Shown here: one piece after another, positions 1-64,000 of the stretch
How the letters are laid out: each line of letters opens with the position of its first letter
How positions within the stretch are numbered: the first letter of the stretch is position 1
The notes under the pieces: generated by a model
The model's database searches: none
The model's input: the letters and a program-made list of their open reading frames with translations, nothing else
What the model was told of the DNA's origin: nothing
Position numbers and translations under genes: made by a program
Assembly (NCBI GenBank): GCA_027382625.1
Contig: JAJKFJ010021187.1
Coordinates: 29,256 to 93,255 of the forward strand
Source of the DNA: Tetmemena sp. SeJ-2015
Lineage: Eukaryota > Ciliophora > Spirotrichea > Sporadotrichida > Oxytrichidae
Length of the DNA stretch: 64,000 nt
Direction of reading: 5' to 3'

Positions 1-3000
1 TGGTGTCGACAATATTAAGCTTCTAAAGCTCTCGAGACTTCCTAGACTTTACAGACTTTTAAGGCTTATCAAACTCATGAGACTCTATAAATCAAATAAG
101 TTTATAAGGAATAGCTTCACTTTAAATTGTAAATTTGAAGTTTGTGGAGAAATTATTTGCAGCAGTGAATATTTCAGTGACAGCAAACAGAATGATAACT
201 TCTTTGATTATGATGATCTTCTTGCTGCATCTGATTGGGTGCCTCTGGGCCACAGTTGCTTCTTTAACCTTTGGTGCCTACCCTACTATATGGATGTCTC
301 CGATTGACCTAGTAGATGCAGAAAATTTTGATCAGTATGTGGCATCTGTTTACTGGGCGGCAGTAACTATATATACGGTAGGATATGGTGATATAACCCC
401 TTAGAATGAAATGGAGATGATGTCGTGTGTCTTGATTCTCTTCACTGGTGTATCACTCTACGCCTATATGTTCTCCAAGCTCTCTACTCTCTTCTCTAGT
501 GTTAATGCTAATGACAATAATCAAAAGACGAGAGATGAGATCATCTAAGAGCTTTCCCTCAAGCATCGATTCACGACAGATCTCATGAATAAGATACAGT
601 ACTTTTTCCAGCAGTAAGTTTAAAAATGTCCCATTAAACTTTTTTAGGAATTCTAACTTGATATCACTCAGCAAAGAGTATGCGATTGATGAGTTACTTG
701 AAATATTGCCCGCTCACTTAAAGTCTGAGATTTCCTATTTCTTGTATAGAGACGCCATTGAAACTATAAAGATCTTACAAGACAAGGACTAGAGATTCTA
801 TGGTGACTATCTTTCAAAGTTTGAACCTATGAGAATCAAGAATGGAACCGTCTTCGCAAAGGAAGGCACATCTCCTCAAGAAGTTTTCTTCCTGCTTAAA
901 GGCTGCGTCTAATGCGAGCGACAAGAGAAATACTATCTTGAGGGAACTATTTTTGGGGAGACAGATATCATCCTCAAACGTAATAGAACTGAGTCCTATG
1001 TTGCAAAGAGCGATTGCTACATCCTGAAACTAGAAGCAAGTATTTTCGAATAAATCCTAGATGAGTTTGAGGATATAAGAGAAGAGATTTAATAAATAGT
1101 CGTCGAGAGAGAGAAAAAGCGCTTGGAGGATATGCAGCAGACAAGATACAAGAAAGAAGATCCCAAAGTGGAGTTACAGCGGCTGATGTCGAAAATCAAC
1201 CTAGATGATATCCAGAATTAGAAGCATCCTTACTTAAGACATGGAACTATCTCCTTAAAAATATTTCATTCGTTCATTATACTTACTAACAAGAGCAATA
1301 AGAGTGATGGCTATGATCGTCTATAATCTGTGTAAGATCAAATTGCTTAGTATGAGAGAAGAGCAAGTGCAGGTAGGAATGAATAAATCTATGAAGAGGA
1401 CGATAAAGAGGAACTACAGCCATAGCAGGAAGCTAATTCACCTAAGACTCAAGGTCAAAGACAATCCCTAAAGAATTATGCCAGTCTTCATGTGGATACT
1501 GGAAAAACTTATGGGAACTAGGTAGCAATCGGTAGTAATGTGGCAGAGAAGCGAGATTCCTCTCTTTAAGGGAAGTTATTAAATCAAACTTCAGTTGGAA
1601 GCAAGCTTGGAGCTGCTTCACTAAATACATTTGGAGGAGAGGATAGTGGATTTGTAGATAATCAGAAAGCAGATCTACTTTACTTTATTCATTTTCATAA
1701 TATAAAATGCATTTAAGCAGGTGTTCTATCGCCCAGATTATCAAAGAAGATGGAGGATATTCAAAGTAATTACATGATGAGGCAGCAAATCATCACTCCT
1801 CTAGTTGAGAAGTATACCCAGTAATCCAATCCCTCTCCTTATTTAATATGATTGCTAATATAATCTCCTGACTTTAACTACAACAAGTTGCGAATGTTTA
1901 ACAAAGGAAATACCCCTTATTTTTAGCATCTTAAAAGAGTTAAATAAGGAAATAAGATGGACGAGCATATTTAGAATATCTAGAACATCAAGAATAACAT
2001 CCGAGAGAGTATGGCCTTTTTGGGCCAAGAGTAGTAGCTAGACAGAAATGTGATTGAGGAGCGCATCGCTGAAACTAAGAACTAGATAAGAATGGAAAAT
2101 TAAATGAAAGAGCTGGAGAGGATAGATGACATTCTTGGCGAGGAGGAAGAATTTGGCTATGATTCTTAAAGGTAACTCGCATCAGGGGATGAGTTTATTC
2201 CTCCTATTAAATTATCAGAAGATAAGGATTTCTTAATTTTAATTGAGCAATAATAACCTATTAAGGACTTCACTAATGAAGCTGTAAAAATCTTCGGAGC
2301 AAGAAAAGATTCAGAGAAAGGCTAAACTTTCAATATTAATTAAAAATTTTAATTATGAGGCCATCTATTTTACTTAGAAAGACCGACCTACAAAGGCAGG
2401 AAAAGATAAAACTCCATTGCTCAGAGAAGAAGAGCATAATGGAGATACTGAAATTAATCAGCCTGCTCCTTCTGCCCACTAAAACTAAATATATTTTTTT
2501 TAATTCCCATTTATCTATAAAGATAAATGATAGATCAACTTCAGCAATTCAGAGTGCAAAACAATTACTCAGCTGGAGCTAATTTCCAACAGACTTTTGA
2601 CAACTTTTAGTCTGCTGCTTAGAATTTAATAAACTTTAACACACAGGCTTTGACTGATGGAAGAGCAACAGCTATGGGTGGAGCTCCAAGCACTGATTTT
2701 AATAATACACTAGTCAACAATCTAAATTCTAACTTCAACTAGACTCAGATAGATTCACAAAGAAACGCCTATACAGCTTTGGATATGGCAAGTGCAAAAA
2801 ATGTTAACAGAGATTATATGGCAGCTAATACAACATATCAGTAAGATGCGGGTAGTGCTGGCAACTAGACTCTAGGATTAGATACATAAGGGGATCCTCT
2901 TAATAGAAGTCTCAACAGCTATATGATGCAGAATTTGGAATTGATGGAGCCCTACAACCCTAATAACGATCCATTTAAGAAAAATTTTATGAATTTCATA

Positions 3001-3558
3001 AACACTTCTTTAATTTAGATTGCTTGAAAATGACGTGCAGAAATTGTCTCAGCACATCATGTCTTGCCTCTCTTCTATATCTAACACTCGCTTGCTGATA
3101 ATGGAGTACTGCTCCTTATTCCGAACTTCTATAGATCAGATGGGCGAAGACGCTAATGAAATAATTCGTTAACATTATGTTCAAGGCGTTAAGTAGTAGA
3201 TTAATTTACTTTGATTATTACTTTTATATTTAAGTGCCTCGAGTCCTACTTGTCTATAATGAACTTAATTGAGAAGTTGATTCAGTCAATAGATTTGCAA
3301 ACCATTTCTGGCAAAATTTCTCTTATCTAAGTGAAGACCAATGAGTCAGAAAAGCGTTTCTATTTCTTAGAGAATCGAGTGAAGATGCTACAAGAAGTGC
3401 TTGCAAGGAAAATTAAAATTCTGGAAAAGCAAAGAGCACGCATGCTAAGCAAGAAACCTCTGGTCATTGTCAAACGCAATCCATTATTAGACAAGAGGGA
3501 TGAGAAGCATCTCTAATTTAATCAAAAGCTTATGGGAAACGAACCAAGCAATATGTGA
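1..3558 (+). CDS. Cyclic-nucleotide-gated K+ channel, 5'-truncated, IES-interrupted
   Basis: Membrane K+ channel of the CNG/HCN/EAG class. The window opens in the basic S4 to S4-S5 region (RLPRLYRLLRLIKLMR). S5 follows, then a pore helix with the selectivity filter TVGYGD (about 385-400), then S6. A C-linker and a cyclic-nucleotide-binding domain follow (about 820-1050; FGE and ESYVAKSDC elements). The tail is long, Q/N-rich and partly coiled coil (ends near LENRVKMLQEVLARK). The frame is continuous only after removing seven inserts with pointer repeats and one intron; TAA/TAG are read as Gln and TGA at 3556-3558 is the stop. The tail after 1870 could in principle be a second gene, but every junction found keeps frame. 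S1-S3 lie outside the window. Confidence 0.85.
104..143. other. IES, pointer AAGTTT
   Basis: AAGTTT occurs at 98-103 and 138-143. Removing 104-143 joins YKSNKF to VEKLFAAV in one frame of the K+ channel; without removal the frame is lost. Confidence 0.85.
614..647 (+). other. Spliceosomal intron (34 bp)
   Basis: GTAAGT...TTTTTTAG in the K+ channel gene. Splicing gives FFQQ-NSNLISL in frame. No pointer repeat gives the correct frame, so this is an intron rather than an IES. Confidence 0.85.
1673..1720. other. Probable IES, pointer AAGCAG
   Basis: AAGCAG at 1667-1672 and 1715-1720. The insert is 48 bp (a multiple of 3) and AT-rich; removal gives NQKAGVLSPR. Frame is kept either way, so this call rests on composition and the repeat. 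Confidence 0.65.
1840..1869. other. IES, pointer TCTCCT
   Basis: TCTCCT at 1834-1839 and 1864-1869. Removal takes out a TGA and joins NPSP to DFNYNKL in frame. Confidence 0.8.
2342..2354. other. Very short IES (13 bp), pointer TTAATT
   Basis: TTAATT at 2336-2341 and 2349-2354. Removal skips the TGA at 2356 by shifting frame and joins FNIN to YEAIYFTQ. Confidence 0.7.
2491..2528. other. IES, pointer TAAAT
   Basis: TAAAT at 2486-2490 and 2524-2528. Removal joins SAHQNQ to MIDQLQQF in frame within the channel tail. Confidence 0.75.
2986..3031. other. IES, pointer AAAAT
   Basis: AAAAT at 2981-2985 and 3027-3031. Removal joins NDPFKKN to DVQKLSQH and eliminates a TGA. Confidence 0.75.
3195..3235. 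other. IES, pointer TTAAGT
   Basis: TTAAGT at 3189-3194 and 3230-3235. Removal joins QGVK to CLESYLSI and eliminates a TGA. Confidence 0.8.
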
Positions 3559-3670
3559 ACATAAAGAAATATATCAAGATTTGTTTAACTTCACTAATTT
3601 ATAATATACTTCTCAGCTTTAGGCTTAAAATAAAATAGAATATTTCTTAAACAAATTAGAGAGATATTTA

Positions 3671-5510
3671 TCAAATAAGTACTTTAATAATCAATTTAAA
3701 GAGGAGTCTTAAGCTTATAAAAATCAGAATATAGATGAAAAGCTTGATATCTATCTCCAAATACTTATACCATTCCATCTTTTAATACGAGCTAATATCT
3801 TTTGAATCTAACTATAAAACTGAGTCTACCCAAAAATCTATCTTATCGTCTTCTCTTTTTTCGTAGTCAACAAATTTTCCGTAAGCTTCTAATTTCCCTA
3901 AATTACTCTATTTGTCTTCAACTATTTCCTCAAAAGCCTGCTTAATTTGTCTAAATAATTCAGATATTTTTTCCTCTTCATCTTAAATGTCTTTATCTTG
4001 AATGCATTTCCCTAATGCGAGCTAGAATTCTATAAAATGGCATGCCATAAATTAGTCATCAGACCCTTAAGGAATAACTATCATAGCAATTATAATTGTA
4101 GCTATAAATTAATAATTGATCATTGGCTTGGCTGAATTAATTCCCTCAGTCATACTATTTGTTTTAAATTATGAATGAGCTTAATATAAAAGATAATTAT
4201 ATTTTGACCTCCATGAGTAATGAATACTTTTACTTTTTAATTCTTTAGGAGTTCCTTTTGAGGTACCTAATCTAGCAAGAGCAGCTACCAAGATTGAATT
4301 TGCTTTGTTAGGGCTTAACTAAATTGGTCTTTCTCAGATTTGGATCCACTGAACTTAAATATTACTCCATATTCATCAGCTACTGAGATAATGAATAGTC
4401 TCAACGCTTTCATTTGAATGTAAACTTCATATAGAATGTGATAATTTAAAGATTTGAATGTGATTGAGAGAAAAGTATGTACCGAAGCTAATTAGAATTA
4501 CTTTATCTTGCATGAGCATGAACTACTCAAGCACTCCTTGATGAATTGAGATATATTGAGCACTTACAGCTTGACTTTAGGCAGGCTATAAATGCTTTAC
4601 TTTCGAGCTTACTGGATAAGGAGCCTGCACACCATTTTTAATCTATTTAATATGCTTATATAGTCAAGAAAAATTTAATTTAGGCAAAGTCCGATAATTA
4701 AGTCTGGAAACTAGTTTTGAGTAGATAATTTTAGAAAGAATTTGCGCATGAAATGTGAAGCTAAGTTCTGAAACCTTAGAATTGTTTAATCTGAAGGGAA
4801 AGGGTCTATCTCAAATTGGTTCACATTAAACAGATTATATTCGAGCGAATGAGGAGGGTCTAAATTAAAATTAGAGTAAAATATTCCATATTTACTTTAA
4901 ATGCTCCCGAATCTTGAGCTCAGCTTCAATGGCTCCATTCACGAGTCTTATATATCTTGGGATGCGAAGGAACTCCACAACAGCTGGGAAATAGTTTTCA
5001 TGGTCTGAAATTATCAAATCAAACTCTTAGTCTCTGAGAGTAATGTGGAAATCCTTAAGAGTTTTTAGCGTTTTGTCCCAAAATATAGTTTTAGTTAAAC
5101 TTAATTAAAATATCTGAGAGATTCCCCATTCTGGATCCTTAAAATTTTGAAACAAGAAACGGAAAATCCAAGGTAAATGCTTTTGAGGATCACTAAATTA
5201 TGAAAATATCTTTTTTTCGTACTCAATAGCTTATTGTTCTGTAAGATTTGGCTCAACGAACACATTAACGCCTAGTAATGAAGTTTTTCAAAATCTTTGA
5301 GGTCATTTGAATACATCAAGAAGCTCACATTGTACTTTTAAGTTTCTTGAAGATATAAATTTAAAAAAAAAAGATATTTTAAGATAGAGGGCGAGATCTA
5401 CATTTAAGCTGTTGTGACTTGCGATATGAAGTCCGTAAACTAATATTCGAGGCTTTGAAGATTAAACTTTCAGGGGGGTCAGGAAATTAACTTTAAATTC
5501 AAATTGTTGT
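3671..5510 (-). CDS. UDP-glycosyltransferase (GT1 family), membrane-anchored
   Basis: Predicted transfer of sugar from a UDP-sugar to a small acceptor. The N-domain has PRILVYGLHIASHNSLNVD and FDLIISDHENYFPAVV. The C-domain has VILISFGTYFSL, then VFITHGGQNSMTEG and PMIVIPQGSDDQ, matching the donor-site region of UGTs. A C-terminal hydrophobic helix (EIDIKLFIYILIFISLRLLF) with a basic end fits the usual UGT membrane anchor. At least five inserts interrupt it. The start codon and any signal peptide were not found; they would lie above about 5500. Further IESs are likely near 4660 and 4880, where the frame shifts. Stop TGA is at 3671-3673 (reverse strand). Confidence 0.85.
4085..4123. other. IES in UGT, pointer ATGAT
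   Basis: ATGAT (minus strand) at 4080-4084 and 4119-4123. Excision gives KPMIVIPQGSDDQ, the expected UGT spacing between the HGG motif and the DQ. Confidence 0.75.
4161..4204. other. IES in UGT, pointer AAATA
   Basis: AAATA (minus strand) at 4156-4160 and 4200-4204. Removal joins ITHGGQN to SMTEGINSAKP and restores the donor-binding loop. Confidence 0.8.
4422..4461. other. IES in UGT, 10-bp pointer
   Basis: ACATTCAAAT (minus strand) at 4412-4421 and 4452-4461, the longest simple pointer seen in the window. Excision removes a TGA and joins FSLNHIQ to MKALRLFI. Confidence 0.85.
5356..5386. other. IES in UGT, pointer TATCTT
   Basis: TATCTT (minus strand) at 5350-5355 and 5381-5386. Removal joins NVDLALYL to QETQKYNVSF in frame. 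A third TATCTT lies inside the insert but would give the wrong frame. Confidence 0.8.
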
Positions 5511-6390
5511 GCTAACTTAATTCAGTATTTTAGTTTACTTTCAAAATATATTCTAATTATAAGCAAGTAAATTGTAACTTTAATTATAAGAAAGAAGAGA
5601 TATTTTCTGTTTAAATATTTTAGTTTGCTTTTCTCTTGATGTAATTTAAATAGTTAAGATATTCTTTTTAAAGTCTAGCGAGCTAAATAATTGAGTTAAA
5701 AAATAGATGTCTATCTTTCCTTATAATAAACAAGGGTAAAACATTCTTTTGGATAAAAAGTTTTCAAAGTCGCTGGTTTGGTTTCGATTTTTAAATTTTT
5801 TTCGTATATAATTCATGCTGCTGAAATAATGTATACTTAAATTTTCTAGATCACTCCTCATTACTTAGATTCATATTGACACTTTTAATCTCAGAAATTA
5901 GCATACTTTTACATTTTAGAATGAAATTCCTATATAGAAGTAATTATTCATTTAATGCGACGATTTGGCATCAATGAGATTCTATTATGAATTTAAATTA
6001 AAGGATAAAACAAGTGTACAATCCTCCTCCCCTAAATTTAATTATTGTCATAAATGGAGCTTGTATTCCGCGAATCAGCTGCTGAAATAAAAAAATAAAT
6101 AATGGCTAAGATTATTATAAGCTTTTACATTTTTTATATTAAATTTTAAAACTTACTTAATTTGTCACTATTTTTATTCGATATTTAATTTAAATAAGTA
6201 AATATATTTGGATCTACTCTTTGCAAATTATATAAATTAAAGATCCTAGCAATGAAAATATTATTGGTCGATTGCTTTTCTTCCTCAAAGTGCTACCCCT
6301 TTCCCAATTATCTTGGCTTCATCTAATCGTTATAATAAAAAATAGATTTTATAAAAGCATGATATAAAATTAAAATCTATGAATAATAGA
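5510..6390. other. AT-rich stretch, no gene resolved
   Basis: Very AT-rich with no reading frame I can support. It should hold the UGT 5' end, the intergenic boundary and possibly the first segment of the next gene. Confidence 0.5.
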
Positions 6391-9347
6391 AAAGGTATGC
6401 TCAGCTCTCTATATATTCATTTTATATTCCATAAATTTGAAAAATCTAAAAGAGTTTAGGCTGTGTTAGATAAGGTCGAGTAGCTGATTTAAGACAAGAA
6501 ATCAATATAGAAATAAAACCCTTCACGGATTTGAAGAACTACATCTACGACTCCTAGACTCTTTAACTCAATCATAAGAAAACACAATATGCTGGATTTG
6601 CAAGCAGCCAGGAATTTTCAAAAATTAGAGTCTGTAATAGTAGTGGGAGAATCAAATGCAATTCCTTGGGAGTTTCAATTTTATCCTGTAAGTGTTCACA
6701 AAATTATCCCTTAACCATATCTGTCCCTTTAATTATCTCTTAATAAATGTGCAGGTGCATATGCTTGTACGTTTGTGTATTCAAAGTAAAAAGCCACTGA
6801 TCGGGTTAGGACTGGGCTTCAACTTGATCGCTCTATATTCTTCAACTGGCTTACCATTTGACCATATTTACCTTACTGAGAGGCTATCTCCCTCAAGTGA
6901 CAAACTCCAGTATATGGATCCTAAGTTAGGCAAGTACAAGAAAATCATCATAGACGACTAATCAGGGGACTATTATCTCTTCAACCCATACGACAAAGTA
7001 CTTTAACCTATGGGGCACTTAGGTTTCTTCAATAATTTTCAGCATTAGCGAAAATAATTCGATGTGAGTCCTATGCGCTAAGATTATAGATTAAAGAGTA
7101 ACGAGTGCATGGCGAAGGTTAGAAAGCTCTACATTCAGCATTCAATTATGAAAGGACTCTCTCAAAATTAATTTAAAGTTAACTTAAAGCAGAGCCAATG
7201 GTCTGTCATTTAAGTTCCCACACTTTCATCATCTAGAGCTTTTAGTTTCAAGACTCTAGTGGAAGATGTAATATCAAAGCATTCCTTAGTCATAGAGATG
7301 AATCCTCTAGTCAGTGGAATACTGTTCGAAATTCACCCTACTGACTCTAATTCAACTTTCATTTTCTAATAGGCATTCAAGGTGCATCTGGATCATTATC
7401 TGGCTTAAGCTTCTTTATAGAATAATAGCAATAACTCTCCGCTTTAAATAACCCCTTCCAAGGATTCATCATCAGCTCCTTACTTTAATCTTAATCGTCC
7501 AAGTGCACTTTTATAATAAGTTCCTTTTTATGCATATATATTAATTTTTCACTCTTGTTGCGCAAGGAGTAGTAGTATTTCATTGCAAATAGCAGCACGA
7601 GTAAGCAATAGAATCAGTCAGTAATGAACTTCTATGACAAAGATAAGTCAATAAGGGACTCGATGCAATCTCAAATTGACTCTAGGAATAGTTTATTCAC
7701 ACAGAATGTCTTTAATAAGCACAAGCCCTAGTAAGCAGCACTCTCAGTAAATAGATCGTTAGATTTCTAAGTTAATCCCAGCTTAGAGCTTCGTTCCTCC
7801 ATTTTATCGAGTGATCTTAAAGAAAACTCAACCTCAAAATAGAAGTTAGACTATACCAAAAGACTTCTTTTGAATTCTAAGATACAAGAAATTAAGACTA
7901 AAATATCCCAGGAGAAGCCTTACTTTGAGAAGAGAATTAATCAATAGGACTCAAGTTAAGTTAGTTCAGTCAGGAATGCATCATTTTCAGACTAAAAGTT
8001 TATGAAGATAAAGTAGCAAATCAAATTTTCAAATATCAAACAGAAGGACTCATTGGAACGGAGTATTACTGAATTAAGAAAGCCAATTTTATAGCTTCAT
8101 TATGATAATGAAAATATGAGAGATTTCTATTTATGATAGAAAATCAACTCTACAAGATGGAGACGACGTGAGATGTAATGATAATTTCGAAGAATATCAC
8201 TTAAAGAGACTTAGATTTAGCAGGAATCTTACCACCTTGTCTAACTATAAAGATAAAGAAAGCGCAAATGGATTAGATTCTACTCCATAGAATGGTAACT
8301 GTGAAGATAAATCTGGTACTAAGCCAAAAATGAACTATTCAGTTAGTAGTTTTAACCCAAAATAAGAACAGAGACTCCACTCTTAAGATTTTCAAGAAAT
8401 AAGGTAGTCATAAAATTAACTCTAGAACATCAATTAACAATCACCAACCAAATTTCATATCAATCAAATAAGATTGTTTGCTTTCAAATTTAATACTCTA
8501 AATTTAAGTATAGAGATTAGAAGAATGGAAAGAATGATATCTTGAGGAAAATATTCAAAAGAGAACTTAATGATGATATCGTTTCTAGCTATTAACTCAG
8601 CAAGTTCAAGTTAAATAAAAATGAGATCTCCCCATAGAAACTTAACTTTTAAGAGGAACTTTAAAATCTCACTCCCAAGCCCAAAAACTAAAAGAGCGTT
8701 AGACTTACTGACATAAGACAAAAGATACTCAAAGACGAAGGGATAAAAGATGAAAAAACTTTCACTGGATTTTAAAATAATCAGGTGAACTCCTCAGACT
8801 AAAATGAATTGAATGAAGCTCAAAACCCTACTTCTCGTAAGAATACGATAAGGCTATCTAAAATTATTTATCTTCTTCGCCAGTGAATAAGCTTTACAAG
8901 CGTTACAAAGAATTCTAAAAATTGGAGCAGATGACATCAGCATCTGTTTCTAATTCTGGCGGCTTCTTTGCTGTAAATAGGTAAAACTCTTCTCGAATGA
9001 ATTCAAAAGATGAGGCTAACCCTAAGAGATAAGGAAGCTATGAAAAGTCCGTGCAAACTCTGATTGGAGAGAAGTTTCTAAAGGAGGGGTTTCGGCCTGC
9101 AGAAGACAGGAATAAGTGGGTTGATAAAAAGGGCTTCAATGCTATTGTGGGTGTAGCAACTACTGGAAAGGGCTTTAATCAAACTAAGTATGCTGTGAGA
9201 GATTAGAGTCTTAAAAATGAGAAAGGTCTCTTTATTGAGGAGGTCAGTGCGACTTGCGTTGCCAGAGATCCTAGTGAAACTCCGCTCTTGCATAAATTTA
9301 GAGAAAATTCTCCAAAGAAATGGCTCTTCGGAAGTTTTAAGTTTTGA
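6390..9347 (+). CDS. Unknown protein, N-terminal alpha/beta domain then Q/S-rich and basic region
   Basis: Function not recognised. A folded-looking N-terminal part includes ESVIVVGESNAIPWEFQF and, after an intron, KKPLIGLGLGFNLIALYSS. This vaguely recalls class I glutamine-amidotransferase strands but lacks the nucleophile Cys at the elbow. The middle is Q/S/K-rich. The C-terminal block (about 9010-9344; KFLKEGFRPAEDRNKWVDKK, FNAIVGVATTGKGFN, KKWLFGSFKF) looks conserved. Two introns and at least three inserts are needed for frame. The start is uncertain, because two frames look coding at 6490-6640. Stop TGA is at 9345-9347. Confidence 0.6.
6688..6754 (+). other. Intron (67 bp)
   Basis: GTAAGT...GTGCAG. 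Splicing joins WEFQFYP to VHMLVRLC in frame. Confidence 0.7.
7520..7566 (+). other. Probable intron (47 bp), donor GTTCC
   Basis: Bounded by GT and CAAG. Removal joins PSALLQQ to EQQYFIANSS in frame. The donor is atypical and no pointer gives the right frame. Confidence 0.55.
8456..8505. other. IES, pointer AAATTT
   Basis: AAATTT at 8450-8455 and 8500-8505. Removal joins QSPTKF to KYRDQKNGKND in frame and eliminates a TGA. Confidence 0.75.
8860..8873. other. Very short IES (14 bp), pointer TATCT
   Basis: TATCT at 8855-8859 and 8869-8873. Removal joins NTIRLS to SSPVNKLYK in frame, avoiding the TGA just downstream. Confidence 0.65.
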
Positions 9348-9507
9348 AAATAAAGGATATTACCTTGTGGGGGAATTTGATGAATTTATTTTTCTCTCTA
9401 GTTAGTTCAATTATAAATTACAGATTGAAATTGGTACTAATCATGAAAAATTTCTAACAATAATTAGGATCTATTTAAAAGAAAGAAATAATTATAGCTT
9501 TTGAAAT

Positions 9508-11514
9508 ATGAAATCAAACAGACAAACTAACTTTAATAAGCAAACCAGCAATTTTAGAATGCTATCTCCTTAAACGAATAATGCCAATGATAAATTATAA
9601 CCTTCAATTTAAATTCATTAAAGGTGAATAATTTTTTTAATATCTATTTAAACATGAATTTTTATAATTTTTGATTATTATTTATTAATTATCTTAATTT
9701 TAATGATGATATCCTAACAAAAACTTTGTCTCCAACTTCTATATAGAGCTCAATGTATTATTTTTTATATTAAATTCAAAATGGAGTAAATTTGTATAAA
9801 TTAGTATTCGCCTACTCAAAGGATTTCTAACTTTCACTAAGTTGAATATTTCACACTCTGCTTATTCAAATACTTCTTCTTAATTCATAAAACAGCACCA
9901 GGTTTTATCACAGCCAATTCAAAATTTTAATATAAGAGAAGGCACAGAACCTTCAGAGCTATCTTAGGATTAAGCTTATGATTTGAATGAAAGCATTTAG
10001 GTAAACTCTGAAAATGTGAAAGTAGCTGCTTATTCGGGTTCTTCTTAAGGAAATAGAATGGAATAGGAGGAGAGTTGTGACATCAGCTTGAGTGTTGTGG
10101 ACACATCACTCTAGATAGCATCTCAAATGGATCAACGCCAAATTCAGGAACTTAGACAGAAATATTCATTTCTAAATATTATTATTTTTATAAGAATCAA
10201 TTTATTATTTAGCAGTAATCACTTGGGCAAGGTAAATCTAAAAATCTAAGGGAATTATCTTACTTCAAACAAGCCTAAAACTATACAATCAGTCAACTCT
10301 CAATAAGATATTCAAAGGTAGGGATAAAATAATATCCATGAATAAAGCAATTTCAATACATCTGCAATTAATGAACCTCACTTCCCTAACTAATATAAAA
10401 GACAAGTGTTTAGCAAGCAATTTAAATTGTAAATACAAATAATTTTAAATTATAAATAAGATAAATTTGTCTGGTAATAATCATTATCAAACTGATGATT
10501 AGAGAAGATATGAAGAAAATAAATATGCTAATTCTAATCAAAATGAATACGGTGATGAAGAAGAAGATGAGACAGATCTAATTTGTATTGATAAAATATA
10601 AGAAATAGATTCGCATCATAACAAGTTCAGCTTTGGCACTAGATAGAGCTACGAATAGATATAGCAACAGTACTAAAATAAAAAAGTAGCAAATTCGAAT
10701 TCAAAAGCTAACAAGGACTTATTAAAGTTTAAAATTAACTTTGTTTTAAATTTGACCGCAATCGTTTCAGCGCATATATTAGTGCTTAGAGAGGAGGCAA
10801 AAACATAAATTCTTCAGCCTAATAAAAAAGAAATGGTAGTAATAAAAATCAGGAACAAAGACAGTATACTTTTAAAATTGACTCAAATGAGAACAGCGAC
10901 TATCAATCAAGTAAAAGATAAGAATTAGTGTTTTAAATAAATGAATAAAATCAAAATATCCAAGATAACTATGTTTCAGCCAAATTTACCTCTGAGGAAG
11001 AGCATAAAATATAGAAAGAGTTTTATAATAAACTAGAGTTTGGAGTTCAAGAAAAATCATAGTTAATCTTTTAGAATCCCGCTGAGGATTCGCAATAATC
11101 AGATCAAGAATAGTTTGAAGAAAAGTCTTGTAGAAATAAAGTTAATGAATCAGAGTAAAACTAGACTGCCAGTTTAATTCTTACCAGCTCCATCTAGAGA
11201 ACTAGTAATTTTCCAGTAAGGAACTCGCTTTTAAAATTCTAAAATCCAGCCATGAGGGCATATTAAAATAGCAATAATCCATATAGAACTCGCAATCTAA
11301 GCAACATCTCGAAGGAGTAAAAAAATATAAACTCTTAAACTACATTTCTAGATAACTATCTCCCTCAACTCGCTAATTAAGAAGTAAAAGCTCAAGATTA
11401 ATTATTTGAAAGAGAGCCATCAGATGAGTCAAATATAGAATTTATAGAGCGGTAGTATTGTGAAGGTTCGAGTGAGAGTCCTTATTATAGTAGAAATTTT
11501 AATTAAAATCGGTG
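9508..11514 (+). CDS. Q/N/S-rich hypothetical protein, fragmented
   Basis: No family recognised. Several open segments read with TAA/TAG as Gln: MKSNRQTNFNKQTSNF from 9508; QPIQNFNIREGTEPSE to about 10170; NNHYQTDDQRRYEENKYANS and an acidic DEEEDETD from about 10470; then a long stretch from about 10750 to TGA at about 11514 (QRTSNFPVRNSLLK, SNIEFIERQYCEG). AT-rich gaps at 9600-9800, 10170-10270 and 10400-10470 look like IESs, but I did not fix pointers. It may be one gene or two. The composition suggests a disordered protein. Confidence 0.5.
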
Positions 11515-11604
11515 ATTGGTTAAAATAATAAATGGATAGTTGCAACTTCGTGTCAGTTGAAATTGCAGATTCACCCCCTGATCTGCAGCTTGTTCGATAG
11601 AGAA

Positions 11605-11757
11605 TCAAAAATTAATATGAGTTTCTTCTTTAATCATCTTCGTAGCACCTCTCAGGAGTGAAATATGACTCGCGCATTCTTCATAATCTTCATATTCATC
11701 TTCATCGCAACTTGTGTCGCTTATAACTCTTTATTGAGCGCTCCTACACAAAAGTTG
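11605..11757 (-). CDS. Candidate inverted coding segment, acidic
   Basis: Between plus-strand segments, the minus strand reads RVISDTSCDEDEYEDYEECA and then SHISLLRGATKMIKEETHINF before TGA. The acidic run and Gln-coding TAA resemble coding sequence elsewhere here. The competing plus-strand frame (from 11684) is a hydrophobic 41-residue ORF that looks like its antisense shadow. It could be an inverted MDS of a neighbouring scrambled gene; it has no recognised family. Confidence 0.3.
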
Positions 11758-11829
11758 CAAGGATAAAAAGTTCTTAGAATTTCTTGCTGAATCGAATGGT
11801 CTAATTATTATTTAAATTGGACACACTTC

Positions 11830-12060
11830 AACAGCCACTGATTAAAGCCATTTTAATTTAATAATTAATTTAATTCTCTTTTTTATTAAATTCTCAGCTA
11901 TAATCTAAAGGCTCAAACATGAAAAGCTATTTTAGCAATACCTAGCATCCTACTTTTAAATTTACATTTTAAATAGGTATATATATATCTACTCTTGAAT
12001 CTTGTTCTAGTAAGAAGAATCTAGAGAGTTAATTAGCCAGCCAATTTATAGCTCACGACT
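11830..12060. other. AT-rich spacer
   Basis: No supported coding frame. It contains a short ATATATAT run near 11980. It could be an IES or intergenic. Confidence 0.4.
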
Positions 12061-13216
12061 ATCTATAGCCAGAATAGTGGATGAAAATTGAAGGAGATCA
12101 AAGCATTTTTAATGAAGTCTAAAGAGATTAAAATAAAAAAAGAAGCAAAAATAAATAGGAAGTGCTTCCATAAACTCACTAAAATTTAAAGTAAAATTAT
12201 TAAAAATCTCCCTACTAAAGATAAAGAAGTAATTTTAGCCCAAATTATGCATCACCATCTCCATTAAGACAGAATAGATTCTCACAAAATAAAATGAGTT
12301 AATTGTCAAAAACTAAAACTCTTCAGAGTCCATTTCGCTCATATTAAGCATCGAGACTGTAAACTCCAGAAAATGGGAAACATTTAAATGAATTCTAAAA
12401 AGTTCAAAATATTCTAAAGGAAATATTTGAAAACTACTCAGATAAATTTCAAGCAGAGGATAATTAAAAATTGCTGGGGATAAAGAAACTTCATCAAATT
12501 CTTTCAGATGCGAGTTTCTATGATTAAGTCCAGCCTACAAAAAGATTATTTCTAAGAAATAGGATTGAGTTAATTCTAACGAGTGTCTTAGACGTTGCAA
12601 ACTTGAATGCTGCTAACTTAACTCTTGAAAATTTTCATGACTTTATAGCTTCTCTATCTATTTTTATAAACTTCTTAATTGTCCTTTAATATAATTATTC
12701 TATTGAGATTTGTTCTTCATAAAACTAGAATCCTCACTTATTGCAAGTAATAGAACAGAATTAGATAGGTGATAATTCCAAGTCGATAATAAAATTCACT
12801 AAGCTTTTTCTGAGTCCTTTGTACAAGAAAATTAAGAACAGAAGTTAAAACTTAAAAGTGTTTCTTTCAGCATGCAATTAAGTGAGTTAATAGCAGAGGG
12901 ACTAGAAAAATCCAAGATTAGCACAAAACCTTAAGAAATATTGTTAAGATAATTTATCTCTCAATTAGAATGAAGTGATTGAGAGGTATCTCTAATCTTT
13001 GAAACCGAACGAAGCATGTATTAGAATCATGAGAGATAAATAAGTCTTTAGAAGTCTCAAAGATTTGTATTCTGCTTACTTTCCTCATGAAACAGCTTTT
13101 GAAAATAGTTAAAATATTGAAAGAGATTATAATGCAAAGCTTTCACGATCTTAGATGGTTCAAATGCTAAGAGACTTTGAATTTGTGCCAAAGAAAATTC
13201 ATTTAAATATTTATTA
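12060..13216 (+). CDS. Hypothetical protein with repeated helical domain
   Basis: A basic Q/S-rich N-terminus (PSPLRQNRFSQNKMSQLSK) precedes a helical block NILKEIFENYSDKF..KLLGIKKLHQILSDASFYD, then LTLENFHDFIASLS. After an AT-rich insert (about 12665-12725) there is further coding DNA, with a related block RSLKDLYSAYFP..KLSRSQMVQMLRDFEFVPKKI near the end. The same L-x-x-[LIF]-[FY]-x-x-Y ... [LM]-[LI]-[RS]-D pattern recurs in the next gene. It weakly resembles EF-hand-like tandem helices, but calcium loops are not visible. The first ATG in the frame is at 12081; upstream residues LQPEQW suggest an earlier start. Confidence 0.5.
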
Positions 13217-14612
13217 AATCTAAAATAGCTTTGTTTTCTTTCATCTATTCAATTATCCTTACTCTTATTCATAATCTAACGCAAACTCTTTATTTTTTAT
13301 GCAAATACCTATATTTCTATACTGTTTATACCTAAACTTAATAAAATGAGGGATTTTTAGATTCACAGAGATCATTTTCATTTCAGTTTATTTCAAAAAA
13401 AGAGAGAGAGAGAAAGAGATGGATATAAAAACGAAATAAAATTTGTGCAATTATTCTAGAATATCATTTTAAATTCCAGAGCTGATAGGGGGATTTAAAA
13501 ATATCTATTTTTTCATAAAAAAAAGTAATCAATATGCCCTTTAAATAGCAAAATATGTATTTCTCTCTCATGAATTTTAATGAATACAATTTTAACATTT
13601 AAATACTTTTTAAAATCTTTGGAACAAAGTAATAAGTTTTGACTTTGGGAATTCTGAAGCCTTAGTATTCACAAAAAGAGGTTATAGAATAAATATTGGG
13701 AGACTTTTCACTCTCGAGCATTAAATTTAAATATAGATAAATAATTTATAGTTAGTTATTTTTTTAATTAATTTTTAATTGTTAAAAATCAGTGATTTAT
13801 TATGTTAATAAGTTTAAGAATTTTAAGTAACTCTTCTTTATTTATATTAAAAACCCCCAAAACAGCAGTTTGATTATTAATTCTTTTGAAAATATCCTAG
13901 AGTTTGAAGATTAATACTTAATAGAAAGATATCGAAATGAAATTGTATTTCATTTTTTATAAATAAGTATTCTTACTCAATTTTAATGAATTAAAGAGCA
14001 TTTTTTGCATATGATTTTCAAGATTGCAATGATTTATTAAATCCAAGATTCTAAAATTTCTGAAGAAGGAGATTATTCTTTATAAATTTATGTAAAAAAA
14101 TTACAGCTCCGCTTTGAAACTACTAAGATTCTTTAAGCACTTATAGTCAAATCATGAAGGACTGAATCGCTTTCATACGAAAACCTAAAGAGCAAAGTAA
14201 TAATTTTTGACTTTAACCCCTAGTTAAGCAAAGATAAACAAAATTCTCTAATTGTAAGGAACTGACTTATTCTCTGATTCAATTTGATTTATAAAAGCTA
14301 ATTATTTAAAAATACACAGAGAATTAAAGATACCATGTAAAATCATTTATGTTTCATGAAATAAGTAGAATGTTTGCTTTTACTTCTATCGCATTTTGGG
14401 CTGTCGAAGGGCTTTGAATTTCTAACTTTTTATTTGATAAATTATTATTTTCAAAATTTACCATATCAGTTACTGCGATAGCCAGTTTTAACGAATTTCT
14501 TTAAGATTCTTGTGCATAAACTAACTTTGACTTTTGTTAAAGCTCCCCCAGAGGAAAAACGCTCTCGAAGCTGGATTCTTATAAAAGCCTTGATCTAGCT
14601 CATAATCATACT
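13216..14612. other. 1.4-kb AT-rich stretch without genes
   Basis: No supported coding frame on either strand. It contains a GA-rich microsatellite at about 13395-13420. It is either an intergenic region or one long germline-limited insert inside the surrounding repeat-domain gene. Confidence 0.5.
13395..13420. repeat. GA-rich simple repeat
   Basis: Purine tract of repeated AG dinucleotides within the AT-rich spacer. Confidence 0.7.
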
Positions 14613-16310
14613 ATGAGTGAGAGAGGAAATTAAATTTAAATAGGGTCGTAGGAGCAAGAGTATCTCAAGAATCTCTTTATTGACTACGCCTCTTCATTTA
14701 TTTCATTTATGAAAATAGTTTATTCAATTGATTATAGTAAGATGAGTCTCAATGGCTTCACCAATTTAATCAGAGATTGTGGATTACTAAGTTACAAATA
14801 TTTTGTTTTTTATTAAAAAAAATTATATAATTTTATCTATAAGTGACAGAAAGGAGAATTTTAAGCTTCAGAAATGTGAAATTGAGATAATCTTCAAGCT
14901 CTCTACAAGAAAAGAATAAATTCTTACTCCTGAAAAGAAAATGACAACTCGGGTGAGCTTATAAATTCGTTAAATAATTTTAATGAATTTCTATATGAAG
15001 CTCTCCTATTATAAATTAGAAATCACAGCAATAGAAAGAATATAGATTAAAATTTCTGAGCAGCTAAACTTAGAGCACTATGAATTTTTAGCAATTCATT
15101 GAATCTCTATCTGAGGTAGCTAAATGCCTCAAGTTAGCAGAAAACTCTGCATCATCTTTGAACATACTTCTTAATAACTACTTACTTCCATATGTGAATT
15201 CAAAAATAAGCATCAAGCATTTACAACTATAGCTCATACAAAATTCTTTAGTTCTCTTGGATTCAAAACATTCGATAAGTTAAAACAAAAATCAAACTTC
15301 TCTCTTTATACTTATATAAAAAGTATGGATAAATTTATAAAAGTATGATGACTAAGATGCATGATGTGCTAGTAAAAGCAATGCGAGATATCACTAACAA
15401 AGGAGATACTCTTAACTTCAATCAATTCATAGAATTCATGAGTCTGTTTGAAATCTACCCTCAAATTTGCAATCGTCAGTTCCTGAGCTAATTATTTTCG
15501 GTTCTCGCAAGGTTTTACTCTTAAAATACTCTTCTGTCAGAAGATTTTTCTTAGAAGAGATAATAAATTATGACTGATATCTTACATGAACAAATAGATT
15601 CTCATCTTTGTGTTGAAGGAGTTGGATTGATTGCCATTCTCTATGACACTTCAATCGCAAAGATAGAAACCTTACAAAATAGAGCTGCTTACAAGGAAAT
15701 ATATCACCATAGAAAAACAATTAAATTATCCAAAATCATTGGATTCGAGTCCTCAATAAAACTTCATACACAGAAGCCCATTCTAAAATCAAGATTTTCA
15801 TGTAAGCAATCAAGCTTTACTTAGATAGTTGTAGCGAGACTTATTTTAAACTGAATTGAACATGAGTGAAGAGCAAGTTGTTTATAAATATCTTGAACTG
15901 ATAGAAAAGATGACCAATTTTAACAAAAATAGAGGGAGTAATCTCTCCCAATCTCGAGCTTACACATTCAGAGATAGTTATACAGTCATATTTTATATTA
16001 AGAAAGTAGTTAAGGTAAGAGTTAAAGTGAGTTTGGAGTGAGCTCTTCATCAGTGGAAAGAGAAAAGAAAAACGCTCATTAAAACTCTGATTTCGAAATT
16101 TATAAGGTTGAGCTTTTGAGAAAAATACAAAATGACTATGCTTGGTACTTTCAAGAAAAGTATCCTTAAAACTAAATTCAGAATATTTCTACTCAAAAAG
16201 GGTCAAGAGAAGTTCAAGCAGTTTAAATACTTAAAGAGCTAGGAGAAAAACATTCAAAGATCTTTTCTTCGGAAGTCCTGACAAAATTAAAATGCTATGA
16301 TACAAATTGA
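14613..16310 (+). CDS. Hypothetical protein, repeat-domain paralogue of the 12-13.2 kb gene
   Basis: Starts at ATG 14613 with EQEYLKNLFIDYASSF and KMSLNGFTNLIRDCGLLSYK. Later segments include MNFQQFIESLSEVAKCLKL (about 15080), LNFNQFIEFMSLFEIYPQI (about 15410) and EEQVVYKYLELIEKMTNF (about 15860), ending at TGA 16308-16310. The N-F-x-x-F-I-[ES]-[SF] pattern repeats. Several AT-rich breaks (around 14800, 14990, 15300, 16000) shift the frame and are presumably IESs or introns. The function is unknown; it could be continuous with the preceding gene. Confidence 0.5.
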
Positions 16311-16520
16311 TACATTAAATCATTAGAAATAAATTTTGCCTTGCTTTCTCTTTATTCTTATATGTTATTGATTTCAAAATTTTAAATTGAAACTCTTCTT
16401 GTGTTGAAAGTAAATAAATTTCTCTTTTATGAACGTGTTTTGTAGCACTTTAATAACATCTTGAAAGAAACTCTAAATTATCAATTAAAATATTTCATAG
16501 ATTATTTATAAACAAAGCAA

Positions 16521-16935
16521 TTCTGAATTCATCCACCAAGGTTGAAGAGCTGATTTGGAGCAAAGACTATGTCCTGAGTGCTGAGCAAAAGCCATTTGAC
16601 TTCATACTTATCTCAGACTGGTAATCTACTCTTAATTTAACCAATCCTTATAGTTTATTTTTCCAAGATTTTCATGACGCTTTGGTTTCCACACTTCAAG
16701 CTTTGTTAGAGCCAGAGAAGGGCCAAGTTATAATTATGGCTCCAAAAGAGGCTAAACGCTTTCAAAATTTTTGGAGAAAGCTGAAAGCATCTTTGATATT
16801 TAAATGAACACTAGTGATGTTTTCTCCTAGTTACTTAAAGATAAATTGGTGCCTCAGTTTTTAAAGAATGAAGAAGAGAAATAAGGACAGAATGATTTCA
16901 TTCCTAATTTGATAAAAATGACGTTGAAATAGTGA
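16521..16935 (+). CDS. Calmodulin-lysine methyltransferase-like, C-terminal segment (scrambled gene)
   Basis: Reads VEELIWSKDYVLSAEQKPFDF, ILISDW, a helix, LLEPEKGQVIIMAPKEAKRF, then a tail ending NDFIPNLIKMTLKQ and TGA 16933-16935. The order FD-[IF] / acidic D / L..P.G..I..APK..RF matches the C-terminal half of CaM-KMT/METTL21-type seven-beta-strand lysine methyltransferases. The matching N-terminal half lies downstream at 17.6-18.3 kb on the same strand. The frame slips by one base in a T run near 16770 (RFQNF to LEKAESIFD), so a sequencing indel is likely. Confidence 0.7.
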
Positions 16936-17042
16936 ATTACTCTCCGGCTATCTGTATTCATAGATCATTTCGAATTTCTTAATTAAAAATGTGTCACACT
17001 CATCAAATTAAATAGAAATAGTGATAATGAATCAATTAAATT

Positions 17043-17526
17043 TCATAGATATTTCCTTGCTGCAGATTTCACTCTGTCCTCGAAGCTTTGAAGTTAAATT
17101 TTTTGATTTGATTCGTAAAATGGATTCATGACCACTTTCACGAATAGGTCATATACCTCGTTAAAGAAATTTCTGATAGCATCTTCTCCTTTATTTTCAT
17201 GCAGTAGCAAAAATCTGGAGTCTAAAAGAGTTTATTAGCCAGTTGAAGTTGAAAAATGCTATCTATTTTTGATATGATATTTAAAACATTCAGATCAGGG
17301 TTCGTGACTTACTTGAGGGAGTGAGGAGGCATGTGACTGTGAGTTCATTGAACCTGTCGACTGTCTTGAGATACATATTGTTAGAATTCCACTGCACTGT
17401 ATCAACTGCATCTAAACTGGCGTGTAGGATAAAGTCATGAAGTTGCACATAGTCTTTTCTCTTTACTAGTCCTTCGAGTGGCAACTCGAATACGGGGAAA
17501 TCATCCTTGCTTACGATCGTGAACAT
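17043..17526 (-). CDS. TRAPPC2: TRAPP complex subunit 2 (sedlin)
   Basis: Subunit of the TRAPP tethering complex, acting in ER-Golgi transport and as part of a Rab GEF. It begins [17 protein letters not shown], continues [11 protein letters not shown] and [16 protein letters not shown]. After one intron it gives [36 protein letters not shown] and a C-terminus with ARKYL. This follows sedlin from end to end at the usual length (about 130 residues). No IES is needed, which makes it the one clean single-segment gene here. It lies between the two halves of the methyltransferase gene, on the opposite strand. Confidence 0.9.
17222..17312 (-). other. Intron in TRAPPC2 (91 bp)
   Basis: Minus-strand GTAAGT...CTTTTAG. 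Splicing gives LLTPSNSRFLLLH, matching sedlin. Confidence 0.8.
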
Positions 17527-17577
17527 TTACCTTAGGTTTTAATTCTGCAATTATAATTATTAAAACTTTATTATTCA

Positions 17578-18310
17578 ATGGAGCAAAAGGATTAAGAGCA
17601 GAACTCAACAACTAAAGGAGCATACAAATTCAAATCTGTAAAGGAAACCAAGTTATTGAAAGTTGATAATAGGCCAGAATAAAGACCGCTCTTGGAAAGT
17701 TGAAAACTATTCTACTCAATAAGAAAGTAGAGATATCTGAGCTGGACTCTGATCACTTAGAGATACAAGGCCTGTTTGAAAAGGAACTGATTCAAACGCC
17801 TGAGGAAGAAAGCATCCTGAAATATTCCATCTCAGAAGATATTAATCTACAGTTTGCGTAAGATAGCTTATTGAACTTAAGGCTTTTAGACAGAAAAGAA
17901 AAGAGATAACAATAGAAGATCTCTAGAGATGCATGGAGCAAGAAGTGGATAATACAGGCAACGTTAGTAAGTTAAAATTCTATCTTGAACTAAAAATTGT
18001 CACTATAGGAGTTTGGCCTAGTGAAGAGATTCTCGCTTACTACATTTATTCAAATGAAGATCTTAGAAGTGGAGTTCTTTCCTCCAAAAATGTCTTAGAA
18101 CTTGGAGCTGGATAAAGCGGGCTTGTAGGCTTCATGATTTCAGCCTTAAATAAAAAATTCTATCCAGAGAGTGATACCCTTAACGTCTTAATAACTGATG
18201 GAAACTCTTATTAGCAATTTCTTATAAATTTTATGAGTTAGAAATACCATTTTAAAATAACTTAAAATGAATTGAAGAATTTAATCATACTGCATTCTTT
18301 TAATTAAGAT
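17578..18310 (+). CDS. Calmodulin-lysine methyltransferase-like, N-terminal segment (scrambled gene)
   Basis: ATG at 17578 (MEQKDQEQNSTTKGAYKF). After a helical leader comes GVWPSEEILAYYIYSN, then the SAM-binding glycine motif NVLELGAGQSGLVGFM and VLITDGN. The W-P-S-E-E-x-L-A-Y-Y block and L-T-D-G-N are typical of CaM-KMT. The frame breaks near 17690, so another insert is likely there. The enzyme half ends in AT-rich DNA by about 18310, while the catalytic C-terminal half is located at 16.5 kb. I did not identify a pointer linking the two, so intermediate MDSs may be missing. Confidence 0.75.
17968..18008. other. IES in methyltransferase, pointer TAG
   Basis: TAG at 17965-17967 and 18006-18008. 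Removal gives QATLGVWPSEEIL in frame. Treating it as a GT..AG intron gives the wrong frame. Confidence 0.7.
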
Positions 18311-18348
18311 ATCCAGATCCAATTATTTTCTGTAAATAGTCAGGTTTA

Positions 18349-20823
18349 TCAAAAGCTTCTTGAGCTTTCTTCAATATTACACTTAAGTCCCTTCTATGTC
18401 TTTATTATCTTAAATGGAAAATTAAGACGATCTATATTTTTTATCCCTGGTTCTTTTGCTTTTACTGCTCCATTTTCTTTATCATTTTATATTTTTAGCC
18501 TATTTGTAATTGTGCTAACTTATTCTTACTGCTTTGTCTCTATCGCTGGATGATTTATTTTAGCTTAAAATATATTAAAAATTAAAAAAAATTGTAATGA
18601 TGTTCTGAAAAATGCCTTCTATATTTTTATCTTCGGCTTCTTTAATTTTGGAAACAGAAAATATCTCTCTTCTCAGTGATAAGCTATCCTGAAAGTCATC
18701 TTATAAATCTTAGATAATAATCATTAGAGAAAGAGAAAAAAATTATTTATCTTAATAAATGAAAATTAAGTCATGAGATGAATTGTTCAATCTGTACGGC
18801 AGCTTTTTCAGATCTTGAAATCCAATCTAATCGACATATAAGCTAGACTATGTCAAGTTTGCATCTTTATTAACCATAGTGGTATAATCATTCTCTACTC
18901 CCATTTCAAGAACTTAGATAGAGCTCTTTGGAGACAGATTCAAATTTCCTCTTACATTGTTAGAATTAGAAAAATAGCTCCTTAATTCAGGTAGACCTTG
19001 CCTTGTAGTTTTGTATTTGTCATCAATCGTCTCAACTCTCATCATTTAAGCTTGGAATGTTGAATCAATTTATGGATCACTCATCGTATTAGAAGTTGTT
19101 TGCATAATTTAGCGAGCTGTTTGAGAAGTACTAGAGTATAATGAAAATGGCTTTTGTAATTGCTGACTCTGTGGAAAATTTTGGTCCTGTGTTTTCAAAT
19201 ACGATGATTACATAGGATAATAGTACGGTTTCTTATCTAGTACTGAATAAGTGCTGAATTTGAGAGATTATAAGTTAGTCGCATAATTTTACGTTCTTTA
19301 TCTAAATCATGACATAAATATTGGCTAAGTAATAAGAATAAAGTTGATGCTTTCATTGCTTTATTATCTGCATCTATAAGAAAGATTATTTAATCTATAA
19401 CAAGAAAAATTATTCATAGTATTGCAAGCTATAATTAATCTGCCAATTAATTAAGGAAAGCAATATTTTACAAATTAAATCAAGATTAATGGGATCTTTT
19501 GTCTGATTACCATATTAGTCTAATATTATAGGATTTTAGCTATTTCCAGTATCTTTGTAGTTTTAAACTAGGACATTTTGATTTTGCTGCTACAAATTCA
19601 AGAAAATTGTTTTTCTGTCGCTCTAAAACTATGAATTAGTATCACTATGAAATAGGGATAATTCTTCCCCGTTTTAAACTGAAAAATTTTCCTTTTATGC
19701 TATTACACTTTAGCCCGTGCTAGAATTGTATGATACCCTTCTTTTTTCTAAATTTATAAAGCATAATTAAAAGATAAAATTTTCACTGTTGTTCTGAGAA
19801 AAGTCAAACATTCTTTTTATGTTATCAATTAACAGCATTCGATTATCTATATTAAAATTCTGCATGCCTTAATAATGAGTTACATTTTTAGCCTCTCTCT
19901 TTTAATAATCTCTTAGAAATTGTTAATTGTGAGTGGAAATCTTGTTTCCATTCCTCAGTTCTAAAATGTTTAAGTCTCTCTTTTCTGGAGTTATGAAATA
20001 ATTTGTATCAAGAAATTAATGGGAATTAAGAGTCTGTGTGTTACTACTGTATTTGACGTCTCTCGCCTAGCCAATAGACAAAGCAGCGCTAGTTATTCCC
20101 TTATATACGCCATTATACTTTTTCCTGAGACTTTTCTTTCTCAAATGATCGCTAGGTCTGTGGGTTGCTAGCCAGTTGTTACTTGTAAATGCCAATTTTT
20201 GCAAGTTCCTGTTAGTTAGAGTATCTCTGGTTGTGATTTGTTATTGCTGATCGCTTAAAGTGTTTTAAGTTTTATTTTGCATGCTATTCAAGCCTATTTC
20301 GAAACTGTTGTTGTAGATATTTTTGGTGATTTTATCTGGCGAATTATTGTGTAGTCTGGTTCTATTTCTGTAAATAAATTCACTATCCTGGAGAGTGTCT
20401 GCGAAATTAGGATCAAACTTATCTGAAAATAATTCAAATTATTAAATAAATGGAGTTGTATAAATATAGATATTAAGTTATCAATCATTTTAGTCTAAAT
20501 TTCTTGGACGATTCCAGTTCCACTTCCAATCTCTTCTTCACTCTGCTGATTTTAAGGATGCTGTTCTCTTTAATTATTATCAATAGATTTAAATTGAATA
20601 AATAATCTAAAAATATAGTCCTAATCTTTTACCGTAAATTGTATATAAAATACTCTTCAGAAGCCTATAGTTTATAATTAAAATCAGAGACAATATTTAA
20701 TTAAAAAAACTATCTTTTTCTTTAAATCATGAAATATTTTAGTCAAGAAGTAGGCTTGAATAAAAGTTTAATTTATACTAAGATTTAAGCTTTGTGAAAA
20801 ATGGATCTCTCTTCTTCCTCCAT
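18349..20823 (-). CDS. N/S/Q-rich hypothetical protein
   Basis: Putative start MEEEERSIFHKA at 20823. After inserts it reads EEEIGSGTGIVQEIQTKMID joined to KFDPNFADTLQDSEFIYRNR. A long basic region follows (RPSDHLRKKSLRKKYNGVYK). A segment at 19320-18790 reads KFSTYSVLDKKPYYYPM and GFQDLKKLPYRLNNS. The C-terminal part ends with DRLNFPFK and TGA at 18349-18351. No family is recognised. The composition suggests a disordered, possibly structural protein. A 49-bp piece of its coding sequence is duplicated at 61.8 kb. Several frame breaks (19.3-20.0 kb) are unresolved inserts. Confidence 0.55.
19208..19256 (-). repeat. 49-bp sequence duplicated at 61816-61864
   Basis: Inside the 18.3-20.8 kb gene, encoding STYSVLDKKPYYYPM. 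An inverted copy with one mismatch lies 42 kb away. Confidence 0.85.
20424..20482. other. IES, pointer GATAA
   Basis: GATAA (minus strand) at 20419-20423 and 20478-20482. Removal of 59 bp joins QTKMID to KFDPNFADTLQ in frame. Confidence 0.75.
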
Positions 20824-20893
20824 GAGATAAAAACGAACTATTTATGAATGAGGTGAGTATACTTGCTTTATAAAAGGCTGTGAAATATCATTT

Positions 20894-23800
20894 TCAATTA
20901 AATATATAAAAAGATATAGATTAATTTTCAGGTGACTAGTCCTCATGGCAACTACTGAAATTATCTGGAGATGCTGATCCCTAAACTATTCCTAGAGATC
21001 CTGAAACTAGTGATTAAAATTTATAAGAAAGCATATTTAATATTGGGTGTGCAATCTTGATGGAGCTATGCTATTAAGTTCTCGCATGCTCGGTTTGGTT
21101 GATAGCTTTGATTCTTCTTTGCTATTAACTTTCATTTATGGAGCTTGCTTTCGTTACTTTGGAATAGGGTTTAGAGCCTCTTTCAGTATCTTGCTGAGAT
21201 GATGAAATCTTTTTGAAAGCTCTTCCCTAAATAGGATTGAAGTCTTGTTTGTTGAATTAATGATTCTGAGAAATTATTTTAGGAGCTTGATTCCCTAATA
21301 AGTTATTTTTTAGAAACATATTCTGCTGTTAGTTGAAGATGTTGCAAGCATGTAAAATATATTATAAATATGAATATATACATAAACCTCTAAAAAATAA
21401 AATGCATTTTTGAGATAGTGAACGAGGATCTAATTTTAATTTTACTAAGTTTTATTGAGTAAATTATTCTGATAATATACTTAATTAGACTATTAGCTGA
21501 AAATAAAAATGAAGATTATAGCTGTTACCATTTATGTCTTAATTAACTGAGTCTTAAATAGATTTTTATCTCTAAGTTTAGGCGATAGATTTTCTCTCCT
21601 TATTTTAAGGAGCCTGAGTATTCATCATTCTTAAATTCAGGAGGGTATTCTGGTGAGAACTCAGGCTCTTCTAATGATAAGGGAGAGCGTTAGTTACTTG
21701 CCCGCCATTCAAAATTGTATATACAAATTTAAGATTCGGTATCTGTTCTTAATTTGTACTTAAGTAACTGGTCTGTAAATCTTGGAGAGTTTAATTATTG
21801 CCCTAATTGACGATAACATTAAACTAAGAGAGTTAGCTTTATTGGCTTTGGGTGTTTTATATTAGCATTATCTGTGAATCTCTTTCAGCACTCATTTAAA
21901 CATAAAAGAATAATATATTTGTAATGAATTTTATTTCTTCAGTGTGTTTCTTTGGACTATTGGAATTAAAAGCTCTTTGATGCATTTTCTATAAATCAAC
22001 TACAGACTATATATCTCTACTTTGACTGTGGTTGGCTATCTTGTGTAATTTTAGAATTGACCTCCTCCTTTGGGTCTGAGATTGACTGGCGTTAGAGTCT
22101 TAGGTTTCTATTGCTATCTGAAATTAAATTTGCGCAGATTTTAAATTGTCTGATTCTTTGGTATCAGCATATGGATTTAGGGTAGAATTGAGGGACTATT
22201 ATTCAAGTGATGGATTTATTCTCTAAGTGTTGTCATCCTACTTATGTTATCGCAATTTTAACTGCTCGAATTTCATTTGGTCTTTTAACTTTTACTTATA
22301 TACCTAAGTCAAAGTTGCAGAGGCCTTAGTTATAAAATTAATTCGAAAAATATTGAAAAAATTTCAATTCAAGTGAATTAAAAATACTAAAGCAAATGAG
22401 GCTAAATAAATTGAAATATTTCACTTGTTGATTAACAAAATTTTGAATTTTGTGCTATTAAACTAATAATTAATTATTGAGTTCGAGTCCATTTAAATTA
22501 ATGGTTAAAATTCTATTAAAATGCTTGATAAGTTAATTTCCAAACAAGCTTTAATTTTAAGCAATTAAATTGGATATAAAATGATACAGCCTTGATCGAA
22601 ATTAGAAGAATTCCTATAAATAAAGTATTGTAGACCACTGAAAGGAATTTTCTGTCTTACATCATATTGTTTAAGCAACTCTTCTTTTTATAAAAAATGA
22701 TTGATAGTTATCGATTGATCGAAGACCATTGTTTTTGGCTATTTAATTATTGAATCTTCTAAGTTTTTATGATTTGAATTATCTCTGTTTTATCGAGCAT
22801 TCTAAAGTTATTTTCTGTTTATTTAGATTGATTATTTGTCTTATTGTTTTTACTGTTTGTTGACAATCTGAACAACTTTTTGCTCTTGCTAAAATTTCAT
22901 TGTAAAATTAACTTCTTCATTTTTATCTTTGATTTGAGTGCTTAGCAAGTGCATCTATTCAGTATCCAAATCTTGATTTAATTCTTTTCTATAATGACCT
23001 CTCTCATTTTTAGATTAGCTTGTGACATTAGAATATTTTTCTTCTATAAATAAAATAAAAGAATAGACTGCAGGAATATCGCCACCATTTTTTAGTATAG
23101 ACATTTGATTGATTTAATTCAACTTTAGGATATTGAAAAAGATTATAGTGATAATTATAATACGTACCACCACTTCAATCATCTATAAAATTTGATTCAA
23201 GTTCATAAATATACAGCACTCATTACTATTCTCATCTAAAATATTCGTTATTTCATTAAATAATTATTTGCACTCTATTCGAACTTAGCATATCACTTGA
23301 TCTATTAAACTAAAAATTATTTAATAAAATTTGATTATTTTAATTGTTAAATCATAATTGCAATTAACTTTGAAACTTTTAAAAGATTAACTATTTAGGA
23401 AGAAACTTATATAAATGCTTCATTCAAGAAATAAGCATAAGTTCTTTTCTCTAAGAGACACAACTTGTGTTTATGTTTCTTCTCTTTTTTAAACTGGTTT
23501 ATAAAAAATGATTTCCCTTTTTGGAATAGAAGGAACGAAAGAATGATCTACTGTTAAACGAGCTATGCTGCTCATCATCCTACTGTATTCCTATCAAACT
23601 TTAAATTCTTAATTCGTTCTTGTGATACATATTATTTTCTGCTTCTGAGATGTTCTAACTCTCGCAAAATCCCATTTAGTTCCATTTTCTCCAAGGATTA
23701 GTTTATAAAAAATATAGAAATATCAAAAACTTTGAGATATTAGTTCACAAAATAGAGAGCAAATAAAATTACATAGCATCTTGAAATTATAAATAAGTTG

Positions 23801-26150
23801 TAAAATATTGATGAATAAGAAGAAATGAATATCTTTATTTAAGATTTTAAAAATACTAGTTAAAGTTTGTTTTGGGAGAGTTGTTTAACTTTCTTAGCAA
23901 GGCTTTTCTCTAGTGCGATCTTAAAAGCCCTAATGTTTATCTCTTAAAGATAAGATAATTTAAACAAAATTAGAAACCTATAAATTAAGATCTAAATTTC
24001 ATTCTCTATTTTCTAGACTTCTGGATCATCTTTAAATCTTTGATCATTTTCTACCTTTTGCTAAATATAAAAGCCTAAAAATTTCTCATTTTCTCCCTTT
24101 TCACAACAAAATAAATTAATTAAAAGGATAATTTATTTTCACTGTTTTAGAAAACTCCCTCCTCTTGGAGAGATAAACATTGCTAAAATGGCTGAATATT
24201 GTTTTCAAAAGACTTAAGATCTTTATATTATCTCCGATTTCCTATGGCTGTTCGCTTCTCACTATAGTTAGCACGGTTGCTTGAGAAGGAGTTGAATTTC
24301 TAACTAAATTAAAAAAAAGAGGAAGTTTTTATTTTTAATTTAAGATTTTCTGTAAGGATAAACTTGAGAAACTTTGCATTTAAGGATTCTCGAGCATGTG
24401 GTGATTTGAATGAAGCTACTTATTATAAATTACTTCCTATACATTAGGAGTTCGTGAAAATTTTGTCAAAGAAAATATCTGCTGTTTACTCTTCATAGAG
24501 AGAAGCAGGCTATTTGAAGTCTTTTGAATTTAGGGTGTCATGGCATCCCGATTAGATTTATTCTAAATATTATTTCTTGCATGCTGTGAGTTTTCATTTA
24601 CAATACATTTTTAGTTCTAATGAATAGATTCATGAAAACTATTAGCTGGATTATAATTGCTGCAAATAAGATTTTTCTAGCACTCCCTTCTGTTCTTACT
24701 ACCAGATGTTTGCAAATCCTTCTATTAAGAAGTTACACTTTGAATTTCAGAAGGGGTCTCTTTAGGTTTAATAGTAATTTTGAAGGGAAAATTATTCAAG
24801 GAGTCGTTCTATATCTAGAATAATGTACTATTCTTCAGTAGTTTGTCACTCTGCTTGGATCCTCATCCATTTAGCTATGAAATATAAAATTCGCATTCGA
24901 TAGAATAGTTATAGTATCATAGAAAAAAGGAATTTTTAATAAAAATAGCATCTGTTATCTAGAGTTCAAGAGGTTCTTTAAATTCCATTAATTTTCTAAT
25001 AAATGCAATATTTTGTTTATAAGTGGTTCTCATTACTTTTGTTGACACATCTCAGCATTTGCTGGAAATTAATTTCGGCTGGCTGATTGTGAATGTCTAA
25101 TGCTAATCCCTTAACTTTCCAGTTTGGAGATTCGTCCATCTCTATACTAATCTCAGATAACAATCACAAACTTACAAGGAATTTATTCTTGTTTCTCATT
25201 TAATCTAGAGTTCTAGTAGAAATTATAAGTCGTCAACCCTTGCACATTATTTTGTGTTAGATTTAACTAGCCACCTAGCTGTAACTAATCCTAAATTTCA
25301 TAGCGGAGGGCTTTCTTATCTGCGTATGTTTCAGTTTCAGAGATTTGTAAGATCTACTAAAGATCTTTATTTTTATTTAAGCTACTTCTCTACTTTTAAT
25401 TATGCTCCTTTTTCTAGAAATCTTATTCTTGAGGAGTAACACTGACCCTCCTTATCAAAAGCATGGGTGACTACTCCTCTTTAGGATCTTTAAATTTCTA
25501 AAGCTATCTTTTTTCTTAGCTGAGTTAGTGATGCAAATTCTAAGATTTTTTTTCTTATATTAGACCCGTAACATGGTTTTCGGCAATACCCTTTCTTGGA
25601 TTTTGATTGATTTCAACTTTCAGCATTTATTAAAGCTTTTTGAGTCTCTCTTCTTAAAATTTCCTCCTTTTGGTTTCTTTGACCACAAACTTGTTTTATC
25701 ATTAAGATAGCTGCTGAATTTGTAGGGTTCCTTCTTCTCTTTCAGAATCTAAATTCTATTATTAGTACAGGAGCTATTCTTTAGAAGTAAAATTTTTATT
25801 TTATGCACACTTATAAGTCAGAAGGTTTATATCCATTTATAAATAATATATTATGTCATCTAAATCTAGGTATTTATTAAAAGTGGTGTACTACAATTAT
25901 ATCCTCTCTTTAGCTTTTACCTTTTAGTTTAAAATTCAAGTTGGCTGTTTGAATTTAAATTGGAAATATATAATTACTAAATATCTATGCCTCTCACTTC
26001 GTTTTCACAAATAACAGACAACTCTTGTACCTTTATAGAGGCAAGAGTTTGAACTTATAGTTCTGCAAATTTTTTCAAATATGACTAACTTATTCAAGAA
26101 GCTCATTAACACACATTTTAATTGTGTTGAGCTCTAAATCACTCTAGAAC
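20894..26150 (-). CDS. Large S/Q/N-rich coding region, one or more genes, heavily interrupted
   Basis: Minus-strand coding blocks with Gln TAA/TAG alternate with AT-rich inserts. They read LELNTIKMCVNELLEQVSH (26.1 kb); EPYKFSSYLNDKTSLWSKK (25.7 kb); MDESPNWKVKGLALDIHNQP (25.1 kb); SLLLSMKSKQQIFSLTKFSR (24.5 kb); SRMMSSIARLTVDHSFVPS (23.55 kb); TKESDNLKSAQIQFQIAIE (22.1 kb); TLLNLRMMNTQAPQNKERK (21.6 kb); SSINESQQQRRIKAINQTE (21.1 kb). It ends with SPDNFSSCHEDQSPENQ and TGA at 20894-20896. I recognise no domain. The blocks share composition and strand, so a single long gene is plausible but unproven. The stretch 22.3-23.5 kb is almost purely AT-rich and may be a large IES. Confidence 0.45.
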
Positions 26151-26218
26151 AGTTCTTATTAGCACTTTATATATCAGATTAGTGTTCATCATCATCAACA
26201 TGAGATAGTAGAAGTTGA

Positions 26219-26935
26219 TCAGACTCTGCCTCTATTCTCATTTCTGCGTTTGAGCATTTCACTAACGTTAGCGGGTACATTTGCTCCTCCATTTGAAGCG
26301 CCACTCATCTGAGCTTGCATCTGCTGTTGATACTGCAGTTGCTATTGTTGTTGCTGTTACTGTTATTGCATCTACTTTTCACTAAGCATGGTTTGAATGC
26401 TGCTGCCACTGTTTTGGGAGACATGTCTAGGAGGAGGGAATTGCTATTGCTGAGCTGGCATGCCTCTAGGAGTGGTCTATTACTGCTATTGCACCCTATC
26501 TTTTGATTGTAAGTGTTAGGATTAAATGGCATCTGATACTACACACATTAATTAGCATAAGACTTATAAGTGGATAAATACTATTGTTGCTGCTGTTGCT
26601 GATGAGCGGAGGGAGAAGCAGAGAGTGAAGATGACTTTGTCATTAGTCTTTGCTATCCTGGCTACTGATTTTCTGATTATTGCTATTAGCTATTTGCACT
26701 CATCTATGATGAATTTCCGCTTATGTTCGAGTATCTAGATGACTACTGTTGGAACTTAGAAGTTATATAATAGAGTAAAAACTTTGCAGCCTGCATTTGA
26801 GAATTTTGGAGATGCTTTTGTAAGCTAGCCACCAGGTTATTGACTTCATTCAACTTCTATGCAACAAATGGCAACTTATTGGGGTCGCTACTTTGCTGAG
26901 ATATTGAGCTCACTGCTTGCTATAATATTTTGAAT
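26219..26935 (-). CDS. Polyglutamine-rich hypothetical protein
   Basis: Reads QAVSSISQQSSDPNKLPFVA, QKLNEVNNLVASLQKHLQNS and QMQAAKFLLYYI. A Q-rich middle and a block of mixed CAG/CAA/TAA/TAG glutamines follow (about 26290-26370), then ASNGGANVPANVSEMLKRRN and TGA 26219-26221. The start ATG is not visible; the first exon or segment must lie above 26.93 kb. A one-base frame change near 26510 is unexplained. The N-terminal helix suggests a partner-binding domain ahead of a disordered Q-rich tail. The plus-strand leucine-rich ORF here is its antisense. Confidence 0.55.
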
Positions 26936-27098
26936 TATTTTATTTTAAATATTTTTTTTTCCGGGTGTTTTTAAAACAAATATAAGCTTGTTTTTAAAGT
27001 TATCGTTGTTTAACGCTTATACCTCCTCATCTAAACATATTAATCAATCTATCAATCTTACTCTTGCTTAATTCGAAATAGCAATGATTAATTTCTCT

Positions 27099-30000
27099 TC
27101 ATTCATTCAAATAAATTTTGCTTGAACTTTGCACTTGCTCTGAAGCGGCTATGTTGTTTAGCTTGAGCTAAACTTCCTTGTTGACGAGTGAATCTATTTT
27201 CTCCCTCACAAAAGTAATCTTATCGTTACCAACTTGCTCGAGCTACAAACGCAAGTGCTCGTTTTCTCTTTGCTGAACGTCAACCAACTCACTCAACTCA
27301 GACACTTTCTCATCAGCAGTAATCAAAACTGCGCTTCCATTAAAAGCAAGCAAGCAAGATAAGCAAATTTTCATTAGAATGCTGAGATGTGTATTTCCTC
27401 TCATTGCTGGCTTAAATCGAGTTCTAGTGTTGGGAGTATGCCACACTACCTATAGAATTCTAAAGTATTAAATGAAGATGGATGTTAATTCTATCTGTTA
27501 TGGTTTGCAGTGGATCCTAAGTTCTGAGTTGTATTTCCATTAGTGGTTGTGTTTCCGTTAAATACTTGACCAAAGAAGAAGTTGTCATCGTTAAATTGAC
27601 TTAAAAATATGCTTCCAAAAAAGACTTAATTCACTTTGAGGAGGCTCTTGTCCGCACTAATCTCTGATAAAGTCCTCTAACTAGGAAACTCTGATCTGCT
27701 TAAATTCTATGACCTGCTCTGTTTCCTTGTGAATCCGATCATAGGCATCTAGCTCCTCTTGCAGTTGAATAATAGTCTCATCTCTTTCATTTAATCTGCT
27801 CGTAAGTGCAATCATGATGTCTCTTTACTTCATTAGAAGTTGCTTGAGTTTATCTGCTTGGGCTTTATCTTCTTCAATGAGATTGCGTTCCCTTTCAATC
27901 TCTTGTAATCTCTGTTCATACTCTTGCCTAATTAACTTCTGTTTTGCTTCCAATGCAGTTCTGAATTGAGGAGTATCTTCAACTTTCTTACCACCTATAA
28001 GAATCTAAGAGTCCATCATTTTAATCTTCTCCTCCAACCTTTTCTTCTCTTCTCGCTCTTGCATGTAAATCAAGATTATATCATAATAGGAGAAAGCCAT
28101 AAATAAGTGAGCTTGATTAGTTTACTCCTTGGATCTAACTTCAAGGGCGTTAATTGCAGATTACTTCTCTTCCTCAGCTCTTCGCTTCTCCTACTCTAAT
28201 TGAGTAAGTTGTGTGAGCTGTTAGTGGTCCATGCCACCTTGATGGCCCACATGTTTGTTCTTTTCCTCGAGTTCCCACCTTAGACGCCTCAACTCGACTT
28301 CGTATTTTCTTAAGAGGGCTCTCTGATCAACATCTTCATTAATCCTTGCCTCGTTCTTAATCTTCTTTGCTCTTGTAGCAAACTTCAAAGTTGATAAAGA
28401 TTCGCCAAAAGCATCAGGAGAAGATTTAAAACTATGAGTAAATTAAATGGAGAGGGAGAGACCATAGCCATCATGGTAGTCTTGCAGTTACCTCCGAGAG
28501 AGTCTTCTAAAAGCCTGGTAAGCTTACTATCTCTGTATGGAATATGAGATCTGGGCTTTTAATCCGTTAGAGCGGCAATCACATTTCCAAGACATGAGAG
28601 TGACTAACAAAAGCTATTTAAATCTTCTTTAAATGTAATGACTAATTGATCTTTTTAGACTCTTCAAGTCTTTTTCCAGTGGCGCCAGTGACTCTAACTC
28701 TCTCACTTCCTGCCAAATCGACCAGGTTTAGCTTGCCAACCTTGATTTGCTTGGGAGCATCATCTGATCCAGGTGATTGATTGTATCCATTATCCATATC
28801 ATCAATAGCAGTCATCTGCTCCACAATAAATAGAATCACAGAATATCTCTTATAACAATAATTATGAAAACAGCATGTGATCGAGAGGAGAGGTCATTCA
28901 TTTTGGTGGTAGCTGTTGCTCTGCTAAGTGCTCCTTTTTGCATTTAAATAAATTATGTCTAATAATAGGATGAATAAAGCATAAGAGAATAGATCTCGTT
29001 AGGACTACGCACTGCCCATTCACTCAAACCTTCTACAAACACACCCTTCTTCTTATCCTCACGAATGGATAGAGAAGTTCTGTCAATTTTCAACAAGTCA
29101 CTAATCACTTCATTGTAGATCTTATATCAGCTTAAATGATTTTTAAATAAATCAATCATTATAACGATCTATAGATAACTTGCTCTGACCATGAAAGTCG
29201 TGTTTTAAGAAGACTGCATTTAAATGAATCTGAATATCTCCTCCATTGATCTGGGGACTATACCTCTCTAAGGATCTCCCGCTGAGTACTTAAAGCCTTC
29301 CATAGTGTAAGTCTTACCAGTACCAGTTTGACCATAAGCAAGGATAGTAGCGTTATAACCTTCAAGTACACTAGTGACTGCTTGTTTAGCAGTGTTTTCG
29401 TAGACAAATTCCTGAGTAGAGTGTTCATCATAAACATGATCAAAGGAGAAGTGTTGCCACACGCAAAGATGAGGATTCTAGTCAATATCCTTTTGGCGAT
29501 CAGACTCATTCACCTCAGCTCCAAGATATTCCATGATAGCACAGGACTTGTTCTCAGTCTGTACCTATAACAAAAGAAAGCTTCTCTAAAACCATGAAAG
29601 GAAACTAGTTATAAACGATGGACCTAAATTCACAGCCGTCAGTCCTTTCGCGAGGAAGAGGTGGTCTCACTCTAATCACCACTTTGAAATTGTCGTTGCT
29701 TGAAGAGAAGCCATTAAGAGTTGTGCTCATGGCTGAATTCTACTGCTGTTATTAAGAATAACTACTCTACTAAGAGAGTGGAGGCAATCCGTAGCCTGGT
29801 TTTTAAATATAAGGAAATTTGAGCTTGGTTGCTGAATTTACTGTTAGAACTATTGCTATTAAAGTGATGATCTAATACTTGGCTGCTATTGTTGCTGCTA
29901 CTATGGGGAAATGGGAGCAGCCACCATCATGTTCATACTTCCAGGCAAATAACCTAACTTAAACTATAAAATACTTTAGAGCATCTAAGTTTGCTGTTGC

Positions 30001-30397
30001 ATTCTACTTTGCAACATTTACTATATATAGTTTGAGTTCTGTTACTGAGGAGTTTACTGCTGAGCAGAGAACATCATTTATTGCTGTTAGTGGACTGGTG
30101 TCTATCCTCCCTGTATCACACCACTATTATTCATCAGTCCTGTCATCTGGTTTTGCTGTTGAGCTACAAAAATATTTCTAATGATTCAAGATTGCAAATT
30201 AAATGAGCGTAAGCTTCTCTGATAAATCTGTTATCAGGTAGAGAAGAAGTGACAGGATTTTGTTGTTGCTGCTAAAATGCTGCAAAATTTGTGGGCTGAT
30301 ACCCTCCATTTAGATTTGCCATTGGGCTTTGGGCTCCAATAGGTGCACCCATTCCCTATCTGGTTTATTGCTGTTGAATCGGTCTAGCTTGACTCAT
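27099..30397 (-). CDS. Kinesin with Q-rich N-terminal extension and coiled-coil tail
   Basis: Microtubule motor. From ATG 30397 an extension of about 190 residues, Q/P/N-rich ([15 protein letters not shown]...), precedes the motor domain starting [20 protein letters not shown]. The motor has VRVRPPLP-like, P-loop [27 protein letters not shown], switch [12 protein letters not shown], switch [11 protein letters not shown] and [11 protein letters not shown]. The neck [20 protein letters not shown] leads into a long coiled coil ([34 protein letters not shown]) and a short tail ending KIYLNE, TGA at 27099-27101. The subfamily is unclear. At least eight inserts; five in the motor were solved exactly. 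MDS order is collinear, so the gene is unscrambled. Confidence 0.92.
28422..28453. other. IES in kinesin, pointer TCTCC
   Basis: Minus-strand TCTCC at 28417-28421 and 28449-28453. Removal gives [19 protein letters not shown], the kinesin consensus. Confidence 0.9.
28608..28645. other. IES in kinesin, pointer TTAGTCA
   Basis: Minus-strand TTAGTCA at 28601-28607 and 28639-28645. Removal gives [19 protein letters not shown] exactly. Confidence 0.92.
28830..28861. other. IES in kinesin, pointer TTATTGT
   Basis: Minus-strand TTATTGT at 28823-28829 and 28855-28861. Removal gives [15 protein letters not shown] and eliminates a TGA. Confidence 0.92.
28944..28982. other. IES in kinesin, pointer ATGC
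   Basis: Minus-strand ATGC at 28940-28943 and 28979-28982. Removal gives [19 protein letters not shown], as in other kinesins. Confidence 0.9.
29123..29170. other. IES in kinesin, pointer AGATC
   Basis: Minus-strand AGATC at 29118-29122 and 29166-29170. Excision gives SYLQIYNEV. Reading the insert as a GT..AG intron would leave an extra Ile, so IES is the better call. Confidence 0.9.
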
Positions 30398-30399
30398 CT

Positions 30400-30855
30400 T
30401 TTTTGCCACTGTATGTACCTTGAAAGTAAGCGATTATTTAAGTTCTAAAACACAAGATAAATGAGTTAATATAGATCCTAACGGTCAATTATAGAATACA
30501 ATAACAAGGATTAGAGATACTCTAATAAAATCCAATAATATTCAGCCAAATCATTATTCAACTAGAGAGAATAAATTAAAATCTCTCTTTATAAATCATA
30601 GGTTTTTAATTTATGAGAGAAATTAGAGATTCAAAATCTTGAGGCAAAGTAAAGAGGATGCTTTCATTTTTTCTAATCGAACTTACTCTTAGTTGTTAGT
30701 TGAAAAATATATAATTTAAATTTGAATCAACCAACCTCTTCTACACATAAAGTTGCAGCCAAAGCTCAATTTGCACTGTAATTATCTCTATCTTGAAATA
30801 GTAAATAGCGAAAATCATTTTGTTATATTTATTAAATAATTAAGCGGCCATTTCA
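30400..30855. promoter_or_regulatory. Divergent intergenic region
   Basis: AT-rich region of about 450 bp between the divergent kinesin (-) and uridine kinase (+) genes. It should hold both 5' ends and chromosome-end sites. No specific motif was identified. Confidence 0.4.
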
Positions 30856-31980
30856 ATGGAAGGGCAAACTCAAGAGGAAACCAGAGCCTCTCAAACAGCA
30901 GTCCATACTACCGCAAACGTTGTATAGCAAAAGCCAGACCCATAAATTGAGGAAGCTAAAGAGTTGTCGCTCAATAAAATGTCACTATCACACATGGCAG
31001 CAGCAGATCAAGATAAAATCTCAGTGCGAACCTTATCTTAGAGTTAAAACTAAAGACCTCTCTTGATTGGAGTCACAGGAGGTACTGCTAGTGGTAAAAC
31101 TAGTTTATGCAAATATCTTTTGAATCGATTAAACCTTTTTCAATTTGCTCAAGCTTTCCAAATCTGCAATTAGACAAGTGTAATTTGCGGCCTTGGAGTT
31201 TGCTGATCATAGTTCCCTAACTTTATTTTACAAGAATTACTGAAAGAATTGGCTTGAACTGCAGCTATATATCACTAGACTCCTTCTACAAGGGACTTTC
31301 GTAAACCCATTGATAATTTTTACTCTTGTTTAGTTAGGAAGACCACGATAACGCAGAGAACTACAACTTTGATCATCCCAACGCACTTGATTTCAATGAA
31401 GCATATAAAGTTTTGCTTGAATTATTGGAAGGAAAGAAGACTAAGATTCCCATCTATGATTTCACGACTCATGCTTTAAATCTAGATTAATTTAATGAGT
31501 GATGCTCGTTTAGAGAATCAGTACGAAGAAGTGATGCCTGCTCCAATAGTCATATTCGAGGGAATTTTGTCTCTCTATGACCTACGCATCAGAGAAATTA
31601 TGGATGTCAAGATTTTTGTCCTTACTGATGATGATATTCGCCTCGCCAGAAGATGTAAGAATATAGCAAGAGAGTTATTCGCATTTTAGTGTTAAGAGAC
31701 TGCTCCGAGAGAGCTAGAACTGTTGAGGGAGTACTTATTCAATACAATCGCTTCGTCAAAAAAGCTTACGATGAATATATCAAGCCAACCATGAAATATG
31801 CAAATATCATTGTCCCATTCGGTTCAGATAACACTACTGCCATTGATTTCATAGTTCAGAATCTGAGATACAAGCTCAAAGATACACACAGAAGAAAAAT
31901 GTCATCCAACTCTCTCATCCCAACTCAGGAAAGAGAAGAGAAAATTATTGCTATTTTAAATGTTTCTTCATTTATTTAGA
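30856..31980 (+). CDS. Uridine kinase (uridine-cytidine kinase family)
   Basis: Pyrimidine salvage: phosphorylates uridine/cytidine. ATG at 30856 begins a leader of about 70 residues; the P-loop LLIGVTGGTASGKTSLC follows. Then ISLDSFYKGLSQEDHDNAEN, NFDHPNALDF, the KIPIYDF..H loop, PAPIVIFEGILSLYD, VFVLTDDDIRLARRLLRDCS and ERARTVEGVLIQYNRFVKKA, then KYANIIVPFGSDNTTAIDFI. All are hallmark UCK motifs in order. Two introns and one IES are resolved. The segment between the P-loop and TERIGLNCSYI (31110-31230) holds a further insert I could not delimit. The C-terminus (THRRKMSSNSLIPTQEREEK) runs into unresolved sequence. Confidence 0.92.
31301..31333 (+). other. Intron in uridine kinase (33 bp)
   Basis: GTAAAC...TTTAG. 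Splicing gives FYKGLSQEDHDNAENY. Confidence 0.8.
31476..31506. other. IES in uridine kinase, pointer ATGCT
   Basis: ATGCT at 31471-31475 and 31502-31506. Removal gives IYDFTTHARLENQYEEV, the expected family loop, and eliminates a TGA. Confidence 0.88.
31655..31689 (+). other. Intron in uridine kinase (35 bp)
   Basis: GTAAGA...TTTTAG. Splicing joins RLARR to LLRDCSERARTVEG in frame. Confidence 0.85.
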
Positions 31981-32960
31981 GATATCTGAGGGGATCAGAG
32001 ATTAGAGAGCTCTAAGTTTCGAAATCGTAGATTATGCAATTGACTACACTAAAACTATTTGTTTAGAGTTTAAAAATTTTACATCGGATTTAAGAAGATG
32101 ATTACCTTCTACGAAGCTGGTAACTAAGAGAACTTTAAACTTGAAATTATGATTCGCTAACTCATCTCATATGAAAGCCCTCTCCTAACTGAGTAATCTA
32201 CTTCTTCTTTAAAATCTTTCTAGCATCTTCTTGAATTATTTCTCTCTATCCTTGATTGGCCTAATTGAACGCTCTAAGCTGCAAGATAAACTCTTCATTC
32301 AATCATCTGAGCACTTTTATTTCGAAGATGCACTCAAGATTAACTAAAATGAGGAGAAAGTCAAGGAAGTGACTAGTGCTATTTTCCTCTTTTACCCTGA
32401 GTTGCTGGGCGCTAGAGCAAGGCAAGAATTGATGTAAGCTATACTTCAAAGTTAATTTCGATATTTAGATCTGCCCTTAACTCGATCGCTAATCTTAAGA
32501 AAGATAGAGAAAACGGATAAGACTTCAAAGTTAACATTTGCACTTTCTTCTGTTCTATTTGGATGCTTCAAGAACTCAAAAGTCATCCATTAAAATAAGA
32601 TCATTTTACAGATTATTTATGACTTTAAAGATCCTTTGTTCAAGAACATACAAATATTTACCCTCTCACTAAATGATAAGCTGAGGGAGTATCCTATTAT
32701 AACGGTCATGGAAGAATACAGTCAAGATCATGCTCAGTAATTTTAAGATCAAATATTTGAGATAAAAACTTTATCTTTTTTATTCAGTGGGTTGAAGATA
32801 GAGAAAGGTTCAAAATTGAATAACTGATGTTAAATTTGCAGTAATCAGACGAAACTGGAAAGCCAAGAATCGATCTTACAGCAAAATAGTGCTTTAAAAT
32901 TTTCTTCACCACTCTTCTCCAGAGAAGCATTTTAAATCAAACTCTGAGGCTAACCACACA
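31980..32960 (+). CDS. Hypothetical protein or C-terminal extension of the kinase gene
   Basis: Coding blocks in changing frames: EGIRDQRALSFEIVDYAIDY (about 31990), MITFYEAGNQENFKLEIMIR with QLISYESPLLTEQST (32100-32270), and ERSKLQDKLFIQSSEHFYF through ELLGARARQELMQAILQSQF, SVLFGCFKNSKVIHQNKI and REYPIITVMEEYSQDHAQ (about 32250-32760). It is leucine-rich and helical with no family recognised. Whether it is joined to the uridine kinase or is its own gene depends on junctions near 31980. Confidence 0.45.
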
Positions 32961-33063
32961 ATAATGATGAAAAAATAATTAAGAATAAGTTAAGTTCAAT
33001 TTAAAAAGCTATTTGCTCTCATTTGCCATATAACGCTCATATTGAAGAAATTAAAGTAAGCAT

Positions 33064-34160
33064 TCACTTCTTTTTAGTGAAACTTTAAATTGAGCATTAC
33101 CCGCTTGGAGGTTGTAGCTGTTTTATTTTGACCATCCCACTTTTCGGTCTGCCTCTTCCCCTTGATGGCTAGTGCTAATCTGAATTTGTCTTGCCTGAAC
33201 CAAACCCCGTACTTATATGTGTTACTTTCTTATTCCCACTCTCATTCTTGCTCTAATTGCCAGCTTGATGAATAATTCGAGAAATATTCTCTCCACTATG
33301 CTTAAGGTTTGCATTTTCAGTTTGTGGAGGTGACGATTTATTAGGAGTTGAGTGAGTAGTCTCTGATCCTGAATTAGCTCCAATGTTAGATTTTCCTCCA
33401 GTAGCTGCTTTTTTAAACATAGGCTTAGTTCCAGATGAGGAGCTTTACTTTTGCTACTTTGAAGCAGAGCTATTCTAAGGCCTAACTCCGAAAAAGTTTC
33501 TCTGAATTTACTGAGCCTGCTTGCTTTAGTTAAGTATTTAACTCTATCCAGATTTCGCACCGCTATTAGCATCTTCAGCGCCTTCCCTTAGGTACGAAGA
33601 GATAAACTCCATAGAAAGCTTGGAGCTATCAGTTTGTATCTATTCATCTAGTAAGGCTTGTGTTTGTAATTCTATTTCTGCTCTTTTCTTAGCTATTTCT
33701 TCGGGGGATTAATTAGGCTCAGCTTTTTCAAAAATACTGGATATATGAAGCTCAGTTATATTATCCAAGTTATCTTTGAGGTCTTGATGAGTTTCTAACT
33801 CTTCCATTTTGAAGAAGCGACAGTAGAGATGATTAGGAATTTCATTGGTGAAGTAGACTACTTTCACTTCAATATCGTACTTGTCTTGCCATTTGTCTCT
33901 TTTCTTTGACTCCCTATATAATTGATAAGAAGGTCTTATAAGAATACTTACTCCTATCCATCCTTAGACTCTTCTTGCATTTCTTAATCTTCTTCCACTC
34001 CTTTATCGCCCTCTAACTCTTCTTGTTTCATTAGATGCACCCCGTAATCATGCAGACTCTCGCAAGCCTCTGAGAAAGAGAGGTTCATCCGAACTTATAA
34101 GATAGTTGGAGAGACCTAAAATAGAGGGTTTAACTTAATCTTGGCTTACTAGTTTATTCA
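33064..34160 (-). CDS. AT-hook protein
   Basis: A putative DNA-binding nuclear protein. Segments read FSEACESLHDYGVHLMKQEE (34.07 kb, an ATG at 34088 but coding may extend further up), KRDKWQDKYDIEVKVVYFTN followed by EIPNHLYCRFFKMEELETHQ, an acidic helical part (SPEEIAKKRAEIELQTQALL), an S/T/N-rich linker and a C-terminal AT-hook PSRGRGRPKSGM (about 33140), ending TGA 33064-33066. The RGRGRPKSG core is the canonical minor-groove-binding motif. The order of segments is collinear. Inserts near 33930 and 33540 cause frame changes. Confidence 0.6.
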
Positions 34161-34327
34161 AGCTCAGTAAAAAATCATGCTTCGAAAACATATCTTTTCA
34201 ATCAGATTTCAAACAAAAATTTAGCAGATATAATCAATTATTGGTAAGCTATCGGATCGTCAAACATAAGAAATGAATATTTGAGATATTCGAACCTCAC
34301 AGATAATAAAACCTTAAATTATCTAAA

Positions 34328-37300
34328 TCAACAGTCACTTTTGAGAGTGTCCTATTTACTATCTAATTGTAAATATATCATTTTGATCTTGTGAAATTTC
34401 TTCTAGGGTTTCCCTTTAAGCGTTTAGCTTTACTTTTTGGGAAGTTTATCTTCGCTCTCTTTACTTTAACTGGGCTCATTTTGCCATCCTCTCTCGCTCC
34501 AATCATCGCCCAAATGATTTCTCTAGCTATTTTATCTACTACTGTTCTAGTTGTTGTTATTAAAAACCTAGTTTAGATGATTCTTCAGATTCGTCAACCC
34601 CACATTCAATAATCTAGCCTTTTGCTGAGGAGTTAAGTTGCTGTTGTTCTTTATTCTAAAAGCAGACCTTTACTTTATGACCTAGGTTGAAGTTTAAGGA
34701 GAAATAACAGAAGAATCTAAAGTTTTCAAATGTATTAAGAGAGAAGAAAAAAACATATGGAAATATATTGAATATTCATCATACAAATAAATGCAGTTGA
34801 GACTAGAAAATTTGCTACCTCGTTTAGTTTACATGATGCAATTTAATTTTAGGAGGACTTTGGCTATTGAAATTTTACTTTAGCTTCAGTTTCTGAGCTG
34901 GCTTCAAATGTTAAGCTGAGGAAGAAGAATGAAATAATGACTTCTTAATCTATAAAGAAGGTTGATTCTATTATATATTGCTCTGGTCTAGAATTGGATC
35001 TTGCTCTAAAGTGCTCTTGTATGCGAGGAATTCTCTGGAGCCTGCTACACCATCAGATATTGAATATTCAATTTTTATTATATTTCACTTTACATTTAGA
35101 AGGATAGATAATAACTATTAAATCCTGTAAATTGTCCTAAATTTATTGAGTTGAGCCCTGATCCAAGTTCTTGATTTTAAAAATTCACCAAGGCACGTCT
35201 CTTTTAATCAGCTTATGTTTCATTGATTACAATTTAGTTTTTGAATCTTATGCCCTGGGTGTCTTATAAAATACTTTGTGCCTCTAGAGAATCTTCAAGA
35301 TTAGTCTAGATCTTAAGACTTGCCTCATCTTACTTTGATGAACTTCGCGCTCTAAATTTCATTTGGCTGGTGCTTTTAATTTAAGAAAATTTAATATTCG
35401 ATAAGTTTAACTTTCTCTTTCACTAAAATATAAGTTGTAATTTTGGATAGACCACTTACATCGTTTTATATTTTGGCTCTATAATCTGATCACCCCTGAC
35501 ATAAACTTTAAATTGCATTTAAAATTATAGCTGACTGAATGCTGAAGTGAGTGGAAATTAGAATGAAGATTTGAGAAACTATCTTTAGCAGGCAGAAAAC
35601 TTTTAGTAGTAGCAGCTACTCTTGCATTAACTCTGTGCTACTTATATAAAGCATGAAGGGATTTCTATAAGAATGAAAATGTGCCAAAATCTTACAGGAT
35701 CTTAGTAGTAAATCTTCAATAAATAAATTGTATAAATTATATTTAAAATTAGTGGGAAAGAATAATTTCTTTCTTGCTCAACTCTTCATTTTCTGTTGAA
35801 ATAACCCCTTTCTAAAGTATGGTAGGCATTCGTGTTTTTGAGGGAGGTTTATCAAAAAAAGAAGCTGTGCTAACAGAGTTAAGCAAATTATTCTTCTATA
35901 AAATCTTATGTAACTAAATAGAGTAATAAAAGATGAAAGGAAAAATATTAACTAGGGATCTTTAGATACCCTAGATTAGGAGTTATCTATTTCAAGCTAT
36001 TTTTTCTTCGGAATAACAAAAGCATTTATCTAATGTACAAAATGTTAATATAAAGCTTGAGTTTTAAGATCCATTGATTTACTTGTATCTAAATGCTAAA
36101 CCATAGAAATATATAGTCTAAAATACAATATGCATGAAAATTTTATGATTTATATGATAATGTTTACTGTAATTCAAGTTAATCCTCATTTAGCTTTAGT
36201 CTAGAAGAGTTGATATCAATTATTTGACTTTTAAAATTGCTTTGCTTATTCTGGTCTTTTAAGCTATTAAATCTACCTTGAACTCTATCTTAACTGATTT
36301 GAGAATTTCTCATAGTCTTAGCTAAGTTTTGATGCGTGCTCTGTTCTAGCATAACAAATGCTTAATCGCTACTGCTTATCTTAGGGATATTGTAGTTCAT
36401 AGATCCCCTGAATTATTTGACTTGTCTTTACTTATAAAGCACATATTTCTTGTTTAGATAAGGCTTATTATCAATTTATATAATCATGCTAAATTATTTT
36501 ACAACTTCTATGCTACTTATTCAAGATTAGAAGAAGATTTTCTGGTCTTTAATTCTCTATTAGTTTAAGCAGCCACATTTTGATCTTAACTCTGTTAGTC
36601 ATCTAGCTTGTTTTAATCTGTAAGAGGCTGTAGCCGGGAGACAATGAGCTGGTCTTCTCTATTTATAGCTTTTGTGCGGAGCTTTTGAATTAAATGACTT
36701 TTAAGCAGTTACTCAGTGAGCTAAACTTAGAAACAGCAATAGAAATACAAACTTTCAAAGCACAAAAAACAAAAGTTTACTTGTCCTTAAGAATAGATTC
36801 AATGAGCTCATCGCCTTCAAGTTCAAGCTAACTCACAGGCCTCTTAAATTTTAATTTCTAATTAAAGACTAATCAATTTTCACTTCAGAATCTTTTCCAA
36901 GATTTGTATGGCTTCCTGAGAATGAGATTCGTTCTTTCTTGTAGTTTAAGCAGAAATTCGTTTGTCGAGATTGCTAAAACTTTGAAGATATCAAAAGGAG
37001 AACTAATGAAACAAAGTTTTATGATAGATCCTTGTTCAAATTTTGGGATGAATTTGTTTCAATGACAGATTCTCATGGTTAATAGTACTAATTAAATTTT
37101 AAGGAGAGTTTTGGCCCTTGGAAAATATCCTCGTTTGTATTCATGTAGTTATAATGCTCTTGCAAATTGCTCCCAACTTTAAATAGTAAGTTGTCCATTG
37201 ATAATTTTCTCAATTTTTCTTGAGTCTTTCTTTTCCTTACCTCACAAATTCATATTCCATAATTCTTTTATGGATCTGTGAACTATTTCGAAATATTTCC

Positions 37301-37985
37301 TGTGCATTTTCTATCTCGAGAATATTTCCAACCAATGACTTGAACTTATTTTCTTTCCCATTCTCATCTTAAATATCCCACATACCTTCAGAACCATTTT
37401 TCAAACCGTTAGAACTGGTTTTATTTTTACTAGGAGTTTAATCAGTTATCTAGTTCATATATTTAAAAGTAGAATGATTTTTAGCTTCCATTTTGAGAGC
37501 ATTAAACTTATTTTTAAAATTTAGTTCGAGAGTTTAGAAAGAGGCTTGCTAATTTTTGGACTTCGTACTTTAGCTATTACTTTGAATTGGATTTTTATTC
37601 TCTATATGATCTTCGAGAGTTAGAGATTAAGCTATATTTTTAGGAAACACTTGCTAAATGGTGAAATTTTGAGTCGTCTTCTAAACCAAAAGGTAAAATA
37701 TAAATTACTTCAATTGCAATATGAAAGTGGTTTACTTTTTAATGACGTGTAATTTATGTAGTATCATCTTTTTTTTGTTAACTTTTTGCGAACTTATTTT
37801 ACTAAGTACAGCACCTCCTCCTTCTTCTTAGGAATTCCTCCTGTGTTAGCGATTGCTGATCTCTACCGCAAAACTCTGGCCGAACTCTTTCAGAGGATGG
37901 ACTTCAGATTCAGCTTGAGAATCAGCCTGTGGAATGCATTGGCAATTGTTCCTATCAACAAAGCATCTTAATTATTTGTTCTCAA
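34328..37985 (-). CDS. S/Q/N-rich hypothetical protein(s)
   Basis: Minus-strand coding blocks: FVDRNNCQCIPQADSQAESE (37.9 kb), NGSEGMWDIQDENGKENKFK and SLVGNILEIENAQEIFRNSS (37.35 kb), VMLEQSTHQNLAKTMRNSQI (36.3 kb), NLEDSLEAQSILQDTQGIRF (35.3 kb), REFLAYKSTLEQDPILDQSN (35.0 kb), NNSNLTPQQKARLLNVGLTN and HLGDDWSERGWQNEPSQSKE (34.6 kb), ending TGA 34328-34330. AT-rich inserts separate the blocks. No known domain. One long gene is likely, but the joins are not proven. Confidence 0.5.
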
Positions 37986-37989
37986 GTTT

Positions 37990-39240
37990 TTCCTCTTTAT
38001 CTTCTGTAGGTGCTTCAATTTATAACTAATTTAAGTATAACTAGTTTATAGGAAAACTTCTTGGCCTTGTACCTTCGAATTTTAATAAATTTGTATACAA
38101 AGAATAGGAAATAACTATACAAATTTTCATCTAAAGATGGAGTATTAGCTTTTTATTCCATTGAATATGGCCCAAAATGCTTCGAGCTCCTTAAACTGCT
38201 CTATACATTTTCTAGATAAAGTATTACTGGAAATTAATGAACAGACTTATTGCTTTAAAAAAAATTAAAATATAGTCATCCAATGTGAGTTCATTCTTAA
38301 TTTACATAATATTTTAATTTAACTTCTGAATGCATAAAAGCTAAAGTAACTTTCTTAATTGTAATAAATATTTTGTAAAGCGAATAGCATTTATAAATAA
38401 GCATGAAAAACTGAAGTTAATACAACTTATTGAAAATATAAATTTAATTAGAGAGTGAGCGCATATATCGATGCTTAGTGACTATGGATTTGTCTCGATA
38501 AAAAATATTAAATGTAAATAAACAGATTAGCTCTTGATCTTTCTTTTTTTTGAACTGAAGCAATTCGATTTTAACTTTATAAATTTAGAAACATTGATCT
38601 ATTTTAATTTAATTTTGATGTTTAATCCGCAAGATGGACTGACAGGTGTCTCCTTATAATTCTCAAATTCGTTATGATCTCCTTAATTTTGGGTGCTAAG
38701 TCGTTAGTAAAATTGGGACTAAGGTGATTCCATTTAGATTATATATGTGTGAGAATTACTGTTTTTTTAATTAAGTGCTGCAGAAATAGTTACTGATAGG
38801 GAAGGGAATTAAAACACTTAAACAAATTTAAAATAGAGAGAAAACCTAGAGTAGTAAAAACAAAAGTAAAATTACTCCCTCAATTTATATTAATTATTCT
38901 AATTTTTATGAAAATTATTTTTATAAAAAAGATATTTAATAAAATATTTAAATTAATAAATCTAAATTTCTTCTCACTGGAAACTGCAATAAATAAAAAA
39001 TACAGTGTAAGCTCTCTTTTAAATAAACCTGCTCATCAATTTAATTTCTTATGATGATAAATAGAAAAAATTCTTTATGAAATAAATTATTTTTTACATC
39101 CTTTTAAGTCATTTTTTTTCTTCATATTTTATATTTCCTTTATACTTTCCTAGCAAATTGCAATATGAATATGTCAAATACGCAAAAAGCAGGTTTTATA
39201 GATCATAAAATAAATTTTCAACTATTGTTTATAATTTGCA
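37990..39240. other. AT-rich stretch without genes
   Basis: No supported reading frame. The segment probably covers the boundary between the minus-strand Q-rich gene and the next plus-strand gene. Confidence 0.5.
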
Positions 39241-39241
39241 A

Positions 39242-41942
39242 ATGGAGAGCAGCTCTCAATATCTACATTCACTGATCAGCAACGGAGGAATAGGCACTCA
39301 TAAGAAGAGCACCTTTCAACTCTAACTCAACAGAAACGATGTTATTCAGAGTCTCAAAGCTCAAAAGTCTGGGAGCACTTTTAGTTCAGGAAATGGAGCA
39401 ACCTCAAATTTTGGGCAAGGGAGGAGATCTCAATCGCAGGAAGTACTTGGGCTCAACAGTTAAAGAGCCAGCGGGGAGCAAGCTTCCAAGAGAAATAACG
39501 GAAGGCAAATTCTATCAGTTGCCTCATAAATTGCTGGCTTAATTCAGTTTATGCTTTGAATATTTTGGCATAGTGGATAGAGGATTAAACTATGACACTG
39601 GAATTCACTCTAAAATCATGAAAAGCACTTTGGGAAGAGCAATACAACTCAAGAAGCTAGACAACACTAAACTATAAATTAAGCTTTATATTTAAAAAAC
39701 ACTCAAATTATTTAAAATATGCAGTAAAATCATCATTATTTATATTAGTACCATAAAATTAAAAAATTAAGACTTTATTTTAGCAAATTGGCGGTTGGAA
39801 TTTACTTTAAATAAAATATTATCAGTAAAATTAGTCGTATTATATAATTTTAATAAGAAACTTTTTGCTTTTGATGTTAAGAAAGGAAAATAATAGTTTA
39901 TCATTCCAAAATGGCCTTCACGAAATCTCTTAATGCTTATAATTGATCATTTATAAATTAAGATACCATTCAAGAAAACTTTGTTTCTGCAACCTCATAG
40001 TAGAAGGAACTCATAAAACTTAAAAATGTTTGAGTAAAGTTTTAATTTCCTTCACATATAAAAACCAAAGAACAAAATATAGTCAACAGGATAGATGCAA
40101 ATCTAAGGTCATGAATCTTTTAACAGTAGCCCGCACCATATCCCAAAATCTTAATCGATTTAGAATTTGGTGGCACTCGGAGCAAGCTCCTCCATCTTTA
40201 AATATAAATAAGCCGATCTTATTTATCTTGATGTTGAACGGAGTGGGTAACTTGCAAGGCTACTCAACACCAAGTTCTGTGCTCAGCAAGTCTCTTAAGC
40301 AAAACTTGGGCGATCTGCAGTTCAATAATAAGGAAGTCAAAAATATCTCTTTCCTCCCTTTTCTTAGAGAAAGAAATGGACTAGGTCGAATCATCGAGAG
40401 TGTAAGTATTCCAAGTTTTCCATTTTGCGGGACTGATCATTTTCTTAGGATCAGGAGATACCACTCAAGCACAAAAAGGTTCCTTCTTTAATGGAGACCA
40501 ACAGGATTTCTAAATGTTTTTTAGAGCTTATATTTTCAGTTTAATTTTGGCACAGAAGAAAAAGTAGTCAGAGGACTCTGCTATAAAGTTGATAATGAAT
40601 GCTCCAGGCGCAGCTGGAAATGGAGGAGCAGTTTCAAATTCAAAAAGCTCAAATAGTTAGAGTATTTTGGGCAATTTGGGAATTGGGAATGATGACACCA
40701 TGAACTTGCATCAATACTTCCCAGCCATTAATTCCTCAAACTTAACCCCTCAAGAACAAAACAAGATGCAAGATATTGCAAGACAGTCTCTACACTAGAA
40801 GTATAGATCAATTATTCTCACTATCTCTTTCTCTTTTTTAGCATTTAAGTAGAGTCACCACTCATCTACCACTAATTTCGTAAACAGACCTCTTAATTAA
40901 GATCTTCTAAACAGCTCCAAGTTTCTAGATGTAATTATTTTTCACTGCTCTAAACTTTGTATCTTTAGAATCAAGAAAATTTGGAAGAACTAAACCAGCA
41001 AGTGAGAAAGCAGATTTCTCTTGTGCCTTCAAGCACAAACTCTGCAACTAAGACTAACAAGTCTTCTCTTGAGGTTGATTAATTGCCTATGGTATAGGTA
41101 AATTTAATGTCCATAGCAAGAGAGTAGAGCAAGTCGGTTTCTCTTCTCGAATCTCCTCTTGAATCTATTCGGGAATATGCTCAGACTCTAAATCTCAGGA
41201 ATCTTATTAAAGGAAATTTAATTCTCTTGTAGCATATTTATCTTGCTTAGTATGGTTCTCAATATGGATAAAAGACGATTGGAACAACCAACAATATAAG
41301 CATGAATGACATTACCACAACTTCTCTTGTTAATTTAACTATACTCAAATCTTGTTTAAAAACTTCCATTTAACAGATAGATGGAGTTACTCCCAAAATT
41401 GCAGGAGCAGCAGTTGTGTACTCAAACTAAAACCATGTGATCCCCTATGTAAACTTCAGAGTCATGAAGGACAAAAACTTTCTCTTCCTCAATTAGCATG
41501 GCCCATAGAGTAGCCTAGATAAGAAAGGAAAACCCAAGTAAAAGAAGTCTAAAAGCCAGAAAAAGATCAAGCTTAGAGATAGCCAGCATATCATCTAACT
41601 ATATTTTTAGAGAATTCTTTTAGTCTTATTGAAAATATCGTATTATTTATTTTTATCTAGTAAAACATTCCGTGCCTAGGTACATACGATCCAAAACATG
41701 AAACAGTAGAAAAAGGGCATGGGCACGGCTATTCCTTTGAAAACTCAAATTTCAAGAGCATTAACTATCAGCAAAATAATAACGGCCAGTAGATTACTAT
41801 CTTACAGTAGGTTGGAGGCAGCACCTCAACTGAAAACTATCAAACCAATAACTCATCCATACTTTCTTACTCAGCTCTACAAAACTCAAAGTCAAAGCAA
41901 TAGAACTCCTTATAGGGCATAAATCATCATTTTAATATATGA
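39242..41942 (+). CDS. N/Q/S-rich hypothetical protein
   Basis: ATG at 39242: MESSSQYLHSLISNGGIGTH, then FEYFGIVDRGLNYDTGIHSK. After an AT-rich insert (about 39690-40130) it reads SVLSKSLKQNLGDLQFNNKE and SFLPFLRERNGLGRIIES. An intron-like GTAAGT..TTAG (about 40402-40448) leads to GSGDTTQAQKGSFFNGDQQD. Further on come NLHQYFPAINSSNLTPQEQ, a helical NLEELNQQVRKQISLVPSS, REQSKSVSLLESPLESIREY, a basic GKPKQKKSKSQKKIKLRDS and LGTYDPKHETVEKGHGHGYS, ending TGA 41940-41942. No family recognised. Inserts near 40900, 41290-41380 and 41600-41670 are likely IESs. Confidence 0.55.
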
Positions 41943-42146
41943 GCAAAATTTTCATTGGAAGTTTAAAATTATACTTTTCAGAATATAATTTTTTATTATT
42001 TTCTTATTTAAGATAATTTATCTGAATTATTATTTACTATATTAAAAACACCACATTTTAAATTAAGCAACTAAAAGAATAAGAGAGTATAAAAGAGGAA
42101 TTTCTCTGTAAGCAGCACGATTGGAGCACTAGACCCAACTCTAAAT

Positions 42147-43017
42147 ATGGACTAAAATGCGGCAACAGACCAAACTAATGCTATTATAGAATAGGATGAG
42201 CAGAGCTTCATTTTTATATTTACCTATAATATAATTCATATAGAATCCCAACTCAAACAGAGCAAGAGATAAATGATACACTTGCATTTATTTTATTCAA
42301 TAATTTTGAGAGACAATAGCAATGACAGCTTATTAAATTCAAGCCAGGATAAAAGCTTAAACATTTCAAAAAGACATTAGGGCTAGGGCAGTAAGAGCTT
42401 GCTCAGAAATCATTAATCTAAACTCTCTGGATTCAATTCCAATAAGGCAAGTTCAAAGCAACTTCTAGTCGGGGCTTCTAAAAAGTCTAGCACCAATATC
42501 TTAGGTCCTCTCTAAAACTATTCACTAGAGTATATTTCATCTTTATATAAGGTGAAACTTACTACATCCTTAGGTGATAGCAGACAACTCAAAGGACTCG
42601 TACGAGTATTTACTCAAACTTCTTTAGCCACAGAATGAAATATCCGCTCTAAGGTCTCTCAACAACCAGAAACCATAAGTATAAGCAAAAATAAGTTTTC
42701 CTTATAATCCCATATAAAAAGTAGAAAATATTGCTGAAGGCGGCCAAAATTAAGCTTGCGAGGGATAATAGCAATAAAACTAGCAACAGATGATTGACAA
42801 TTAGAGAGCTGAACTTAGAAGGATACAACAGCTTTAAATATTTTTCTTTAAATGATTATTATACTTTTGTAGCTTTAGGAAAAGCAAGCTAATTAGGGTG
42901 CTTTCGAAACTAGGCTACCTGAAATTCCTCTGGACTTTGTGTACGATAACAGGTCTAAAATTAAGTCAATGATCATGGATATCAAGTCTAATATTTATAA
43001 GATAGACAAATATTGAT
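42147..43017 (+). CDS. Q/N-rich hypothetical protein
   Basis: ATG 42147: MDQNAATDQTNAIIEQDEQS. Later blocks include NSNKASSKQLLVGASKKSS, a Q-rich NQACEGQQQQNQQQMIDNQR and, after an AT-rich break, KQANQGAFETRLPEIPLDFV and RSKIKSMIMDIKSNIYKID before TGA at about 43015. Coding may resume beyond, at QTQEKIDIKQSLYFFTKEL, if the TGA lies in an insert. It converges on the ArfGAP gene. Function unknown. Confidence 0.45.
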
Positions 43018-43192
43018 TCAGAGAAATTCTTTCTCAAACTTAGGAGAAGATAGATATTAAACAGTCTTTGTATTTTTTCACTAAAGAACTTTAATCTTAT
43101 GTTAAAGGATTCTTGTTGAAAATATCATCCGATCCAGATTAACAATATAAATTCATAATATTTTTTGAAGCAAATAAAGCATATAGTGATTC

Positions 43193-44417
43193 TCAATTAT
43201 GGGCTTATTTCTCCTCTTCCTCAGAATGTCCTTGTCTTTATGCTCTTCCGTTGTTATTAGCTCCATCTCTTTATTGCTGTCTATCACTATCATCTTCTTC
43301 TACAAGCATCGTTTTCATCTTAGTGAACAAAGACTACGAATAATAATTAGCAAACATTAGAATTCTTACAGAAGTGAGACCAGTAACAGTAGACCCGACA
43401 GTAGTGAATGCAGCCTTGGATTTTTCTGTGATATCACTAACATAGGGATTTGCAGATGCAGACTCGTAAGTTTCAGAGCTCTTCTCTACAATTTTGCTGC
43501 CAATGTAACTTGTCTACATAGCTCAAAATCATTTAAAAATGCTTTAAGAAAGTTTAATTTAGCTGCTGCAGTGGCCAAGTGAGAGGCCCTCTCTGTGATG
43601 CCAGTCTCATCTAACTTTGTTTGAACTGTGCTTCCAACTGTTTACAGAGCCTCTGCTGATTTTTCCAGAGCTTTGGAGGTGTAGCTCCACATTGTGTTCA
43701 TTATAGGATTTGACGAAAACCATCCGCTTTGAGCTGGCTGCTCCTGTCCAGGCTGCTGATTCATGTTCGTACTTATTAAAAAAGCACTTTAATCTTAAAG
43801 TGTTGGAAGAAAATTGGCCATTATTTTGATTGATTTCTGAAGCAGGGCGAGCAGCCTCGACTAAAACCTCTCTTCCCAAGTCATATCCAGGCTTCTCCTC
43901 GTAAAAAGGTACTCCCTCTGTCTGACATCTCAACTGAAAAATGGTTTGACTATGATGATACCTTCTTTAAAGCATATAGGTATAAAATTCCTACGTCACC
44001 TTCATAATTTTAACTTAAGCTTCCTTTATTTCCATTTTATGTGGCAGTGCATGCATTCCTTTTCTATTTGACTTACCTAAGATCTGTAAAACTCAGCAGC
44101 TCTCGTCTTGTACTTATTCTAGACGCTTTCCTCGTTCAAGTCGTAGCCTTATAGAAATTCAAACAATTTCTTGTTTCCTCCCAGACTCATCATCTTCAGT
44201 TGCTTTTCAGTCCATTAGTCAAGGTTTAGTGAACGCACTGTTGAATAGGTCACTGTCAAGCCACGATGAATACCAGAGCAGTTCAGACAAATGAAGATAC
44301 CATTGTTAAGTGAGGCCCAGAAAGGAGAAGCAGTCCCTACAAACTTTCATCAGAAAATGTTCAAAGAAATAGAATGTAAGAGAAATCGAAAGAAATCATT
44401 CATTATCAAGTCTGATA
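43193..44417 (-). CDS. ArfGAP-family protein, main body (first segment is at 53.0 kb, opposite strand)
   Basis: GTPase-activating protein for Arf, acting on Golgi/vesicle traffic. After an acceptor-like TTTGTAG it reads [60 protein letters not shown]: the ArfGAP zinc finger from its second Cys pair, with the arginine finger region and the GG loop. C-terminal parts ([40 protein letters not shown]) resemble amphipathic ArfGAP1-type tails. An intron lies near 43342-43377 and the stop TGA is 43193-43195. The first CxxC pair is absent here, but it is found as NTRCFDCG at 53.1 kb on the plus strand. Confidence 0.85.
44405..44417 (-). repeat. 13-bp match to 53201-53213 (candidate scrambled pointer)
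   Basis: TATCAGACTTGAT read on the minus strand, just upstream of the ArfGAP body. The identical 13-mer follows the ArfGAP first segment on the plus strand. Confidence 0.8.
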
Positions 44418-44455
44418 TAAGTATTGAGAATTTATAAATCGCAGCTTGAATAAAT

Positions 44456-44467
44456 GTAATTCATAAA
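44456..44467 (-). repeat. 12-bp match to 53171-53182
   Basis: TTTATGAATTAC on the minus strand. It contains the TGA stop of the coiled-coil gene (44461-44463). The identical 12-mer occurs at 53171-53182, and the two shared words are in the same order at both loci. Confidence 0.8.
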
Positions 44468-46832
44468 ATTTATCTCTTCATGTTGTTTTCAGTTTGCCTA
44501 TTGAAGCTATTGTTACTGTTCTGATAACCCTTCTAGCTTGTAGCCTAATTAATATTAGGTATTCCAGAGTAGTATGACGCCTAAAAATAACAAAGTGAAA
44601 ACTCTTTGATATATGAGTTCATATTCTCATATAACTTCTCTTTTGGAAAATTGTTCTTCTTGTTGAGATTAATATTTTCAGTTTTCTCCTGGCTGAATAC
44701 ATCGCTAGATTGATTTAAGAATTCATTCTGATTCTGCATCTAGCCTTAATTGACTGAGAATGTGTCCAAAGCCTTGATTCCTGGGTGAGGGAAATCCGAT
44801 GTTTCAAACCTATAGCTTTTCTAATTATTCTGTAGGGTCATTAGCTACGCATGATGATCGCCCTTTTTCAAGGTTCGGTCAGAGTCTCTGTGCCTATTTG
44901 GAGTAAAGAAATCGTTTTCAATCACACTTGCTGAACTCAAGCCTTAACTCGCCCCTATTCCAAGTCCCGCACCGCTCAATATAGTTTCATTATGCTTCTG
45001 ACTGTTTGTGAGTCCACTTCTTTGTTGAAGAGGCATGTTGAAGCTCGTGTCTGGTGTTGCATTTTTCTTGTCAGTATTTTGCTTACTTGCGCCTTTGAGT
45101 AGTTGTCTGTTCTTTCTCAGATCTAGCAGCTCATTCTTGATTTGCTAATTTTCCTTAATGATATCCTTGTATCTATTCTCTAGTTGTACATAGTTTGTGA
45201 TGATATTTGTTTGCTCTTTCTAAACTGAGGTAAGTTTACACTCTAGAGTGGAGCTATGCTGCTCTAATGTTTGCAGCTTCTGCTGTGTTTACTGGTTCTA
45301 TTCGCGAGTCAATTACATCACTTCTTTTATCTAACTTCTAAGATCTTCTATGTCTCCTGCCTAATGGGGAGTTTGGGAGATGTTTGGTAGTGGCAGTATA
45401 AGGTTATGAGAAGAGGTTTGGTGCTAAGTGTGAATGTTTGAAGCACCAACCTTGCTCCTTTCATAGAGAGTCTTGATTTTAACTTGCTATGACTTCAAGG
45501 CATCCATATCAAAATGAAGACTAAGAGGAATATTTAATATCGGTTTAGTTTTCTTTTCGCTTTTGTGCCATGATACGGTAAGGACTCTTTTCAAAATCAC
45601 CTTCTTCCTAACAATTATTAACTTATAAAAAACTTACCACTGTTGGATTGGACTCTGTTTATCTCAGGTCAGTTACCGACACATATTACTGTGAGCCTAT
45701 ATTGATCAGGTCTTGCAATTTCTTCCATGTTTCATCCTACTATGGATTAAACATATTGGCATATCTCGGAGCAGCAAGTCTTTTCTTGTTTAGCTCAGAT
45801 TTTGACTTTATCATATTGGCCGCTTGCTTCTGGGAGTTGATAATCAAAATATAAAAAGAGTTTGATTAAAATTAAATTGAAGAACTCATTCGCCAAAAGG
45901 TTTTGTGCATCGAAATTCTCTTGCTAAGAGTTTTCTGTTCCTTGACTGTAGAGTTGCTACTCGTTTTACTTTTCTTAAAGCCTTTGCAAATACTCACTAC
46001 TCTTTTCTCTTCCTTCATATTGATGACCCTAATAGTTCAGACTGTCATTTTACTTTCCAGGCTTCTAAATTGTGGCAATCTGCTAATTTATAAAAGACTG
46101 CTGATTATGAGTCTGGTTAAAAGCGGAACCTACTGGCTATCCTTAAAAAAATATATTTTCTCCTCTTGGCCGGCTTTAAGATCTGACATCTTGAATTTAA
46201 GTAGCTCCAGGTATAAGAAGCTGCTTTTAGGAATTAACCTAGATGTTCTCCTAGGTTAAGAAATTGTTCATCTAGATGTTGGAACTGTCGTTAATCGACT
46301 CTTCTGATTGTAAACATAAAGCAAAGTATGATTGCATATCTATGGCCTATACTTGCTAGAAAATGTCATTTGCCTATTCCTCTAGTCGGTTTATTTTTCG
46401 CTTTGTCTTTTTAGGATCTACGTTGATCATTAAATTAATCATCATATCAATAGTTAAGGTGGATCATTTATCTTCTCTGAGCTTTTGAAATGTCGTCACT
46501 AATGTTAACAATTTCATTATTCAAGTCACTATACATTAAACAAAGTAAAATGCCATACATAGATTAATAGTTCACTAAGAAGTGAGTCAATCTTTCCAAT
46601 GGTCTATCTTCTCAGTACTCCACTTATTCTGCTTCCATATCCATGTAAAGTCTTTTTACTCTTAGTGATCTATTCGATAAGTTTGAACACTCTGAGCTTC
46701 TAGTTTTCTAATTTGTCTATGACTGTTACTTTCTCAATAGATTCGTGGCTCTTTCCAGACTTCTGTCTCAAGTTTTAAGTCGCAGGTTTATTGCTACTTT
46801 AATTGGGGCGGGTTGTTAAAAAAGTTCTACAT
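44461..46832 (-). CDS. Coiled-coil, Q/N-rich hypothetical protein
   Basis: First ATG at 46832 (MQNFFNNPPQLKQQQ). A basic helical region follows (HESIEKVTVIDKLENQKLRV). A Q/N/E-rich middle reads SEYLQRLQEKQNEQQLYSQG. Then come KKRLAAPRYANMFNPQQDET, a 30-bp intron and a long heptad-like coiled coil (EVMQLTREQNQQTQQKLQTL, NYVQLENRYKDIIKENQQIK), followed by a low-complexity tail ending RQTENNMKRQIL and TGA at 44461-44463. About 700 residues. It could be a cortical or centrosomal scaffold, but that is only a guess from composition. Segments are collinear. Confidence 0.65.
45511..45541. other. IES, pointer GATAT
   Basis: Minus-strand GATAT at 45506-45510 and 45537-45541. Removal gives QKRKENQTDMDALKSQQV and eliminates a TGA. 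Confidence 0.8.
45608..45637 (-). other. Intron (30 bp)
   Basis: Minus-strand GTAAGT...TTGTTAG in the coiled-coil gene. Splicing gives ESNPTVEEGDFEKSPYRIM. Confidence 0.8.
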
Positions 46833-46834
46833 GC

Positions 46835-47180
46835 TCAGTTTAGTTTGGAAAATAAATAATTCATCCTAATTTAACAAAATTATCTTACCAAGTTAAAAAA
46901 TAAATTAATTATGTTGTATTAAGGGGTGAAGAATTCTCTAATTTTCAAGGACTTAAAAATCTGCTCATTAAAAACATTGAAAATCCATAATGGTTATTTT
47001 ATTCATTTTTAATGAACACAGATCTACTACTCATTTTAGAATAGAATTAGATTTAAGTCAGTTATTTATATTATTAGAGGCTAATGCATAAAGTCAGTTG
47101 TAAATAAATATTATCTGAGAATTAGAAACTTGTAAAATAGACTTTCTCTCGTTATTAAGATATAAAAATAAATAAATCTT
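46835..47180. other. AT-rich intergenic stretch
   Basis: No supported gene between two minus-strand genes. Very AT-rich. Confidence 0.5.
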
Positions 47181-48016
47181 TCAGGACGAAATATTAAGCA
47201 ACTAGAGATGGAAGGCTATCAGGATTCTACCCCTGTAAATTGAAATTCGTTGAGTGAGCTTAAAACTAATACTCATTCGATATTAAAATTAATGAGGATA
47301 GGAATCATGATCATTAAAATCTTTGTAGACTTATTCTGCATTTAAAAGAGACACATTTAAAATTTATAGTGCATAATTAGCCCTCAAGGCCTAGTTTTAT
47401 TAAGAATTTTCTCTCTCCTTATCTTTTTAAAAATTGATGCTACTTAAGTTACTATATGGATCATAGATGCTGGTACTTGCTCCTCCATAAGTATAGTTTG
47501 ACTGCTAATGGTAAGTAGGCACGCTCAGCTGTTAAGTCTGTGCCTGGAGATTAAAGGAGGGTTTGTAAGAATGCTGCTGAGAGAATGCATGATCAGCTGA
47601 TGAGTTAGGGATCGGATTAAGATGAGAGTTAGGATATTTGCCATAAGTAGATGTCTGATAGGAATCTGGTTATGTATTGAGAGTGTGCATTTAAGTATTG
47701 TTATTTGAAGGAGGGATGCTCTTTGTTCTGAGACTTTGAGGGTTATAGTTAGAGTTACTGTAATTGGAAGCTCTCTAATTGCTTATACTTCTGGAGGCTG
47801 CTATCGTATTCTTATCTGATGGTTTGCTGTTGACCTGCTATCACCCTATAATATAATTAACTTTAAATAAATAGATGAGTTTGCATACGCATATTATTTC
47901 CACCCACAGCAGACTGAAGGGAACTGTTCCTGAGGGTTGATTTGCTTGCAGGTCTTTTTGAATTAGACTGAGTGCTTCCAGAGTGATGATTGGACTAAGA
48001 GTAATTGTAACTCATT
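47181..48016 (-). CDS. S/N/Q/Y-rich hypothetical protein
   Basis: ATG 48016: MSYNYSQSNHHSGSTQSNSK. After one AT-rich insert (about 47820-47880) a long clean frame continues (SRSISNQRASNYSNSNYNPQ, STYGKYPNSHLNPIPNSSAD, SVPTYHQQSNYTYGGASTS) into a less biased C-terminal part and TGA at 47181-47183. It resembles prion-like low-complexity RNP proteins in composition only. The last 60 or so codons may be read-through into 3' sequence. Confidence 0.55.
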
Positions 48017-48019
48017 TTA

Positions 48020-48386
48020 TTACTAAATTTTAATTTAATTAAAAGTAGCGCAACAACAACAATTAACCATCAACAGCTAATCAATCTAAGTTGAACTTTA
48101 TTAAGACAATATAGACTTAAGAATGACAATTTATTTAATCATAGATTTGATCATATATATATTTCATTTACTCTCCTCCCACATATCTCTTTTATCATGA
48201 ATATGCTCTAAGCTACCTTGAATATAGCTTGCATATGAAAATAAAAATTATTCTGATATTCAGAGTTAGTGAGAGTGTCTTATTCTCTATTGTTTCTCCT
48301 TTCCCCGAAGCTACTTTTTTAATGATTGATGATAAGTGTTTATAATTATTGCACTATAACTCTTAAATTATAATCGAGAGCTTATA
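48020..48386. promoter_or_regulatory. Divergent intergenic region
   Basis: AT-rich spacer between the minus-strand S/N/Q-rich gene and the plus-strand DYRK gene, so it holds both 5' ends. A run of CAA triplets lies at about 48050-48063. Confidence 0.4.
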
Positions 48387-52594
<4,208 letters not shown>

Positions 52595-52599
52595 AGGAA

Positions 52600-53036
52600 T
52601 TCAATTTTGCCATGATATCCTTCAATCGCCACGGGTATAAATCTCATTTTAACTTAATACATTCTGTGAACAGTCGGTTATAAAGCACAGCTAATTTATT
52701 ATCATTATAATCTTTATCACTTAAATTTTGAGACTTACTCTCAACTTAAAAGAATCTTGGATTATTATAAATAATTGATTTAATTTGCGCAAGAAATATT
52801 CATAAATCTAAATAAATTTACTAAGTGCAAACTATTAAATTAATTTAGGACTGAATTTTAAAAGTTTCATAATTTAAACATCATATTTTATTTCTAAAAT
52901 ACCTTTCTTTCAGTTTATTAGTTATATTAAATTATGTTTCTAAATTCCGGGATAGAATTCGAGTGAAATCTTTTCCATATCTCCTTCTTTATAAGTGAAT
53001 GAATTGTTTATATGAATCGATTGCAATTAATTGTTA
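52600..53036. other. AT-rich intergenic stretch
   Basis: No supported gene between the DYRK stop and the ArfGAP first segment. Confidence 0.5.
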
Positions 53037-53213
53037 ATGATAGACAACACAATCAGCCAAATTGTATTCAAGCAACTTAAAGAAATTCCAGAGAATACTA
53101 GGTGCTTTGATTGCGGTAAGTTCTCTTTCTCTATCTGTTAGAAATAAATCTGGGCTACCGAGAATCCTTGTTTATGAATTACTATGCTATCATTTGCGTT
53201 TATCAGACTTGAT
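53037..53213 (+). CDS. ArfGAP first segment (MDS1), separated from its gene body
   Basis: ATG 53037: MIDNTISQIVFKQLKEIP, then ENTRCFDCG followed at once by a GTAAGT donor. The N-x-x-C-x-D-C-G end is the start of an ArfGAP zinc finger, but the expected P-x-W-A-S continuation is missing here. It is present at 44.34 kb on the minus strand behind an acceptor. Joining gives [18 protein letters not shown] with 16 residues between Cys pairs, the normal ArfGAP spacing. The segment then carries two words (53171-53182, 53201-53213) shared with the sequence just before the gene body. Confidence 0.8.
53171..53213 (+). repeat. Two shared words: 12 bp and 13 bp, also at 44456-44467 and 44405-44417
   Basis: TTTATGAATTAC at 53171-53182 and TATCAGACTTGAT at 53201-53213, separated by 18 bp. 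Inverted identical copies lie 9 kb upstream, 38 bp apart. They are candidate MDS-joining pointers. Confidence 0.8.
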
Positions 53214-53346
53214 TCTGAAATAAAAGTAAGTTTCTAGTTTTTCCGAAATAAACTATATTTTATTGTCTTGATATTTAATGGTGCAGATTGTATTAAAAGA
53301 TGAATATATTTATTTGAGAAAAGTAGAAACTCTACTCTATCAATAG

Positions 53347-56300
53347 ATGTTAAAGAATAATATTGGAGCTTTATTTATATAAATTGCAATTAGCTTATAT
53401 AAAGAAGAAACAAACAGTTGTAAAATACTACAAAGCTAAAGAGAAACAGAAAACAACACTTATTTAGCAACAGACACACAAATGCAACTAAATTAAAGGC
53501 TTCAGTCTTAAAGCAGAGAAAAATACTAAAAACAGCCAAAGTATTAGGGCAGTGTAAGGCAAACCGAATCTCAACAACAGCTGATGAATCAAGCCTAAAA
53601 CCTTAATCTCAAGTCTTAACTACTATACTCACCTCTAAGCATTATAAATTATTTACAAGCTAAACAAGTAGACAAGTAGAGGGTAATTCGAGCGATGTTT
53701 AGAGAGAAAGCAATCTTAATTAAGATCTTCAGGATCAGCCTTTGAAGTCACTTTACTTCCAGGAAAATGCAAAATAAATGCTCTCGCCAAATAATAATCA
53801 AGGACACCAAATACACGCATCAAGCACTTCTAAAATGAGCTAGTTCCAGCCTCTGATTTAGAAGAATAATTTCGTTAGGGATTCATACAGAAATTCCTAA
53901 GATCCCTTTAAGACAAGCGGCGAGACTCCAATGAGCAAGAGAGAATATAATCAGATGCTTCCTGGTGTGCAAAACATGAATGTTTCTTCTAGTCATTCCA
54001 ATTATGGAACAGTTAATTATAAAATGTGGATGCATTATTTGAACTGCTAGACTTAACTCTGCGATATAGAAGGATAGGAATCGAAGAAGAGAAAATAGGC
54101 GTTAGATAGCTGCAACTTACAATATCTCAGCCAAAAATAGGAAATTTGATCGATTGATGTCAGCCGAGCCGTCTTTCCAGCAGAGATACGCAAACTAATA
54201 GTCTTTAATTTTAGAGTTATCTTTGAATTTTTCTCAGCCTATAAATTTCCAAGAAGAAGGTGGTGATACAAACCAAGAGCAGAGATTGATTTCTTCTAAT
54301 CAAGAAGAATAGAACTTCGAGCTCAAAACAGGAAAGAGAGGAATGAATACTCAAGAGGAACTGGAAAATTACAATCAGCTATTATCTACGCTACCTGAGA
54401 TCAAGTCAACTAATTTCACCGTTGACCATGAAGGAGCTTTGAGCCCTACACAAGTTGTTTAGTTCAGAGATGAGGAATTTAAGGATGACTAGAGAAGTGA
54501 TTCAAATGTTAATATCAGACTAGATTTGGGAGGCAACAGTTAGAGAGGAAGATACTAAAGAAATCTGACTAATTTTGGCTAGGGAATTAACAGGTCCAGT
54601 TCTAATACAAGAGATAGATAAAACACTCTTTTCGGCATGTCTAACTCTTCTCTATAGCTCGCACCTTCATAAGGGACATTACTTTCTAAAAATATGACTC
54701 TCAAGCAAAGATAAAGTAAACTAGCGAGAGGTGAGTATCAAGAAAATGCTGTTGGGAATGAAATACCTTAGAATCTTAGCGAAGTTTCACCAGAGTTAGC
54801 TGCGTAGATTGTGAAGCACTTCATATTGCCGATGTTTGAAAGTGATAATAAGAAATATCTGAAAAAGAAGTATAGCCTTCACAGCGCAGTGCAGAAGAGC
54901 AAAGGCTTGAAAACTAAGTCTTCTCTTGGGCAAGATCATTTACAGTCTCATTAATTTACAGATATACTTAAATGAGTGTTCTCCAAAGACTGTTTATGGA
55001 GAATTGAAGCTTAGTGAACAGTTGAATGAGCAGCTAAGTTAACTAAAAGATAGATTCGACTCTTTGCAAGAGACTCTTGAAGATGTTACCTACTAAAGAG
55101 ATCAATGCTATCATTCTATCTCTTTAGATTATTCAATAAACATTTGAATGCAGAAGAGAGATGAAAGAACTAAACACTCGATACATGAAGAAAGTAGAGT
55201 AGAATAAAAATCTGCAAAGGGAGAACTAGCTTCAGAAGCAAACTATGACTTAATCAGTTATGAAATGCCTCCAGTTAATTTCATCATTATATATCCATCT
55301 CATTAAAAATTTCAAGTGGCAACTCCTTGGCTTCTTTTTCTCAAATATCTGAGCAATACAGAAAGTACTACGCTGAACTTCTAAGAGATTAACTTGTGAC
55401 AACCGACCACTTGAAGTATCAGCTTCAAGAAGTGTAGTCCACTAAAGCCTTAAACGAGGCAAAGTATGAAATCATAGAAGAGCAGTTGAAGTTCCTCTAC
55501 AACTCACTCCAATCTTTGGCTAATGCAAAGAACCTAGAAGACAAGTTCTAATTCCAAATTGATCTTCTCTCTATTTAAAAAAATGTGATCTCTATATTAA
55601 AGCAATATAATATGGAGAAGGGAAAGTTATAGTCAGAGAAGCAAGACCTATCAGAGCAGCTCAGAAGAATCACTTCTTAGAGAGATGAAGCCAACGAATT
55701 CTTGTCTATAATGACAACCTCTCGAACTCAAATTCTGAGACAAAAGGAGGAGTTGAATTCTCAGTTCAAGGCTTAAATGCAAAAGCTTGAAGAAGACTTC
55801 AAGACTATGAAAGTAGAGTATGCAAAGGCACTTGAAGAGCTGGCAAAGCTTGAAAAATTCAATAAGTAGCTTCTAAATGAAAGAGACAAGATGAAATATC
55901 GGTTGCTGAAGTTGAAGAACAGGCGCTTCAAGATAGACTAAGATCAGAAGATTTGCAAGAAGTGTGGGCGCGAGTACAATGAGAAGGAAAATTACAATTG
56001 GAGCTGTAGAACACATTAGAGTGAGTTCGGTGGAGAGATGTGGTGGTGCTGTGGAAAGACCGAGAAGGAAGCTGCTGGTTGTAAATTCAGTAAACACGAA
56101 AGTAAGGAGGACGAGGAGGATGATATGGATCCAGATGATAAACTCTAAGATCAATTAAGGCAACTCAAAAACGTACGCTGTCTCTGCTGTAAGGAATTAG
56201 GGCATCGGATGGAGTAATGCCCAAGAGATCCAAACATGAGAACAGCCGGGCTGCCTTAAGAAGAAAGTGAACGCATCTCTAGGATAAAGGACTTTAGGAG

Positions 56301-57391
56301 GCTATTCTAAGACACTATGGTAATGACTGCTCTGTTTTTGAAGAAATGCGTTAAAGTTCCTAATAATTTATTCTTAACTTGGCAATGATTCAATTATTTC
56401 AACATTCCAAAAATGAAGACAAGGGAGCTAAATATGTCTGAGACTTTTGAGCGTAGTAGGATAATCCAATAGATGGATAAGCTGAAGCATAACCCTTTCA
56501 AGCGTGGAGCGATGCGCTTTGAGGATTATAACTACAATATGTACAACCCATACATTTTGGTGGACAGTTAGTAAGCATAGCAAATGCAGAAGAAAGGTGG
56601 CTATTCAGGGGGAGGCGGCTAAACTTCAGGACAAAATGCTGCTGCTACTATCGGTGGAGAAATGAAGTTAACTGAGAAGAATCTCGAAGAATCAATCTAA
56701 TTTGAAATATTTATTAGCTCTTCTTTAAATTTAAACTAGCTGCAGTATGAATTCGAGGACATATAATTCGTGCCAAACAATGATGATAATGACAACGGGA
56801 GCAATGAATTGAAGGGAGAAGACATGCAGCGTCAGAGTTTGAGAAAAGACCTGCAAGGATAGTCTCCTCCTATGGGTAGCGAAGAACCTCGATTAGACTC
56901 AGTAGCTTATAACAATATATTTAAAGGAAGTAATTGCTGATGGTGAAGGAGATGACTCTTTTGAGATTATTGAGGAAGAAGACGCAGAGGAGTACACAAT
57001 ATTCTTTGAGAGAGATGAGATTGCTGCAACTAAATAGAATTAACAGCAAGATGCATTTGACGACATAAACAACTTATCATTTTGTTGCATTATTTACTAT
57101 AATCAATAGTATTTGGTATTATGTAATATAAAGCAATTAATTTAATATGTAACTATATTCAATAGTTTAAAATAGATAAATCCTTTTAGTTTAGAGAGGA
57201 AAGTTAATTGTGGCAGCAGAAGAGGCACTGACTAGGATAATATTGCTAAAAAAGGGAAAATATTTAATTTTATTGCTTAAGAAGAGCTGAAGTAAAATCA
57301 AGCCAAGAGGGAAAACCTCTACTCAGAAATAAAAAAGCTAATAAGAGAAGACAACTACTTTATCAAATTTTAGATACTTTATAAACGCTGA
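53347..57391 (+). CDS. Coiled-coil protein with CHORD-like zinc domain and CCHC zinc knuckle
   Basis: Low-complexity N-terminus (QLMNQAQNLNLKSQ; later MSAEPSFQQRYANQQSLILE), then ELAAQIVKHFILPMFESDNK, long coiled coils (LKLSEQLNEQLSQLKDRFDS, AELLRDQLVTTDHLKYQLQE, EDFKTMKVEYAKALEELAKL). A zinc module reads CKKCGREYNEKENYNWSC, then RTH, WWCCG, GCKFSKH (55.95-56.1 kb), resembling CHORD spacing. A CCHC knuckle CLCCKELGHRMEQC follows (56.17-56.22 kb), then HNPFKRGAMRFEDYNYNMYN and an acidic tail (SFEIIEEEDAEEYTIFF). One IES is solved (56361-56408); others lie at about 54.95, 55.1, 55.3 and 56.9 kb. The 3' limit is uncertain. Function unknown; zinc-binding is inferred. Confidence 0.65.
56361..56408. 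other. IES, pointer TTCC
   Basis: TTCC at 56357-56360 and 56405-56408. Removal gives KKCVKVPKMKTRELNMSE and eliminates a TGA. Confidence 0.75.
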
Positions 57392-58700
57392 TGGAGTCAA
57401 TCTAAGCATCCCTACTACTCAAAGAAACTATTTATTTTTAAACTCAAAATTTAAAAATAAAAGGAACAACAATCCATTTGAGGACATAAAGCTATATCCC
57501 CATCATCACCAATTGAAATTAATCTTTTGCTATAGTACAAAAAATTAGTCCAGCAAGGGAAGCAGAGGGCTTCTATATCTTATTCATTAAGTTTAAGGGG
57601 TTGCCAAGTAAAAAGGGAAAGAGCAAAAAGGGTAGCAGTTATCAAAAGACTCCAGCTGGCTAGATGTAATAGGATGAATAGATTGGCAATCTGGAATAGG
57701 AACTCAACTAATACAATCAAATTTTATTATCAAGTATATAAATAGTTTCTTAATGAAGAATAAAATTTTATTCAAGTTTAAAGTTTAATACACCTAAATA
57801 TACCTAGATTGAACAATTATATAATTTTTTAATGGCGGAATGCAGATTTTGATTTTGAATTTGGAGATGACTCTTAGGAAGAGGAGGATTACGAAGAGGA
57901 AGAACTTTAATTTGTCATGAATAGTTGACGACATACGAACTCAGAAGGCAGAAATAATGCTTGAGTATGCGGGCAGCCATCCTAGCGAAGTAAATCGCAT
58001 TAGAATTCAAGACTACATGCCAAAGGAGAGTTAATATAGTGTATGTGTTTGAGAGTGCGAGAGACTAATAAACAAAGAGGAGAAACCACCCAGGATCTAA
58101 AAGCTACCGCAGTTCCCACACGGGAGATTTACTAGACGAAAGGAATCAGCACATGAATGATGTAGACCAGGTTCTCATGGAAGGAGTCCCTCACTCCCAA
58201 CTCGATGAGGATGGACTGGGAATAGGCAGCAGAATACTCTATATGTGTTTTAAATTGCTAATATATGTAGTAGATTGGCTATAAATTAGAATTAATTATT
58301 ATCAATAATGTCATTTAAATATAACAATTGAGGACACGTAGAAACTGAACTTGATGGGAGGAGAAGGAAAGAGTGCAGCACAGTCTAATAAGAGCAAGAA
58401 AACTCCTCCATAGAGTCCCAGCAAGCAAAGCGGAGGGGGCAGGAAGAGGAAAGGAAGCAAGGAGGGAGAACCTAACGAAGAATTGCCAACATAAATTGTA
58501 ATAGAAGCATTGAGTATTAATATCATTTAAGGAACTCAAGTCAAATAAGGAATCTTCAAAAACTGCGAAGAAGTTATATATGTCTTAATATTTTTTAATG
58601 AAGTCAAGAAAGTAATGATCAGTATGAAGGTTTTTAGAAATTGGAAAAGAGAAAACTTAGTGAATTTAATATACTTAGCAACTTACTATAGTTTAGTCCT
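57392..58700 (+). CDS. Unresolved plus-strand coding region
   Basis: Blocks in changing frames: YFINADGVNLSIPTTQRNYL and NPFEDIKLYPHHH (57.4-57.5 kb), SKKGKSKKGSSYQKTPAGQM (57.6 kb), DFEFGDDSQEEEDYEEEEL (57.85 kb), EIMLEYAGSHPSEVNRIRIQ (57.95 kb), RSSHTGDLLDERNQHMNDVD (58.13 kb), NKSKKTPPQSPSKQSGGGRK (58.4 kb), IVIEALSINIIQGTQVKQGI (58.5 kb). No family recognised. It may be the 3' part of the preceding gene or a separate gene with AT-rich IESs at about 57.72-57.84 and 58.24-58.31 kb. Confidence 0.4.
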
Positions 58701-58771
58701 CTCTCAATATCAGATTAGGTTGGTGGTAATGAAATAATAATAATAAATAATATTATAGAATCTTTCATTTA

Positions 58772-59508
58772 ATGGGAATAGAAAATAGTTTGATCTGTGG
58801 ATTTTGGCAAGCTCTATCTGGAGTGTTTGGTAAATATAATTTCGGTCTTAGTAGATTTCTTTATAGTGAAGGTCTTGTTTAACTTCGACGAGGATAGTGT
58901 TTTATAAATAGATCTTTAAATGAAGAAATTATAAATATGTTTATTCTAATTCAAGTTAGTTCAATATATAAACAGAGTTTATAGTAGTTTAATAAACTCT
59001 AAACTTTTCTTTATTTTTTAATTTATATATTTTATTAATCAAGTGTGGTTTAGAGTATTGTGCTACCAAGCATCAAGAACGTGACAGGACTTGAAAATCA
59101 ATCTGTGATAGACGCCCTCAAAGTCATTATACCCGTGGTTTCAATGGTCCTAATCCTAATTGGCAATGGAATCATCCTCAAATTCCAAGTCAAAGCCATG
59201 AATGAGAATGGAGCTGCTCAAGCTACTGTCTATAATTTCACTTAAAAATGTATAAAATTTTAAAATTTTAAAACTTTCACTGTTAACTATCTCTGGAGTG
59301 TAAGTTTAATTGCCCAAATTAATTTAACCCTTAGATTATCTTCGGCTATCTGCTATTTAATGAGCTGGTAAACATGAGATTGATGATGGGAGTAGCTTTG
59401 ATTCTCACTGGAACTTTCACAATTTCAACTTGCAAGCAGCCAGAAGACAAAAGGCTACAAATCACAAAGCCAACAGTAGTCAAAGCCAAGGAAGGAAAGA
59501 GAAAGTGA
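58772..59508 (+). CDS. TMEM42-like small membrane protein (EamA/DMT type)
   Basis: ATG 58772: MGIENSLICGFWQALSGVF. After an insert it reads SIVLPSIKNVTGLENQSVID and a hydrophobic helix VIIPVVSMVLILIGNGIIL. Then AMNENGAAQATVYNFTVNYL and WSIIFGYLLFNELVNMRLMM-GVALILTGTFTIS, ending GKRK and TGA 59506-59508. A-x-Q-A-T-V followed by a GYLLF-E-x helix and a G-x-x-L-I-L-x-G helix is the pattern of TMEM42/EamA half-transporters. It has four predicted helices and is about 150 residues long. The exact 5' splice or IES arrangement around 58830-58870 is ambiguous. Confidence 0.7.
58901..59046. other. IES in TMEM42-like gene (146 bp), pointer AGTGT
   Basis: AGTGT at 58896-58900 and 59042-59046. Removal joins NFDEDSV to VQSIVLPSIKNV in frame. 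It is strongly AT-rich. Confidence 0.65.
59243..59281. other. IES in TMEM42-like gene, pointer TTTCACT
   Basis: TTTCACT at 59236-59242 and 59275-59281. Removal gives ATVYNFTVNYLWS in frame. Confidence 0.85.
59300..59334 (+). other. Intron in TMEM42-like gene (35 bp)
   Basis: GTAAGT...CCCTTAG, only 18 bp after the preceding IES. Splicing gives YLWSIIFGYLLFNE. Confidence 0.85.
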
Positions 59509-59599
59509 ACATCTTATCCCTTAAGGAAATTACTTAACCCTTATTTTTTTCTAAAATTACTCATAATTGCTTTCTTTGCACTCTCTTTAAATCACAATA

Positions 59600-60252
59600 T
59601 CATTGTCTTTAAAAAGGATTTCCTCTCATCTAGGGAAGCAATTGCTGTGAGAACTGGGTCCCAGTTAAAATTTGCATGGATTCACTCTAATTATTTAATC
59701 CTTAGTAAGTTGGCTGTGGATAATTGGCTGGCGCAGTGCCACCCTAGTATATCACGCTCTAATTACTATTCTCGTCGAAAACCTCAACGTTCGAAGTAGC
59801 ATAGAAAGGTGTCTGCATATTTCCTGGTAAGATGCATGAACTCAGAGAAGTGCTCATGCCTGGCTACAGTATCAAACTTGGAGCAAGTGTGTAAGGTGCG
59901 AGACCTTGTCCAGTCACTATTCCACCAATCTGCCCAGTAAAATTTTAAATAAGTTGCTATTAGTTAGTATTTATAGTTGCGGGAAACGGAGATGTTGAAA
60001 CGATGCTACTCTTGTTAACTGGAATCACTTGAGGGTGAAGCTAGCTGAATCTAGTTTAGGGAATCAGAGGAAGAGAAGGAGGCAAAGTGTATTGCTAGGG
60101 ATTTACCGTACTACCACCTCCCATAATACTTTGTTTAGCTTCACTGATTGAATCCTTAAAGAACCCATCAAGGGATGAGTTTCTCTGTCTTTTATTTACT
60201 TAAATTTTGATTGGCTCATCTTTAGCTCTTCTACCTCTTCTTGTTGTTACAT
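59600..60252 (-). CDS. P/Q/S/T-rich hypothetical protein
   Basis: One uninterrupted frame of about 215 codons with Gln TAA/TAG: RGRRAKDEPIKIQVNKRQRN, SSLDGFFKDSISEAKQSIMG, then a proline/threonine-rich part (TLPPSLPLIPQTRFSQLHPQ, GGIVTGQGLAPYTLAPSLIL), ending TGA 59600-59602. The frame opens right after a TGA at about 60250 and lacks an upstream ATG, so the start is in another segment, or is the internal ATG at about 60128. The basic N-terminus could be a nuclear signal. No family recognised. Confidence 0.6.
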
Positions 60253-60567
60253 TATTTCACTTAATTAAAATGATAAAGGTGATTATAATATTCTTGTTGG
60301 CATTGATGACTACTATTTTGGGGTTGAATTATCAAGCAAATTATTTGGTTTTAGATTGAGCTAAGAGGACTTCAAATTAATATGGCATATTATTAATTTA
60401 ATTAAGACTATTAGATAAGAAGGTTGAGCTGAGTTTAATGTTGCGTTGATTAGTCAGGGACCTTCACCTTAGTTGATTAGGTAGTTTAAGCATTAGATAC
60501 TGTTTTCTAGCTTAAACTGACTTTTGCTTGAGCCTTAGTTTCTATCTTAGTATTCTAACTTTCCTAA

Positions 60568-61515
60568 TCAGCTGGCATTGAGGGGAATATTTATTTATTC
60601 AAAATGTAAATGTTAGAATACGATAATCATCTCATCCTCTTCTTCATCCTCTTCTTCTTTCTACTAATTCTCATAGTTCTCTTCTTCTCTTTTTCATTTA
60701 ATGCTCTTCTTCGTTTTTTCATTAATCTTCAGTGAAAATTCCTTGCTCTACTACTTTTTCCTTCTCTTTTTACTTGAGCTAACTGTCTCAGAAGCTTTAA
60801 TGTCCCGTTTGAGTGCACTTAACTTTTAATCCTAAGTCATTTAGGAAGCCTGAAACTCAGTGCCTTCCTTAGATTCCTTCGGCTGCTTTTAGCTGAAAAT
60901 ATCCTCGAAATTGTACGAAGATTGAATTATTTCAACCCCTCTTTTCCCAGTTTCAGGCTTGACCTTCATATTAAGAACTTTCTTCTGAATAAACTTACTG
61001 CTCTTCAGACTTTCATTTTGTGTGTCATCTTACTTTAGTTTAATCTATCCTTTCGAGTTCTTCTTACCAGTTACTTTTGAGTTTTCAGAATCTTCTTTTC
61101 ACTTACTTTCTCAGTTGGTAAAGAAGTCTTATAGGTTCTCAAGACTTAAGCCACTAGATTAAATTTGCTCTACTAGGAGTTCATAAGTCTCTCTGAGAAT
61201 TTCATGTTGCAAATTCTCCTTCTCCTGTTCTTTGAAAATTTAGCTTTGAAGGAGGGAACATACTTTTGATTACCAAAAACGCCTCTTTCTCTTCTCACTG
61301 AATAGTTTTCTATTCATAGTGGTGAGCATATCTATAGCTTTGTCATATTCTTTCAGTAATAAGGTGAACTTCTGCTATAAATCTTGCTATGGTTAGGATT
61401 CGTTAGATTCGTTATTTTAAATTGCAAGGGCGGGCTCACAAGCACTCTGTGTTTGTTACTTGTGCTCTAAAGATTGTGATTATTCGGCTTGACATTAGAT
61501 ATCGTCAGTAGGCAT
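60568..61515 (-). CDS. Lys/Glu-rich coiled-coil hypothetical protein with in-frame TGAs
   Basis: ATG 61515: MPTDDIQCQAEQSQSLEHKQ, then LLLKEYDKAIDMLTTMNRKL, SEKRKRRFW and EKENLQHEILRETYELLVEQ. In-frame TGAs follow at 61111-61113 and 61099-61101. The same frame stays open for about 135 further codons of similar Lys/Ser/Glu-rich sequence (KNSKGQIKLKQDDTQNESLK, GVEIIQSSYNFEDIF, SSSKKRRKKQQSKEFSLKIN) up to a TGA at 60694-60696, then an acidic run (QQKEEEDEEEDEMI) to TGA 60568-60570. A 33-bp in-frame IES with pointer AAC could remove the first two TGAs. Basic clusters suggest nuclear location. Confidence 0.55.
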
Positions 61516-61756
61516 TGAATTTTATTGCAAATTTGAACTATTTAGTTCTATGTTCAGAGAAATAAAGAGAGCGTGATTTCACTGGGTATTCAGGCGTAAT
61601 TAGACAGAGATTTATTTATCAGATCAACTAAGAAAAATTTATTCAAATAATAATTAAGATTTAAAATAAAAAATATAAGTTAAATTTGCATATGGAAAAA
61701 ATTGGAGGCCTATTTATATAGATGCAATTAAATTTGCCAATGCTTGATAGATTGAA

Positions 61757-61784
61757 AGTGTAAAGTAAAGTAAAGTAAAATTTT
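61757..61784. repeat. Pentanucleotide microsatellite (GTAAA)n
   Basis: About five tandem GTAAA-type units. Confidence 0.8.
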
Positions 61785-61815
61785 AGGAATGTAATTAATA
61801 ATCAATTTCAAATCT

Positions 61816-61864
61816 CAGCACTTATTCAGTACTTGATAAGAAACCGTACTATTATCCTATGTAA
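61816..61864 (+). repeat. 49-bp copy of coding sequence at 19208-19256
   Basis: It matches the reverse complement of 19208-19256 at 48 of 49 positions. The single difference (CTA/CTT, Leu) is synonymous in the frame used at 19.2 kb. Weaker similarity continues a few bases upstream. No gene is visible around this copy. Confidence 0.85.
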
Positions 61865-62149
61865 AGATTGAAAGTGAAAAAATTCTTTTGAGTTTTTTTA
61901 GTATGCAAAATGATATGATTTAATAAATCCTTCCTCACTCTACAATAAAATAAATAGTGTTTTTATTTTATTTGATAGGGATATGAAAAATTTGATTCTT
62001 GATTATTTGTTTATTAATATAAGCTCTGCTCCTAATAGGATTTCATTATAATTAAAATACTTGGTTGACTCAAAACTGGAATCATTTTAACACTCATTTA
62101 ATTAAATAAATTGGATTATGAATCCTCTAGCTAGCAGCATTTCCGACTG

Positions 62150-63612
62150 ATGGAGAGCTTTGACGAAATTTTAATGTGCAAGATTTGCATGGAACTCATG
62201 GATGAAAAAGACAAGAAACCCCTCTTCCTGCCTTGTGGGCACACCTTCTGCTCAAAATGTCTGCGCCTCATTTTCCACAAGTCAAATTTAAGATGCCCGA
62301 TGGATAAATCCCAGTACTCGTAGTTCCAGACATTCGATCAGATACCTACCAACTTTCAAATCCTCAACTTCATTGACTCAGAGAAGCAAAGGAGAGATGA
62401 GGATGAGGGAAAGATAACAGATCCAGCTGGGAAACTCAAAATTTCAAGGTTCGTCAAAAGATGCGTCAATCATCCAAGACAAGAACTTAAGTTTAACTTT
62501 AAATTAAAAAGATAAGAAGTGTTTAAATGAATGATTTAAGTTCTATTGCGCGACTGATAAAGTTCTGATTTGTCAGGACTGCTTATTGGTGGATCACTTA
62601 GGTAAGCATCAGATAGAATTTTAATTAATTACACTAAGAAGTGGAAAGTCTTAATTTTTAAAGAATCAAGTGAGAAATATTTGCAAGAAGACATTTTATC
62701 TCACGACCTTTCTCGCTGCTTAGAGAAAGTGAATGCTCTCGAATAAACTATTCAAAGCAAGCTTAGTAATGAGCTATAAAATCTTAATAAGCAAAAGCAA
62801 AGCATGATAGAAACTACTAAAGCCCTATTAACAAATATTTAAGAGCAACTAGAATCCTCTATGCTTTAATTTGAGTAGGCGAGAGATGAGATTTCTTATA
62901 ACTCCGATTGCTTAATAGAGAGACTTTCTAAGTTTGAGCAGACTATGCTTAATATAATGATAATATAAGATTTTAATTTTGACTATTGGTAACTTTTAAG
63001 ATCTCTTGAATGATGAGACGAGTGATAAAAGATTATTAAAGGAAAAGATTTAGGAATTAGTAAAGGCGGTTTGTGATTACCAAATCGATGAAAAAGTTAT
63101 TGGAGATGTGGAAATCGAAGATTGCATCACAAATATAGTCTTTTTTTAATTAAATTAAATGCATCTACGTCAGTTAAGAGCTATCAAAGCATCTCTATGT
63201 CGAGAAAATTTTGAATCCTGATTAGAGATTAAAGTCTCTGCTAAATGGATACAAAATAAAGGGTACGATTAACGATAAAGTGCACGACTTGATGATCAAA
63301 GTAGATAGGAAAAATTTTGTGTCTGACGAAAATTCCCAGTCTCCATACTAAGAAATTCCTCGCTAAATTGGATGGGGTGCCACAATTTCAGCTCCTAACA
63401 TTCATGCTCTCACTTTGAATTACCTATGTCGAGATTCCATACTTTAGAATCTTAATCAAGGAAGCAATAACAGTGCGAATATAGGGTCTAGGAAATTTAA
63501 GATAAAGGCAATTGACATCGGAACTGGATCAGGGTATGTGGCAGCATGCTTGGCTGAATTTCTAGGAAGAGATGCTTAGGTTATAATGATTGATCACATT
63601 AAAGATATTGTA
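62150..63612 (+). CDS. RING / B-box / coiled-coil / PCMT fusion protein, 3' incomplete
   Basis: ATG 62150. RING: CKICMELMDEKDKK, PCGHTFCSKC, RCPMDK (C3HC3D, the last ligand being Asp). B-box 2: CVNHPRQELKFYCATDKVLI, CQDCLLVDH, GKH. Then coiled coil (SRCLEKVNALEQTIQSKLSN). After two pointer-repaired IESs the same frame enters LLNGYKIKGTINDKVHDLMI, KVDRKNFV, IGWGATISAPNIHALTLNYL and AIDIGTGSGYVAACLAEFLG: the PCMT (protein-L-isoaspartate O-methyltransferase) core with SAM motif I. The gene therefore looks like a TRIM-type E3 ligase fused to a PCMT domain. It breaks at a GTAAGA donor near 63609; the remaining PCMT C-terminus is not in the window. Frame breaks near 62600-62670 and 62970-63000 are unresolved inserts. 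Confidence 0.75.
62494..62542. other. IES in RING-B-box gene, pointer TTAAGTT
   Basis: TTAAGTT at 62487-62493 and 62536-62542. Removal completes the B-box HPRQELKFYCATDKVLICQ and eliminates a TGA. Confidence 0.9.
63129..63165. other. IES joining coiled coil to PCMT, pointer TGCATC
   Basis: TGCATC at 63123-63128 and 63160-63165. Removal joins DVEIEDCI to YVSQELSKHLYVEKILN in frame, linking the RING part to the PCMT domain. Confidence 0.75.
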
Positions 63613-63689
63613 AGAATCAGGGTGATAGTCAAAATTAAATACAAATCACATTTACGAAGGGTTTAATTTATCCCCGGAATCGCTCGATA

Positions 63690-64000
63690 GTTCTGGACCT
63701 CGCTAGCTGAAAATCCAGTGAGATCGTCAGTTTAAGAGTGAGCTAGCTGAAATAAAGTAGAGTTGGCTAAAATTAATACTCGCTAGGAAGAAATACAGTG
63801 AGATAGCTAAAATAATGACTTGCTAGATAAATATAGAGTGAGCCCAGAATTTTTAAAAGACATTGACAAATTGAAGATTTGGGTCGCTGGTCTATAAAGT
63901 GCTTGTCTGTGATTTCAACTTTGACACTGTCCAGACGAATTCAAACCTGGTTCTAGATAATTTAAAGTATAGATAGCTAAAATCACGACTCGCTCGGTAG
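63690..64000. repeat. Degenerate tandem repeat, about 40-bp units
   Basis: Alternating words [AC]CTCGCTAG, CAGTGAGA or AGAGTGAG, and AGCTAAAAT or AGCTGAAA recur at about 40-bp spacing at 63700-63845. Another partial unit (GATAGCTAAAAT, GACTCGCTCGG) closes the window. The intervening 63850-63950 is unrelated sequence. The array directly follows the interrupted PCMT coding part and runs off the window end. Confidence 0.7.

What the first reader, a model, noticed from the sequence alone, without database searches (positions are those of the whole stretch)
43193..53213. ArfGAP gene split into inverted parts 9 kb apart
The N-terminal half of the zinc finger (NTRCFDCG) lies on the plus strand at 53.1 kb. 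The other half ([20 protein letters not shown]...) is on the minus strand at 44.3 kb. Joining them restores the exact 16-residue spacing between Cys pairs. Neither piece makes a finger alone. This is what a scrambled gene with an inverted MDS should look like, with complete unrelated genes (coiled-coil, S/N/Q-rich, DYRK) lying between.
Basis: partly seen in the sequence, partly recalled or inferred. Interest (0 to 1): 0.88.

Follow-up and report, generated by a model that had tools for sequence, protein, structure and literature searches.

The report
Scrambled germline ArfGAP with inverted first exon
In this ciliate-type germline DNA the first exon of an ordinary gene lies about 9 kb from the rest and on the opposite strand, and flipping the stretch between two matching 13-base tags would rebuild the gene; it looks like one more example of a gene-scrambling process already known in such single-celled organisms.

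Summary
The + strand at 53037-53115 encodes MIDNTISQIVFKQLKEIPENTRCFDC(G), ending at a GTAAGT donor. The rest of an ArfGAP gene runs on the - strand from 44336 to a TGA at 43195-43193. Joined in phase, the pieces give one 321-aa frame; its best relative (P0001) is 72% identical and spans the join without a gap. The ArfGap profile score rises from 83.0 to 110.9 bits. Both pieces are single-copy in the 146 Mb assembly. The DNA looks germline: frames are interrupted by short AT-rich segments, two of which have no GT-AG solution. The scrambled-gene reading is therefore best. Two refinements: the break lies inside a phase-1 intron (same position and phase in one paralogue), not in the finger's coding sequence; and a 13-bp pointer candidate occurs at both breaks in inverted orientation (53201-53213, 44405-44417), so that one inversion rebuilds the gene with a 166-bp intron and deletes no neighbour. 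Unproved: no somatic sequence was available, the species was not identified, and an accidental inversion or a misassembly is not formally excluded. Known kind (scrambled gene, inverted MDS, embedded neighbours); interest modest.

The parts
53037..53115 (+). Exon 1 of the ArfGAP gene (MIDNTISQIVFKQLKEIPENTRCFDC plus first base of G27), coding part of the inverted first MDS
   Evidence: with G27, 20 of 27 residues identical to P0001
53116..53213 (+). 5' part of intron 1 (GTAAGT...) up to and including the pointer candidate
53201..53213 (+). Pointer candidate TATCAGACTTGAT at the end of the first MDS
   Evidence: once on each strand in the window
44405..44417 (-). Second copy of pointer candidate TATCAGACTTGAT, head of the second MDS
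44337..44417 (-). 3' part of intron 1 (...TTTGTAG) from the pointer to exon 2
44077..44336 (-). Exon 2 of the ArfGAP gene (second Cys pair and most of the GAP domain)
43934..44076 (-). Intron 2 (GTAAGT...TTTTTCAG, 143 bp); removal gives an ungapped match to P0001 (other frame-restoring choices exist)
43805..43933 (-). ArfGAP coding segment 3
43768..43804 (-). Frame-breaking interruption (37 bp between AACA repeats, borders uncertain); the only GT-AG solutions found are 25 and 31 bp and lie elsewhere
   Evidence: site B
43565..43767 (-). ArfGAP coding segment 4
43524..43564 (-). 41-bp IES, 80% AT, flanked by AGCTA; no frame-restoring GT-AG pair of 25 bp or more found at this site
   Evidence: site C; ungapped match to P0001 after removal
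43370..43523 (-). ArfGAP coding segment 5
43334..43369 (-). 36-bp in-frame insertion GTAAGAATT...TTCGTAG (short intron or IES), absent from P0001
43193..43333 (-). Last ArfGAP coding segment, TGA stop at 43195-43193
51384..52594 (+). DYRK-type kinase domain lying between the two ArfGAP pieces, in order, with one 69-bp intron and three or four short interruptions (true gene start not determined)
51979..52020 (+). 42-bp IES in the DYRK gene, AAGAT repeat (the only GT-AG alternative found adds one residue)
52157..52198 (+). 42-bp IES in the DYRK gene, GCAT repeat (the only GT-AG alternative found loses a conserved Cys)
52461..52497 (+). 37-bp IES in the DYRK gene, 84% AT, CTG repeat; no GT-AG alternative of 20 bp or more found
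44461..45663 (-). Coiled-coil-type ORF (by eye; no Pfam match) directly upstream of the second MDS; its TGA lies inside the shared 12-mer TTTATGAATTAC (44456-44467)

Best explanation
This is a scrambled micronuclear (germline) gene of a spirotrich, probably hypotrich, ciliate. The first MDS (5' end, exon 1 and the start of intron 1, + strand to 53213) and the remaining MDSs (- strand from 44417 down) lie in opposite orientation 8.8 kb apart. They carry the same 13-bp pointer as an inverted pair. During macronuclear development, recombination at this pair inverts the interval, which places exon 1 166 bp upstream of exon 2 in one orientation. Short direct-repeat IESs are cut out, telomeres are added, and the transcript is spliced normally. 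Shown: the two pieces and their phase, a relative that carries both, single copy in the assembly, non-GT-AG interruptions in the same gene and its neighbour, and the inverted 13-mers with a correct in-silico product. Inferred: that the joining happens in development, that this 13-mer is the pointer used, the kind of ciliate, and the RNA-guided mechanism.
For: Joined frame of 321 codons with no internal stop after removal of introns and IESs. P0001 crosses the join ungapped, 20 of 27 identical in exon 1 and 99 of 124 in the following segment. Exon 1 matches P0001 at 16 of its last 22 residues before G27, against 6, 8, 11, 8 and 6 of 22 and 7 of 17, 5 of 15, 7 of 18 for the eight paralogue loci compared. 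Each of the five other ArfGAP bodies whose profile match starts at this break has a first Cys pair 50-131 bp upstream on the same strand. Among 400,000 random draws of two 150-base windows (overlapping pairs skipped), 664 shared a word of 13 or more bases and 17 shared two separate words of 12 or more. The inversion between the 13-mers gives exon 1, a 166-bp GT-AG intron and exon 2. Germline marks. Weakly: exact tracts of three C4A4 repeats occur in only 3 contigs of 5213.
Against: No somatic sequence of this species was found; exon 1 and body each occur only once in the assembly, so the joined product has not been seen. A second shared word (TTTATGAATTAC, 12 bp) and a 7-mer (TTCTCTT, which would give a 53-bp intron, nearer the 49 bp of the paralogue intron) are alternative pointers; a 7-mer match giving an intron of 30-120 bp turned up in 33% of 1000 random pairs. 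The 13-mer is not rare in the assembly: 22 copies, against 7 for the same letters read backwards. Short direct repeats of 3-5 bp are easily found by chance (searches list many), so IES borders are approximate.
Confidence: 0.88

Rival explanations
1. A recent chance inversion of the 8.8 kb interval in this germline copy broke the gene; the 13-mers are where it happened and the cell does not repair it in the soma.
For: The geometry (one inversion between short inverted repeats) is the same for an accident as for a programmed event. Both pieces are single-copy here.
Against: The reading frame is otherwise intact over 321 codons and well conserved, though a recent break would leave it so too. The gene already needs DNA excision at another site, so it sits in a genome that edits its genes.
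Confidence: 0.06
2. Assembly artefact: exon 1 or the interval was placed in the wrong orientation.
For: One contig only, no reads to inspect.
Against: Both pieces with their flanks are unique in the assembly; a 13-bp repeat is short to mislead an assembler, and a misjoin would not be expected to coincide with a pointer-like inverted repeat (inference).
Confidence: 0.04
3. The two pieces are separate somatic genes joined by RNA trans-splicing (exon 1 ends in a canonical donor, exon 2 follows a canonical acceptor).
For: The split falls inside a GT-AG intron, as in the split introns of diplomonads (recalled, not looked up).
Against: Non-intron interruptions nearby point to DNA editing; the inverted 13-mers are explained by DNA joining and not by trans-splicing. 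No pairing test between the intron halves was run.
Confidence: 0.02

Closest known systems
Scrambled genes with inverted MDSs in Oxytricha and Tetmemena germlines (PMC9797194: abstract, sections 5, 6, 8, 9, 10, 11 and passages seen)
   Same: MDSs needing inversion, repeated pointers at MDS ends, pointers longer at scrambled junctions; 13.6% of Tetmemena loci need translocation and/or inversion
   Different: Only one scrambled junction was recognised here, and it lies inside a retained intron; no somatic map was available
Embedded and Russian-doll loci of Oxytricha trifallax (PMC5940158: passages seen)
   Same: Loci of other nanochromosomes lie inside one IES of a scrambled gene
   Different: Shallow; only the DYRK kinase domain was shown to be whole between the pieces
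Intron-IES coincidence and interconversion (PMC9797194 section 10; PMC1805493 passages seen)
   Same: A DNA-rearrangement junction at an intron position
   Different: What I saw there concerns an IES or pointer at the position of an intron in a relative, or repeats flanking introns; here a scrambled junction appears to sit within an intron that stays in the somatic gene

Membership tests
Scrambled micronuclear gene of a spirotrich ciliate | Coding segments of one somatic gene out of order or inverted in germline DNA | tested here: met
   Inverted pieces and a relative that carries both in one protein:
Scrambled micronuclear gene of a spirotrich ciliate | Matching pointer at the end of MDS n and the start of MDS n+1, in the orientation the joining needs | tested here: met
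   13-mer; 664 of 400,000 random draws share 13 or more bases. Which repeat is used is unproved
Scrambled micronuclear gene of a spirotrich ciliate | Germline DNA with AT-rich IESs that are not introns | tested here: met
   ArfGAP 43524-43564 and DYRK 52461-52497 have no GT-AG alternative within the lengths tried
Scrambled micronuclear gene of a spirotrich ciliate | Somatic molecule with the joined sequence, one pointer copy and telomeres | not testable with these tools
   No macronuclear copy in the assembly
Scrambled micronuclear gene of a spirotrich ciliate | Species is a spirotrich | tested here: inconclusive
   In the 19 ArfGap matches of the assembly the stop codons read through are TAA and TAG only. 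Of 8 relatives listed the best carries only a number from EukProt and the second is Halteria grandinella. The rRNA search did not complete
ArfGAP | C-x2-C-x16-C-x2-C zinc finger and the following conserved Arg of the GAP domain (roles recalled) | tested here: met
   Complete only after the join: 110.9 bits against a cut-off of 28.7; R51 invariant in the 5 aligned proteins, query included
Embedded locus (nested nanochromosomes) | All MDSs of another nanochromosome lie within one IES of this gene | tested here: inconclusive
   DYRK kinase domain whole; gene ends and nanochromosome ends unknown

The most novel reading that the evidence does not exclude
The scrambled junction sits inside an older spliceosomal intron, so DNA joining and RNA splicing act in series on the same spot and small errors of DNA joining are removed by splicing. 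Because the pointers are inverted, joining is a plain inversion that keeps the embedded genes, so one germline copy could yield all the nanochromosomes. The two shared words in the same order (12-mer and 13-mer) could be remnants of an inverted duplication that started the scrambling.
Probability: 0.35. Interest if true: 0.5.

Novelty: new member of a known kind. Interest (0 to 1): 0.3.

Why it matters
It is a small, clean case with one inversion, one pointer pair and one intron, in which the germline-to-soma joining step, the tolerance of an intron to imprecise joining, and the fate of embedded genes can each be tested. It adds no new principle to what is known of scrambled genomes.

Tried and rejected
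Different partner for exon 1: rejected. Of 19 ArfGap matches in the assembly (all 21 first-look candidates were scored, but the tool calls such counts lower bounds), six besides the window's start at profile position 18 or later. One of these (C2123:156054, position 49) lies beside a match that starts at position 10 and was left out; the other five each have a first Cys pair 50-131 bp upstream on the same strand. Four of those five read EN..C.DC; the fifth (L014) is LNQLCADC and is the weakest. The pattern also gives further hits, probably chance, in L015 (366 and 793 bp), L018 (246 bp) and L020 (829 bp). The remaining 12 matches start at profile positions 2-10 and include the first pair.

Different N-terminus for the body: rejected. 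No other N..C.DCG in the window; three looser hits at +43588, +46247 and -58150 do not look like ArfGAP. Just before exon 2 another frame reads KVCRDC, but it runs across the acceptor and is out of frame with the body.

Intron shared with paralogues: only partly. Of five paralogues examined, L013 has a 49-bp GT-AG intron at exactly this position and phase. L012 has a 113-bp GT-AG intron 8 bases further downstream and in another phase. L011 fits only with a weak acceptor (GCCAAG). L014 and L015 have no GT-AG solution within the limits tried and look like IESs.

Pointer choice: TTCTCTT gives a 53-bp intron, but such a match is common by chance. A gapped alignment of the two flanks was only weakly unusual (22 and 89 of 3000 random draws scored as high under two scoring schemes), so a duplication origin is only a possibility.

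Telomere scan: 21 overlapping matches in 3 contigs. The tool's own control (pattern read backwards, 28 matches) is nearly the same repeat and therefore not informative; assemblers may also trim telomeres, so this is weak.

Species: not identified. The assembly (146.2 Mb, 5213 contigs) matches none of the three germline assemblies in Table 1 of PMC9797194 (496, 237 and 172 Mb). A paper search with its size found none naming it in the listing. P0001 carries only the EukProt number 403336610; that it is Oxytricha trifallax is my guess. I make no claim that scrambled junctions inside retained introns are undescribed: two searches, one section and passages of four papers did not settle it. PMC10901763 was opened for abstract and outline only.
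Full report
What is there. The window is G000:C2266:29256-93255 of a 146.2 Mb, 5213-contig assembly. In the 19 ArfGap matches of that assembly the stop codons read through are TAA and TAG, never TGA, so the code is read as TAA/TAG = Q (table 6). On the + strand, 53037-53115 reads MIDNTISQIVFKQLKEIPENTRCFDC plus one base, followed by GTAAGT. On the - strand, 44336 downwards reads (G)[25 protein letters not shown]..., preceded by TTTGTAG, and ends with TGA at 43195-43193. The phases fit (one and two bases of a Gly codon), giving C-x2-C-x16-C-x2-C.

The pieces belong together. The joined protein has 321 residues without a stop. Its best match among 8 proteins found is P0001 (328 aa, 72% identity over 90%), which begins [48 protein letters not shown] and aligns through the join without a gap; Halteria grandinella P0002 does the same at the join. 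Identity to P0001 is 20 of 27 in exon 1 and 99 of 124 in the following segment. The last 22 residues before Gly27 match P0001 at 16, and eight paralogue loci of the same genome at 6, 8, 11, 8 and 6 of 22, 7 of 17, 5 of 15 and 7 of 18. The Pfam ArfGap score is 83.0 bits for the body, 15.1 for exon 1 and 110.9 for the join. Each piece has one copy in the assembly.

Control with the other ArfGAP genes. Five other bodies begin at this break; all five have a first Cys pair 50-131 bp upstream on the same strand. One of them (L013) has a GT-AG intron at exactly the same position and phase, another (L012) has one 8 bases further on. The intron is therefore probably older than the split, and the window gene is the only one of these six whose first exon is elsewhere.

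The DNA is germline. In the ArfGAP body a 41-bp, 80% AT segment flanked by AGCTA breaks the frame and no GT-AG pair was found that repairs it; removal gives an ungapped match to P0001. A second break nearby (site B) has only GT-AG solutions of 25 and 31 bp, which replace sequence that P0001 shares. In the DYRK gene between the two pieces, a 37-bp, 84% AT segment has no GT-AG solution either, and two 42-bp segments flanked by AAGAT and GCAT fit the aligned relatives better than their single GT-AG alternatives. A further 28-bp segment in the DYRK gene is ambiguous. Exact three-repeat C4A4 tracts occur in 3 of 5213 contigs, which is not what an assembly of nanochromosomes with untrimmed telomeres would show (telomere type recalled; weak evidence).

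The junction. Comparing 150 bases after exon 1 with 150 bases before exon 2 in transcript sense gives a shared 13-mer, TATCAGACTTGAT, and a 12-mer, TTTATGAATTAC, in the same order. In the window each occurs once on each strand; the 13-mer occurs 22 times in the assembly, its backward reading 7 times. In 400,000 random draws of two 150-base windows (overlapping pairs skipped), 664 shared a word of 13 or more and 17 shared two separate words of 12 or more. Inverting 44405-53213, from 13-mer to 13-mer, puts exon 1 166 bp upstream of exon 2 with a GT-AG intron. The 12-mer overlaps the stop codon of the neighbouring coiled-coil ORF; it may be chance, an alternative pointer, or a remnant of duplication.

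How it most likely works. [quoted passage not shown] An inverted pair is joined by inversion. This places the embedded genes upstream of exon 1 without deleting them, and fragmentation with telomere addition then separates them (inference). RNA guidance of the process in Oxytricha is stated in the abstract of PMC5940158 (passage) and only assumed here.

What is known. In Tetmemena 13.6% of loci need translocation and/or inversion. In Oxytricha 2,021 of 15,811 processed somatic contigs are scrambled and 1,847 are found only embedded in IESs of others. Intron positions near rearrangement junctions are reported. This locus is one more of that kind. The only less usual point is that the inverted junction lies inside an intron that the somatic gene would keep.

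Noticed in passing
51384-52594: DYRK-type kinase domain, on + and in order, with one 69-bp intron and three or four short interruptions; the closest database relatives listed are 72% (P0009) and 85% (P0025, over 65% of the query) identical, both unnamed and on contigs under 3 kb.
   Followed up: yes
1-2500: Gene with a cyclic-nucleotide-binding domain (ORF 589-1851, cNMP_binding, 38.4 bits); an ion-channel part upstream was judged by eye only.
   Followed up: no
L014 and L015 (G000:C3295, G000:C4007): Near the position of the ArfGAP intron two paralogues seem to carry an IES-like segment in place of a GT-AG intron, a possible case of intron-IES exchange within one gene family.
   Followed up: partly
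L005, L006, L007: Three loci on different contigs give the same ArfGap match (68.8 bits, positions 3-106), probably duplicate or allelic contigs; two further contigs (C4630, C2332) share another match in the same way.
   Followed up: no
55264-56388: ORF with a sub-threshold BTK zinc-motif match (20.7 bits against a cut-off of 24).
   Followed up: no
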